Below are positions 1-64,000 of a DNA stretch of 64,000 nt, piece by piece. This DNA is from Lineolata rhizophorae. Its lineage: Eukaryota > Ascomycota > Dothideomycetes > Lineolatales > Lineolataceae. Under the pieces are notes generated by a model, which searched no databases, was not told the origin of the DNA, and worked only from the letters and a program-made list of their open reading frames with translations. The stretch lies in the NCBI GenBank assembly GCA_010093515.1, contig MU001671.1:928808-992807 (forward strand), written 5' to 3'. Numbering within the stretch: position 1 is the stretch's first letter; each line of letters begins with the position of its first letter. The position numbers were made by a program, and so were the translations under genes.

Positions 1-2313
1 CTGGCCTGCTTAGTGCGATGCTGATAATCTCGCGACTATGGCGCTGCGCTTCCGTCACAAGCTGGCGGTCTTCCAAGCGGACGCGTCTGTAGACGTCGAA
101 AGGGTCTCCAGAGATAGTCCGGGGCCTGTTGAGAATCAAGTATATCAAGCTCATGTAATACGACTGCATGGTGGAAGCACACATCGGTATGCTGTACCAA
201 ACCTCTGGTAGCAAGGTTTTGTTCAATTCGTCGTTAAGTTTCACAGGAGGTGATATCCTTGCGCATGGTTTGAACGTTATCGGTAGGCCGTCATGCCAGT
301 CGTTAAACAGGCGCTCCAAATGGTGCCAATAATCATGCACAGAGGTAAACGATCCGCCGGACGAGGGAGACGGGACTTGTCCCGACGCCATGAAATTGAT
401 GAGCTTCGACATAAGCCAAATTAGGGCATTGGAGATCATATCTTCCTTCATCACGCTTCCAGAGTCGCCTTCGGGATATCCACTGGCCGTAGTGTTGCTG
501 GGTTGGATACTCCCTTCTTGTGTTATAAGGAGCCCCGCTTCTTTCCACATCGCAAGGTCATCCGGGTCTAAACGAGTACAGGTTTTCTTAATGACTGAAA
601 CAGTCAGCCAAGGGAAACATATGAAGCATAGGACGACTTGGGCACACATACATGCGGCTAACATATCCTGTCGCGCGATATTCCAAAATGTAGCTTTTCT
701 TGCTTTGGAAATACCAGTATTTAGCCGCTGTTGCACCGGAGAATCGGGCGAAGGCAGTTGAAGGGGCATCATGCGCTCTTTGGCAACGTCGAGAATGCCC
801 TTTGCACCGTTGAGATGATTCCACCAGGCGCATTCAGACGCGTCCAAAAATTCGTAGACTGATAAAATTGCCGTGGCGGCAAGGAGCTCATCAGATGACG
901 TCCGCCTGGGAGGTATAATGGACAGCCTCCTTCGCTTGCGCTGAATAGCGGACTCGTTGGTATCTGTGCTAGTGACGAATTTAGGCCACCGCAGAGTCTC
1001 ATCGTCTTCCGACCCGGCCTTTTCGATGTCTCGTTCTTCATGTAGCCCCTTGCGCAACAAACTAAGAGCGCGGTCGTAGTACTCCGTTGCCTTGTCGAAC
1101 CAATTAACTCTGAATGCATCTGCATACATTTCTGTATATGCCACTCGCGACGCATTTCCACCGACCGTAGGCTTCTTTCCCTGGACGCGCCCAATCGCTT
1201 TCGCGGCATAAGCTACCGCGGCGTATTTCAAAAGTGGATTCTCTTGTGCTTTTGCAGGCACGTATGAAGCAAAGTACGTTCCCAAGTCAAAAAGGTCCAT
1301 CCATAGGCCGGGTCCCTCTGAGAAGTACCTTAGAAGATAGGCGATCTCATGATCCTCGACTGTTTTTTGATTGTCATCCACACTGTCTTCGAACCGATTA
1401 GTCCTCGGCGCTTTAGCATTGGTAGCCCTTCGGCAAGGACAAACTAGGCAAGAAAGGAGAAGATCGGTACACGGGGAAAGAAGTACCTGATGATGGGTTG
1501 AGGATAAAGTTAAGTGCATGGGAGGACGATGTCATGGAAACAGGAGGCGACAGTCGGTGACGGTCAACGGCTGTCGGGTGCAGTTGTGCCAAAGGCGGAA
1601 GGGACGGTGCTGATGCTGGGGCACCAACTGGAAGCTCTATGTTTGCCTGCGGCTCAGTTCTGGAAACAACATATCGAAAATTGCCATCAGGCGCCACGGC
1701 AGCAAGTTCCTGAGCGCCGTGAGTAGACGTCCCATTCGTCGACTTTTGCGGTGAAGATGATGAATGCCAACTGTTGCTTCTAAAATGTTCAAAGGAAGAC
1801 TGCGAATACATGCCCGGGGTCTCGACAGCACCGGGGTATTCGGGCGAACCAGGCTCATCTTCGTAAGGATTAGTTGTATTTATGAAGGTTACTACCCTCG
1901 TAGCATTAGCGACTTTCCGATGCCCAGTACTTTAACATGCACCATTGCAGAGGAAGTCTACCTTTTTCTGGAATCTCCAACCACACACTTTCCTGGTCAA
2001 AGGTATTTTTGTACGCATAAAACCCCTTAAGTTGGTTGCACCCGTCACCAGCATCCTCTCCATTCATGGAGGCATTGTGCTGGTGACGAAACACAATGCC
2101 TTCGCAAGGTACGCATTCTCTAGATGCCTTTGTACACTGGCCGCAGCTCGGCTTTCCCTCATCGCATTTGAGTTTACGTTGTCGGCATGTCAGGCTTTCA
2201 GTCGCGATTTTCGATCAGCTAAAAGAAAATTGCTGAAAATCTTGGCCTGTGGGGGCTCCGGAGACGACCGGCCGACCGAGCTGCAAAACTCACCATCCTG
2301 TGCGAGACCGCAT
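1..2313 (-). CDS. Zn2Cys6 fungal transcription factor, cut by left window edge
   Basis: Nuclear DNA-binding regulator of the fungal binuclear zinc cluster class. The start is the ATG at 2313. Visible exons are 2294-2313, 1963(+/-1)-2194, 1487-1891, 652-1443 and 594 to beyond the left edge, with GT-AG introns between them. The 20-nt first exon encodes MRSRTG plus two bases of the first zinc Cys codon. Splicing rebuilds GCLTCRQRKLKCDEGKPSCG and then QCTKASREC, the canonical C-x2-C-x6-C...C-x2-C-x6-C cluster at about residues 7-34. A Ser/Pro-rich linker follows (about 80-210), then a long helical region of the fungal-specific TF type, with segments such as AYLLRYFSEGPGLWMDLFD and ATAILSVYEFLDASECAWW. 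It resembles the ARCA/fungal_trans_2 group by motif memory only. The C-terminus is missing, and neighbours give no hint of its target genes. Confidence 0.88.
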
Positions 2314-3127
2314 CTCCGCGAGCTACCCTACTGACGGTCGCTCCAGGAACACGCCTTCGGTGGCGCAGTCATCCCCGTTGACGTCCTGGGGGATTATCTC
2401 ATGGATATAGTCTAGACTGGACGGACGATGGGCATTAAGGTTTTGTTTAGTTGGATTGTGGCACATGCTTCGATGCGGGGTGATCCACGCGGACCGGCAG
2501 AGCCGACGCCAGCACCAAGACCATAGCACAATTCGGTAGCGGGTTAATCCGCATCCCATAGTGATCGCCACAGTTGTCCGCGGTCCAGCAAGAAACTACA
2601 GTGGCACGGTGGGCTACGACCAAGGCAGGCCGTGGTACACATATCCAATACGTGTCTTCGAGAATCTAAGCTTGACGGGCTCTTTCTACGTAGGCTATGT
2701 ACGTTGTAAGTTTTTAAGTAATCCTCCCGCGGAGTGACGCGGGAGGCACAGGCCCTCCTACGCTGCAGGTAAGCACTGGCAGATTTAGGAAAAGGAAGTG
2801 GTCCGAGTACTTCCGATCAAACCGGTGTAAATATAGCTCTTCTCTCCTATAGCAGATACGCCTTCTTAATTATGAGAGTTGCTGTCTATTATTTAACAGC
2901 TTACTGGGTAGAAGTCGGCGTAAAATGCAAAGGATACTTTTCCATTAATGCTGCATGCTACTCATACAGTAAGACTTCCGTTGAACAACACACGGAATCT
3001 ATTCCTTATCCCGGACTGAGAGCTCCCGCAAAGTGCGGACGGTGATAATAGCAAAACCTCACCGTTGCTTTATAGAGACCTGTCCTAGAGATGCACCAAA
3101 TAGCATCCTCGAGATGAAATGAAACAA
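2314..3127. other. Intergenic, TF promoter and POB3 downstream region
   Basis: About 0.8 kb between the start of the Zn2Cys6 gene and the end of POB3. Short open frames here have no family motifs and no plausible splice partners. AT-rich from about 2700 onward. I see no RNA gene or repeat. Confidence 0.6.
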
Positions 3128-5095
3128 TCACTTGCCGGTCTTCGCCTTCTTTTTAGGCCGCTCTACAACTTCCTGTACATCCGACTCGGCATCTCCCTCG
3201 GCGTCATCCATCTCAACGTCACTGCCGCTGGCAGAGCCACTGCTTTCATGTGCAGAGTCAAATTCCTCAGCCACCTCCGATTCCGAATCGGCCTGGAAAT
3301 CTTCGTCGATGCTCTCGTCGTCCTCGTCAGCGCTTCCGCGAGCGGCGGCAATGACCTCTTCTTCACTAGAGGCAAGGTCTTCATCTTGTAGTGCTGCGGC
3401 AAGCAATGTACCGGACTGTTCTCGAGGTTAGCGCAATATAGCTGCTGAAAGCACGCGAACTTACATCATCGATTTCATTTTTCGTTTTGATGCCCTTGGT
3501 GCGGAAGAAATCCTCGAGTGACTTCTGCTCCTCTCGGTTGATATTGCTGAACTGGTGCTCACCCTGACCCCCCTTCAGCGTAATCGTAATGTCGAAGGTA
3601 CGGCTAGCCGATACGGCGCCACCAACACGTGACATTGTGATGTTCTGGATGTTATCGAAAGAAATGTACGTGGCGGGTTTCGGGACAAACATGAAACTCT
3701 TTTCCATGCAGAACAAGTGTCCTTCATTTGCCTTAATTGAGCACTTGACTCCAGATTCTCCATGGTGGCTCATGAAGTCCTTAGACGGTGTGCTGATCCT
3801 CTTGCCAGCCAAACCTCGGAAAATTTGGGCAATGACATTAGAGATTGGGGCTTCATAAACCTTCTGCAACTTCCCATTATACTTTTCCTGGATGACCTCA
3901 TCCTTTAGATTGAGTTCGATGGACACTTCCTCGTCACGCTTGAACTGCATGACAAGGAATGGGTAGCGCGTCTGGCCCTGACGTAAAGGAGGATCCAGGC
4001 CGATCGTGATGAGAGTATGTACATCGTCCGGCTTAGGGAGGAGAAGGAACTTCTTCATCGAGTCGTACTGGATCTTGTAATCGTAGGTCTTTCCACGTAG
4101 CCTGAACGAATTCTCGTACATGTCGATTTCGAAACGGCCCCTAGGCGTAAGATGAAGGATATCCGGAAAGGTCGCAATGCTCTCGCCTGCAACGTCTCCA
4201 ATCTCGGCCTTGTCCAGAAGGGTATTGTAGAAAAGGTGCGCCGCATTTTCTTCTTCCCCTTCTCCGTTTTCAGCGCCATTCTTGTCCTCATCCGATATAT
4301 CGGCCATCTCTTCTTCCTCCTTCACCTTTTTTTCCTTCTTTGAAAGTGCAGTGCCAGGGATGTAAAAACGCATCTCGACGAGTTGGTCAGCTGCCACCGT
4401 GGTCTTTTTGCCCCGCTTTTTCTGGTTCAGGTCGATGTTCCCCGCTGTATTGGCCTTATCGGGCTGCTCCTGTGCAGTAGAGAATTCAACGGACACCTCG
4501 TTCTTTCCCGCTAGGTTCGTATTCGAAACCTCTGAGTAGGGTATTTCGAATGCAGGGCGACTCTGGACGTTGAACGCCAGTTCGGCCTTGCCAAACTCGG
4601 CCTTCCCCCAGTTCCATCCGCGCAGCGCGTGCTCTCGGTGTTCTAAGTTGACGGAGTACCATATTTTGAATACTTTGGATAGGCGATCAAAGTCCTGTTT
4701 AACATTAGGCACTGTGGTGGTGGCAAAGTCCGAGCATGAAACCCTGCGTACCTCATGCTGGAAGCCATCAAGCTGAATGACAGCACCTGCCCTCGTATAG
4801 ATCTTGACCTCATATCCACGCGCTGCACGGCTCCACTGCGCCTGTCGGATGTCACGTCCATCCAAAGTCCACGTCTCTTGATGGCCAGCAGGTCTCCAGC
4901 CAAGACCAGTTTCTGCGAAGCGGCACTTACCGGCCGCCTTCGAGAGATCTAGATGGATATTCTCAAACGCCTCCCTAGAAAGAGGTTAGCACTGTCTCTA
5001 TCCACCATCTTCCTCTGTGTCTATCTGAACAGTTCTGACGGCTTTGTGAAGTGCTCGTGTGTGACCGCCGACATGATGGGCATGTGCACTTACAT
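3128..5095 (-). CDS. POB3: FACT complex subunit POB3 (SSRP1 family)
   Basis: Histone chaperone subunit that works with SPT16 to loosen and rebuild nucleosomes during transcription and replication. The model gives 599 aa: coding exons 5094-5095, 3465-4974 and 3128-3415. The first coding exon holds only AT of the start codon, and the G comes after a 119-nt intron (gtaagt donor, tttctag acceptor), giving MEAFENIHLDLSKAAGKCRF. The N-terminal stretch with ETGLGWRP and QWSRAARGYEVKI matches the POB3/SSRP1 N-terminal domain. The middle contains the SSrecog/PH-like region (GRFEIDMYENSFRLRGKTYDYK; KKFLLLPKPDD; CSIKANEGHLFCMEKSFMFVP). The C-terminus is a long acidic tail with many Asp, Glu and Ser, ending in a basic PKKKAKTGK. 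There is no HMG box, as usual for fungal POB3. Exon 2 and exon 3 join after NEIDD at phase 0. Confidence 0.95.
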
Positions 5096-6384
5096 TGTAG
5101 TAGCAAGCGTTCGAGGTAGAAAGAAGGCAGCAGACACGGCTAACGCGCCTCAAAAGCACAAAACGTGTGCTTGAGGTAAGTGGGAGAGTTGATGCGACGC
5201 GCCGTTTGTAGATTTGAGGGGGTCAAATTCGTACGTCGCGTTGGACGCGTGCGCGTGGTTGGCGTGCCCGGTGTGACGCCGACTCCGCGGCCGGAGCACC
5301 GTGGGCGATTACCTAAGCCGTTCAACTGACCCAACCTAACCTGTTATGGAGTAATAATGGCACAAATGGGTATCTTAGCAACTCCTAGTGAGCGAAATAT
5401 TTTTAACCCATCTAAGAGCCATGAGCTATCTCCTACGCAGTCTTTGTGAAATCGCCTCGCTTTCCATCCACCCGAACTAGAATTCGTTATTGCTTCTGCA
5501 AGTACACAGTAGTAGTTTTGGTTTAGGTTCACCGATACCTCGCATCTGCCTCGCTCTGCTTAACATCCTTCAGCATAAATTGACGTCTTATTTCCTATCA
5601 AATATCCACACGGAGTAGCCAAACGCGTATCTTGACATGAGCGGCTGCAAGTGTTCGCAAACGATGGTGGCAACAGCATACTCCTATCCACATAGCCGTC
5701 CCCCAAGTCGGCTCCTTACCTCCATACCCAAACGTACATCGATGAACAACCCACCACCCAGTTCCAGCATACACGTACACCCCCAGGCGACAGTGATCTG
5801 CTAGCGAGAGATACAGCCAAACTAGGAAATTTCAGAGAGAAAGAAAACGAGAGCGCGTGCACATGGTCACAATATTACAAGTAGTACCAGTCGAGTAAAA
5901 ATATGTATACCGGAGCAGACAGTGAGGAGCGCCTTGCACGCATAGCTCGCTCAAAAGAAGTAAAAAACTTGTCGGGAATATCAGAAACAAAATCTTGCCA
6001 TTCATAGGCCATGATACAATGAGAAACCAGAGCTTTTGCAGTACGAAGACACAAAAATCGGCACATGAAGTGCCCAAATGGTATATGAGAATGATTGATT
6101 ACTAGATGCTACGCATGCAGTGCATAGCTAGTACTTGGAGCCAACTAGGCCCGTGGCTACGCCCGAAGTGAAATATGGCTGACGAGATAAGGTTGAAAGG
6201 AGGGCATTTTGCGCATCTCCACGCATGCAACATGCCGCTCTTGCAGATCAGTAAGCACCCACCAAATACGCCCAAAGATACTTGAACCAAACGTAGGGAC
6301 CAAAAAACTGGGGAAAAGGAAAAAAAAAGAGAAATTGTTGCTAGCAGAGAATCGACAAAGAATCCGAATTGCACAAGCATCAAT
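5096..6384. other. Intergenic, POB3 upstream region and downstream of a membrane protein
   Basis: About 1.3 kb. The 5100-5330 part is GC-rich and probably holds the POB3 leader and promoter. The rest is AT-richer with A-runs near 6310-6330. No supported gene, tRNA or repeat. Confidence 0.6.
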
Positions 6385-7618
6385 TTAGAAGTTTTGAGCG
6401 ATCCCAGCGTTCGGAGGCTGGGGGAAGATGCTCGGATTCTCGATGCGCGTGTTTCGTCGCGCCTGTACATCTCGAATAATTGGTTGTTGCCCGCCGTTAT
6501 TGTATTGGTTGTCGTACGGCCCGCCCTGATAATAGCCGGTGTCGCTGTAGTACTCTTGTCCGCTGTGCAGAGGAATGGGCGCGTCCGCAGAGTTGTCAGA
6601 GTGGTTGGCCATTGAGTACGAAGACGAGGCGTTGGAAGGGCCACGCTGAACTCCTCCAGCTCCTGCAGCTCCAGCGGCGCCGGCAGCTCCGGCCGCAGCC
6701 GCCGCGCCAGCTACCTCGCCATCCATCGTATTGCGCCGGCCAACAAGAGGTTCTCCGGAATGCCCATCGGACGGCGCGCCCTGGGTTGGTGAACCCGGAT
6801 TGTATCCGCCCGGCTGGCTTGCTGAGTCCGACATCGCTCCTGTCATACCACCGCCTGACAGCGTCGTCCCAGCCTTTTGCGACGAGTTCGTGGTATTTCC
6901 CCAACCACGATACCCGCTACTATCCTCCATCTCCGATGTGGTGACGCCACCGACAGCAGGCAATGTCGGGTCATGGTTCGGATTGAACCCATACTCCTCC
7001 ACCTCTTTCCTTCGCGCTTCTTCGGCGTTTTTCCGCTGCTTCCGCCTCCGCCATAAAAACAGACCACCAAGCACAAGAAGCGCCACGACCACAACTGGTA
7101 CTACTACTGCCACAGCAGTCTTGCCGCCGGGAGAGAGGCCACCGGACGAGTCATCGTCGTCTTCATCGGGAGAGAGCGCAGCAGCTCCTGTCGATGAAGA
7201 AGCGCTTGATTGGGCTGTCTGCGTCGCGGGATCGTTGCTTGGAATCGAAAACGTTGGTGTGTTCACCGATGTGATGACTACGGTCACGGCTCCCGATGAA
7301 TCTCCCGGCGTAGAGGGAGTGATGGTGATGGCAGAAGTGATGAGTTCGGTCGACGGAGGTGGCGCGGACGCGATGACTGAGGACGTATCGACGAAGTTGG
7401 CCGAAGATGTCGGCGCTGTTGTTGGCGCCGATGATGGTGTCGTTGTCGGCGTCGTCGTTTCCGGAGGTGGCGACGACGGAGAGTCAGACACGGAGGTCTG
7501 CTCTGTGCTTGTTGCGATGCCTGTGACAGAGGCCGTAGGTGAGTTGGAGTCCGCGCTCGAAGCCATTGTACCGGGCATGCACGTTGAAGACAGAGTGCTT
7601 ACTTGTATTGTTGGACAT
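6385..7618 (-). CDS. Single-pass Ser/Thr-rich membrane protein, Mid2/WSC-like layout
   Basis: A 383-aa model from two exons (7603-7618 and 6385-7520), with an 82-nt intron. I prefer the ATG at 7618 (MSNNT joined to SIATSTEQTSVSD), because an unspliced upstream start gives a poor leader while this join has a gtaagc donor, a cacag acceptor and keeps frame. Residues about 5-145 are Ser/Thr/Pro-rich and probably outside the cell and O-glycosylated. An acidic DEDDDDSSGG patch is followed by one membrane span (about 155-180: TAVAVVVPVVVVALLVLGGL) and a basic stop-transfer FLWRRRKQRK. The cytoplasmic tail has Gly/Ala-rich and Tyr/Gly/Asn/Gln-rich parts. The layout resembles fungal wall-stress sensors, but I see no WSC cysteine domain and no classical signal peptide, so a sensor role is inference. 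The exact family is not recognised. Confidence 0.75.
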
Positions 7619-9583
7619 GGTGCGGCTAAGACAAAAGAAAAATTATGGGACTGCACGGAGACGCGCGAGGCCCTGAATTGGGATCGCGTTTAGCCGGTCG
7701 GGAGGAGGCCTCAGGTGAGGTAGCCGGCCGGGTGCAAGGACTAGAAAACGGCCCGCAGACCAGGGAAGGAGCGAATGAATGAGGAGACCGCCGAGAGGCA
7801 ATTAAAGTGACGAAGAGCACCCCGCGAGCACGTTATCTCGAGGAGGGGCGGCCGCCGAGGGGACGAAGAACAAAGAACAAAGCGAGGATGGGAGTGAGAA
7901 GTTGAGGCTGGGCGACCGGCTCAGAATTGCAAAGAGAAAGAGCAGAGGCAGGAGGGCACGCTTTGGGGTGCAGGCGCGGTCGGTCCGGGCGGCGGTCGCG
8001 TCGGCTCGGTCGCTGCCGTTTGGCCAGGGAGCAGCGCCCGCCCACCCTTCGTATGTCACGCTCGTTGCTGGGTACGAGTCGACGCCCCCGTTTGAGGTTA
8101 GGGCGCTTCCCTGATCGGCCGCGCCAACGAAATCAAAGGAGACGGCTCGGTCGCACGCGACGCTGAAACTGTAGAGGAACACGAAAGGACGCTGTCGTCG
8201 CAACGAGGCGCCGGCGGCCGGCTGATGGATGTGTACCGGTATGTCTACCAAGTCGCCTAACGCCCCCGTAAGCCGAGCAGCTCGTCGCAACGTCGAGGGA
8301 CCACCGTATCGTGGCGGTTCACGACCGCAGCTTGCCGTGGGCCCGGGTTGCGACTTCAGCCTCCGCAGACACGGGCCGGTCACGCAATGCTAGCACTCGT
8401 TTGGGCAGGCAAGTGAGGCTGTGCAGCACCCGGCTGCGGCTATCACTCGTCCACCCGACGCAGTCGGTATTGGCAGTGGCGTTTCTGGCAGGGGGGCTAT
8501 GCAGCCTTACGGTCTCGAACTGGCCTCTTCACGTTTCTTCTTGCGACAGGAAAATAGCCTCCGGGCGGTAGCCAGCTTCAACAGCGCGAAGAAGTAATTG
8601 CTTACCAACACAAAACGAAGAGGTTACGATGAACGCAATTCAATTCCTAGCTTGGCACGTTCCTTCGTCGCTTGTTTTGCGCTTTCCGAGTCTGGTTGTG
8701 GCCGAATAGATCGCAATTCGCCTGAGAGATTTAGGCTCGCGGAATGCTCGGCCGCGATTGGCTTTAGGAAGCCACTAACCCTTCTACGGATCCTTCTAAT
8801 TAAAGCACATGAGGCCGCGCCGTTCCACAGACGCGATTTACCTACGAACCTGTTCGTACCGTCATTCCGCCCTAGTCACCTATCGTAGTCGCGCGCCTTG
8901 AATGCACCTAAAGGCGTTTGAGCCACGGTTCTAACCCATTCTTTGGCCGACGGTGACAACCGGAGTTATAAACACGATGGTGTACTACCTACGTAGTAGT
9001 ACCATTCGCTCTTCGAAGAACCATGAAAACCTATCAATGAGCTTACCGTACGCCCGGGCGCATCGCGTCCAGCAACGCCGGCTTAGAGTCTATCAGACTA
9101 TTTTTCTCCTATTGCCCGTCATTCTAATTTAGCGTATGGGCTATGCCTTTAGGTAGCCCTTCTGCCAGAAGCTCTTACCCATGGATGACTCACTGCTCAG
9201 GGTTGATATCTATGTCATTGTCCTGTTCTGCATTCAGTCTTCAAATCGAAGATTTATGCCTTCAAAGGACAGTTATGATTATTATGCCATTTGCTTAGCC
9301 CTATTTACCAAGGGCTCGGTTTGAATAGCGAGACGCTTAGAATCCGAGAGACCCCCTGTCTATGAAGGAATATGACAGAAATGGCGGGACACAACAATAC
9401 GATCCAAGCCATCGTTGATTCAACAGTGTACGGACTTCAGCCAGAGCGAGCTAACGTACAGACCAAGGCATTAAACAATGAGCATGACTTATCACTATGA
9501 TGTCACCGAACCTTATAGAGCTTCGGAGGATTATAGTCCTTTGATCTTTTGGATTCCATCTCTAGTGCCCATAGCTACATCCC
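7619..9583. other. Intergenic, promoter of the membrane protein gene and flanks
   Basis: Nearly 2 kb. GC-rich from 7700 to 8400, where long open frames on both strands are composition artefacts (Arg/Ala/Pro-rich, mutually overlapping, no motifs). AT-richer afterwards. An imperfect palindrome lies at 8977-9005, centred on CTACGTAG. No gene or RNA seen. Confidence 0.55.
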
Positions 9584-10035
9584 TTATTTTCCATGCTCGG
9601 CTTCCTCAGTGATATCCAGCGTTCCTGGATTATGTGCAACACGCTTGCCCTTCTGATCCGTGAAGATGACCTATAAATGAACCAGAAACCAGAGATTAGT
9701 TAGTCAGCTACCGCCAGAGCTACCAGGCGAATATCTCAATCTGCAACAGCTTATGCCCGTACCTTTGGCGGATTCTTAACGCCTTCCTCTTCTGCTTCGT
9801 CTTGTGTCGTGACTATACGCTCGACCTAGAAAAGGTGAACAAAAAGGCTCGATCAGCGACAATATCACTAGCGGTGAGCTCCGCGAAGAACTTAAAATAA
9901 GATCAAAAGCAAGACGCCGAAGTGTCTTGAACTTACGTCTCCTTCATGGCGCCCACCGCGGATGCGAGTGTAGACGTGGTCGCCCTCTTCGATTGGCTCT
10001 CCCTGCTTCGAACTGGGTTGATTCTTCTCAGTCAT
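9584..10035 (-). CDS. Small DUF2945 / hypervirulence-associated Tudor-domain protein
   Basis: An 82-aa protein from three exons: 9937-10035, 9763-9825 and 9584-9670, all phase 0. The preferred start gives MTEKNQPSSKQGEPIEEGDH. An in-frame ATG at 10104 would add 23 residues. The core reads DHVYTRIRGGRHEGDVERIV, then PPKVIFTDQKGKRVAHNPGT, then LDITEEAEHGK. The order of a G-D-x-V start, a Gly-rich turn, G-x-V, V-I-F-D-x-K-G-K and A-H-x-P is that of the small Tudor-like barrel annotated as hypervirulence-associated protein (DUF2945). The biochemical function of the family is poorly known. This copy is probably cytosolic or nuclear, with no signal peptide. It stands alone between two unrelated genes. 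Confidence 0.8.
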
Positions 10036-10764
10036 TTTGGCTCGAGATTCTTCGATCTTAGCCTGAAATTCTCGATTGGCTCTTTTTCTGAAATTAGAGA
10101 TCATCTGTAGTTCTATTTTCCGTCAAAAGGTCGATTGTAGACGTTGAGTTTGGTTTGGTTGATTTCCTGGTAGCGAGCCGCACGGCGCTCTGGGGGGATG
10201 ACGTCGAGATGTCGTTGACAGACCGGGTATTGTTTCAGGACCTAGCAGCACGTTGTAAACGCTCCTTTAAAGGCAAGGATCCTCCAATTCGAAAGAAAAA
10301 TGCAATTAAATTCGGAAATGAACACAAAATAAAATCATTGTGTTGCGATTCAAATGGTATTCAAAGTTTCCAGAGCATTTACCAATATTGATCACATTTG
10401 GCATGGCCGTTCATTGGATCATGTGGTGTATTCCTTCTACGCTGCTTTGGACGTAGGGAAGAAAAATGTTCCCAGTGGCATATATATTTACATGAAGAAA
10501 ACTTTTTGTGATCTTTTTCGAAGTACGAGGCTCGCAAAATATCATGACGCCGACCGAGTCCATGCACTCCCCCAAGTTGGCAGCATTCTTGATGCGACGT
10601 TTTAAAATGCACTCTTCCAAGAAATGCCCAAGAAAGAGAAGTCGTAACATCGCGTGCAAAGCGCTGACCATGCGGCGCTAGCTAAAATTTGTTTCGCACG
10701 AGCTTGCCCAGACGCTCCGATGAAGCGCGATGGTCCAGCACACACCCGTTCAATGTTGGTCAAC
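10036..10764. other. Intergenic, DUF2945 upstream and DPBB gene downstream region
   Basis: About 0.7 kb, AT-rich from 10260 to 10530. Short frames on both strands show no motifs. An alternative upstream ATG for the DUF2945 protein (10104) lies inside it. Confidence 0.55.
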
Positions 10765-11613
10765 TTAGGCATCGTTGAACCACCAGTTAACGCCATGAAC
10801 ACGACCGTCACCGTTAGGAGCAACTTTCTCGAACAGCGACTGGGTGAGGTCAAGACTGGCACCATCGCAGCCAGGGCAGGTGTCAACAATCTCGGCCGTA
10901 TGTGTGTTGCCCTCGTACTCAATAGTGATCTTCTTGCCGCAGTAGGGGTTGTTGTTCGAGTTCCCGGTCGAGACAGAAGTCATCATGCCGGCAGCAAGCG
11001 CGACGATGTCATCGCCTTCAGAGTTGGTAAAGCCACAGGAGCCAAGGCCGGGCGTATAGTAGGTGATATCACCAGTGAAAGTCTCACCCGAGGAAGACGA
11101 TCCAGAAGAGCTTGAAATGTTAGGCTCGGCGGTAGACAAGGACACAGGGGCCTCCTCAGACGAGGTACTCGGCGGAGCGTACGCAGGAGCCTCCGACGTC
11201 TCTGGTTCGGGGGCTTGGGAAGCAGGCGCAGGGGCCGACGAGGAGGCAGGAGCAATGACCTCCAACGTAGTTGATTCCGGTGCGGGAGCAGCCTCCGGGG
11301 TGAAGCTTGGGGGAGGAGACAGTGGCGCAGCGGATTCGGATGATGAGGGCGAAGTTAACGTCGTGGTAGGCACGGCCGGACCGCCGTCGGGAGAGTATTC
11401 CGCCTGAGGAGCGCCCTCTACGAATTGACCCGGAGTAGCCGTAGCCTCGGGGACGTTGTCAGTCGGATTCACCCAGACAGTGACAGTGACAGCCACAGTC
11501 TCGACAACTTCGGCAGTTTCGGTGACCCAGACCATATCTCGCTTGTTCACCGGTGCGGCTGCTGTCAGCGAGCCGAGGAGCGGCAAGGCGCTGAGAAGGC
11601 TGAAAGTCTTCAT
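10765..11613 (-). CDS. Secreted RlpA-like double-psi beta-barrel (expansin-like) protein
   Basis: A 282-aa secreted protein from one exon. I chose the ATG at 11613 because it starts a clear signal peptide (MKTFSLLSALPLLGSLTAAA) followed by a Lys-Arg Kex2-type site (APVNKR). Upstream in-frame ATGs only add a polar leader. After a Thr/Val-rich stretch comes a long Pro/Ser/Ala/Glu-rich linker (about 55-185), probably O-glycosylated. The C-terminal 100 residues are a double-psi beta-barrel: GDITYYTPGLGSCGFTNSEG, then the Cys-containing PYCGKKITIEYEG, then VDTCPGCDGASLDLTQSLFE and a closing VNWWFNDA. The conserved Asp in the LDLT segment and three Cys pairs agree with the fungal RlpA/expansin-like family. 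Such proteins may loosen cell wall or act on hosts, and the role here is inferred. No neighbouring wall-enzyme genes. Confidence 0.9.
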   Translation of the reverse strand: MKTFSLLSALPLLGSLTAAAPVNKRDMVWVTETAEVVETVAVTVTVWVNPTDNVPEATATPGQFVEGAPQAEYSPDGGPAVPTTTLTSPSSSESAAPLSPPPSFTPEAAPAPESTTLEVIAPASSSAPAPASQAPEPETSEAPAYAPPSTSSEEAPVSLSTAEPNISSSSGSSSSGETFTGDITYYTPGLGSCGFTNSEGDDIVALAAGMMTSVSTGNSNNNPYCGKKITIEYEGNTHTAEIVDTCPGCDGASLDLTQSLFEKVAPNGDGRVHGVNWWFNDA

Positions 11614-14173
11614 GTTGAAGGATTGGACTTGATATCTTGATATCGAGGTGTTGTAGAGATCGTCGGACAAGCTGACCAAAGTCAGATCAGATGAATGATA
11701 ATCTGAGGTTGTGAATTGACTAGCAATTCAATGCTTTGAGCAGAATATTCCCAGATCGGGTGTGAAATTGGTTGGCACACGGAAGGATTGCAGTGCGCTT
11801 GAGAAGGAGAGAACAGAGATACTGGATCCCTGGGGTTTTAGAAAGGACAAAAATGAAGGAAAGTATGGACTCAGACACGACCTCAAGCCTGTAAACGAGT
11901 GAAGGCTTGGAGGGGATGACAGAGACCCTTTTGTAGTGAGCGAAAAAAGATGGAGATGCAGGCCGGAACAGAGGTCGTGCAGCGTCGGTCAGTTAGTTTA
12001 AAAAGGCGGCCGAAGTAAACAGGGGCTCGTTCAGGGGAGCCTCCACCAATCGTAATAGCCGAAACCAAACATAGCTGCGAAGCAAAGCCACCGGCCTCGA
12101 TGGCTTTCATTCCGGCAGGATTTAGTCCAGTCTCCGCTCAGCACCGGCGCACACGGCCCATCCCTACCGGTGCTTCTTGTAGCGTTGCTCGACCCGGGCG
12201 ATGCGACGATTCACGATCACCTGCGTCTTGCCGCCCCGTTTCGGCCGAGCCGTTGGGTCTCGACTCTGGACCGTTAGACATTCCAGCATTTGCTCAACAC
12301 GCTTGCTCCGCAGCTCTTTGTCGAACACACGTCTCCGTTCCCAACATCAACGGCGCAACAGGCTCTCTCAGGCACTTCATGCAGAGGTGAATTGGATGAC
12401 TGTCTGCCGTGCAGCTGCCCAAATTAAGAGGCCTACGGTCGTGAGCTCTTCCTTCAGTGGACGCCCCTCGAAAACAAGGTGTTTCAGAGCCCGAATGGGG
12501 GGTTGGATGCGGGCCAAGCAGTCGGGCCCCGGGCCGGAAGGCTGGTCGATTGGCGGAGATCTTCAGGCACACGCGGCCCATCCATGCCGTTCCTTGCCTA
12601 GCGTCAGGGGAATCTCACCACAAGGAGAAAGCCAAGTCAATGAGTGGTGGCCATGCAGTCCGTGCCCAACGCCTCTCCGTTGCATGCTTTCTCATCATGG
12701 CAGCTTAGGGCGTAATTGCCCACTCTCGAGAGCTCGCCGTCTGCCCGGCAGCGGCCACAGTTTCGGGGAAGCGCGCGCGCTCGGTTCTTCGTGTTGCGGG
12801 GTGCGAGGGCAGCCGCGCGTGATGCGCCGTGCTGACGCTTCTGCGGTGACGTCTTGGCACTGCGGTGGGTCCTCCGAGCCGATGGCGTGAAAACTTTTAA
12901 GTTTTAGCCAGGCACGCTGGCCAGGCACGACAGCGCTGACGCTAGTAGAGCGCGCGTAGTTGCAGGCGACGTCGGGGCTATTCCTGGCCTGCTGGTCCAG
13001 AGTCGCAATCCGACCGGCCGAACTTCTTCCTCCTCGTTGACCGAATCACAGCGGCAGCAAAGTTCGTCCACGCATGCATTATGCCCCACATTGCCGTCTC
13101 GTCTCGTCTCAACCACTCGCGCTCGCCAGCTGCTGGTTGCGCGAATTTCGGGCCAGCCGCAACCAAGACAAGATCTTTTCTTTTCTCTCTTCCCATCTCC
13201 ACGACTGCAGATTCTGCTTGTCTCTGGTGCGCCTGCATTGGGAGATTGCGTGTGGAACATCGCAAGCTGATCTGAGCGGCTGGTCGCCTTCCGAGAACCC
13301 CTGCGGACCCGGCTGAGCGGCCACAGCGAGAAGGCTATCAGTTTATCGATAGCTTTCCATCTCCGCCTCCTGCACCGGGCTGGACTCTCGCATTTTTCGT
13401 CGGACGTCAAACGGTAGCGATCAAGGCGCCGCGATACCCCACTGCTACTCGATGCGTCCTCGGTTCGAACGTCGAATTCCGGTAGACGCCCCACTAACGC
13501 AGTTGAAGCCGCTAGTCTTCGAATCACGCCGGTCAACGTTTGAACCTAATGACGCATTTTTCCAGACTCCCAAGTCCAATGAGTTTTCTTTCTGTATTTG
13601 AGCAACTGCCCAAGTTTGTCGTCGGACCGTCAGGCCATGGCAATGAAAATCCGCCGAGCCTCCACCGATGCAGGTGAAGTAGCGGTCACGCTGCATTACA
13701 TTCCGGTTCTGACTAGAGAAGTCCAGCCCACATGGTGTTGCATCGAACAGGTGAAAAAAAAGTTCTGTTCTAGTGAAATGGGATTTTGTTGGGAGCGCGA
13801 TGCGGGCCAAAAAGCCTTCGTCATTCGTTGCAAACCGAGCCGACGCGCAATGCCTGGCTTGCCAAGGCCTTCCAAGGCAAACATGCAGGTCGAACACAAG
13901 GCGCTCGGTTGTCCAAACTCTTCTAGAACAAACTTATGAGGGGTTTTGTTGTCCATCTAACCCTTGTAGATTCGGTTACGTACAACAATCGATCCCAAAT
14001 CCGTGACTAAGCGATCGGTAGGATATCGAGTACTCCAATGCAGTCCATCCTATGTGTTGCGGCTTGCGATTTCTTGCGTCTTTCTGGAGCGTTTGCCGAC
14101 CGTCCTTGCCGTGACATTTGGTTGCGTGCTTGACTTTGCCGCATAGGCGAGCTTCGTTGGTCAGGCCAACCAC
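11614..14173. other. Intergenic, promoter of the DPBB gene and flanks
   Basis: About 2.6 kb. Several open frames of 80-230 codons occur on both strands between 12100 and 13950, but they overlap each other, are Arg/Ser/Cys-rich and show no family motif or consistent splice signals. I read them as chance frames in GC-rich DNA. No RNA gene seen. Confidence 0.55.
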
Positions 14174-16461
14174 TTATGCATACCCTTTCGACCTGTGCAG
14201 CTCCCCAACAGTTCGATTGTCCAAAGCAAATGCGACATGTCCCACAGGCTCACCCACACGGACATCGCCAATCCTAACTCTCAGCTTCCTGAGCAACTGA
14301 GCTCTTTCAGTTGCGCTCAATCCTGCTCCCCCTGGAGGCAAAGCGAGGTTTGGATTGTCGTACGTCATACTGGCGACATAGCCCATCATGTCTGGCGCTT
14401 TCGAGCTGCACTTCAGCACCATTCCTGCTGCTCCTACGGCTAGCAGGATGATCGAGGACGTCTCAAGGAGGGCGAGCCATAGGTAGTTGCACTTGTAAGT
14501 TTCGAACGGTATGGCTGTCGTTGCGTTGCTGGTACGCGGATAGAACAGACCGGGGATGTCAGAATTCAGTGGGTCCGCCCTCTCGTTAATGATTTGGTCG
14601 AACGCATCCATGCCTGGCAAGTTTCCGCCAAAGGACGATGGCTCTAACGAAAGTTGATAGTACGTATTGAGCACCTGTCCCAGTCGCGTAGCGAACAGTT
14701 CATTTGGGATATTGGTCATGTTGAGTGGCTGTCTCAGCTGGATAGCGAATGGATCAGCTGACCCGTTAATGAACATCTCCGTCGCTGCAGAATCGCCCGT
14801 CTGCAAAGATCCCGTCGCCAAGGGTAACTCTTGAAAGAGGTTGTAAAGTGTTGTTGGCAAATCTAATGGAGTCAATTTTGGGTTTCGATTCTCGAATCTC
14901 CTAGATGGGCGCTGTTTCCGTACCCTGCAGTTGCCGTCATTGCAATGAATCATGGACTCAACGTATTGCTGAGTAGCCGTACAGTTCCGCAGGAATACTA
15001 GCGTTTCCGGGACATCCCACATGACTTCGGTGCCAAACAGAATGTCACGCGGAACCAGCAATGTTGGGTCTGTAAGTGATGAACTGTTTTGGTCCACGAA
15101 AAGGGCGTCATATCTTCCGGGTGATCCACTGGAATCCAACCGGGAGTCGAGGAAAAAGCTGGCATAAGTTCCTTTTTGGTCATTGTTGAAGGTGTTGGAC
15201 CCGTTCGTAGGGCCCCATACAAGTCCAAGTTGCTGTCTCCATGACGGACTACTCTTCTGCGTATATACTTGGGTCGGGCAATCCAAGGTCATGTAAGCGT
15301 AGTCGATGCTGAAATTCGCAATACCGGATGGTGGCACCCCAGCAATCGGAAGTCCCACAAGTGAAACAAAATCATCCGAACTTCGGTTGCCTTCAATAGG
15401 AATCCACCCCTCTGCTTGCGCTTCAGTATTGTTGATACGCCCAAGGAAAGGAATCTTCGGGTTTCCCCAAGTATCCTGGTAAGCCTCTTTGACATGCACA
15501 GGAGCTAGAAGAGCCGCACTGTATAAGGAGTTCATCGCTGCTCGCCTGGTTGCTTGGTCTCCCGAAGTAAATATTCCACGGTTGGCCTGCGTGAAGTTCA
15601 TTCCGCCAGTCGGCATATAAGCGACAGATGTCGAATTGACCAAATTACTCGTTCCATATTCAAGCGTCCTAAGAGAGGCTTGGCCGCCGAGTGGTGATAA
15701 TGCCCATAGAAACAGTAAGTTCACTCCGACGATCGAAAAGTTCTTGAGCAGCACTTGACTTTCGAAGGTGCCCCAGACTGTTTGGCTGGCCATGAGGAGT
15801 TCGAGCGTCTATAAAATGGGACATCGACGTGGTTAGTGTTGGTTTTGTAACACATGGTTTAGATGAAATACTAACACCGAGACGGGATCCTTTTTCCGCG
15901 CAGAAGCGCGCAATGATTTTCATCGTCCGCCCTGCAACAGCTGCAAAAATAACTGGGAATATTGTGGGACCCTGGGTAGGCCATATGAGAATAGTTCGAT
16001 GCCATATGATAACATGTTATCTTACAAGTTCCATTGCTTGCTCGATATTGCGACCGAATCTATTTCCCTCTTTTTGTTGATTATGCAGCTTCAGGACGCA
16101 GAAACCAAGAACTGGCAGAAATTGATGTTAGCGTTGAGTTCCATATTGAATAATAAGAAGAAGCTTAGTACGCACCGATAAACGTTACTGGTACGAGTGC
16201 CATGAAAATGTCCCCAATTGTGAAAAGCACCTCGAAGGGAGATCGCTTCTTCAATTGGAATGGTTCTGAACTCCAACCTTCGATGGAAGTGGTGGAAGCT
16301 ACCGAAAGAGACGAATCAAATAGTTCCTTGGGTGGTAGCGGAGGCCTTGAATCTGTACGCTGGTGGAAATCCTGTGCATCCTCTCGTGATTGTGTTCGGT
16401 GGTCATGGCGAGTGAACTCATTGTTGCCATTTATTGGTCTGTGCGTAGACAGTCGTTCCAT
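14174..16461 (-). CDS. Polytopic fungal membrane protein of unknown function
   Basis: Four exons: 16176-16461, 16026-16111, 15876-15971 and 14174-15808, separated by introns of 64, 54 and 67 nt, the third with a GTTAGT donor. The spliced product is about 700 aa. After a polar N-terminus come membrane spans: about residues 75-100 (FTIGDIFMALVPVTFIVLGF), 130-150 (GPTIFPVIFAAVAGR) and 190-215 (FSIVGVNLLFLWALSPLGG). A large domain with many Asn-x-Ser/Thr sites follows, then a last span near the C-terminus (WLALLETSSIILLAVGAAGM) and a soluble tail. The order short soluble N-terminus, three spans, big extracytosolic domain, one span, tail recurs in an uncharacterised ascomycete family. Its function is unknown and I assign none. 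The upstream exons are supported by the helix-rich continuity and correct phase. Confidence 0.82.
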
Positions 16462-19400
16462 AGTTGTCTAAACATGGACAACAATAGCACCAACAGTATC
16501 ATGCTGAACCACATGGCGGCGGGTCTTTTTGTATGTTGCGACAGCCGTGCGGCACAGCCCAATCGCTGCAGATCTTGATTCAAGTTGCCGCTGGGTGATT
16601 TCCGTGGATTGATTTCATAGGGTCGCTTACATCCTACCCCCAGCAGGCCATGGGTTGTTGGCGCTTGGAACGCGTCCAAAAATATACCAGTACGCTATAG
16701 TTATGATTTTCTGTAGTGTATTTAAAGATGCTTCATCACATGATTTGGCAACAATAGGAAGCCTTTGCAAAATGATCTAGATGCGATATTCTTCTTTTCC
16801 CAGTAACCAAGCCAAAGCATGCATAGGACGAGGCTTCTCCTTGCACTACCGAGTACAACATCATTGCCACATGACCTGTGTTTTGCCTTGTAAAGGGAGC
16901 AGGAAGTCGGCTGCAACTTTATTCAACACTTTGTGCCCTGTTGTATACTTTTAATGTTTTATGGCTGTGCCGCAATCAAGGAAGCTCTCATTGGCGCAGA
17001 GCCCGGGTTCGACTACAAGCTAAACCTAAAGGAAAGACGAGCACGGAGAACTTCATTATCAATATATACCTAATAAAGCAAATAGTTATGTCTAGGAGCA
17101 AGCACTTATAGTTGCGCATAGCTAGCTTATGATTTATGGGTTTTAAAGTTCGGTAGTTTCTACGGCCCAGTTTTGAAGGAAAGTCGGTGAACAATAGAGC
17201 ACTCTATGTAGCTAGTTGCAAGAGATGTGCTTAAATCAATTTAGTCTATGTTCCTTGATTCATGTTTGTAAAATGCATGGAGACATTAAATAAACACTGC
17301 AATGAGTATCAGTTCTGCAGTGCCCTGCCATCAAATACAGCATCGATATATCGAAAGTTTAGACGTTTAAGCCTTCCGTCATGTAAAGCCCAGTTGCCTT
17401 ATTTCACTATCAGCCGCAGGCGCCCGTAGTGTAGGTCATTGGAGATCGAACTGAAAATCATCCAGTCATGTGAGGAAGCCGTATACAGTTGAACGCAGTA
17501 AATTGGTGTGGGGAACTAAACATCTTCGAATTCTGAATGTATGGGAGATGAAGCAACACGTATTAGCATTCTAAGTTCGTATTGACTACAAGCCTAAATT
17601 CGGTTCTAGGAAGCGCTATGATAGTTTTAGTAATGCCTATATCACCGATGGCGCAAATCGCGCCATTGACTGCACTCCCATAGCGAGTGACTCCCGTGGA
17701 GAGCAATCGACCTGACACCCTCACACAGTAGTGAAAGACGGCAGCTGTTACTTTGGGGGAAGTTGGCACTAGCTACGACAACACTCTATGTAGTGGGTGC
17801 TGGTTGAGAACAATATTTAGCATAGGGAGCCGGCCGTTGGGATGATTCATTCACTTTCTACAAGCATAGCTTTCAATTCAGTGTTTGCAAATGGACTAGT
17901 TTGAAAGTGCCTTGAGATAGAAAAGGGAAATAGCCAAAGGTCCTACGCTCAAAACGATAGTTGCTAGGGAAGAAACAGCACGTGTTACACGTCGCTTCGG
18001 CTCTTTTAGAAATTCCCGACAGGCTGTTAGCACTTCACTGCCTCGGAACCATTACAACAGGCGAGGTTTTAGGCTGGGTTCCACTCTGCCTCGTGTTGAC
18101 TACCTTCCAGTGGCCAAGCTCAATTCTTCATCCAAAATTTTGGGCGGAAGTCAACTGGAACCGTTCGTTTTGTGAAAGAGAAGGCGGACGCGGAGTATTT
18201 GACCTCGCCGCCACTGGGCGACCTGCGTTAGTGGGCATTTTGACCAGGCATCAACTTGCTTTAAGTCGCCCTGTATACATTTCGGGCATATGCAGGGGTA
18301 GCTATGCAGGGTCCCCCATTGGAGAGCGCGAAGCGGAGGGCTTTCGTTTGCCTCGCCTTCGCCTGCTTATCGGCTAGTTAGCGAGCCGACTCCTTGCGAT
18401 AATCTCCCGTGCGCCCTCCCGAGACAAGGGGTTCGTCTGGCATAAATCTTCACCTACCGCCAATCCGGTTCCCGCTTGAGCGCCGCTGATGATGAAACAG
18501 CCGACCAAGTGCCTTGACCGCATGGCATTCCCCAGGTTTTGAGGGCCTCGGCCCCACGCGATCCAACGTCCTGGTCAAAGACACCCTCAACGGGCCGACG
18601 ATCTGTGACAACGATGAACGTTGCGGGCTAGTGAACTAGGGCAGTGCGAAACTTCCCGTCTCCCTTCGATGAACCGATTAGCGTTGCACGACAGATGAAG
18701 ACGTAGAGAAATAGAATGGCTAGCTTTCCCATCATAGACGAGGTATGTCAAATCCAGTCAAATACAACGTTTGGGTTCAACGCAATTTCTCTAATATTCT
18801 ACATTTCTCTTGGGACATTGCGCTTACATGCCTAGTAATGTGCATTATACCTCCTCCTATGATGCGTGTTTGAGCCGAGTTCTCGGCTGTTGAATTGAAA
18901 CGCTGGTTTTGAGAAGTGGTGATCCTCGAAAGGAGGCAAAATGATTGATGAGTTCTGAACCATCTGGGGTCAGGGACGATGCAGGACCTCCTTATTGGCT
19001 CGGTATGAGTAGGACTGGGGATTTTGGAGCTATTTTTTGCGTACGGTCCATTGCGTGATCAAGGTAAACTCTCGAACCGCATGAATCTGGAAGGCATGCG
19101 ACTTTCGCATCCATCCTTGCTAGCCACTTCTGCAACCTAGCCCACCCAATCAGACTCTAGCTTTGTAGATCACGGATGCGGAGTTGCCGTTCCCGTCGTT
19201 CACGGTGCACTCAATCATGTCAATGCGGTTTTGCCAAAGAACGCTGCTTGTCCGAACATGAGCTTCAAGCGCTACACTACCGCGCCTCTCTTTCTTTCAT
19301 TCACTACTTGGGTGGAGTTCCCACCGCTTCGTTCCTTACTGCACTTTCACGAGCGTACGCTTGCCGGTTGAGCGTAACGGATTGCTTCTTTTCGTTCAGC

Positions 19401-19658
19401 TGGTCTGATATGCCCCATTTTCGAGTACATTGAAGCGCGGTGAATCGCAGACGAGCCAGACGAGTGGAACGACCTCCAATTTACGGCATACAAAGGAATA
19501 TTACGACCTATCTGGTGAATTAAACGGTCTTTCGAGTTGTCAACTATTTGCCAAATCGCGACTTCAGTTACCTGGCCCGTAACTGGCACTTCTTGATGTC
19601 ACAACTATAATCGATCCGTTCCATTCAATAGTCGATACTGTCAAGAAACTAGTGCAAA
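16462..19658. other. Long intergenic region upstream of the GPCR gene
   Basis: About 3.2 kb, the longest gap in the window. AT-rich from 16700 to 17950 and more GC-rich from 18000 to 18700. An open frame at 17961-18377 begins with TTG rather than ATG and has no recognisable motif. I find no tRNA, repeat or transposon. Its distal part should hold the promoters of the membrane protein gene (left) and the GPCR (right). Confidence 0.55.
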
Positions 19659-21596
19659 ATGGAGGCGATGGAGATGGACTTCTACGAAATTACTCCGAGG
19701 GAACAGAAGGCTCTCGAAGTTGTAGAGCGTAGCATGGCTTCAGTTTCCCTCGTGGGCACTCTTATAATTTTCGTGACGTTCGTCATCTTTCCGGCCTTCC
19801 GCAAGCCTATCAATCGCTTGATTGTTTATGCTTCATTTGGCAACGTCATGTGCAGCATTGCAGCACTTATCTCTGTTGATGGCATCAGTTCTGGGATGAC
19901 TAGTGGTCTTTGTCAGTTCCAAGGGTTCTTGATCCAAATGTGAGTCAGACATAACCGACATGGCTCGTTTTATTGCGACCGAAAACTAAAGACCAATGCC
20001 TTTTCTAAAAGGTTTATGTGCGCCGATTCGCTCTGGACTTTCTGCATGGCCCTAAACGTCTACTTGACGTTCTTCAAGAATTATCTCGCTGCCGATTTAA
20101 AGAGACTTGAGAAGTGGTACTTCTTGCTTTGCTATGGCATTCCACTGGTTCCAGCTCTCGTCTTCCTTTTAGTAGATGCTGTTGAAGGCAGGGGGATTTA
20201 CGGGCCTGCTACAGTATGTTTATCAAAAGTCAAACTGCTGTTCTTGGATTAGCGCTGACTTTTGCAGCTGTGGTGCTGGATCTCGGTCGAATGGGATTGG
20301 ATGCGGGTGGCCTTTTTCTATGGTCCAGTCTGGTAAGGCTTCGATTGACCCATTTAGGGCGAAGTAGTCTGATGCGCGATTAGGGTTGTCATTACGCTCA
20401 CAACTTCAATTTATGTCTGGACTGGGCGGGACATTTTCAAACAGCGCGCTGCACTGCGTGCGTTCTCCAAGAACCGACCGGAGCCACCTCCTGCTGTGGG
20501 CAAATCGTCTTCGACGAGCAGCAACTCTACAGTCACCAAGGTTGTAGACATTGAGGTCAAAACGGAGCGCATTGATCTTCCCATAGTTGACGGAATGATT
20601 CCCGGCAACGAGTCTCAAGAGTCGTTCGGGAGCGCTGGTAGTCTGAAAGACGGCGTCCCGGCCCATGCAAACTACCCGTACGAGTGGCAAGTGTCGGCCG
20701 AGCGCCGTATCTATGATCAAAATCCCTCCACTCGATGTTCAGCAACCGTTACAGCCGAACGACGCAATCCCGATGATGAAGAAAGCGCGCTACGCAGTGC
20801 ACCGCCCGCAAAGACGCCTACTACTCCTGGACCTAGACGTTATGGCAATGCTAATGCTGCTCTAAATGCCAACCGGGCGGCGTGGGGATACGCAAAAGTA
20901 TCACTGCTCATGTTTGTCGCCATGATTATTGTCTGGGTAAGTTCCTTGCTTTTGAAATCAAATCCCAATTAATTCGATCAGTTTGGATTCGAGTCACTCG
21001 ATTCTGCAAACTAACACTCCCCACTGTAGGGTCCCTCGACTATCTACCGCGTATACTCCCTGGTTAGGCCCGAAGATCCTCAGATCCCCCTTCAAATTGC
21101 CGCGGCCTGTGTCCTTCCGATGCAGGGCTTCTGGAACACCGTCATTTACCTCACCACCTCATGGCCCCAGTGCAAGTCCGCATGGCGCGAGCTACGCGGC
21201 CATCCCCCTTCGGACGGACCTCTCAACCTGTTCGCTCAGCTCCGGCAACGCCGGGAAACATGCCGCCTCGCCCGCAGCCTCTTCGACGCGTCGGCGCAGA
21301 CCCTCGGCCCACACAAGGACAGCAATCGCCCCAGCACTCGTCGCGCGCGCCCGGGGTCGCACCTCAAGATGTCGTTTGTGGACGCGCTTAGGTACGGCCC
21401 TGGCTCCGAGTACGACGGCGACGGTACCAGCCGGCCGGTCAGCCGCATGTCCTCCATCAAGGAGTCGTCGAGCACGGATACGGAACCGGAGGGTAGGAAG
21501 AGCTTCAACTTTGGAGAGTTCACGCTGCAGCCTCCTGCGGCGGCTGCGCCTGCACGCTCGGGCGACAGGACTGAGAAGCCTCTGCCAAAGCTGTAG
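19659..21596 (+). CDS. Seven-TM cAMP-like G-protein-coupled receptor
   Basis: Plasma-membrane receptor of the fungal cAMP-receptor-like (CRL) class. Five exons, 19659-19939, 20012-20213, 20268-20332, 20384-20936 and 21030-21596, total 1668 nt and give 555 aa. TM1 to TM5 are in the first 250 residues: SLVGTLIIFVTFVIFPAF, LIVYASFGNVMCSIAALI, LWTFCMALNVYLTFF, WYFLLCYGIPLVPALVFLLV and FFYGPVWVVITLTTSIYVW. A conserved LWCWISVEWDW lies before TM5. A long third cytoplasmic loop of about 150 polar residues comes next, then TM6 (KVSLLMFVAMIIVWGPSTI) and TM7 with LPMQGFWNTVIYLTT, typical of this receptor class. The 150-residue tail is Ser/Thr/Arg-rich and could carry phosphorylation sites. The ligand is unknown. 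It likely signals through a heterotrimeric G protein, by family knowledge. Confidence 0.92.
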
Positions 21597-22532
21597 GCGT
21601 TGAGGTGGCAGACCGTTGCAGTATGGCATGAGGGGCTGCGTAGCTCGTCATGGTCGTTTGGTATCGTTCACTTCTGCTTCGGACGCTCGCTTTTGAGAAG
21701 CTGGACGTACCGATATCTTCATTTTGCACTTACGATACATTTAACTTGACCAAGTCATTTTCCTAATCCCCGACTGTCGTTCCCAGCTTACGATTTTAGT
21801 TGATACATTTTAGCGGCAGGGGGCTTTGTTTTCTTTATTTCACTTAGGGAATGCCGGAAAGGTTGGTGATAGTGTGGCGTGAGGCTGGCTTGTAACATTA
21901 GTGTCTCCGTCTATTTGCTGTTCTTGGGTAATCGTTCTTTTTGGTCATACCCGTTCTCAATCGCAAGGGCTGTGTTGGTTTTCGTGGTCGTTAGGGGCGT
22001 CGGAGATGAATAGTGTCTTGGGAAGTGTTTCTCCATGAGGGACATTCAAGGTTTAGATGAACCTTTCGACACACAAATAGGCAACAAATGGACTTGAATT
22101 TTTGGTATACTAGCTACACATTAGTGAGAAGTGTCTGTCCGATCTCTACTCAGATGCCGTTTACACCGTGCTCATGAAGCCAGAAATTAAAACAAACAAC
22201 GGTGTCATCTGTTTAGAGACTTGAAATGGGCTTAGGTATAACATTTAGCTATCTAAAATGAAGAGACGAATAATTATGTGGCTATGAATCTGGAACGGCT
22301 AAGCTACGCACAGAACGAGTGGTGCGGAATGACCGGATTCCTGTTGAATAGTATAAAAGACAAAAGAACAGAAAAGAACAAGAAAAAAAAAAAAGACGAA
22401 AGCAAACTAAAAACCAGATACGATGTATGTACAAAATCGCCAGAATTGAAGGTCTCCCCCAAGCATTTTCCCGTCTGCGAAATGACGGTACGTCGTATCT
22501 CTTTTAAAGCATAAACCCAATCATGGGATCTT
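21597..22532. other. Intergenic between convergent GPCR and secreted-peptide genes
   Basis: About 0.9 kb holding the 3' ends of two convergent genes. A 14-nt A-run lies near 22382-22395. No gene seen. Confidence 0.6.
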
Positions 22533-22872
22533 TCAGTTGTCCCAGCAAGAGCTGCCCGGCCGCAGACTTTCGGCGAAGAGACACGAAGCGCAGTCCCTAT
22601 AGCAGTCGGGATCGAAGCGCGGGGCAGGGCAACGGCAGAGGATGTCGCAGCGGCAGTGGCGTTCAAGCGTCCCAACCGTGTCGTCTCCTTCAGTAACGTC
22701 CACTGAAGAAGTAGTGTTCTCTGCTGTTGAAGCGTTAGTGACATAGGAAAGAAAATACACACGTGATCTGGTCAAGCGTGATGAGATTTTAAGGCTTGAG
22801 CGTACCGACTGGGAGCGCAAGAACGCTGCTGGCAATGGCCAGGAGGGAGAAGACAGTGATGGAGAGCTTCAT
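22533..22872 (-). CDS. Small secreted cysteine-rich protein, effector-like
   Basis: An 85-aa protein from two exons (22806-22872 and 22533-22723) with an 82-nt intron. The joined length is 258 nt and the frame is kept. Exon 1 is a textbook signal peptide, MKLSITVFSLLAIASSVLA, followed by LPV. The mature part begins with an acidic, Thr/Ser-rich region (AENTTSSVDVTEGDD, with one N-glycosylation site). It then carries eight Cys in about 40 residues, spaced C-x-C-x3-C-x-C-x8-C-x3-C-x2-C-x11-C, ending SSCWDN. The even Cys count and small size suggest a disulphide-rich secreted peptide. I do not recognise the family. It does not fit hydrophobin or CFEM spacing as I know them. A TATA box lies 160 bp upstream of the ATG. 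Effector, antimicrobial or signalling roles are all possible. Confidence 0.82.
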
Positions 22873-24413
22873 GGTGGTGGTCGAAGAGAGGTGAAGTGAA
22901 GTTGACCCTTGAGATAGAGACAGATAGGGAGCTGGCAAGGCAATGATTTTGCTTCGTGGCTTGATTGTACTTGAGGGCCTTCGAGTGCTTGAGAACTGAT
23001 GATGAACACTGTCGGCGGATATCTGGCACGGTTTATATAGCCCACTTTTCCCAGAGCCATGGCTCTCATGAAGCTCCCCAGGAGCGTGACGCTATTCAGT
23101 TCGGCGACCACTTCCTAGCTGACTCCATTCACTAGGTCGCTTTCCATCTGTGCAGAACGTCCCTGAGCCTCCCCATGTGGGCTGGGAGCTGTGACCAAGC
23201 TCGAGCCAAGGTCAGAGTCAAATTCAACTCCACCATTCAACGCCAGTAAATTTGCACCGAGATCGAGGCCAAGCATGAAGCCAAGATGGGCTTCCCGACA
23301 GAGATGAGATCTGTACGGTCATGGCGGTGGGAGCCGTTAAATGGGAAAGGAATTCAAGATGGTCACAGGTCGAGCGTGATTGGGTGTAATGGCGCCTTGG
23401 CGGGCTCAGCCGCAGTTATCCCCGGTCACGCCGTGTGGCTCAGCTCCTAGAGCCCCTCCGCATGCGCCGGCACTAGGGGTTTTCAGCCACTCGGAGATTC
23501 GAAGCAATTGGGCGTAAAGAAGGTTAAAACTAAAGTGCTGATGGGACAATAGCTTGGCACGTCAGCACCATTAGTCACTTTGTAGGCGTGCCTATTTCTA
23601 GCTGTCGGTGTGGAGTCATCGTGTAGGTAGCAATTTTGTCGAGTTCACGAACCGATATCGCTACTCCCGGTCAAGTACGACACGCCAAGTCATTAGTTCA
23701 AAATTATCTACCCTTTTCTTTGGATCGCAAGCGGGTTAAAATGGATTCAAACAAGCTGAAAGTACTGGTTGTGGCTAAGCAGGTAGAATGCCGAGAGTTG
23801 AATCGCTGCGGAATCGCCGAACAACAGACGTACCAGGACCATCTAGTCATAGAGCCCATGGGAAGGGCTACATTTAGGCCTCTTGTTTTTGGTGCCAATA
23901 CAATTTAGCCCACGGGCGCCGTAAGCGCTCTATGAACCTTGATGTTCATGCAGCGGCTAGATAGACTTGCTCTGGTCTGCGGTCTAGCTGTTCGACCGCT
24001 GAACATTATGAGCGTCTAGAAGAGGCTGTGGATGTTGCACAATACTTAAAGCCTGCAAACTCATCGGTGTCTAGTTTCTTCTCCTTTACATAAGTCTTTA
24101 TACTTGGAATTACAACTAGGACCCTTAATTAGCTGCTTAGGGCTCATTTGCGCATCCAATGTATGAAATGATTCGCCACCAAGCAAAATGAGAAAGGGAT
24201 TATGAGTGACGGAGCGCCTTGCCAGCGTAATGCGACATTCTTCCGACATCAAACCATCCAAACTATACCGAGTTTGTCGACACGAAACATTGTCTGTAGA
24301 TAAACATAGTCTTCATCAGTCCAACTCCGCGAGCAGCATCAAGGTCCGATATAATCACACAGTCGCCAGCCGCCACTACTACCGTCATCGAATATTCGTA
24401 CAGGGCTCCGAGC
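22873..24413. other. Intergenic, promoter of the secreted-peptide gene and VTC1 downstream
   Basis: About 1.5 kb. Apart from the TATA box, it holds only short frames without motifs. No RNA gene or repeat recognised. Confidence 0.55.
23032..23039 (-). promoter_or_regulatory. TATA box of the secreted cysteine-rich gene
   Basis: TATATAAA on the minus strand, 160 bp upstream of the ATG at 22872. A clear TATA box fits a strongly inducible gene. The transcription start was not determined. Confidence 0.6.
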
Positions 24414-24851
24414 TTAGCTCGAGCTCTTGGGCCCCACTACCCTCAAGACGAAGTTGACAATGACGGCGGCTAGTAGGGCAACGGCGAGGATGGTAGGCCC
24501 GAAGCGGTCGTCGAAGCCGCCCTGGCCGCGCATGCGGATACTTCGAGCTCGCCAGTGGAATGTGAAGAGGGCGTATATCATGGCTGCTACGGCGACGAGG
24601 GTAAAGAGGCCGGCACTAATACGGCCGACCTTATCGCCGAAGTTGAGCAGGCCCATGGCTAGGCCGCCTAGGATGACGGTGAAGTTGAGCCATGAGAGAA
24701 AGGTGCGCTCGTTGGCGAAGAAGACCTTGGGCTCGACGCGTGTGGGAAGCGCGATGCGCTTGCCTGGTGCCGAAGGTTAGGGCGAATTGAGGCTGTCGGA
24801 AGGGAACAGTTTCTCACCCGGTGCGGTCTGGAGCAGAGGTTGCGTTGACAT
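24414..24851 (-). CDS. VTC1: Vacuolar transporter chaperone subunit VTC1
   Basis: Small membrane subunit of the VTC polyphosphate polymerase complex of the vacuole and other membranes. It has 127 aa from two exons (24818-24851 and 24414-24763), with a 54-nt intron that splits a Gly codon: [12 protein letters not shown] then [15 protein letters not shown]. The conserved [20 protein letters not shown] box is the hallmark of the DUF202/VTC1 domain. Three membrane spans follow: [38 protein letters not shown] and [19 protein letters not shown]. The loop between spans 2 and 3 ([20 protein letters not shown]) is basic and conserved. The length is usual for the family. It is divergent from the dynein light-chain gene. 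Confidence 0.96.
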
Positions 24852-25422
24852 GGCGGACGGAGAGGCTGCGATTTGCTTTTTCTTTTTTTCTTCTCGTCTC
24901 TCGCTGCTGCCTCGGAAACCCCGCGGGCAAAAATACGCCTCGAGTTCCAACGAAGGTGCCCCGAAGATGCGAGAGAAGTCGGCTCCGCGCAACAAGGACG
25001 TAGCGACCAAAGGGTGGGCCAAAAGGATGTTCAATTGAAGAATCAATGGGCTGGGAAAGAAGGTGGAGAAGGAGGGCAGATCAAAAGCGACGGGACGACG
25101 TGCGAGAAGCCGGGTGGAGCTTTGTCTGCGGGAGCTCCTGGCGCGGGCGCGCGGGCGTGCGCGGGCGAGGCCTCGTGATTCGACGAATGGCGCTGCAGCC
25201 CCGCCTGTAGCCGCCAAGACCCCGCGGCCAAACACCGATCTCCGCCCTCCGTACGGAGTAGATATGTAAACATGCCGCAGCAAAAACGCTAGATCTGCAT
25301 CCTTGTCCTCCGCCCGATTCCTGACCTGCGCAAGTTAACCGAAACAACTGTTCACCTTGACTCTCTGCCGGACCCTATCTAGACCTTCGAAGAAGCTTCC
25401 ATACGGAGAATCCTAGCCCACC
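24852..25422. other. Divergent promoter region between VTC1 and the dynein light-chain gene
   Basis: About 570 bp, GC-rich in the middle (25090-25240), with a pyrimidine stretch at 24870-24905 on the plus strand that may lie in the VTC1 leader. Open frames here are composition artefacts. Confidence 0.6.
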
Positions 25423-26047
25423 ATGGCACCCGTGCGTTCGCTGCCGAAGCTCCCTTCTGCATAGGCCAGGGTGTAGCTAATTTGGAGCACGCGACAGCCC
25501 GTTTCCGAAACTCGGCTCAAGCAAATCGCGACTGATGTGAGTTCTGCGGCCATATGGATGCTGCGAAGCTCTACCCTCGCCCGTAGCTAACCGCGCGCTC
25601 TTTCCCCACACCTAGGCTTGCGAGGCTGCGCTGCGCAGCGCCGAAGGCTACGTCCACAGCTCCACGCCTAGCTGGAACAGCGCTATCATCGTACGTCTAC
25701 TCTCGAGCTCGCATATGTGCGCTCCTTATCAGCTCCCGGCCTTCCCGTTTAGTTGTTGACGCAGAAGCGCTACCTGCACGCAGAACTCGATACTAAACTC
25801 CCTCGTCTCGGAGACGTCGGTGGACGGCTCCCCGCCCAAGTTCAAGTACGTGGTCAACAGCACTATCATCCAGCTGCAGGCTCCCCCAGCCGGCGACCCC
25901 GAGGCCAAGGCAGCTAAGCGAGGGCTGCACTCGGCCCAAGGTGCCTTCTGGAATAACGACGTGGATGGCAACTGGGGTTTCCAGTACCACGGTGCGGAGT
26001 CAAAGGGCATCGACGTCGTGATCCAGGTGCTCTGGGTCGGGGTTTAA
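25423..26047 (+). CDS. Tctex1-type cytoplasmic dynein light chain (DYNLT)
   Basis: Accessory light chain of cytoplasmic dynein that binds the intermediate chain and cargo adaptors. 128 aa from four exons, all joined at phase 0: 25423-25431 (only MAP), 25498-25536 (PVSETRLKQIATD), 25616-25690 (ACEAALRSAEGYVHSSTPSW, then NSAII) and 25784-26047. The last exon carries NSILNSLVSETS, then KFKYVVNSTIIQLQ, an insert rich in Pro/Ala, and the C-terminal sheet GAFWNNDVDGNWGFQY ending SKGIDVVIQVLWVGV. This order (helix with WNSxII, a Y-V-V-N-x-T-I-I-Q strand, then W-N-x-x-D-G-x-W) is the Tctex-1 fold. The 9-nt first coding exon is short but follows a good context (ccaccATGG). Confidence 0.93.
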
Positions 26048-26285
26048 GTAGGGGCAATGTTTACTTCTTGGGCGTGGGACCGGTGTCATGACATATGGGT
26101 TGGGACATTCAGGTGCGGTAATGGGAAGTGCAATGCATCTGATGCTGTTCTATGCATGTCAACGAACACAAAAGCTCATGGAGGCAATGCTCAAATTGTC
26201 TACATCTATTTTCCTGTTGCCAACTTTAGGTAGCATTTTATCGATATGATATAGCCGATTTTATACTCCTGGTTGCGGTATAGGA

Positions 26286-27570
26286 CTATAGTGACGTTTC
26301 TCCTAGACCGAACATCTTGGTCGAATTGTTCCATGCACTACGCATGTTAGATTGTCAAGCGCTTTTTAGTGGGTTAGACGAGGGTACTCACGCTTCGCAA
26401 ACATCTCCCACAGGTATCTCTTTTATCCTGGCAATTACGTGAGCTACGAGAGGTATTGTCGCTGGTTCGTTCCGCCCCTTAACCATGAGCCCTGGCGCCC
26501 ATTTCTCCTTTTTTACAGCCTTGGGCATCTCCGGCGCATCTTTCAGATACTTTGATGAAGCGTGTGAAGGCCGTATTTCGCACTAAAATCCACTCTCGTA
26601 AGCTTCGCGCCTCCAAGCACATCAGAAGATGCAATACGTCCCGACATACCCACGGCCCATCCGTCTCGATTTGCAACCGCTCAAGTGGAATTTCTTTTAC
26701 AACCTCGACGTTTTCTTCCGTCTTCAAGCTGCACCCATTAACCCCGACATCCAACCCCAAGTCCACCATCCTGCGCATCTCCTCCCTGGTCCCCGTGAAG
26801 CTATGCACGAGCCCGCGACTCGGTAGCCGCAGTAGCACCGGGCGTAGTAGCCGCTCAAAGTCGTCGCACGCGGCCCGCATGTGCAGGAACAGCGGCAGCT
26901 GCAGTTCGAGGGCGAGGTCGAGCTGCGCCTCGAAGTACTTGAGCTGTTGCTCCTTGGGCGTTAGGAAGAGCCGGTCGTAGTCGAGCCCGATCTCGCCGAA
27001 GGCGACGGCGTGGCCGGACAAGGCGGCGCGCTGGGCAAGGGCGCGTAGTGAGGACATGAGCGCTGAGGGGCCGCCGGGGTGGGTGTCGAATTGCTTGGCG
27101 GCGCAGGGGTGGACGCCGACGGTGGCGTAGCAGAGGCCTGCTGGGGAGATGCGTTGGCGAGATGATAGGATGACGGGATTGGAAGATGCATTATTCTCTA
27201 TGGTATATAGAGACAGCTACTTTTGGGAGAAGGCAAGTTCGAGAGCAAAAAGGACTCACGATGCTCCTCGGCGATGCGGACCGCGTGTTCGGACTCCTTA
27301 AGGTCGGATCCTGTAACCATCATCTTTTCGCAGCCGACGTCCCGGGCGCGCTGCACGACGCTGTCAAAGTCATCGTCATGGGCCTGCTTCCCGTGGTAGA
27401 TGCCTTTGAATACTGGATCACTGAGGTTGATGCCGATCTGTGGACTGAACGTTCAGCTATCTGAATGGTCGAATGGGAATGATCTGCGAACCAACATCAA
27501 CGTATCGTAGTCGCTTGGTGGGCGAGGAGCTTTGGTTAGCGGCAGAAGCCGTTTGCGAGCTCTCTGCCAT
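26286..27570 (-). CDS. TatD-family metal-dependent DNase, TATDN1 type
   Basis: A 347-aa TatD-like metallo-hydrolase that probably trims DNA, with roles suggested for the family in repair and apoptotic DNA breakdown. Five exons: 27496-27570, 27260-27437, 26650-27197, 26392-26582 and 26286-26337 (1044 nt). The first intron has a GTTGGT donor. Motifs run in order: IGINLSDPVFKGIYHGKQAH (the TATDN1 variant lacking the usual HxH at the first metal site), VGVHPCAAKQF, AFGEIGLDYDR (metal Glu), PLFLHMRAACDDF (metal His), GLVHSFTGTREEM (metal His) and ETDGPWCEIRP (metal Asp). The small last exon gives AWNNSTKMFGLGETSL, a usual C-terminal helix. Without the two final introns the protein would end in a foreign tail, so these joins are well supported. 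Divergent from MLH3. Confidence 0.92.
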
Positions 27571-28062
27571 GAGAACTCGAGACGCGTGTAGTTTTGAAGA
27601 CTTGAGGACTGTGATGACAGGTCAGCCACGTGATCTCAGTCAAACTTCGTCGATAGAAAGGGATTTTACAAGTAATGCAAATGTTCTGTTGATGTGATCG
27701 ATTTAAAGCGAACCTAGAGTTTATTCTATTGAGACATTGCAAGTCTTTAAGCACTTGCATATCTCAATGATCAAAAGTTAAGAAAAGTTGGGAGCTAGGT
27801 TTGAGCTGGGTCATAGGCAGGAGGCGCACGGATGTGGAGTGTCCTGTTTGGTGAGTTTGCACTTACGCTCGGGCTGCCACTCCGTCATTGTTCTCGACCG
27901 CTGGCTTTTCCTACTTCGTATCTAGATGACAACGGACACCCTTTTTGCAGCTCATCATTTTTTTGGCGACCATTTTCGATGTTTTCGAGCCTTAAATCAG
28001 CTGTCCATGTCGTCAAAACTGTGCGTGGTGGCCCTGAAGAAGAGGTTGAATAAGCACCTGCC
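27571..28062. other. Divergent promoter region between the TatD gene and MLH3
   Basis: About 490 bp. It contains an ACGCGT (MluI-box core) at 27582-27587 and a palindromic CACGTG at 27627-27632. Both are known fungal promoter motifs, but their use here is not shown. No gene seen. Confidence 0.5.
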
Positions 28063-31000
28063 ATGAGCTTCTCCGGCGGGTGCAGCAATAGGCAGCGAGA
28101 CTCCAAGGCCAAAGCTACAGCCAAAGGTCTCGAAGAACAACAACCCTCCCAAACAGCGCAGAGCACAAGCCGCCCGATTCGACCGTTGCCGGACCATGTC
28201 GTCGCTCAGATCAAGTCCTCAACCACCATCACTAGCCTGACCGGTGTTGTTGAAGGTCTGTTACAGAATTCTCTAGACGCTAGCGCGAGCAAGATAGAGA
28301 TCACCGTGGACTTTCGACGGGGCGGGTGTATGATTGAGGATAATGGACTTGGAGTCCCGCCCGCAGAATTCGGCGTCGACGGAGGCCTTGCGAAGATGTA
28401 CCGTGCGTAATGTCTCGCTCCACATATCCAAGCCATCTAAGTAGCTTACAATTTCTAGATACTTCGAAATACGTCTCTCATACCGACGTCCACGGCTCAA
28501 ATGGGATGTTTCTAGCTTCTCTTGGAGCTATGTCGTTGCTGACAATATCGTCTCGCCACCATCTTCATCGCGCCCAAAACACCCTAGTAGTACACCATTC
28601 TCAGGTCATGGCTCGCCATGTGCCCTCGCCTCCGTCACATGCGATACTGTTTCGTGAGCACGGGACGCAAGTGATTGTTAGGAACCTTTTTGGCAATATG
28701 CCAGTTCGGGTGAAGCGTAGGGCGGCGGCGGAGGACCGGACAGAACAGGATAGGCTTTGGGATGGGCTGAAGAAATCAGTGGTTGCACATATGTTGGGCT
28801 GGCAAAAGCCTGTAACTGTGCGGATGCAGGATTGGTCGTCTACGAAGACGTTAAACTTGGTTGAGTCGACGCTAAAAAGTGACGTGGCACCGTTCCAAGA
28901 AGGGGATCCCAAAAACGGCGAAAGAATATCCCCTGCATTGAGACGTGTGCTCAACCCGCTGACCCAAGCCGGCTTTATCCTGCCAAACCAATGGGGGTTC
29001 TGGGTACCAATCTCAGCGACTACTCCGTCAGTCCGGATCAAGGGCGCCATATCCCTTGAGCCTGCCCCTGCCAAGAACGTGCAATTCATTTGTTTGGGAG
29101 TCCGACCGATCACAGTCGAATCAGGCTACAATGAACTGTACGATGCTGTCAATCGCGTCTTCAGCAGTTCCAATTTCGGGCTATTTGACGACTCCGACGT
29201 TGAGGAAGCGGAACGCGAACGACGCAAGCATGATCGGCGATTCAAGCAAGACGGATTCACGAATCGGCGACTAAGGGGATCACGCAAAGGGGTCGACAAA
29301 TGGCCCATGTTCTTCATTCATATTCGCCTTGCGACTGACCAAGGGCGAGCCGCACCTGGACTGGACGACGTCCTGTCCTCGAACTCAATGATTCGAAACT
29401 TGATCGAGATTTTGAGCGCTATGGTCACTGAATGGTTAGGTGCTAATCATTTCTGCCCTCGAAAATTAAGACGGAGGAGAAACGAGAGGCACTCCGGTAC
29501 GACTTCTGAAAGTGCGCCATCTACACCAGGATCAGATACCAATCGGTTATCTATCAGGGGCGAGGAGTCAAGAGCGGACGTAAAACCTAACCCTTCGCTC
29601 CCCCACATTGAAAATGGTGAGATCGAATCGCCTAGCCTTCAACCGCTTTCAGCGAAAGCATTTCAAAGGCGGAAATCGCCTGCAGAAGATTCCGGTCGAC
29701 ATAACGCAAAAAGGATCATTGTGGAAGGTCAACAACCTTTCAATGGATGGAGTAGGATCAAAAGCAGCAAGTCGTCTTTTTTCGACGACATGTGTATACG
29801 AGGTGCCAAGCGCCGAAAAATTACACCAGTTACAGTCACATCGGAGCGAGAAACTACTTTGCCTAATACCGAGAGGATAACGACAGGCCAGAATCGAAGG
29901 AGCGGTGGAATTTCAGCAGACCATGCCGTTGCCAACCCTCCGACAGGTCTTCAGTGTCGGCCACATAATGTAGACGAAGAGAATGGTGCAGGATCCCCGG
30001 CAACTGTCGAGGAAAATGAAGCTGATGCCGATATGCCTGAAGATGGTACCATCACGTGGAGAAATCCTGATACAAACGAAACACTCTGGATCAACAGACG
30101 CACAGGCGTTGTAGTACATCGCCCTCAGTCACGGCCAAAATCAGATGGTCTTAGACACCGAATCGGAGGGACTCCTGGGGACGCCAAGAGGTCCATAAGG
30201 TTGTCATCGCGCCAGGGACTTAACCAAAGCGATACGCTGCCAACTCGTTGGTTGGATGAATTCCTCAAGAAGTGGGATAATCCAATATTCCAACCAACCG
30301 ACAAGGCAATCCCAAGAGTGAGACTCGACACATTTGAACCGCAAAGCACCGGCCGGGGTAAATACAGCAATTTCTTCTCCAGAGGCAACACTGAAGAAGA
30401 TTTTTTGGATGCCACTGCTTTAGGCCACAAGATATCCAAGGAGGCGCTAAGGAGCGCGACAATATTAGCTCAGGTCGATGAAAAGTACATCCTAATCAAG
30501 ATACGGCCTTCAAAGAGAGCCCATTTGTCTCAAGCGGTCGCCGAGAGTGAGCTTCTGGTTTTGATTGACCAGCATGCTGCAGATGAGCGATGTCGCTTGG
30601 AAGATCTCCTAGCTGAGCTATGCTGTCCGCCGACGGTAGAAAAGGCATCATTCAGATCCAAACTTGGTTATTGTTCTGGAGTAAATTACATGACCCTGTC
30701 AAATCCGCTCTCGATTGAAGTATCAGCAAGAGAAGGTGAGCTGTGTAAGGCTCAAGCGGTGCGTTTTGCATCTTGGGGCATTCTTTACGATGTTGAGGCT
30801 TCGAAATCTACAGATGAGGGAAAAGAAACTTTGGTTGTCATGACACTTCCCCCAGGGATCTCGGAGCGGTGCAAGACAAACCCGAGCCTTCTCATCTCCC
30901 TCATCCGCTCTGAAATTTGGGCCTTGACCGAAAACTCGGAGCGTACGACATTATCCCAAGTCACCACTGAATGTTCGACGAGTACCCAGGATCCAGGAGC

Positions 31001-31376
31001 AGGACCGGCTTCAACACCGACTGGGACGAGTATCGATGCGGTGGGTCCTAATAGCTGGCTTGGCAAGATTAGCTCGTGTCCGAAAGGTATCCTCGACATG
31101 CTTAATTCGCGCTCTTGCCGCAGCGCGATTATGTTTAATGATGTTTTGAGCTTCAATCAATGCGAAACATTGGTCCGAAGGCTCGCCACGTGTGCATTTC
31201 CGTTTCAGTGCGCACACGGGAGGCCGAGCATGGTGCCTTTGGTTGACCTTGGGAGTTTCAATGATATCGAACTCGGTACGATTGGGTCCGGTTTCTTTGG
31301 CCAAGGGACGAGGGGAGCGAGCAATGTTGGGTTTGTGGATGCATTTAGGAAGTGGAGAGATGCCGGGGATTTGTAG
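28063..31376 (+). CDS. MLH3: DNA mismatch-repair protein MLH3
   Basis: MutL homologue that pairs with MLH1 for meiotic crossover resolution and some mismatch repair. 1085 aa from two exons (28063-28402 and 28459-31376, joined length 3258 nt). The N-terminal GHKL ATPase is visible: VVEGLLQNSLDASASKIEI (metal-binding Asn), MIEDNGLGVP and, across the intron, KMYHTSKYVSHTDVHG, then SNGMFLASLGAMSLLTISSR. A long variable linker of about 500 residues follows. The C-terminal endonuclease domain has the canonical DQHA-x2-E-x4-E motif (DQHAADERCRLE at about residue 820), then CRSAIMFND and FQCAHGRPSMVPL, which carry the other zinc-site residues. All MLH3 endonuclease residues that I can check are present. 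The intron splits the His codon of the lid region with a gtgcgt donor. The start is the first in-frame ATG, and about 40 residues before the conserved IRPLPDHVVAQIKSS are polar. Confidence 0.95.
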
Positions 31377-31823
31377 TAATAGCATCCGACCAAGGTTCTA
31401 GAAAATATTTTCTCTTTTTGTGTTAGACTTAGGTTAGTACTGTTCAAATGAAGGTCTGAAGTATCTGAATCAAGATAGATAAAAGTGAATAATGCACTAC
31501 TCGTACCTAAATGAAGTTTGCGATGTCTGTTTTTTGCGCTCATTGTACGTAGTGGCACGTGCTGCTGGGCGTGGGTTAAAATCCAAACTAGACAAACATA
31601 CAAGGTCCAACGTCGGAGAAAATCGCGACCCTGGAACTCCAACCACAATTCATTCCTTATCCAAACCAATTCAGCGAGTCAACGTGCTATAAAAATTCGT
31701 TGCCTATGCTAGGGTTTCAATCTTTCCCCGGAACTGCTACAGATACATTTGAAAATTAAACCCCCTTCCTACCCGCCCGCGGATCTCCTAGGCCGCCCTT
31801 CAACCTCCTTCCTCTAGCCCATC
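31377..31823. other. Intergenic between MLH3 and the bL17m gene
   Basis: About 450 bp holding the end of MLH3 and the leader and promoter of the mitochondrial ribosomal gene, AT-rich near 31400-31500. No gene seen. Confidence 0.6.
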
Positions 31824-32591
31824 ATGGCTGGCGGGCTGGTAAAGTACCGTCATCTCGGCCGCAAATCATCACATCGGAAGGCGCTGCTGCGTAATTTGGT
31901 TACATCACTATTCGAGCACGAGTCTATCTCGACGACATGGCACAAGGCGAAGGAGACGCAGCGCATGGCAGACAAGCTGATCACGCTGGCTAAACGCAAC
32001 ACGGAAGCGAGCCGGCGGCGGGCTCACCAGATTTTCTTCGTATGCTGCATCCTCCAAACCTCTCAACGGTATATTTTCGGCCACGCAGCTAACCAAGCAC
32101 TTCTCGTTCGCGCCGCACAGCGCCCCTTGGAAATGGTTCCCAAGCTCTTCGGCCCAATCCGGGAACGCTACGCCGACCGACCCGGCGGCTACACGCGCGT
32201 GCTCCGCATCGAGCCGCTCAAGGAAGACCAGGCCGAGTCGGCGATCCTGGAGCTGGTGGACGGCCCGCGCGACACGCGCTTTGCCATGGTGGCGCGCACC
32301 CTGGCGCGCGATCGCGACATGGGCAGGGCCGAGGCCGACATGACGGAGCTGACGGCTAAGAACCTGGCGAAGGTGACGCGGTACACGGGCGAGACGGGGC
32401 GGTCACGGTTAGAAGAGATGGTGCTGGCAATGAGGGAGCGCATGAAGGGCGGGCCTCCGGAGGAGGCGAAGAAGACCAAGGGCGTCAGGTTCGTGGAGGA
32501 GAAGGAGAGGGAGCCTAGGAAGAGGAGGGTGTATCCAGAACAGGAAGACTTGTTTCATATGCATCCGCTGGAAAGGCGAAAATACAAGTGA
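31824..32591 (+). CDS. MRPL8: Mitochondrial large-subunit ribosomal protein bL17m
   Basis: Component of the mitochondrial 54S large ribosomal subunit (bacterial L17 homologue). The reading frame is open across 255 codons. Residues 73-99 are foreign to the family and are flanked by a perfect intron: donor gtatgc at 32040, CTAAC branch site, acceptor cacag ending at 32120. The intron is 81 nt and stopless. The spliced protein is 228 aa: MAGGLVKYRHLGRKSSHRKA, LLRNLVTSLFEHESISTTWH, KAKETQRMADKLITLAKRN, then RRAHQIFF joined to RPLEMVPKLFGPIRERYADR and PGGYTRVLRI. These are the L17 rRNA-binding and globular core motifs. The C-terminal 80 residues are a charged mitochondrial extension. Coding exons are 31824-32039 and 32121-32591. 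Confidence 0.94.
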   Translation: MAGGLVKYRHLGRKSSHRKALLRNLVTSLFEHESISTTWHKAKETQRMADKLITLAKRNTEASRRRAHQIFFVCCILQTSQRYIFGHAANQALLVRAAQRPLEMVPKLFGPIRERYADRPGGYTRVLRIEPLKEDQAESAILELVDGPRDTRFAMVARTLARDRDMGRAEADMTELTAKNLAKVTRYTGETGRSRLEEMVLAMRERMKGGPPEEAKKTKGVRFVEEKEREPRKRRVYPEQEDLFHMHPLERRKYK

Positions 32592-33631
32592 AATGAAGAC
32601 TGGCTGGACACGGGCAAGGGAGAATTGTATTTATTCCGCATGCCTAAAACTCAGAACGAGTCAGGGAATCTATGTATACTATTGTATCGCATTGGAACAG
32701 TGCAGCCATAAATATTACGCTATGTTTTATTAATTCGGACTGGCCATTGAGGACATCCTGTAGCTGCGGAATATGGGCAACAATTCTTGGCTAAGTCCTC
32801 GGAGGCATAAATGACAGCCACGAGTTGCTTGCAAGCACTCGCTCGCGTGGGCATTTGTGGGTCCCGCTATAAACGTCTACTACAATTCTTTGTCTACCTA
32901 AACACAGAAGATAGATTATCCATATCAAACCACCTTCAAGATACACGGGGAAGAGATGTCAACTCCACAAGTCACAGCACTGGCCCGGGTTTTATGAATT
33001 CCAATGAAGTCTTATTCGCCAACCTAGCACCAACCCATTTTATCTAAAGAGACAATCAGGACCAAACACTCCAGAACGCGCCGCCCGGACACCGTCCAAT
33101 CAAGAGGCGTTCGACCTTTCTTTCTGCCCAGGGGTATCCACTCCTTGCCAATGATACCTCAAGCACCCCATTCAGCCGCCAGGAGGCCAGTAACCAGATC
33201 AAAACAGTCAAAGGAAAGATAGTAACGCCACTGATTTGCTTTCCTCGGGCACGTGTAGACGCACTGGTCCAGCTGGAAACTGGCTCTCAGCACAGATGGC
33301 AATGAGTAAGGTAAACTTTTGGATGGATGGATCAATGCCATTTGAAAAAGGTTAATACAAACAAACAGACCGACAGACCTAAATCACGTCTCCCCCTTTC
33401 CGACGTGACTTGAAACTAAAGCACCTTCATCGCTCGCCTCCGATTACTAGCGCCACCAAGCAACTAACCACCCGCACTCTTGACCAGGAAGAAAAAGGTT
33501 TCCAACCAGCCATCCCGAAAAATGCCGCACCAATGCCACGCCACGCAATGCCATTGCTGCCCCTTTCGTTCAGTCCACTCGGCAACTACCTGCCTTCTTA
33601 CCCCAACCACTCAATCCCCCACCGTGCCTCC
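32592..33631. other. Intergenic between convergent bL17m and R3H/SUZ genes
   Basis: About 1 kb of 3' flank for both convergent genes. No gene, RNA or repeat recognised. Confidence 0.6.
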
Positions 33632-36600
33632 CTATTTCTTCCCTCCTACTACCCCTTGCCCACCATAGCCTGCACTGCTTCCCCCATTCCCCGAATTCAC
33701 ACCAGGTACTGCCCCGCCACCAACAGCCGCAGCCGCCGCCGCTACCGCCGCGGCATTCGCAGCGCTCGCAAACGAGCCCGGCGGGCCTTTAGCCCCACCC
33801 GGATACATGCCCGGGAGGAACTTCGGCGGAAGCTGCGAGTTGACCGGAGGCGGGGGCTTGGGCGGCAAGTTGGACGGCGTGCCCCACTTTGCGATGCTGG
33901 AGTGATGCTGCTGTTGCTGCGGCGCCGCGGTGGGGTTGTTATTGTTGCTCGTCCCCGAAGCCGCCGAGTTCGCCGAGGTCGACGAAGGCGTTGCGGCTGT
34001 GGACGAGGCCACGACCGGTGTCAGTCCCTGTTCTGGGCCTTGCCCCTGCTGTAGTGCCGCACCGCCTTTCTGCAACGGTGTTCCGCGACCCGAGTTTGTG
34101 CCTCCACCGCTCGCATTCCTGCCGTTCCCTCCAGCACCGCCACCACTGGTTGGGCCCCTCCCGCCCGGCGCCGACGCCGTCGACGTCGCTACAACCGGCC
34201 CCGCTGGCAGCGGGTGCGTGAGCGGGCTCTGTTTCCTGTGCTGCTGCGCCTGCTGCATCGTCTGTGGCTGCTGTGGCTGCAAGAGCCTCGCGGGCCCCGT
34301 GGTTGCGAACGGCTGGGGTCCGACGGCACCGGGGGCCCCGCCACCGCTGACAACGGGGTACGAAGCATGTGGAGGGCTCATACGCGGGGTTCGGTGGCCG
34401 CTGGCCGCGAAGCCATTCATGCCTTGATGGCGCTGCTGTTGTGCGCCATTGCTCAGGGGTGGCGCGGAGCTAACGTGCGGCTTAGCCGGGAGGCCGTAGG
34501 GGCTTGCAGCGGCCGTCATCGTGGGCTGGGCGAGCGGTGATGAAGAGGGCTGGTGAGGTGGCTGGGATACGGAGCGCGGGCCGCCGCCGGGCACGAAAGC
34601 TTGGCTCTGCGGATTGAATTGCGGGCGGTTGTAGCTGCCTGGGAGGGGGTGATGCGGGTTAGTCGGCGGGCCGCGGAACTTGTGGTTCGGTGCGAACGGC
34701 GTTGTTGAATGAGAATGCGGCGGCATTTGGTGGCCGTAAGGGGGCAGATACGGGGGTGCCGATTGGTGGGGCATGAAGCTGTTGGGTGGTTGCTGGCCTC
34801 CTCCGGGTTGCTGCTGGCCGCCGGTTTGATGCATCCAGGGTTGCGGTTGTTGTCCGCTAGCGTCCATGGGATACGGTCCTCCAGCGCCCATGTACTGCGG
34901 CATCTGGCCCCAGGGCTGGTGAGCTCCTTCGCCTCCACTGGTATGGTGCTGCTGGTGAGATCCGTGACCCTGGGCCTGGTTGGCGGCCGGACCGGGAGTG
35001 CCGGAGGACTTCATCGCCATGGCCTGGGCTCCGCGAGGACTGCTATTCGCAGGCGGGCCTTGGAATTGAGGCGGAATACCGCGCTGGAAAGCTGAAGGGT
35101 TGTAGCTGTTCGGGGTGCTGTAGCCGTTGGCGGGACCCGGAAAGCCTTGACCTCCACCATATCCTCCATTTGCCTCCACGTAAGGTTGCCCCTGCCACTG
35201 CGAGTAATCTTGTTGGGATGGGTCCTGGCCGATCATGGGCGGCGCCATGCTATTGCCGTACTGCATATTTGGAAAGTGCGGCGGTGGCACGCCACTCATG
35301 GCAACGCCTGGGTATTGGCCGCCATACCAAACGCCGTCCGGCGTCTGACTCTGGTACGTCGCTTGGACAGCATAGGGACCCATTGCACCTGGCGGGTAGA
35401 ACGAGTTGAACTGGCTCCTCGCCTCGAAGCCATCGTCGTTGTAGTTGCGCTTCTTCGCTCCACTATTGGGCCCATTCTTCTTTCGACCCGTAGTCGAGCT
35501 TGACCGGGAGACGTCTTTGGCTTCAGAGGCGTTGTTATTTGCATTCGTGTTCTCGCCATCCTTGGGACTCTCGCTCGCCTCGGCGGTACCGAAGATGCGC
35601 TGTCGCGCTTCACGGTACCTAGCCTCCTTCTCCTCACGCGTAATCGGCCCGGCCGCGGGCTTTGGCTCCGTCGAGTTTGCCGCCGCCTGGCCGCCGCCAC
35701 CACCGTCGCTTCCACTCTCTCCGCCAACCTCGGAGGTAGCCTTGGAGGGATTTTCCGAATTCGCTGCTGTGTTTGAACCCGAAGGCGTTGCACCATCTCC
35801 GCCTCGTCGCATGATCTTCTTCGTTTGTACTGCTGGTGGTGGAGTGTTGGAGACCGCGGATGGATTGGCTAAGGTTGATATAGGCGGTGGCCTAAAAGCG
35901 TAAGGATCCTCATCTAAAGTGGCTCAGATGGCTAGGATAGGTTACTCCGCTAGTAACACTTACATATCTGAGATGGGACCCCTTTTGAGCAGCCGAACCG
36001 CTTTCAACGAGTCATCTGTCGGATGCTCTAGCGAGTAGTAGGTGGCCAGCCGATGAGCTAGCATTCGATAGAATGAGTTACATGAGGGAAGGTCCAGCTT
36101 AGACTCACTACAAACCACACGTTAGCATTGGAATTTGAACTCAGGCCTGCTAGAAGGAGCAGAATACCGGACAATGAAAATGACGTAGAAACTTACTTGG
36201 AATTGTTGATAAAGTCAATGATGTCCTGCTCCAGTTTCAGCACAAACAGTCGATCCCTCGGACTGAACAGCGCCTCCAGCAGTTGCACATCTGGCTTCCC
36301 AGGCTCTGCTTCGCCCGCCGCCACGACAGTGCCCGGCGCCGCCATTGGCACACCGCCCATTCCACCCGCCATCATGTTCATGCTCACAGCAGCCTGTCCT
36401 CCCGCGATCCCACCACCCGGCCCGGGACCACCTCCCGCCCCCGCCGCACCACTCGCAGCTCCTCCACTTCCCGCGCCGCCGGGACCGCCCGCTTGGGCAA
36501 CGCCGCCCGCGCCAGCATGGCCCGCGCCGTTAGCACTAGACCCCGACGACGCCAATTTCACCGGCAGCCCCGGCCGCTGTGCCGTACCACCACCAACCCC

Positions 36601-37710
36601 CGTCGCACTACCGCCGCCGTTCGCCACGACCGGTGCGCCGGCTGGCCTTCCACCTCCTCCAGGCGCGCCGCCGGTAACTCCGCCGTTTCCGCTGCTGCTC
36701 TGGGCAGCGCCACCGCCAATCGTCGCGATCTCCTGCAGCTGGTCGCGGAATGCGCGTACGGCGTTATCGGAGCCCTCGCGCAAGTCGGGTCTCACGGCAG
36801 CCGCAGCGCACGGCGCCGCAGTAGCAGCACCAGTAGCGCCACCGGGGCCGGCAGCTGGACCAGCGCTACCGATGACGACGGGAGTCGCGCCAAAGTGAGG
36901 CACGGCGGGGCCACCGGCGAGGGGTGCCGCAATGGAGCCGGCGTCGGTCTCGTCATCTGCGGCGCGCGCCGAGGCGCTGTCATCTGGGCGGAGAGACTCC
37001 TTCTCGTCTAGCATGGCGAAGGTTGTTGCACCCGAAGTAACGCTCTTTGCGCCGTCGTCGATGACGCTGGCAGCCTTGGCGGCCGAGCCGCACGAGGACC
37101 CGTGTGATGCGGTGTCGTCCGTGGCGGTGGCATCCGACGCCGTAGGCTGCGTCGTCGTGGTTTGTAAGGCTGCGTCCTCTGCTGCCGCACGGGACGGAGC
37201 CGCTGTTGCCTTGGTCGCCACTGTAGCGAGCGGGGCGGGCTGTTCGAGGTTCGATTGTGAGCCGCAGCCGCCATCGCCATCCTTTCTTAATTCCGCACAA
37301 GCTGACGGTTGCTCACTCGGCATGACCACCGGTTGCTTCGGTCGCATGGCGATGTTCGGGATCGACGCCTTGGTTGGCGGCGGAGGCGACTGCTGCTTCA
37401 CTGGGGATTTGTCCCCAGCACCGTTGCTATTAGAGATGGCAGCAGAAGCATCCACCACAGAGGGTTTCTCAGCGCCCGGATTATGGGGTTTGTAATTAGA
37501 GGCGGCCACCTATAGGTAAGAAACACAGGTTAGAAAATGGTCTCGCTCAAAGCGAAGCCGAGAGAACCGGTGAGGATCAGGAAGCAAAGGTGAAAGGATG
37601 GTGATGCGTAGATGTGACATCGACCACCATTTCAGCAAATTGCACTGGGGGTATCTCGGTTCGAATCAGGATAGGATGGTATATACCTTGGCAAAAGAAG
37701 GCTTCAACAT
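33632..37710 (-). CDS. R3H and SUZ domain RNA-binding protein with long low-complexity tail
   Basis: Probable cytoplasmic RNA-binding protein, 1248 aa if the weak donor below is used. Exon 1 is 24 nt (37687-37710, MLKPSFAK). Exon 2 is 36197-37509, exon 3 starts at 36107 and exon 4 is 33632-35913. The first 440 residues are Ala/Gly/Pro-rich and end in VLKLEQDIIDFINNSN. Exon 3 is an R3H domain (LPSCNSFYRMLAHRLATYYS, LEHPTDDSLKAVRLLKR). A SUZ motif comes next (KKIMRRGGD through REEKEARYREARQRIFG), then about 600 residues rich in Gln, Gly, Pro, Asn and Tyr. R3H-SUZ order matches yeast Rbs1 and animal R3HDM1/2. The exon 3 end is problematic. The strong GTAAGT donor (exon end 35964) leads to an immediate stop, while only the weak GTCCCA donor (exon end 35980) keeps frame, so either alternative splicing or a base error is present. 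Confidence 0.85.
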
Positions 37711-39336
37711 GGCTGATCCAGCTTGGCCAGATGCCATACCTCAAATGCGTGAAAAGTTGGGCTTTCCTTTTCTTTGAGTGCTCTGGAATAGAAACGACTG
37801 TCCCTTCGGGCCAAGCAAGGGAGGAAAAAAGAGGCCCGGATTCCTTAGGATTTCGAGCGGAAAAAGTCAGAGCTCGCCAACTCCGGGGGAGATGGCGGGA
37901 TCAAGGCAGAACGACACGAGCTTTGCCGGCCACGGAGGTGGACCGCGTCAGGGATTCACCCCAAGGAGGGGATGTGGAAGAAAATGGACGGAGAGAGGCA
38001 AGATTCCCAGGCCGAAGCGACAGTCTGCTGCTTGCACAGGTGAGCGAAGTGCCCGACGTGCTCGCTGATATGCGCGGCAACGCTTAAACAGCGCCTGGGG
38101 TTGGATGCTTCTTCTCGGCTCTCCCCTCCGCTGCTGTCCTCGTCGAGGAAAAAAAAGATGTATGATTAAAAGGAAAACCAGACAAAGGCTCAGGAACCAG
38201 AGCGGTCAGAAAACGCCGGAGACAGCACCGCGGCTGCAAAGCTGGACATGGTTGGGTCGCGCGAACATGCAAGAGGGAAAGGTTCCTCGGGTAGGCACGA
38301 TGCGTTCGGATTTGCGCGGTAGGCGAGGCGGCGCCGGGAGGTGAAGGTGAAGGAGGAGAAAGAGGAGTAGCGCGGGCGCGGCGGGCAGAAAAGTGGCGTG
38401 TGTGTTGGTTGCTGGCGCGGACACGGCGCTGCTGTGCGTGGTTGGTGCGTGGTACGGCGAGGCAGCCGGCGCAGGCCCACCGGACCGCGGGATCAGTCAG
38501 TGCTCGATGTGTGGAGGACGGACAGCCACGCCCAGCAACGACGGAGCGCCACGACAAGCCGGTGCCGCGGCCACCAGCGCAGAAGTGGAGGGGAAGAGGG
38601 TATTGTTGGGGCCGCCGGGCGCTGGCTTTGTTCTCGCCTTTCCCTGCGGAGCGCACTCGAGGCAAGACGAGCTGGCGTCGTTGTAGAGGAATCGGTGAGA
38701 ATTGTATCGGAAAGGAACCGATCAAGCGAGCGAAAATCGTACGGGGAGCCCCTGAGCGTAAGCTCAGTACCCCATTGCATACGCATATAAAACGTTAATT
38801 ACAAGCTTACCGAGCTTTACATCGCACTACGCATCGGCCCACTCGCCGACACCTGCCTCGGGCATTGCGGCGCGCGCTAGCATCCGCAATTTACAAGTGT
38901 TTTAGCTTTTACCTCAGCAGAGCCCGTAACTTGGTGGCACTCGCGGCTTGTCTCGCTCCTGCTGGCGCTCCCTGCCTGCCGGCCCAGCAATTACTTTTCG
39001 CCGCGGCGGAGCTCGCCCAGCTTCCATCCAACACGTTCACAGTCCACATCCTTCCCTCCTAACGAGAACTTCGTAGCTTTTTCTATCCCACCTGCCCTGG
39101 TCCGGTCCACAATCTCTCTGTCCCGCGCGTCCCAAACGCGCAGCCAACAGCCCGGCTGCACTCATCACATCCAGGGGTGAAGCTCGCGGACGTCGGGACA
39201 GCCCAGCAGCGACAGGTGCCTGGTTGCCTGCCGAAGGCTCTCTCGACAGCCTTCGCCCACCGCAACTCGCCTTGCAGCAGCAGCCATACCCACGTCCCCG
39301 TGCAGGCGAAGAGAAAGGAAAAATACAACCCACCCT
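37711..39336. other. Divergent promoter region between R3H/SUZ and ZCCHC10-like genes
   Basis: About 1.6 kb, GC-rich between 38080 and 39330. Long overlapping frames of Arg/Ala/Gly character occur on both strands here, none with a domain or consistent splicing. I regard them as chance. The leaders of both divergent genes probably lie inside. Confidence 0.55.
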
Positions 39337-40807
39337 ATGAACCGGTATCCGCGCAGCGGCCGATCCAAGGCCACCGCCTCGACCCTGTGCCAGAAGTGCC
39401 TGAAACGAGATACGTACCCTCCCCTCCCTCTTTCCCTGGACGTCACTAACCTACTCCGTACGGCACTACAGCTACGAATGCAAAGCCTCCGTGCAGGAGC
39501 GCCCCTACGCGGCGCGCCCCTCGCGCACCCAGCAGCTCTTTAACCCAGCGCTCGCCCCTAAGCTGTCCTCGGACGCGCCGCCCGGCGATGACGACGATCT
39601 GCTACGAAAGAAAGGCGTCGCGGACGCGCAGCTTAAGAAGGCGGCCGACGAGAGGCGGCGCGACCACGACGGTGACGTCAAGCTCGACTCTGACTCCGAC
39701 CTTGGCGAGGGCTATGGTCGCGACGACGAACACGCCAAGCGACATCGCCGTCGAGCCGATTCCATAGCCTCCACCCGATCCTCCTCGTCCTCGTCGTCCA
39801 TCGAAACAATCTCAACCAACCGCTCCGCATCGCACTCGCGTTCCCGCAACCACGATACTAACGATACCTACATACACTCGCAACAACAAGACGCACTTCC
39901 AACTCGCCCATCCCACCACGCCCAACATCACCACACTTCCTCCCGCAAACGCCGCCGTCGCTCCTCCTTCTCTTCGTCCTCAACGTCCTCTTCCCGTTCC
40001 CCGGCCCGCAATACCCGCCGCCGTCGCGCCTCCCTCAGCCCCGTCCAGCGCGGCCGCCGCCCCACGCGCTCCGTCTCCGCCGTCTCGTCCGCGCGCCGCA
40101 CGGAACAGCACGGCGCCGGAGGAGCGCCCGCGAGACGCGAGACGCGCAGCCGGAGCAGGAGCGGCATACGCGGACGGCGCGCGCCGGCAAGGCGGCGCCG
40201 GAGCAGCGTCATCAGCAGCACGTCCGCGTCCATGTTGTCCGACGAGAAAGGCCGCGGAGCGGGCAGGGATGGGAGGAGCGCGAGGAACGGCACGGCGACG
40301 AGCCGCGGCGATGGTTTCGCTGGCAAAGGCAGCGCATATCGTAGCTCGGGCGCGCGGAGGCTGTCGCCGTCTCCCGACCCTGCATCCCCGGACCCTCCGC
40401 CGGCCCGGAGCTACGATCGCGATCGCGACCGCAGCCGCAGCCGTAGACGCAGTCGCAGCCGTAGCCGGAGCAGGAGCCCGAGCTTTGCGCGCCGCGGGCC
40501 GCGCTGGCAGTCGAGAAGTCGGAGTCGGAGCTGGACGCCGTATGCGCATCGGGAGGGACGGAGAGGTGGTGGTAGTAATTGGAGAGGCGGGAGGAGGGGC
40601 GGGGGAGCAAGGGAGGAGAGGAATGGATTTGGCTTTGGGAGAGGGAGGAGGGACGACTATAGGAGAGGGGATGGCGGCAGTGGGGGGGCGAGGGAAGCGG
40701 AGAATGGCGGTATGGGCCAGAGAGAGAGGAGTTTAAGTCCGTATAGTAAGAGGGTGGCTATGACAAGGGCAATGAGGGGCGGCGCTGGTGGTGGTGGGGG
40801 TTGGTAG
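39337..40807 (+). CDS. ZCCHC10-like zinc-knuckle protein with RS-rich tail, AT-AC intron proposed
   Basis: Nuclear zinc-knuckle protein similar at its N-terminus to ZCCHC10, with an SR-protein-like tail that suggests splicing or RNA work. With the proposed AT-AC intron (39410-39461, 52 nt) exons 39337-39409 and 39462-40807 give 472 aa. The join reads STLCQKCLKRGHYSYECKA, a perfect C-x2-C-x4-H-x4-C knuckle of the family, followed by QERPYAARPSRTQQLFNP as in relatives. The GT-AG alternative (39414-39471) is also in frame but gives CLKRDTYEC and loses the His. After about residue 90 come Ser runs, Arg-rich blocks and a long RS-dipeptide stretch (DRDRDRSRSRRRSRSRSRSR), then Gly/Arg-rich repeats. 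The family and knuckle are firm. The splice choice is inference. Confidence 0.85.
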
Positions 40808-41444
40808 GGTAAGGCTGTGGGTAGGCGTGGTTGGGTTGTACCGTTAAGGGTTTTCGGACTTGGGGACGGGGTTGGGGAGGTTTGGATAGAGGTGTCGGCC
40901 GGAAATTGTGAAGAATGCGTGTGAGGGAGGATTTGAAGGTTGTTTGAGAGTTGTAAAATTGACCATCGGGGTCTGCTTTTCTGTGTGTCGTGTACGGAAC
41001 CCGGGGACTGAAGCTCAAATTGCGATGAGGGAGTGCGTAATGGGGTGGATTACCTGGGGAAGGAACGCTCCCGCCAAAAGCGCTTTTAGTGTCTTGTGGT
41101 CTTTGCGGGTTGTTGGTCTGTACATATATTCTTATTCAACATTGAGGTACCATTCACGGATTGCAATGCTGTAAGTGCCTGCTATTATCCGTCCTATGCA
41201 TGAACCCGCTCTACCTAATTGTGCGTAGGAGGGAGCTCCCAGGTATCATTCTAGCCCTCCACCGTAAGCAGTGAACTGGGCATCCTTAATTCCACGCGAA
41301 AAGCCCGATTAGGAACCTGTTTTACATCCATTCAAACAACATAATTGGCCTAACTCCGTGTTTTTGCACCAGCCCGCATGGCCTACCCCATCCAAAGTTC
41401 CAAAAACTAGCCTCTGTAACCCAGCCCAAAAATGCTCACCCGAT
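40808..41444. other. Intergenic between convergent ZCCHC10-like and CWF18 genes
   Basis: About 640 bp of 3' flanking sequence for both genes. No gene or RNA seen. Confidence 0.6.
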
Positions 41445-42290
41445 TTATAGCGCATCCCGCATAGCGTCATCCTCCTCCTCCCTATCCCTCGCCGCATCCT
41501 CCTCATCCTCTCGCTCCCTCACATGCATTGCCTCAACCAACATGGCACCCTCCATCTCGGCGTCTCCACCCTTTCCTCCTGGCACCGACGCCGCCGCCGC
41601 TGTGACCGCTGACACGCCACCGCCCTTGACTCCGGCTGCCGCCTTCCTCCCCTCCACCCTCTCCCTCACCAACCGCGCAATCGCGTTCTCCGTTCTCGGC
41701 CCCAGCACCGCCATTTTCCGCTCCATCTCCCTCTTCAAATCCCAATTCGGCTTCTTAGGCCGAAGTTTAAACAGGTCGAGGCCGCCCGCGCCGTTGGCGG
41801 CGGCAGCAGTCTCCGGCGCTCCGGCGGCAGCGGTGGCGCTCGAGTCTTCCTCCTCCGCGGCTTGCTGGGCATGCACCGACGCGGCGAGCTGCGCGGCCAG
41901 CTGCTCGGCTGTCGGCTGCGTCGAGAGCGTCTGCGGCTGCGCCTCGAAGCCAAGCTTCGGGCCGTGCGTCGCGATGTCGAAGTTGCGGCCGGAGAGGTAG
42001 CGCACTGTTTCCTCGGCATCTGCTCGTGATTCCGTCGGCGCTGCGGCTTGTTGCTCGTCCTCGGGCCCGGTGGTGGTGAGCGCACTCGGGTCCGTTTCAT
42101 CGGAGGGTTTTGTCAGGGATACCGGGGGGGCGACGTCGTTGTCATCGTCGTCGAAGGCTGGCGCGGGGGGTGCAAGGGAGGTGGACACATCGGTGTCAGG
42201 CTCAGGTTGCTTGCGCTTGAGGGAGCGGAGTTGAGCGAGGCGGGCTTTGCGCTCTTCGGCAGCGGCGTTGAGGGTTGCGTGCGAGGCCAT
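41445..42290 (-). CDS. Pre-mRNA splicing factor CWF18 (CCDC12 family)
   Basis: Component of the activated spliceosome associated with the NineTeen complex. Single exon, 281 aa. The N-terminal helix MASHATLNAAAEERKARLAQ, LRSLKRKQ and the core LDLFKLRPKKPNWDLKREME, RKMAVLGPRTENAIARLVRE are the two conserved blocks of the cwf18 family. Between them is a low-complexity acidic/Ala/Gln linker longer than in yeast relatives, with a conserved-looking YLSGRNFDIATHGPKLGFEA segment. The C-terminus is strongly acidic (EREDEEDAARDREEEDDAM). It is divergent from MIC12. The start is the first ATG and matches the family N-terminus. Confidence 0.93.
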   Translation of the reverse strand: MASHATLNAAAEERKARLAQLRSLKRKQPEPDTDVSTSLAPPAPAFDDDDNDVAPPVSLTKPSDETDPSALTTTGPEDEQQAAAPTESRADAEETVRYLSGRNFDIATHGPKLGFEAQPQTLSTQPTAEQLAAQLAASVHAQQAAEEEDSSATAAAGAPETAAAANGAGGLDLFKLRPKKPNWDLKREMERKMAVLGPRTENAIARLVRERVEGRKAAAGVKGGGVSAVTAAAASVPGGKGGDAEMEGAMLVEAMHVREREDEEDAARDREEEDDAMRDAL

Positions 42291-42829
42291 GTTTTCCTCT
42301 TGTTTTGAGGTTGTGAGGAGTGTTTCTGCGCACAGCTGGCAGCTATTTCCAGATTCCCCGGGCTACTCGTGAGGCGGCAATAGATGCTAGACGCTAAAGG
42401 CTTCGGGGCAAAGGTCCGGAGCGGGATAGGCGAAATTTGAGATACAGGGTTACGAGGGTAAGGTAGGATCTGAGCGCGTATACGGAGTATGCGAGTGGGA
42501 AGTATATGAGATCTCCTGCAGGCCGAAAGAGTTGTTCGTTGGTTTGTAGCTGGCGTGGGTGGTTGGTCTGCAGTAGCTTGAGAGATGATCGGGAGTATTT
42601 TCTGCCACCGCCTTTGATTTCTTCGAGAACTACTGCCATCTATTGCCATCCCCAGTTGTCAGGCGCTAACAAGCGCATTGTCATGCGCACAAGCTTCAAA
42701 CACTCGCGCGTATTTAAATACGGTACTACCGAGGATATTTGCCCGAAAGGTTTTGCGGTTTTGAGACCGTAATTGCGTCTGCTCCGGATAGCACGCTAAA
42801 GCACGACCTGCGTGTGCTTGCTGTCAGCC
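42291..42829. other. Divergent promoter region between CWF18 and MIC12
   Basis: About 540 bp shared by two divergent housekeeping genes. No clear TATA box. No gene seen. Confidence 0.6.
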
Positions 42830-43309
42830 ATGGGCTTCACCACTGGTTTCGTATGTCGTCACGTCTCCAGTTCTTGCGCAGCGTACTCCAGCTTGCGTAT
42901 CGAATATGAAAGGAGCAGTAATTAAATACACAATGCTCAAGCTAACATTGCCTGAATTCAGCTAGGTGGATTTACCCTTACTACCTCTCTCCTCTACCTG
43001 ACCATAGCACTCCACCGCAACAACCGCGTCTCGCAAGCGCTCGCGCTCCGCCAATCCAGCCAGACTCTAAACGATATCGTCGAGCCGCCGCCAGCACTTC
43101 CACCACCACCGTCAGCCCGTGTCGCGCGCCCTTCGCTCGTCGAGACCGCCAAGGACAAGTGGAACGCCGAGGTAGAAACCCTGGTCAGGAAAGTATACGA
43201 CACGGATTGGAATCAAGTACGTGAGCAGGCAGAGGATAACGTTGGAGCTGTGTGGAGAAAGATTAAGGATCTAGGGAAAGAGACCAAGGAAGAGGGGGAG
43301 AAGAGGTGA
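42830..43309 (+). CDS. MIC12: MICOS subunit MIC12 (AIM5)
   Basis: Inner-membrane subunit of the MICOS complex that shapes mitochondrial crista junctions. 122 aa from two exons: 42830-42850 (MGFTTGF, 21 nt) and 42962-43309, with a 111-nt intron. The joined N-terminus MGFTTGFLGGFTLTTSLLYL, TIALHRNNRVSQAL carries the single membrane span and basic flank of the Mic12/Aim5 family. A Pro-rich linker (EPPPALPPPPSA) precedes the conserved VETAKDKWNAEVETLVRKVY, DTDWNQVREQAED block. The length fits the family. The acceptor is ambiguous between gaattcag (42961) and gctag four bases later. Only the first keeps frame. Confidence 0.92.
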
Positions 43310-43946
43310 TGGGGTAAGAAGACTGAAAGAGTGAAGGGGAGGGATACTTGGCCAGCAGCGATGAGGAAGGCTGATCTGAGACGCAGAAAGGGGCAGTGGG
43401 ATACCCGAGTTTCAATATCGCAATCGGGCGTGTTCCTTAGACTTCCGTTGGTTAACATAGTGTATGAGGTACTTGGACATAATTTCCTTTCTGTAGGATC
43501 AGAGCGATTGTTTCGACCAACTGTACCATGTTTACTTAACAGCCCCATCCACAGCGTCACTAGCGTAGACAACTATTTCATTGAAGAACTATCTGGCTGC
43601 CGGCTAAGCTATTCTAGCAACGAAGTGTGGAGCCAACGCAAAGCACTTACGGCCGACCATTCCGTGATTACTAACCGTGGAGGAAATAGTAGCCCCTCCA
43701 CCCTATCCGCCAAAAACTTGTCTAGGAAACGTTCTTGCTAACGGACGGGATGGTAACTTCAACTATAAGAATGTGTCTCATCTCTCCCAGAGGAGACTGC
43801 CATGATCTTCCTGCGACATCCTTAAGCAGCAGCAAGTCCAGGGTCCACCCAATCTGTCACCAGTCCTTCGGCTGATTTCCTACCTATTTCACGTTCATAG
43901 ATCTACATTCCAGTCTCAGAGAAATCTAACAAGCACCAAATCCACC
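43310..43946. other. Intergenic between MIC12 and the tautomerase gene
   Basis: About 640 bp. An open frame at 43331-43741 lies directly downstream of MIC12, has no motif and is probably untranslated sequence. Confidence 0.55.
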
Positions 43947-44426
43947 ATGCCTTTGTGGCGCCTTTACCACCCGGATACCATCCTCAATACCCCGGAAGAG
44001 AAGTCCATCATCGCCTCCAAAATCACCTCCATGTATACCGCCGTCGGGCTGCCAGCTTTCTACGTCGTCGTGCTGTTCTGGCCACTCCCCGCGACCAACA
44101 TCTACATCGGCGGGCACCCCAGCATCGTGTCGTCGCCGTCGCACCCGCCCACGGCAGCCGGGGCGGCCCCACCTTTCGTCCGCTACGTCGCAAGTAACAT
44201 AGCCCGCAAGTTACCAGGGCCGGAAGCGCATCAGAGGTTCATGAAGAGAGTGAACGATACCCTAGGCACGGTCATGCTGGAGAAGGGCTGGGATTGGGAG
44301 ATACATTTCGATGAGACGGAGAGGGAGCTGTGGAGGATTAGCGGGTTGAAAGCGCCGCCAACAGGCAGCGAGGAGGAAAGATTGTGGAGAGAGGAGAACA
44401 AGGCCATACCATGGGAGAAACTATGA
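43947..44426 (+). CDS. Tautomerase-superfamily protein (cis-CaaD-like)
   Basis: Single exon, 159 aa. The protein starts MPLWRLYHP, so Pro-2 would be exposed as the catalytic base after Met removal, the signature of the tautomerase superfamily. A beta-alpha-beta unit follows (LNTPEEKSIIASKITSMYTA, VGLPAFYVVVLFWPLPATNI), then a second unit with FVRYVASNIARKLPGPEA and ERELWRISGLKAPPTGSEEE. The length and the duplicated unit fit the cis-3-chloroacrylic-acid-dehalogenase-like branch common in fungi, annotated as putative oxalocrotonate tautomerase. The natural substrate is unknown. Soluble and probably cytosolic. The context aatccaccATG is good. Neighbours do not form a degradation cluster. Confidence 0.85.
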   Translation: MPLWRLYHPDTILNTPEEKSIIASKITSMYTAVGLPAFYVVVLFWPLPATNIYIGGHPSIVSSPSHPPTAAGAAPPFVRYVASNIARKLPGPEAHQRFMKRVNDTLGTVMLEKGWDWEIHFDETERELWRISGLKAPPTGSEEERLWREENKAIPWEKL

Positions 44427-45345
44427 GCAACTTGAACAAGGTGCGAGTAGGATCGAGAATTGGCAACGATAAACTGCGTTCAATGATGGGAAGCAATCTA
44501 GGTGACTTGGGAAGGAAATCTCGACATAGGATTCAAATTGGCAAATGACAGAATTGGTTTCTCCATTCAGTACCTATGTCGTGCAGCTTCGCCGAGCCCT
44601 CTTCGCCTCTTTTCCGCAGCCAAGGTTCGCGATACGACTGAGTTAATGCCCTGGCAACGCTCTGAGAAAGCCCATGATCGTAAATGACCAATCCGATTCA
44701 TCGACTATGGTCATAGGGTTGTTGTCCGCCTCAATTCTCCACGGTGCTGTGCGCTGCTCGACGGACAGAATACTTGGTTCACTTAACAATGTAGACCATT
44801 GGACCAAGACTCGATGTCAATCCTAGAGCACTCAAAAGGACTAGACGGTAGTTTTTTCACTTGTCTACCAAGCCTCTTAGATAGTCAGGGATGATCAAAT
44901 GGCGTGAGAGGCGGGATCCGCTGGCGAGCACGGCCTTGCAGTGACCGACTTGGCAGATGGTGAGGTGCAGATGATGCCGTCATCAAAGCCGACCTCGCGC
45001 GTTCGCGTCCCGGCTCGGCCCCGAGGGGCCGAGGATGCGGGAAGAACACAACAACTAGACATTGCTTTGCCGTCTTCTTATTCGTCCGTGAGGTTCGTAG
45101 CCTACTTTCTTCAGTATAGTATATGTTACTACCTAATGCCTACCTATTATTCAGCTCTGCAAGATCTTATTCAGTGTAGCTCTCCGTTCTAAGTTTTTGA
45201 TGTTTCCGCCTGTGAACACTAGGTATATAGGGCTGGCTCCGCGCAGCCCAATCCAGCCCCCACTTCGCAACAATCGAACGACACGAACTCCACTTCCTCA
45301 ACTTGAGCAGAACTCGATTCCAAGTCGGCAATTGTTACCTCCGCG
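44427..45345. other. Intergenic, DUF1857 gene promoter
   Basis: About 0.9 kb. A TATATAG lies at 45224-45230, 116 bp before the DUF1857 start codon. No other gene or RNA seen. Confidence 0.6.
45224..45230 (+). promoter_or_regulatory. TATA-like box of the DUF1857 gene
   Basis: TATATAG on the plus strand about 116 bp upstream of the ATG at 45346, followed by a pyrimidine-containing leader. Position fits a fungal core promoter. Confidence 0.5.
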
Positions 45346-45906
45346 ATGCCTACCACAGTCAACGTCACGTACACCGCCAGGGTGAATCCCGACGGCGAGC
45401 AAACAGTCATGAGCCATGGCCAACTATGGAGAGCCATGATTGAGAAGGTCAAGAACCCGATGATCTTCGTACCGATCAAGGAGTGTAAAGTTTTGGAGGA
45501 AACGGAGACCAGCATTACGCGCGAGGTGGTGTTCCAGCCCGGTGTAGGTCCACCGCCGGAGAAACAGCCGGTCAAGGAGGTGTGCAACTTGTGGGCCCCA
45601 ACGCAGGTACGCATATAAGTTCCATTCGGGGAATCCTAGGGCCTTGAATTTCAGTTCCTGATGCTGGCGCAGGTCGACTTTCACCAGCCCGACGGTTCTC
45701 TGGTTCAAAATATCATCTCTCGCGGCTCTACGCTTGCGGACACCGACTTGTACCTGACCTACGCGTTTCACTGGGTGCGGCCGGATGTCGAACCCGGGAC
45801 GCAGGCGGAGGCCGATGCCATTGACGAGTATACTAAAATGTCAAGAACGGCCGTCGAGGGCAGCATTGAGGGCGCCCGCAAACTGGTTGCGGCTGGCAAG
45901 CTTTGA
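45346..45906 (+). CDS. DUF1857 family (SRPBCC-like, AtaL-type) protein
   Basis: A 164-aa protein from exons 45346-45606 and 45673-45906, joined at phase 0 across a 66-nt intron (gtacgc donor, gcgcag acceptor). Strands and helices follow the SRPBCC/Bet v 1-like fold expected for DUF1857: VNVTYTARVNPDGEQTVMSH, GQLWRAMIEKVKNPMIFVPI, KECKVLEETETSITREVVFQ, PVKEVCNLWAPTQVDFHQPD, GSLVQNIISRGS and TDLYLTYAFHWVRP. The C-terminal helix TKMSRTAVEGSIEGARKLVA closes the fold. The family includes AtaL of the acetylaranotin cluster and many unclustered fungal copies with no known role. No biosynthetic genes lie nearby, so I assign no pathway. Confidence 0.87.
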
Positions 45907-47813
45907 GCGCAAGGAGATGCGTCCAGCGAGCCTGGCCAAATATGTAGCTTAGGATGTTATCGTATAATGCAAGATGACAATTCAGTATAAAAATGTAAAT
46001 GGGAAGCTAACCGGTAATGCGCCTAGCTTTAACAATCAAGTAGGCAAAGCCAGATACGCACTCGGATTTTATGGCTCGAGCTCTGCCAGCTTACACCCAT
46101 AGTATCTGAGTAGAGCACTCAAGATTTTCTCATACATGTCGTTCCCAGTAATTTCATTTCCTTCCGCTAAACCGATTTCCCTCTAGGTTGTCTGCGTCCT
46201 TAATCTAGCTGTTCGATTCAGTGTTAACTACATAGGCCCACACAGATTTTGTTCCGCTCCACCGGGGATTTCGAGCATGAATGAGCGTCCAGGAATATAA
46301 TCTTGCCTTGGCCAAATTCCAGGAATTTGACGTCCTTCCTATCACGGAATTTGCCCATTCACCACGTCAACACGATCGAAATCCGGGGATTTTTGAGATT
46401 CCCACATTTTGTCTCTATGGTCTATGCAGAGTGCCATTCTAGAAATATACTCAGTAGAATCCTGAACATTGCTCTACAGGATCATCGTATGTCTCTCTGT
46501 TCTCCTAGTTTGTTCTATTTTGCTTCTCGAATCGGCCGCGAAGTACTATGGTGTATACGTACATTTTAAATAGCGAGAATCCCGAGTCGAGAGATCTAGC
46601 ATGAAGCTCAAGTCACGCCGGCCTGTTACCAGGACCAAGCGCATCAGAGGATCTACAAGTAGAGTGATCTGTTCGGCCGCGATGCAGGACAATGTTTTGG
46701 TCCTTGGAGCCACTACTAGTGGCCTCTCCTTCCTTAACGCGACACACCAGGGCTAACAAAATGAGTCGTAAAATAAAGATCAGGATGTTTTTGGAGAAGC
46801 CATTGACTTATCTGCCGGTAGCCTGTAGTGTGATAGGTGTCGCATACGTACTCATTACACTGTATCCAAAGCGGGAACTGTGAGGTAAGAGGTATTTCTT
46901 ATCTTTGCTGTAATATTTCATTTGACACTCTTATGAGTGCGTGGATTCGTAAAGATATAAATATTGTGAAGATGACAGGCTCATGAAGTTCTGAACTGAT
47001 ATTAATGTCGAATGGACTACCTGGGAATGGCTTCTTTTAGGCCTGTCTAATGCTCCGCGTCCTTGCCTCTAGATGCCGAAGATTCAACAGTGTCCAAGAC
47101 ACATTGGAAATGTTTATGCCCTACAGTGCAGATCTTCACTTCGTTACGGAACAGCAAGCGTTCCACTTTCTTCTGCTAAGTGCCACTATTCAATAACACA
47201 GGAACGCATAGTTGAGAGCATACCAGAATATCTAATGTCTTAGTCTGTAGCTTGCAAGAACTGATGATTCTAATTTTCTGAGACAAGGACGATTCCCGCC
47301 TGCTTTGGTCAAAGACAGGCCATCTGGTCTATGGTCCAGATTTATCGAGATCTTGGCACGACCCAGGTAACAACTGGCCCAACAGAAGGATCTTGCTCGG
47401 GACACGAGACATTCCAGTTGTTGATGCGTCTGTGCGCCCAAGAAACATTTATGACGAAGTTTCACACGGCCCCGCCAGGGGTTGGGCAGAGGACCGTGTG
47501 GCTGGTGCTGGGCGGGGGTGGCACCAGCGGTACCAGCGGCACCAGTGGCCGGGCTAACGCCAAGACTTTGCGATGTGGCTGACCGCTTGCTCCGACTCTC
47601 CAGTTCTCTTTCTCCTGCGGAGTTAGGCCTCCACGCTGCTCAAATCCCACCTCGTTCCCGTCGCTTCTTTTGCTTTCTTCTCTTCCTCACGCTCGTGTCT
47701 AGCTTGCACACCCGCACACTGACGTTCGGCCGCAGTCTGTCGCAAGATTAACTAAAGTCGCTACTGCGACGTCGCTAGTTCTTCGCGTCCATCTCCCCTC
47801 ATCCGACGGCGCA
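45907..47813. other. Intergenic, upstream region of the NCBP3-like gene
   Basis: About 1.9 kb, AT-rich to about 47470. It contains a 9-bp tandem repeat of about three units near 47519-47549. A short frame ending at 46883 could encode one membrane span but lacks other support. No RNA gene seen. Confidence 0.55.
47519..47549. repeat. Short tandem repeat, 9-bp unit of about GCACCAGCG, 3 copies
   Basis: Three adjacent near-identical 9-mers (gcaccagcg, gtaccagcg, gcaccagtg), about 265 bp upstream of the NCBP3-like start codon. A minor local duplication. Confidence 0.6.
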
Positions 47814-49562
47814 ATGGACATCGAAGCGCAGCAGATGCCCGCCGTGGACCCTACCATGGAAATGGACATTGACATGGACATCGATCTGGACCTACCGCAA
47901 GAGCAGATCGATGATTTCGTTCCGGTATGTTCGCACTCCACTCCCTCAGCCTCGTACGTAAACCCAACTTCAGAACTTCAAACTGACCCCTATCCATAGA
48001 ACAATAATGTCCATCCCTTTGATAGTGTCGTGGCCACGGATGGCGACCAGATGGCGTCGGATCCAGCGCCCGAAAAAGTACACATCCGGGGGCTGGACAC
48101 CTTCGCCACGGGGAATATTAAAGACTACGTCGCCGAGCACGATTGCAGCGACCAGTTCGTCAAGATCGAATGGGTCGATGACACCTCTGCCAACCTCATC
48201 TACGAGAACGCCGATGCCGCGCGCTCTGTCCTGGACAAGCTTACCGCTGAGGGTGTCGGACCAACGATGGTGGAGCAGCTGCGCCCAGCCAAGAGACTCA
48301 GCACACATCCAGACATCGAGCTTCAAGTGCGCCAGGCAACACTCGTGGACGTGAAGAAACCGCGTGCGGCGGATGCGAGCCGTTTCTATCTCATGAACCC
48401 CGACAAAGACCCGCGCGAAGTGCGGCGACGGCGGCTGGAAGCGGCTCGGAAAGGGGGCCGTTCGGTTGACGGTGGAAACGATACGGGCGACTATCGACGG
48501 AGGCGGTTTGACGACCGCGAGCACCGGCGCAGACGCAATGCGGACCACATTTCGGGTTTCAGCGAGAGCATGTACGACGAAGATGGCGATGCGGCAACCG
48601 ATACCGCGTTAGGACGTCGCATCACCCGGCAGGGCTCGACGGAGAGTAGTGGCTCTGAATACAGGCGCAGTAGGGGCGGCCGGCGTGGTAGGGGCCGATT
48701 CGCCGCCGAGGATGACCTCTTCGCGGCCAAGATGCGGCGGGGCGATGGCCGCCTACGCGACCGCAGTGCGTCGCCGCTGCCTGACGGAGGGGACGGCCGC
48801 TTGGGCTTCGCTGAGGATGACGCCGGACGCCGGCGGCGCAGTGCGTCGCCATCGTACGCGGGCGGTGCTAACAGAGGTAAGGAATTGTTCCCGTCAACGA
48901 AGCCGTCGGGTGCGGGCGTCTTATCCAGCTCATCGACCTCCAACCTCAACTCGGCCAAGGAGCTCTTCCCGCCGGCGCCAGCGCCCAAGGAGCTCTTCCC
49001 TTCATCCCTCTCCTCGGCAAAGCAGCTCTCGCCCACCAACGGCCGCAAGCGCTCCCGCGAGCTCTTCCCCCACAAGACGGCCATCAGCAACCACCGCCGT
49101 ACCGCCGCCTTCGACGCCGCCGTCATGGACGACACCGCCGATGCTTCGGGCATCATGGGGAACAAGCGGCCGCGCTCGCGCGGCACGCCGTCGCTGGCGC
49201 TCGAGGATCGCATCACGGGCGGGCCCCTCCCAAAGGCTGCGGCGTCGCCGCACCGCGCCGGCGGCGCCCGTAGCAACCTTAATCGTACGCGGGCGGATTC
49301 GGCGGGCGCCGCGGACGGTGCCTCGGGTTTCTCAATCCGGGGCCAGGCGGACAGGGGAGGGGAGCAATTGGATGAAGGGTTCTCGATTCGTGGTGCGGCG
49401 GCGTCAACGGGGGGGGCCGGGCAGGGCCAGGCAGCGGGAGCCAAGGTCAAAGAACTGTTTCCGCTGAAGACTGGGGGTGGGAATGCGGGGAAGGAGTTGT
49501 TTTCGGAGAAGATAAAAGGGAGAGGCGGTCCAAGGAGGAAGGCTGAGGATATGTTCTTTTGA
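47814..49562 (+). CDS. NCBP3-like nuclear cap-binding protein
   Basis: Homologue of nuclear cap-binding protein subunit 3, which binds capped nuclear RNA together with NCBP1 or ARS2 in animals. 557 aa from exons 47814-47924 and 48000-49562. Exon 1 is highly acidic (MEMDIDMDIDLDLPQEQIDD). Exon 2 opens with the diverged RRM: EKVHIRGLDTFATGNIKDYV, FVKIEWVDDTSANLIYENAD and AARSVLDKLTAE. WVDD corresponds to the WLDD cap-contact motif of NCBP3. Next comes the conserved RFYLMNPDKDPREVRRRR. The rest is disordered and Arg-rich, with a repeated KELFP motif (four exact copies plus variants) and two GFSIRG motifs. The C-terminus ends GPRRKAEDMFF. Nuclear location is expected from the basic tracts. The tail repeats have no function known to me. 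Confidence 0.9.
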
Positions 49563-52268
49563 ATGAACGGAAAGTGTTGGTGAGCTTGAGATGGGCTGGG
49601 GGGGTTATGATTGCGCAGGATGGTCGGAACGATACTACTATGCATAGTACCAAATAGGGGCGGGGTACATAAGGGACGCTCTCCACTTTATTGGAGCCTT
49701 TGGGGGCCTTGGGTTTTGTTTTGGTTTACGCTGCTTCCGTCTCCCTGATTTGCGGCGCGCGTATGTGCGCTAGATGCCGCGGCTTACGAATGGCTTTCGA
49801 GGGACAAGTCGATGGGCATGTTGTCGGTGTTGACAGCGCGGGCGTTTTCTCGTTCTGACGTTCAGGCTCCATCCATCTCGGAATGGGCTCTAATTGGTCG
49901 GCCTCTTTCCTTTTCTTTTCTTTTATTTTTTTTTTTTCCCTCTGCTTCTAGTTCGGATAATTGCCTGATGATTGGAAAGGACAGGCTTGGGTTTGAATCG
50001 AACAATAAATACCATCGGCGAAGCCAGGGTATGGCGGTCAAGCGCGGCGTTTGAGGATTTCTTTTGTAGATTATCACGGCTGAGCTCACGCTTCGTTGGC
50101 GAAGGCAAGAGCTCCAAATTCTGTCAATTGAAAACGACTATCAATTTGAAGCATTAGGACCCTGTAGCCCTTTGTTGTGCGCTTTATTCAGATGGCTATA
50201 AGGGCCCTGCCCGACAGGAGAAGTAGCATACCATACGTCGTCACTAAGTAGTCGCTCACAAAGGCTTCTTTAGCAGGAGTGATCCATTCCTTACGACCCG
50301 GGGAGCCTATACAAGCGCTTCAATATCTGCGTAGAGCGTAAATTGCCGATAGTCCACGCTATACCTCGTGAGACTTGATGATCTTCCCTGATTTCTTCCT
50401 GGGTGGACAACTCATTCGAATAATCAATATACGGTCGATACGCAGTCCGTGGCTTAAGATTATCATGTTTGTGAGTGTTATACCTCGACATTAGACTAGG
50501 ACAAGTAGTAACAAAACTTTAACGAGTCACCACGCTACTAGAGTGTCCGCAACTTCCCTTCATATGTTGCGTGATTAAGCGTCGACCGTTGGTGTAGATC
50601 CCCCGCGACGCGTTCCTCCCTAGGATGAGATATAAGGGTATATATCCTAAAGTTTTTTCGAGATCTGTACAAGGCCACATTTAACTTGAAATTTAAAGCC
50701 AGAGAATGATAGCCATCGCAATTGCCTTCCGCCATTTATTGTTGATCCAACCCTCATAATCTGCCCATATTCAGGAGCTCATCCTTGTCCGCTCAGCGAT
50801 CGTGCGATGCTTTCAGTCGTGGTGTTTTCTTGAAGAGGACCCAAGAAATTGAACTTTATGCAAATTACTGACACCGCCAAGCATGTTTCCAAACCGATTA
50901 AGTCGTTCAGCTTCATGCACTTTCCAGTATCCCTGCGCCTCTTGTCATAGTAAGGACATGGGTTGTGATCGCTAGGCAAAAGTGAATCTATTGCAGTTCC
51001 TTAGCGTTCTTTATGGGATCTTTGCTCAGATTCACTGGAGCCTGTCTCAAAGCATGTTTACGGAGGAAATTCGTTGATATGCGTTGACAAACACTCTCTC
51101 TAGGCCATTGTAATAGGTAAACCTGGATTATCCCATCGCGTACGTCATAGATCCTCCCGCTAGTTTCGGGGGTGTGATGAATTGTCACCTCTGCTTCTGG
51201 ATCCCAAGTACACCATCTTAGATCTATCTCTGCAAAATGAACACCAAGTGGGAAATCTTTTGGCTTAGAACGGTAAGCTTACCGGAAGGTAATAGAAGAC
51301 ACTAGGAAACGACACTTCATGAAACTAAAATATCGCGGTGTCGCCGATGACCCGCCTGCCGTACGTCGTCATGTATTTCGTCCGTTCCATGCACGTCGTT
51401 AGACATTCAATCAGGGTTCCTTGGTATCAGTCGGATTCAGGCTCTGCCAATGAGGCTATAGGACTAAAATAGAAGCAGCACAACTCATATATCAACCGGA
51501 TACAAGGCGCGGCCGTATAGTTATTAGCACATTGTTGTGGGCGATTTTATGCAATCATTTCATCCTCAGGTTCGAATACCGTCTTTGACTTCTTTCAACC
51601 CCTACCTTCATCGTTAGCTCGTTTCCCGGTGTTCCTCGCTAGCGACCATTGTACTTAGCAAAGAAGCTGTGCTAGGTCCCCAAACGAAAGACTCAACATG
51701 CCCAGAAAAATGGACAAGAATGAAGCGAAGCCCTACCTTCGATAGACGCTTATCTTGGACAGCCCATAATAATCAACGTGGAAGGGAAGCTGTCTCTTAC
51801 GGCTGAAAGCGTTCTCGGACTGTAATACCCAGGATTGGGCTCTCCCCGGCACAGTGGGAACTTTGCAAGGCAGGGAAAGCACCAGTCAATATTAGCAGCG
51901 AGCGGTCAAGCGCTTTCTGCTTTCCGCGCGTGGCATATTCTAGAGCACATTGTCACCATCACATGTCTTAGATGTCTGGATTTCCGGCAAGGCATATGGG
52001 ACCAGTGGCTTCCAGGCTTCAATGCTACCTCTCGGGAAGATCAGGAAGCAAACCGTAGGAAGAAGAGAGCAGCGGAAAAGAGCGAACCAACTAAGGAAAG
52101 GTGTATCCAGTGGTGGAAAGAGAAGAGAGTAAGAAGGAAAACCTCAAAAACGCAAAAGCGCGCCAAGGTACTAACAGGTCCTCAAGCTTCCTTTTAGTTG
52201 TACCGATGCTCAGACCAAGGTAGACGCCATCGCAACGCAGGGCATGGACAGGCTGAAGTCATATTAAG
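49563..52268. other. Long intergenic region with tRNA-like relic
   Basis: About 2.7 kb, AT-rich. It contains a T-rich run at 49921-49938 and the tRNA-His-like relic near 51.5 kb. An open frame at 51835-52197 has a basic C-terminal half but no recognised motif. I do not call it a gene. Confidence 0.55.
51509..51592 (+). pseudogene. Decayed tRNA-His(GTG)-like sequence
   Basis: From about 51513 the sequence matches the internal promoter and anticodon region of fungal or plant-type tRNA-His: GTATAGT, two changed bases, TTAG, AC, then TTGTGG with a GTG anticodon, and later GGTTCGAATACC, a near-perfect B box. The anticodon stem pairs only in part (4 of 5 with one wobble), the D stem is broken, about 10 extra bases lie between anticodon and T arms, and the T stem does not pair. 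The gene is therefore probably dead, or the head of a short tRNA-derived repeat. The comparison is from memory of tRNA-His, and a covariance-model search would settle it. Confidence 0.35.
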
Positions 52269-53300
52269 CTACGGCTGAAGCAAGTGCATTGCGGCCAAGA
52301 AAGCGTCCAGATCATTTGGATCAGGTCCGAAACAAAATCCGGGAGGGTAATGCAGCGCCGGCAGGGGTTTCCAGACAAGTTTGAGGTATGTCCCAGCCAA
52401 TGGCTGATCCTGGGTTACGAAAGAAGCAGTATTAGCCGTCTTGGTTCCTCTACGACTCCCATAATGTGCGAGGCTGCAGCGATCCTTAAAGGTGTTATTA
52501 CAGCGGCTGAACCGACGCTTTTTCGCCGGTCGCTGGTTATCTGTTGAAACCTCTAGCTTAACATTGTCTTCGATGTCCGCGCTATAGCCCGTGTCGCTAT
52601 CCAAGTCGTCATCAATACGGGCCCGCTTTCTAAGGACGATACTAGGTGCACACAAGATCTTCGAACCCAGATGTGGAAGGCCAGACCGGGAAGGCGACGT
52701 CTCAGATGAATAAGCTGAATCGGAAAATGATGAAGACTCCGTGCCTGACAGAGAACTTTCGTATCCATCAGAAGATGGTGGGGATGTCGGGGATGTCTGA
52801 GCTGCTGGAGAAAGCTCTGCACATAAAATTCGGACACTGTTAGTATCACCAGGTAAAGATCACGCTCTAATTGCAAGGACAAGCTTACCATTACTTCCTC
52901 GAACTGGACGGAGAGATATGTCGCATCCCAGGGGCTGGTTCGACGCGGCCAATCCGTCTTCGAAGTGGGAACCTTGGTCGCTGTCATCTACATCGGGAGA
53001 TGCGCTCGATCCAGCATCGCGTGACAAGTTCTCGTCATCGAGCTCGGAAGTGCCCGTATCCGACACGGAATCAGAGTCCGTAGTTTCCTGGGCTTGGTTG
53101 TCAGAAAAGTCCCTCTCGTTCTTCGTCCATTGAAGCCGCACAGCGTTATAGTTTCGTGGTCCGAAACTATTCTGGCGGCGATACTGGCTCACCATCCAGT
53201 TGTAAAAACCAGGGGACGAGAGGCCCAAGTCGAGCCCCGTTTGCATACAGGCTCTAAACCAGGTGCGTTCGTCTTCAGGCCAAGGCTTTCCGCGCGTCAT
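52269..53300 (-). CDS. Unrecognised Ser-rich protein with SANT-like N-terminus
   Basis: A 319-aa protein from exons 52889-53300 and 52269-52816, with a 72-nt intron (gtaagc donor, ATACTAAC branch, gtgcag acceptor). The join is phase 1 and the total of 960 nt keeps frame. The start at 53300 (MTRGKPWPEDERTWFRACMQ) was chosen over an upstream ATG because the latter adds a hydrophobic, non-conserved-looking leader. Residues 1-65 form a compact helical block with KPWPEDERTWF and NYNAVRLQWTKNERDF, which loosely recalls a Myb/SANT-like domain. This is a guess from pattern only. The middle is Ser/Asp/Thr-rich and disordered (SSDGYESSLSGTESSSFSDS). A basic patch LRKRARIDD and PAKKRRFSRCN could be a nuclear signal. 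I do not recognise the family. Confidence 0.75.
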
Positions 53301-55575
53301 CGTAGCGAGGGTAAAATGAAGACGAGGAGACTTTAGATGGAGAAAAAAAAGTTGGGGCGAAAGAACTTTGAACAGTTTTGCAGAGAGACGCGTACACTCA
53401 ATCACGAGGCAAGTCTGAGGTTTGCGAAGGCGTTGCTGGATCTCAATTTGTCGGCAGGTTGTCCTCGTGGTTGTGGTGATGAGAAGCGCTCATGGAGCAA
53501 AGCGGTGGAGGAAACGTATATGGTAGGAGCGGACCTTCCGGAATCGGAGGAAGGTGACAATTGGTAAGAGAGGGAAACCCAGAATTCTGGTTGGCCCGTT
53601 CAGTGAAGGCCCCAAACCCTTTCATAAGACGAAGCGACAAGTCTCCCTCCGCGTTCAAAGTCGTAGATAAAACTTCTCGTTATCCGAGGCTCTTGCCTCA
53701 TAAGAACATAGTGCACCCTTTGCGAGAAAACATCCCGTAGAGTATATATTTTACTATCTTGTCTTTATCGGAAAAGATATATACGAGCTATGGGCGTGAG
53801 GATGCGTGGAATTTTCCCCACAAGGGACTAGACACGAAGAAAAGGGAATTGGCTAGCGCCGAAAGCAATGCAGTCTAACTAGCACTCAGCTAGTCTAGTG
53901 AATCGTGCAAGCTTAGTACCTTTAGATCCTCACGGTGTCAGGATCTGGAGCCGGAACTTGTCATTCCGATGGCCGCTCTCAACCACCTAAGAATAAGGCT
54001 CAGAAAGTCAACGTCCTAGCTGTTGGCCATGGAAGCTTGGACCCGAACCAAAGAAAAAAGTACAAGGCCTTACGGTGACTATGAAGACGATGAATTGAGA
54101 ATAAAACTTATTTCGGATAAAACCCTCTAGCAAGAGCCGGGCCCATATCACCCACTCGGAAGACGAGTGGGTGAGATGGCTCGCATATCTGCAGTGTACG
54201 CCCAGTAGTGTGGCGATGGGGAAAGCTTAGTATTATTGCAAACTTTCCGACCTCTCCAAAACTGGTGATGCTGGCTGGAGATTCTGCAGTTAACCGATGG
54301 CGATGGCGGTCTAGCATTCGGACAAGCGATCCTAGGCGGTCTAGCATTTCTCTTGTGCGATGCACCGATCGGCGATGCTCAGTCGAAAGATTCATGATAT
54401 TCTGGGTCACTATTCTCATATTCAGCTGGCTCTTTCACACGCCCTCGCTTTCTGAAATTGGCGGTTGGCTCATCCTGAAAACAATGGTACGACCGGGGGC
54501 CTCTATTTCTGTGAGGATGAGGTCTCGCTCTCAGTGGCATAAATCGGCCGCGAAGAACTGCGTCCGGCGCTTTGTATGTCAAGTTCATGGGTCAGAAATG
54601 TTTCGTTCCGTGATGGTGAACTTGTTTTAGTAGCAATGGAAATGTCACCCTCCTAAGGCGAGACGTTTGTAGGTGATGCTATGAAGAAATAAGGGGCTCC
54701 ATGTTGGATGAAGCACTCTAAGGAATTCGAGCTTTACTTCATGAGCATTGACATAGCGAACCTCTGCACTAGAATCATTGTATCAACGTAGTGGAGTTTC
54801 TAAGGCTCCATCTGGATACAATCAAGGGCCAGAGTCTTCGGGCTACTACACATGGACCTGCAACAGCTACGGTCGGTAGACTGAAACGGTAATGGGTCGA
54901 GCTACGATCCAGCGCGCTTGTCCGCCCCGCAAGACGGTATATACTAATTCTCCTTAGTCTGTTTGAACAGCACTGCAGTATCAGGATAGGCGCCCGAGAG
55001 AGGGCATGTGACCGCTGCTGATTCCCAAATTTTCCTGACGTATCAGTACGACCGTTCAAATCAAGGCGCCCAGCATCATGGGTCTAGAGTATACTCTACG
55101 CGCAGCGCGAAAACAGCCCCGGCATGGGTATGCGAGATGCAGGGCGAGGCTGCCAGCGTAGTGTGCTTGGCTGGCGATGACTGTATGAAGAGGAAACAAA
55201 AGGAGAGGGAGGGATGCAAGGAGCGAAGTCGACGTCGCAGAATTTCGCCCGGGGTGCCGAGGCTTGGCATTCCGGCCCCGGCTGCCTAGCCGCATAGGGC
55301 CCAATCCACAATCTGGCTTTCTCGCGACGCCGATATACCTCGACGGCTACTGAACACCCTCGCCTCGTGCGCGACGGCCTGTCTCTTTCGCCGCTCGAAG
55401 CTTCTCCGGGCTCGTCCGGCCTCCCTTTCTCCCTAACCTGCCTCTGCCTCTTTCTCGCCCTCCAGCGCCTGCAGCCGCGACCGGCCTGGACTCGGGTCGC
55501 ACCGCCTCCTCCACACCCCACCAGCTTCGCAACGCCTCTCCTCCGCGTGTCTCTTCCCCGGAATAGACCGCCACC
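53301..55575. other. Intergenic between divergent Ser-rich gene and SEC23
   Basis: About 2.3 kb. Contains a perfect 11-bp hairpin at 54148-54174. Short frames around 54100-54630 on both strands have no motifs. The last 300 bp is a pyrimidine-rich SEC23 leader and promoter. Confidence 0.55.
54148..54174. repeat. Perfect 11-bp inverted repeat with GAAGA loop
   Basis: TCACCCACTCG, loop GAAGA, then CGAGTGGGTGA. GC-rich stem, perfect pairing. There is no T-run after it on either strand, and it lies in a region without supported genes. Confidence 0.75.
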
Positions 55576-58429
<2,854 letters not shown>

Positions 58430-59229
58430 TGGTCTAGCCGAGGCGAAAACGGTCTTGGTTGGCTATTGCGTTTCATCTATTAATGCAAGAGAGCATTGAT
58501 GGTCTGGCTTCTTAAACTATTGGTGTGCTTATGACAAATCATATAAGGTGAGAATTACGTCTTGTGTGAGACTCACATTAGCCCTATTCTTATGGTAGCT
58601 TATTGTGTGAAGCTGGGGATGATTCTTGTCAAAAGGTTATGAGTATTGTGTGTTCTACTACTAGTACTACCTTGGCGGTCCTTGTTGGGCGTGTGTGCTG
58701 CTGTACCTTAGAGAAAGCTGGGACGATTCAAAATCCATACATTCTGATGTTCATGAATATCTAGCTGATTGGCCTACGGTCAATGGTGAAGACACCGGTC
58801 TCGTTTCATGTCGTAAGAGGTTTAACCTTGATTCCCTTTATGGCCGTAGAGTCAGATGCATGAATTCATGAAGAAACTAGCTATATTGTAGACAGGAGAG
58901 GCTCGCATAGAGGATATTGTGAACCGTACTTGAACATTGTTAGGAAAGTTATCTCCTCACTTTTACGGGGAAGCTATTTTTATGGTCCGTACTTGAGTGC
59001 AAACCCGAACGCCGAAATTCCCGAGCGTCAACTAAACATGAGCACAGAAGTTCGTGCCAAGCCACATCCGCACACCTAGATCGCCCCTTCCGCCAATTCA
59101 CCCTGCGAGAAGCGTACATAATCCAAGAATAACCATCCATGGGTCCCAATGCACCTGATTTTGTCAAGTCACGATTCTAGCGATCCTAATCCATGTCACT
59201 TATCTTCCTCTTGACGTCCCACCGCCACC
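58430..59229. other. Intergenic between convergent SEC23 and HEM2
   Basis: About 800 bp of 3' flanks. AT-rich in 58430-58950. No gene or RNA recognised. Confidence 0.6.
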
Positions 59230-60433
<1,204 letters not shown>

Positions 60434-60970
60434 GGTGGCGAAATTCTTGACGTCGTGGCTGGACAGGAAAGCTGTGGAGTCGCGGGACTGTTTTCTAGCG
60501 GTAGAGTCCGGAAGATTGGGAGGGAAAGTCCACTTGAATATTTCAGACGGTGAAGTGCCTGAGATTGTTAGGCGGATATCCGCGGTGCAGGTGGTATAGT
60601 AGGCTGGTGGGCGCAAATTGTGTCGAGTAGATTGCGGAGAGTGGGGTCTACGAGCGTCACTGTCGTCGAAGATGGACGTTTCTCGCACGGAGAGCGGTCA
60701 ATGGGTGAGAAAACAAGGAGAGATGCTGGCTTGGGGCCCAAAACTGCGCCGAGACACAAAAGATTAGAAATTTGGGGGGAGCAAAGGTTCCAGAGCAAAA
60801 ATAGTAGTAGTCTCACAAACCCGAGTCCTTGGTGGAGTCCCTCGGTCCGTGGGTCCCTGGAATTCCGCGGGCGCAGCGCCGGGGCTTACATGAGCTGTGG
60901 CCAATGGGAGAACAGCCATTTGTTTAGAATTGTGGGATGGACCGCCACACCGTGGCTCAGGCGTCCACCG

Positions 60971-60978
60971 TCACGTGA
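60971..60978. promoter_or_regulatory. TCACGTGA palindrome upstream of HEM2
   Basis: An 8-bp palindrome with the CACGTG core, 538 bp upstream of the HEM2 start codon. Such sites are bound by bHLH proteins (CBF1-like) in fungi. Use here is not shown. Confidence 0.35.
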
Positions 60979-62156
60979 CACTTTGCAGAGCCCAACTTCA
61001 TGCCGACTCTTGAAGGCGGGCAACATGTCAACAACGCGTGTCTTTCAGTGTTTGTGACATCTTGCCTCGGGCACGTTCGACGCCATGGCAAATATGTTTC
61101 TCCTGCAAGATGGTCCACAGTCATGAGGCCTCAAGAAAACGGTGCTTCCTTCTCAACAAGGTGCAAGGGACACTCGTGGATGTGTCGCCTCCCTCCCTCG
61201 GATGGTGCCTCGTCTCTTCATCACAGCCGTACCTACCTATGTATTTAGAGATGGGTTGGCCATTCGTACCTGCTGGCTTGTATGCTGCCGAGCAACAGCA
61301 ATTTACCGTCATCCACGGTGCAAGTCAGGTGGCACGGAAACGACGTAGCGAACCCCTATCCATACCTACCCACCTAGTTATGGCCGGTTGAGAGTTGCTA
61401 GGATTCGCGCCTGATATAAACAACATGTTCGAGTACAATGGAATGCAGGTACAAGATTCTAAGGGAGCAATTTTATTGTCCGAGTCGGGCACCCGCCAGA
61501 TTTGGTAACTCATCGACGTATTGCGCGTGTGGCGTCTATCTGTAACTGCTCCTTCTCGACCTAACTGTCTTGTATTCCCCTTTCGGTCCCCCCGGAGTCT
61601 GATTTGCAAACGCACTTGTAGAAGGACAGATGGTTGTTAGCGCTGCGCACTCGAAGTCTTCTCTCCAACAGAGAATGTTGCCCGAGTAGGCGGCTGCATG
61701 TATAGCCGACGATGGAGAGGGGATGGTGCTATATCCAGTTAGCTATGCGACGGCATGCCTTCTCATACCGAATGAGGAAAGCGTAATATGCGCCTCAGTC
61801 ACAGAGAGGGCTTCCTGCCCTGGCCAGGAGTTGCTATCGCCAGAGCATCTTGCACCCGCCGTTGCTAGCAGGCCCATTGGGCTCCAGCGCTGCCTGCGGC
61901 CGAAGATGCTTTGCGGCGCCACGTGCCGAATCCAGTACCTTGGGTCGACAGTCGTTCCTTCCCATGGCGTCGGCTTCGCTAACGCAGCCCTAGCGATCGC
62001 CCCGTTCCTGAAATTCAGATCCGGTCCAGGAACAGGCCGCAGGCGTCAACGGCATTGTTCCGGGCCAGCAGCTGCCTGTTTCACTTCATTCATCGCCGGC
62101 CTGCATTGTTTTGAAGCCGCTGCCCTTATTGTTCTGTGTTTTCACTCCCTGCCCTG

Positions 62157-62187
62157 CCAACCTGCCTGCCTGCTGCCTGCTGCTCTT
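62157..62187. repeat. CCTG/CTGC simple repeat
   Basis: Imperfect tandem run of cctgcctgcctgctgcctgctgctc on the plus strand in the probable leader or promoter of the right-edge gene. It follows cctgccctgccaa, making a roughly 40-bp pyrimidine/guanine tract. Confidence 0.55.
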
Positions 62188-62406
62188 GGCCGTCTTCGCT
62201 ACTTTCTTGTGCTTGCAGCGCCCCATATACCCTTCTTCCGTTTTCTCTCTCTCATCCGAACTATCACCACCTTGCTTCTGTCTGCCCTGCTCCCTTCCGC
62301 CTCACTCTCGATCCCGGCAAGCTTCAGCAGACAAGTTCTTGGTTGGTTCCCTTCTTAACAGACGAATATCTTCTTCTCCGCCTCACACGATCTCTCGCCC
62401 GCCTAC

Positions 62407-64000
62407 ATGCAGAACTTGATGATGCAGAGACGCGCTGCGCGGTCCGGGGCAGCCCCGGACGACGATCATACGAGCCTTTTGGGCACATCGCGTAAGTTCA
62501 CTTGTCTCCCATGCACGGACAGACCACCTTCTAATACACAAGACTTTGCCCAGTTGAAATATCCGACCTCTCGACGTCGAGCCTGGGAGAGGCGCAGGAC
62601 TCGTTCAACACGCTTGGACAGACATCGTCGACACAGTCGACGCCGCCGAGCCTCGGCTCGGGCACGGCACAGTCGGGCGTGTTCCACGGCCATGGGGCAG
62701 GGAATGCGCGCCAGATGATGCGCCGGGTTGCCTCGCGCCCGTACCTGCAGCCCATCACTGAGGGCTCGTCGGAGCGCTCGTCCGGTGGTGCCGGCGAGAC
62801 ATCAGACTCGGGTGAGCCCACTTGGGCTGTCAACGGGACCGGCGCGGAGCCCGCGATGCCGTCACGTCCCGCCCCATTCCCGCCGCGTGGCAGCAGCCTG
62901 CCAAAGAGTCAGAGCCTCGCCGACGCCAGCGGCCCGGCTGGTGAGCCCGCCGTGCAGCGTCAAGTGTTTGCGGTCCCGCTGGGACCTCACGGCCCGGGCG
63001 TCGTCACCAATGGCGCGCAGCCACCGGCGCGGAACGGACGGCCTGCCAAGGCCGGCTTCTTGAACCGGCTCGCCACCAAGGTGAATCACAAGGGACGGCC
63101 CGTCTCCAAGGCCGTCTCGACCACCTTGTCGAAGCTCGGATTTTCCCGCCGTTCCCAAGAGGCGGTCACTGGCTCGGGTGCCCACGAGCAACAGGCAGGC
63201 CATGGCAACGGCCATGTCAAAAAACCGAACATTTCAGCACCGATTGCAGCCTCGACATCGGTGGCCAACCTTTCCGGCTCGGCGCGTGGTCTCGGAATGA
63301 TTCCGGACGGTAGCAAGAGCGAGCCGTCCTTTGCCAACATGGTGAAGGACGCGGCCAAAACCGTCGACAAGAGCCTGCTCGCCCGGGCCGAGGCCGAAAA
63401 GTACATGGACGCGTCGGGCCTCAAGTTCTGCAACCAGGCCTCTGGCCTGGGCCAGCACGGCGACGTCACCGCCTTCGCCGAGCGTCCCGTGACGCCGCAG
63501 CCGCCCTCGCTCGTCGAGGCTCCGCCGCCGCCGCCAGCCCGCACCCCGGACCGCGACTGGAACAAGGACATCTCGCTCCTCGACACGCCGGAGTTGGCGT
63601 CGACGCCTCGGTATGCCGGCCGCGGCGACAACGGGAAGTTCGCGCGGGCCGCCGTCCAGCAGCAGCCGCCGGCACCGCCCCTACCGCCTCGGATGGAAGA
63701 CGAGACTCGGTCGTCGTTGTCGTCGGCGCGCACCAGGGCCCTCAAGCGCCAGGGCGTCGTGTTCAACGAGTCGCCCATCACGGGCTGGCCAGAGAGCTCG
63801 GCGCCCGGCCGCGTGCCCGGCCGCTTCAACGGGCGCACCTACGAGCTCCTGCACTGGACGCCCTCGCGCGCCCGCGTCAACGGCGGCCTCGAGTTCGACG
63901 CCCTCATGGAGGCCCGCGGTCGCCAGTACGACTGCGACCACACGGACCTGATCGAGCTCGGAAAGGGTAACAAGAAGGCGGAGGACGAGACCGAGGACGA
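62407..64000 (+). CDS. Unrecognised large low-complexity protein, cut by right window edge
   Basis: Exon 1 is 62407-62491 (MQNLMMQRRAARSGAAPDDD, HTSLLGTS). A 62-nt intron has a gtaagt donor, CTAATAC branch-like site and cccag acceptor. Exon 2 starts at 62554 and stays open through the window end, giving at least about 510 residues. The protein is Ser/Gly/Pro/Ala-rich and strongly basic in parts. Visible segments include NRLATKVNHKGRPVSKAVST followed by TLSKLGFSRRS, a helical EKYMDASGLKFCNQ, a poly-Pro run near APPPPPARTPDRDW and a better-folded stretch VVFNESPITGWPES ... FNGRTYELLHWTPS ... EFDALMEARGRQYD near the edge. I do not recognise the family. Codon use with G/C third positions fits a real gene. 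A conserved domain may begin beyond the edge. Confidence 0.7.

Follow-up and report, generated by a model that had tools for sequence, protein, structure and literature searches.

The window, a stretch of 64,000 nucleotides on contig MU001671.1 of the mangrove-dwelling Dothideomycete Lineolata rhizophorae, whose genome assembly comprises 31 Mb in 48 contigs, carries on its forward strand a gene for a ZCCHC10-like protein. Left unspliced, the reading frame that opens with the ATG at 39337 stops after 68 amino acids; joining 39337-39409 to 39462-40807 gives a frame of 472 amino acids that runs from this ATG to a stop at 40807. Exon 1 (39337..39409) encodes MNRYPRSGRSKATASTLCQKCLKR and supplies the first base of a glycine codon, which is interrupted in phase 1 (CGA G|GG CAC) by a predicted 52-nt AT-AC intron (39410..39461) placed by protein conservation, and exon 2 (39462..40807) provides the remainder of the knuckle, the RPSRTQQL block, an RS-rich region, the tail RERSLSPYSKR and the stop. 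The predicted protein thus begins with an intact knuckle, CQKCLKRGHYSYEC, followed by the RPSRTQQL block, the RS-rich middle and the tail. Its PF13917 (zf-CCHC_3) domain scores 66.3 bits with the AT-AC excision versus 53.9 bits when the site is read as GT-AG (cut-off 27). Both the C-x2-C-x4-H-x4-C knuckle and the flanking RPSRTQQL block that mark the ZCCHC10 / zf-CCHC_3 family are present in our alignment (A1), and a search of the PDB returned no close ZCCHC10 structure.

The first-pass annotation had described a 52-nt segment at 39410-39461 that starts with ATACGT, holds CACTAAC (39444-39450) and ends in CCGTAC, and both the sequence and the coordinates proved exact. Its excision does bring GHYSYEC into place, rebuilding the exact knuckle together with the 472-residue frame. 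Some form of C-x2-C-x4-H-x4-C is rebuilt by fourteen different 52-nt excisions; that of 39410-39461 is the only one to place Gly before the His, and also the only one with GT-AG, GC-AG or AT-AC ends. When frame-keeping pairs of a GT, GC or AT donor (39350-39429) with an AG or AC acceptor were enumerated at lengths of 40-119 nt, the intact knuckle was obtained from 39410-39461 alone. The protein fixes AT as the first and AC as the last dinucleotide of the segment, with no sliding possible.

The donor, ATACGT (39410..39415), had been likened to GTACGT with A at position +1, a description that holds, as 9 of 12 positions pair with the 5' end of U1 in the AT register versus 4 of 12 in the GT register four bases downstream; the duplex estimate at this donor is -3.7 kcal/mol. 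CACTAAC (39444..39450), whose likely branch A is 39449, we take to be the branch site from its fit to the branch consensus, and the acceptor CCGTAC (39456..39461) has its last base 11 nt after CTAAC, a spacing equal to that of the U1-C intron described below. Across 94,961 positions (the window and loci L001-L010), a search for AT and AC ends 52 nt apart, combined with a U2-like donor and CTAAC in place, gave two occurrences, both of them the 39410-39461 site, which L001 repeats. Scanning the window for its local splice grammar (GTRNGT..CTAAC..YAG) yielded 4 candidates on one strand and 6 on the other, versus 1-5 in six one-strand shuffles, a difference too weak to use.

To place the knuckle among its relatives, the best 120 of 495 homologue matches were compared. 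C-x2-C-x4-H-x4-C is found in 119 of these 120 proteins, with Gly preceding His in each; the exception is P0001, the top match and the public L. rhizophorae model of the same gene. The Gly-His pair therefore stands at the place predicted by the AT-AC excision in 119/119 of the other listed homologues, in agreement with the proposal that the rebuilt knuckle has the form of its relatives, and P0001 is the only listed protein without Gly-His, none of the listed relatives showing a conserved CLKRDTYEC. The tail motif RERSLSPYSKR, present in 113 of the 120, is also absent from P0001.

With 39414-39471 and 39796-39890 taken out, the window agrees letter for letter with P0001. The first of these, a GT-AG intron on the forward strand (39414..39471; GTACCC...CTACAG), leaves a protein of 470 amino acids that reads CLKRDTYEC and has lost the zinc-binding His, as had been stated at the outset; this reading is in frame but weak. 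The second (39796..39890; starting GTCCAT and ending AACAAG) deletes ETISTN, a conserved block, and puts the tail into another frame, and for these reasons we judge it spurious. Because its second intron destroys conserved sequence, P0001 is weak counter-evidence on its GT-AG junction, and by the test of conservation the model is wrong and needs correcting. That the ordinary GT-AG intron 39414-39471 is nevertheless the one used, with the species making a knuckle without the His, seems to us highly improbable: P0001 uses this junction, the frame is kept and the shared branch site lies at a plausible distance, but the excision breaks a Gly-His pair kept in every other listed homologue, the GTACCC donor lacks a G at +5 and has the poorer U1 pairing, the source model looks like a machine guess whose second intron removes conserved blocks, and the U1-C gene points to AT-AC splicing elsewhere in the genome. 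It is also conceivable, if rather unlikely, that the gene uses both junctions, the AT-AC one yielding the working protein and the GT-AG one, still in frame, a minor isoform that is zinc-dead and has two residues fewer, a reading that overlaps with our preferred one. The GT-AG excision is 6 nt longer than the AT-AC one and each keeps the frame, and a yeast protointron was cloned with GT-AG and AT-AC junctions according to the available part of PMC6726248; against this stands the weak GT donor.

We infer from protein conservation, together with a second gene of the same genome, that 39410-39461 is excised as an AT-AC intron, a reading that is well supported and in our judgement very probably correct. 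Counting against it, several relatives seem to be intronless in the knuckle, as their ORFs appear to read through (P0042, P0043, P0062 and others), and P0004, with 299 amino acids on a contig of 934 bases, apparently reads through the knuckle as well. Given these apparent read-through ORFs, homology of the window intron to a GT-AG ancestor is at most tentative, and the 120 listed of 495 homologues contained no read-in models at the position of the window-gene intron. Viral contigs scanned with A1 and P0124 for DNA of relatives gave no matches, and the one match from a scan of genome contigs was L114, a eukaryote-like contaminant in which CQKCLKKGHWTYEC is uninterrupted. This eukaryote-like ZCCHC10 gene (L114:875-1006) lies on a contig filed under a Verrucomicrobia MAG, where its presence probably reflects contamination.

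U2-type AT-AC introns are an established kind, named also in reference 53 of PMC6726248 (Wu and Krainer 1997). In donor and branch site, ATACGT, CACTAAC and the extent of U1 pairing at the window intron fit this type; the U1-C donor pairs at 7 of 12 positions but with a poor duplex energy. The genome holds seven U1-like copies (L004-L010), two of them on the reverse strand, which all start with ATACTTACCT and all score below the family cut-off; the 12 nt used for pairing are identical in 6 of the 7, L004 differing in the last two. U6 was found over its cut-off, and U6atac and U12 were not found in the genome by a search that covered these two of the minor families and had no positive control for them. 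A second U6-like sequence (L003:1501-1605) shares ACAGAGA but has a different 5' part, and scores 43.6 bits versus the U6 cut-off of 44.

U12-type introns commonly have AT-AC ends (PMC7072748, in the part available), and an intron of this type would be removed by the minor spliceosome. The U12 consensus, however, has ATATCC as its donor and CCTTAAC as its branch site (both as given in the available text of PMC3033335), in contrast to ATACGT and CACTAAC here; U12 and U6atac were not found by the search without positive control, and the accessible portion of PMC10639083 reports no convincing minor introns in Ascomycota. We rejected the U12-type reading on its donor and branch site, and give it almost no credence. 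The explanation that we favour over the others, and with considerable confidence, is an AT-AC intron of the U2 type that the ordinary spliceosome would remove. We propose that U1 would pair with the donor in the register that places cleavage before ATACGT, that U2 would select CACTAAC, and that, with A as the first base, the second step would take the AC at 39460-39461 and not the AG 10 nt downstream; in the ZCCHC10-like protein encoded by the resulting message, the CCHC zinc knuckle would be intact. U1-C of this genome seems to follow the same rule, and its intron is apparently GT-AG in relatives.

Five pattern scans of the genome for further AT-AC introns yielded 137 distinct donors, counted from rows. 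In all five, the genome gave fewer rows than the reversed control (28/48, 26/43, 21/29, 48/70 and 28/41, the first pair being ATACGT..RCTAAC..YAC), which counts against our explanation and indicates that such introns are not common in this genome. We read 103 loci (L011-L113) of the 136 donors other than that of the window, leaving out the other 33: 24 of 24 for ATACGT..RCTAAC, 22 of 23 for ATAAGT, 20 of 20 for ATATGT, 19 of 45 for ATACGT..CTGAC and, for ATACGT..YCTAAC, 18 newly fetched of 26 in addition to L034. Only L017, which encodes U1-C, held up among the 103. By eye, canonical splice sites explain L030 (YIP4-like) and L029 (RPL19), and a canonical donor lies beside the AT in L090 and L054; L062 (PAF-AH) is explained by a canonical join, and L080 looked like plain coding sequence. 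Nothing was recognised in the remaining joins among the loci read, ten joins having been covered by a Pfam scan. Introns whose flanking exons are very short, or for which shorter flanks were fetched, would escape the frame filters. More AT-AC introns may exist in this genome, since the scans sampled donor and branch variants and 103 of the 136 other loci were read.

U1-C was found through the ATACGT..RCTAAC..YAC scan, as one of 24 loci other than the window. The gene (L017:1991-2257) has a putative AT-AC first intron at 2001-2067 (67 nt) and a canonical second intron at 2176-2257 (GTACGC...GCAG). Its sequence runs ATGCCTAAAT, then the 67 nt ATACGT...CTAACTCTCCTAGCAC, then TCTTCTGCGATTAC, joining to MPKFFCDYCDVYLTH. 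The start of U1-C (MPK|FFCDYCD) needs the excision of ATACGT...CTAAC...TAGCAC, and in the range tried MPKFFCDYC was obtained only by excising 2001-2067. All 120 listed U1-C homologues (of 435 found) have MPKFF, MPKYF or MPKYY before CDYC, and solved U1-C chains in the PDB align from residue 1. The zf-U1 domain scores 79.2 bits with the AT-AC excision 2001-2067, versus 70.9 for AT-AG 2001-2064, 66.4 for GT-AG 2019-2064 and 67.3 for a start inside the intron. Eleven other in-frame GT/GC/AT by AG/AC excisions, which give other starts and include GT-AG 2005-2044, GT-AG 2019-2064 and AT-AG 2001-2064, count against the AT-AC reading; of these, 2001-2064 and 2019-2064 are the two that were scored with zf-U1. 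In the AT-AC donor 7 of 12 positions are paired with U1, as many as in the donor of the canonical second intron of the gene; the duplex estimate for the AT-AC donor, +0.5 kcal/mol, is weak by that measure and also counts against. The AT-AC reading passes over a TAG 3 nt upstream and takes CAC.

The second case also bears on whether the window site reflects an error of sequencing or assembly, or is a GT-AG intron copy that has decayed. Apart from its terminal bases the intron looks ordinary, as such an account would have it, but two errors of exactly compensating kind would be needed here and two again in U1-C, the reading frame is intact over 472 amino acids and there is one match in the genome; we find this account barely credible. 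Three further readings were rejected: an antisense GT-AG (CT-AC) artefact, as the reverse strand would read GT...AT; a stwintron, the intron being in our judgement too short; and IRE1/HAC1-type cleavage, for which the motif is CNG|CNG and no CNG|CNG was seen by eye at the ends.

A second U1-C search listed 120 of 347 matches and, with the first, gave 189 U1-C-like proteins. The U1-C of Lineolata itself was sought among these 189 (from two listings of 120 each) and none was found by sequence, the best agreeing at 52 of 61 residues. The 189 comprise 124 intact proteins, 32 with a late start at MSVRKAHN or a close variant of it, 19 in which DYC is preceded by other sequence, 4 without FF and 10 read-in models. 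In 10/10 of the read-in models the residue just before FCDYC is Val, made by G|TC (G|TC TTC), which implies that the relatives' intron ends in G, at the same site and phase as the L017 AT-AC intron (T|TC of the first Phe). Four of the 10 run MPKC[EK], corresponding to T|GTGAG or T|GTAAG (nucleotides deduced from residues, with GC donors possible). The U1-C intron of other Pezizomycotina appears to share the position and phase of the L017 intron but to end in G, with a GT-like donor in four models, that of L017 being AT-AC. On these protein models, a GT-AG intron seems to interrupt U1-C of relatives, Gaeumannomyces tritici (P0255) included, at exactly the place and in the phase of the L017 intron, and the comparison with GT-AG introns in relatives, made here through U1-C and not the window gene, had the outcome predicted. 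De novo gain as a general account had first been suggested by the read-through ORFs of relatives; for U1-C, the read-in models favour conversion, and we infer that paired end changes from GT-AG to AT-AC are the most likely origin of the U1-C state, while gain may still apply to the window gene. The broader idea that this lineage turned GT-AG introns into AT-AC more than once, through paired changes at the two terminal bases and in genes connected with RNA processing, we regard as doubtful.

U2-type (class II) AT-AC introns are named in the available part of PMC7072748, which puts AT-AC at 0.019% of annotated fungal introns and states that non-canonical sites are often taken for artefacts; RNA-seq of human-pathogenic fungi gave 0.09-5.19% AT-AC in the available text of PMC6176087, a range to be treated with caution. 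The two introns described here would share with U2-type AT-AC introns their AT and AC ends and the use of the major spliceosome, and differ in lying in a Dothideomycete whose genome gave no minor snRNA in the search for U12 and U6atac and in being very short, at 52 and 67 nt. As far as the accessible portion of PMC6726248 goes, AT-AC comes second to GT-AG in efficiency among the end pairs of a yeast intron, the SUT635 protointron uses both GT-AG and AT-AC, RPL30 has an alternative AT-AC junction, and no standard yeast intron normally uses AT-AC. In yeast the ordinary spliceosome acts and AT-AC competes with a nearby GT-AG, as would be the case here, but there AT-AC serves in a noncoding RNA or as an alternative junction to GT-AG, whereas here the coding frame appears to depend on AT-AC in two genes. 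By title or abstract, the literature searched holds no AT-AC intron in a fungal U1-C or ZCCHC10 gene. With two cases base-fixed by conserved residues and no minor snRNA found, the genome would offer clean material on how the major spliceosome chooses AC over AG. Both genes also illustrate how gene finders misread such introns, the public model of the window gene being wrong by conservation. If the doubtful idea of repeated conversion is true, U1-C, which helps recognise 5' splice sites, would depend on an AT-AC intron and could feed back on its own splicing, and its intron would offer a natural test of whether first and last base pair, as a suitably spaced TAG is passed for a CAC 3 nt on.

Other fungi show further variation at the start of U1-C. 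P0245, P0252, P0258 and P0272 read MPKCDYC, with FF missing, and these models, together with others implying intron ends at T|TC and T|GC, suggest that in some fungi a 6-nt microexon, TCTTCT, lies between two introns. Fourteen models (P0246, P0270, P0301 and 11 more) have other sequence ending in Gly before DYCDVY, which points to a second intron site (FF T|GC), and P0301 (MPKFFCE...) could be a GC-AG case.
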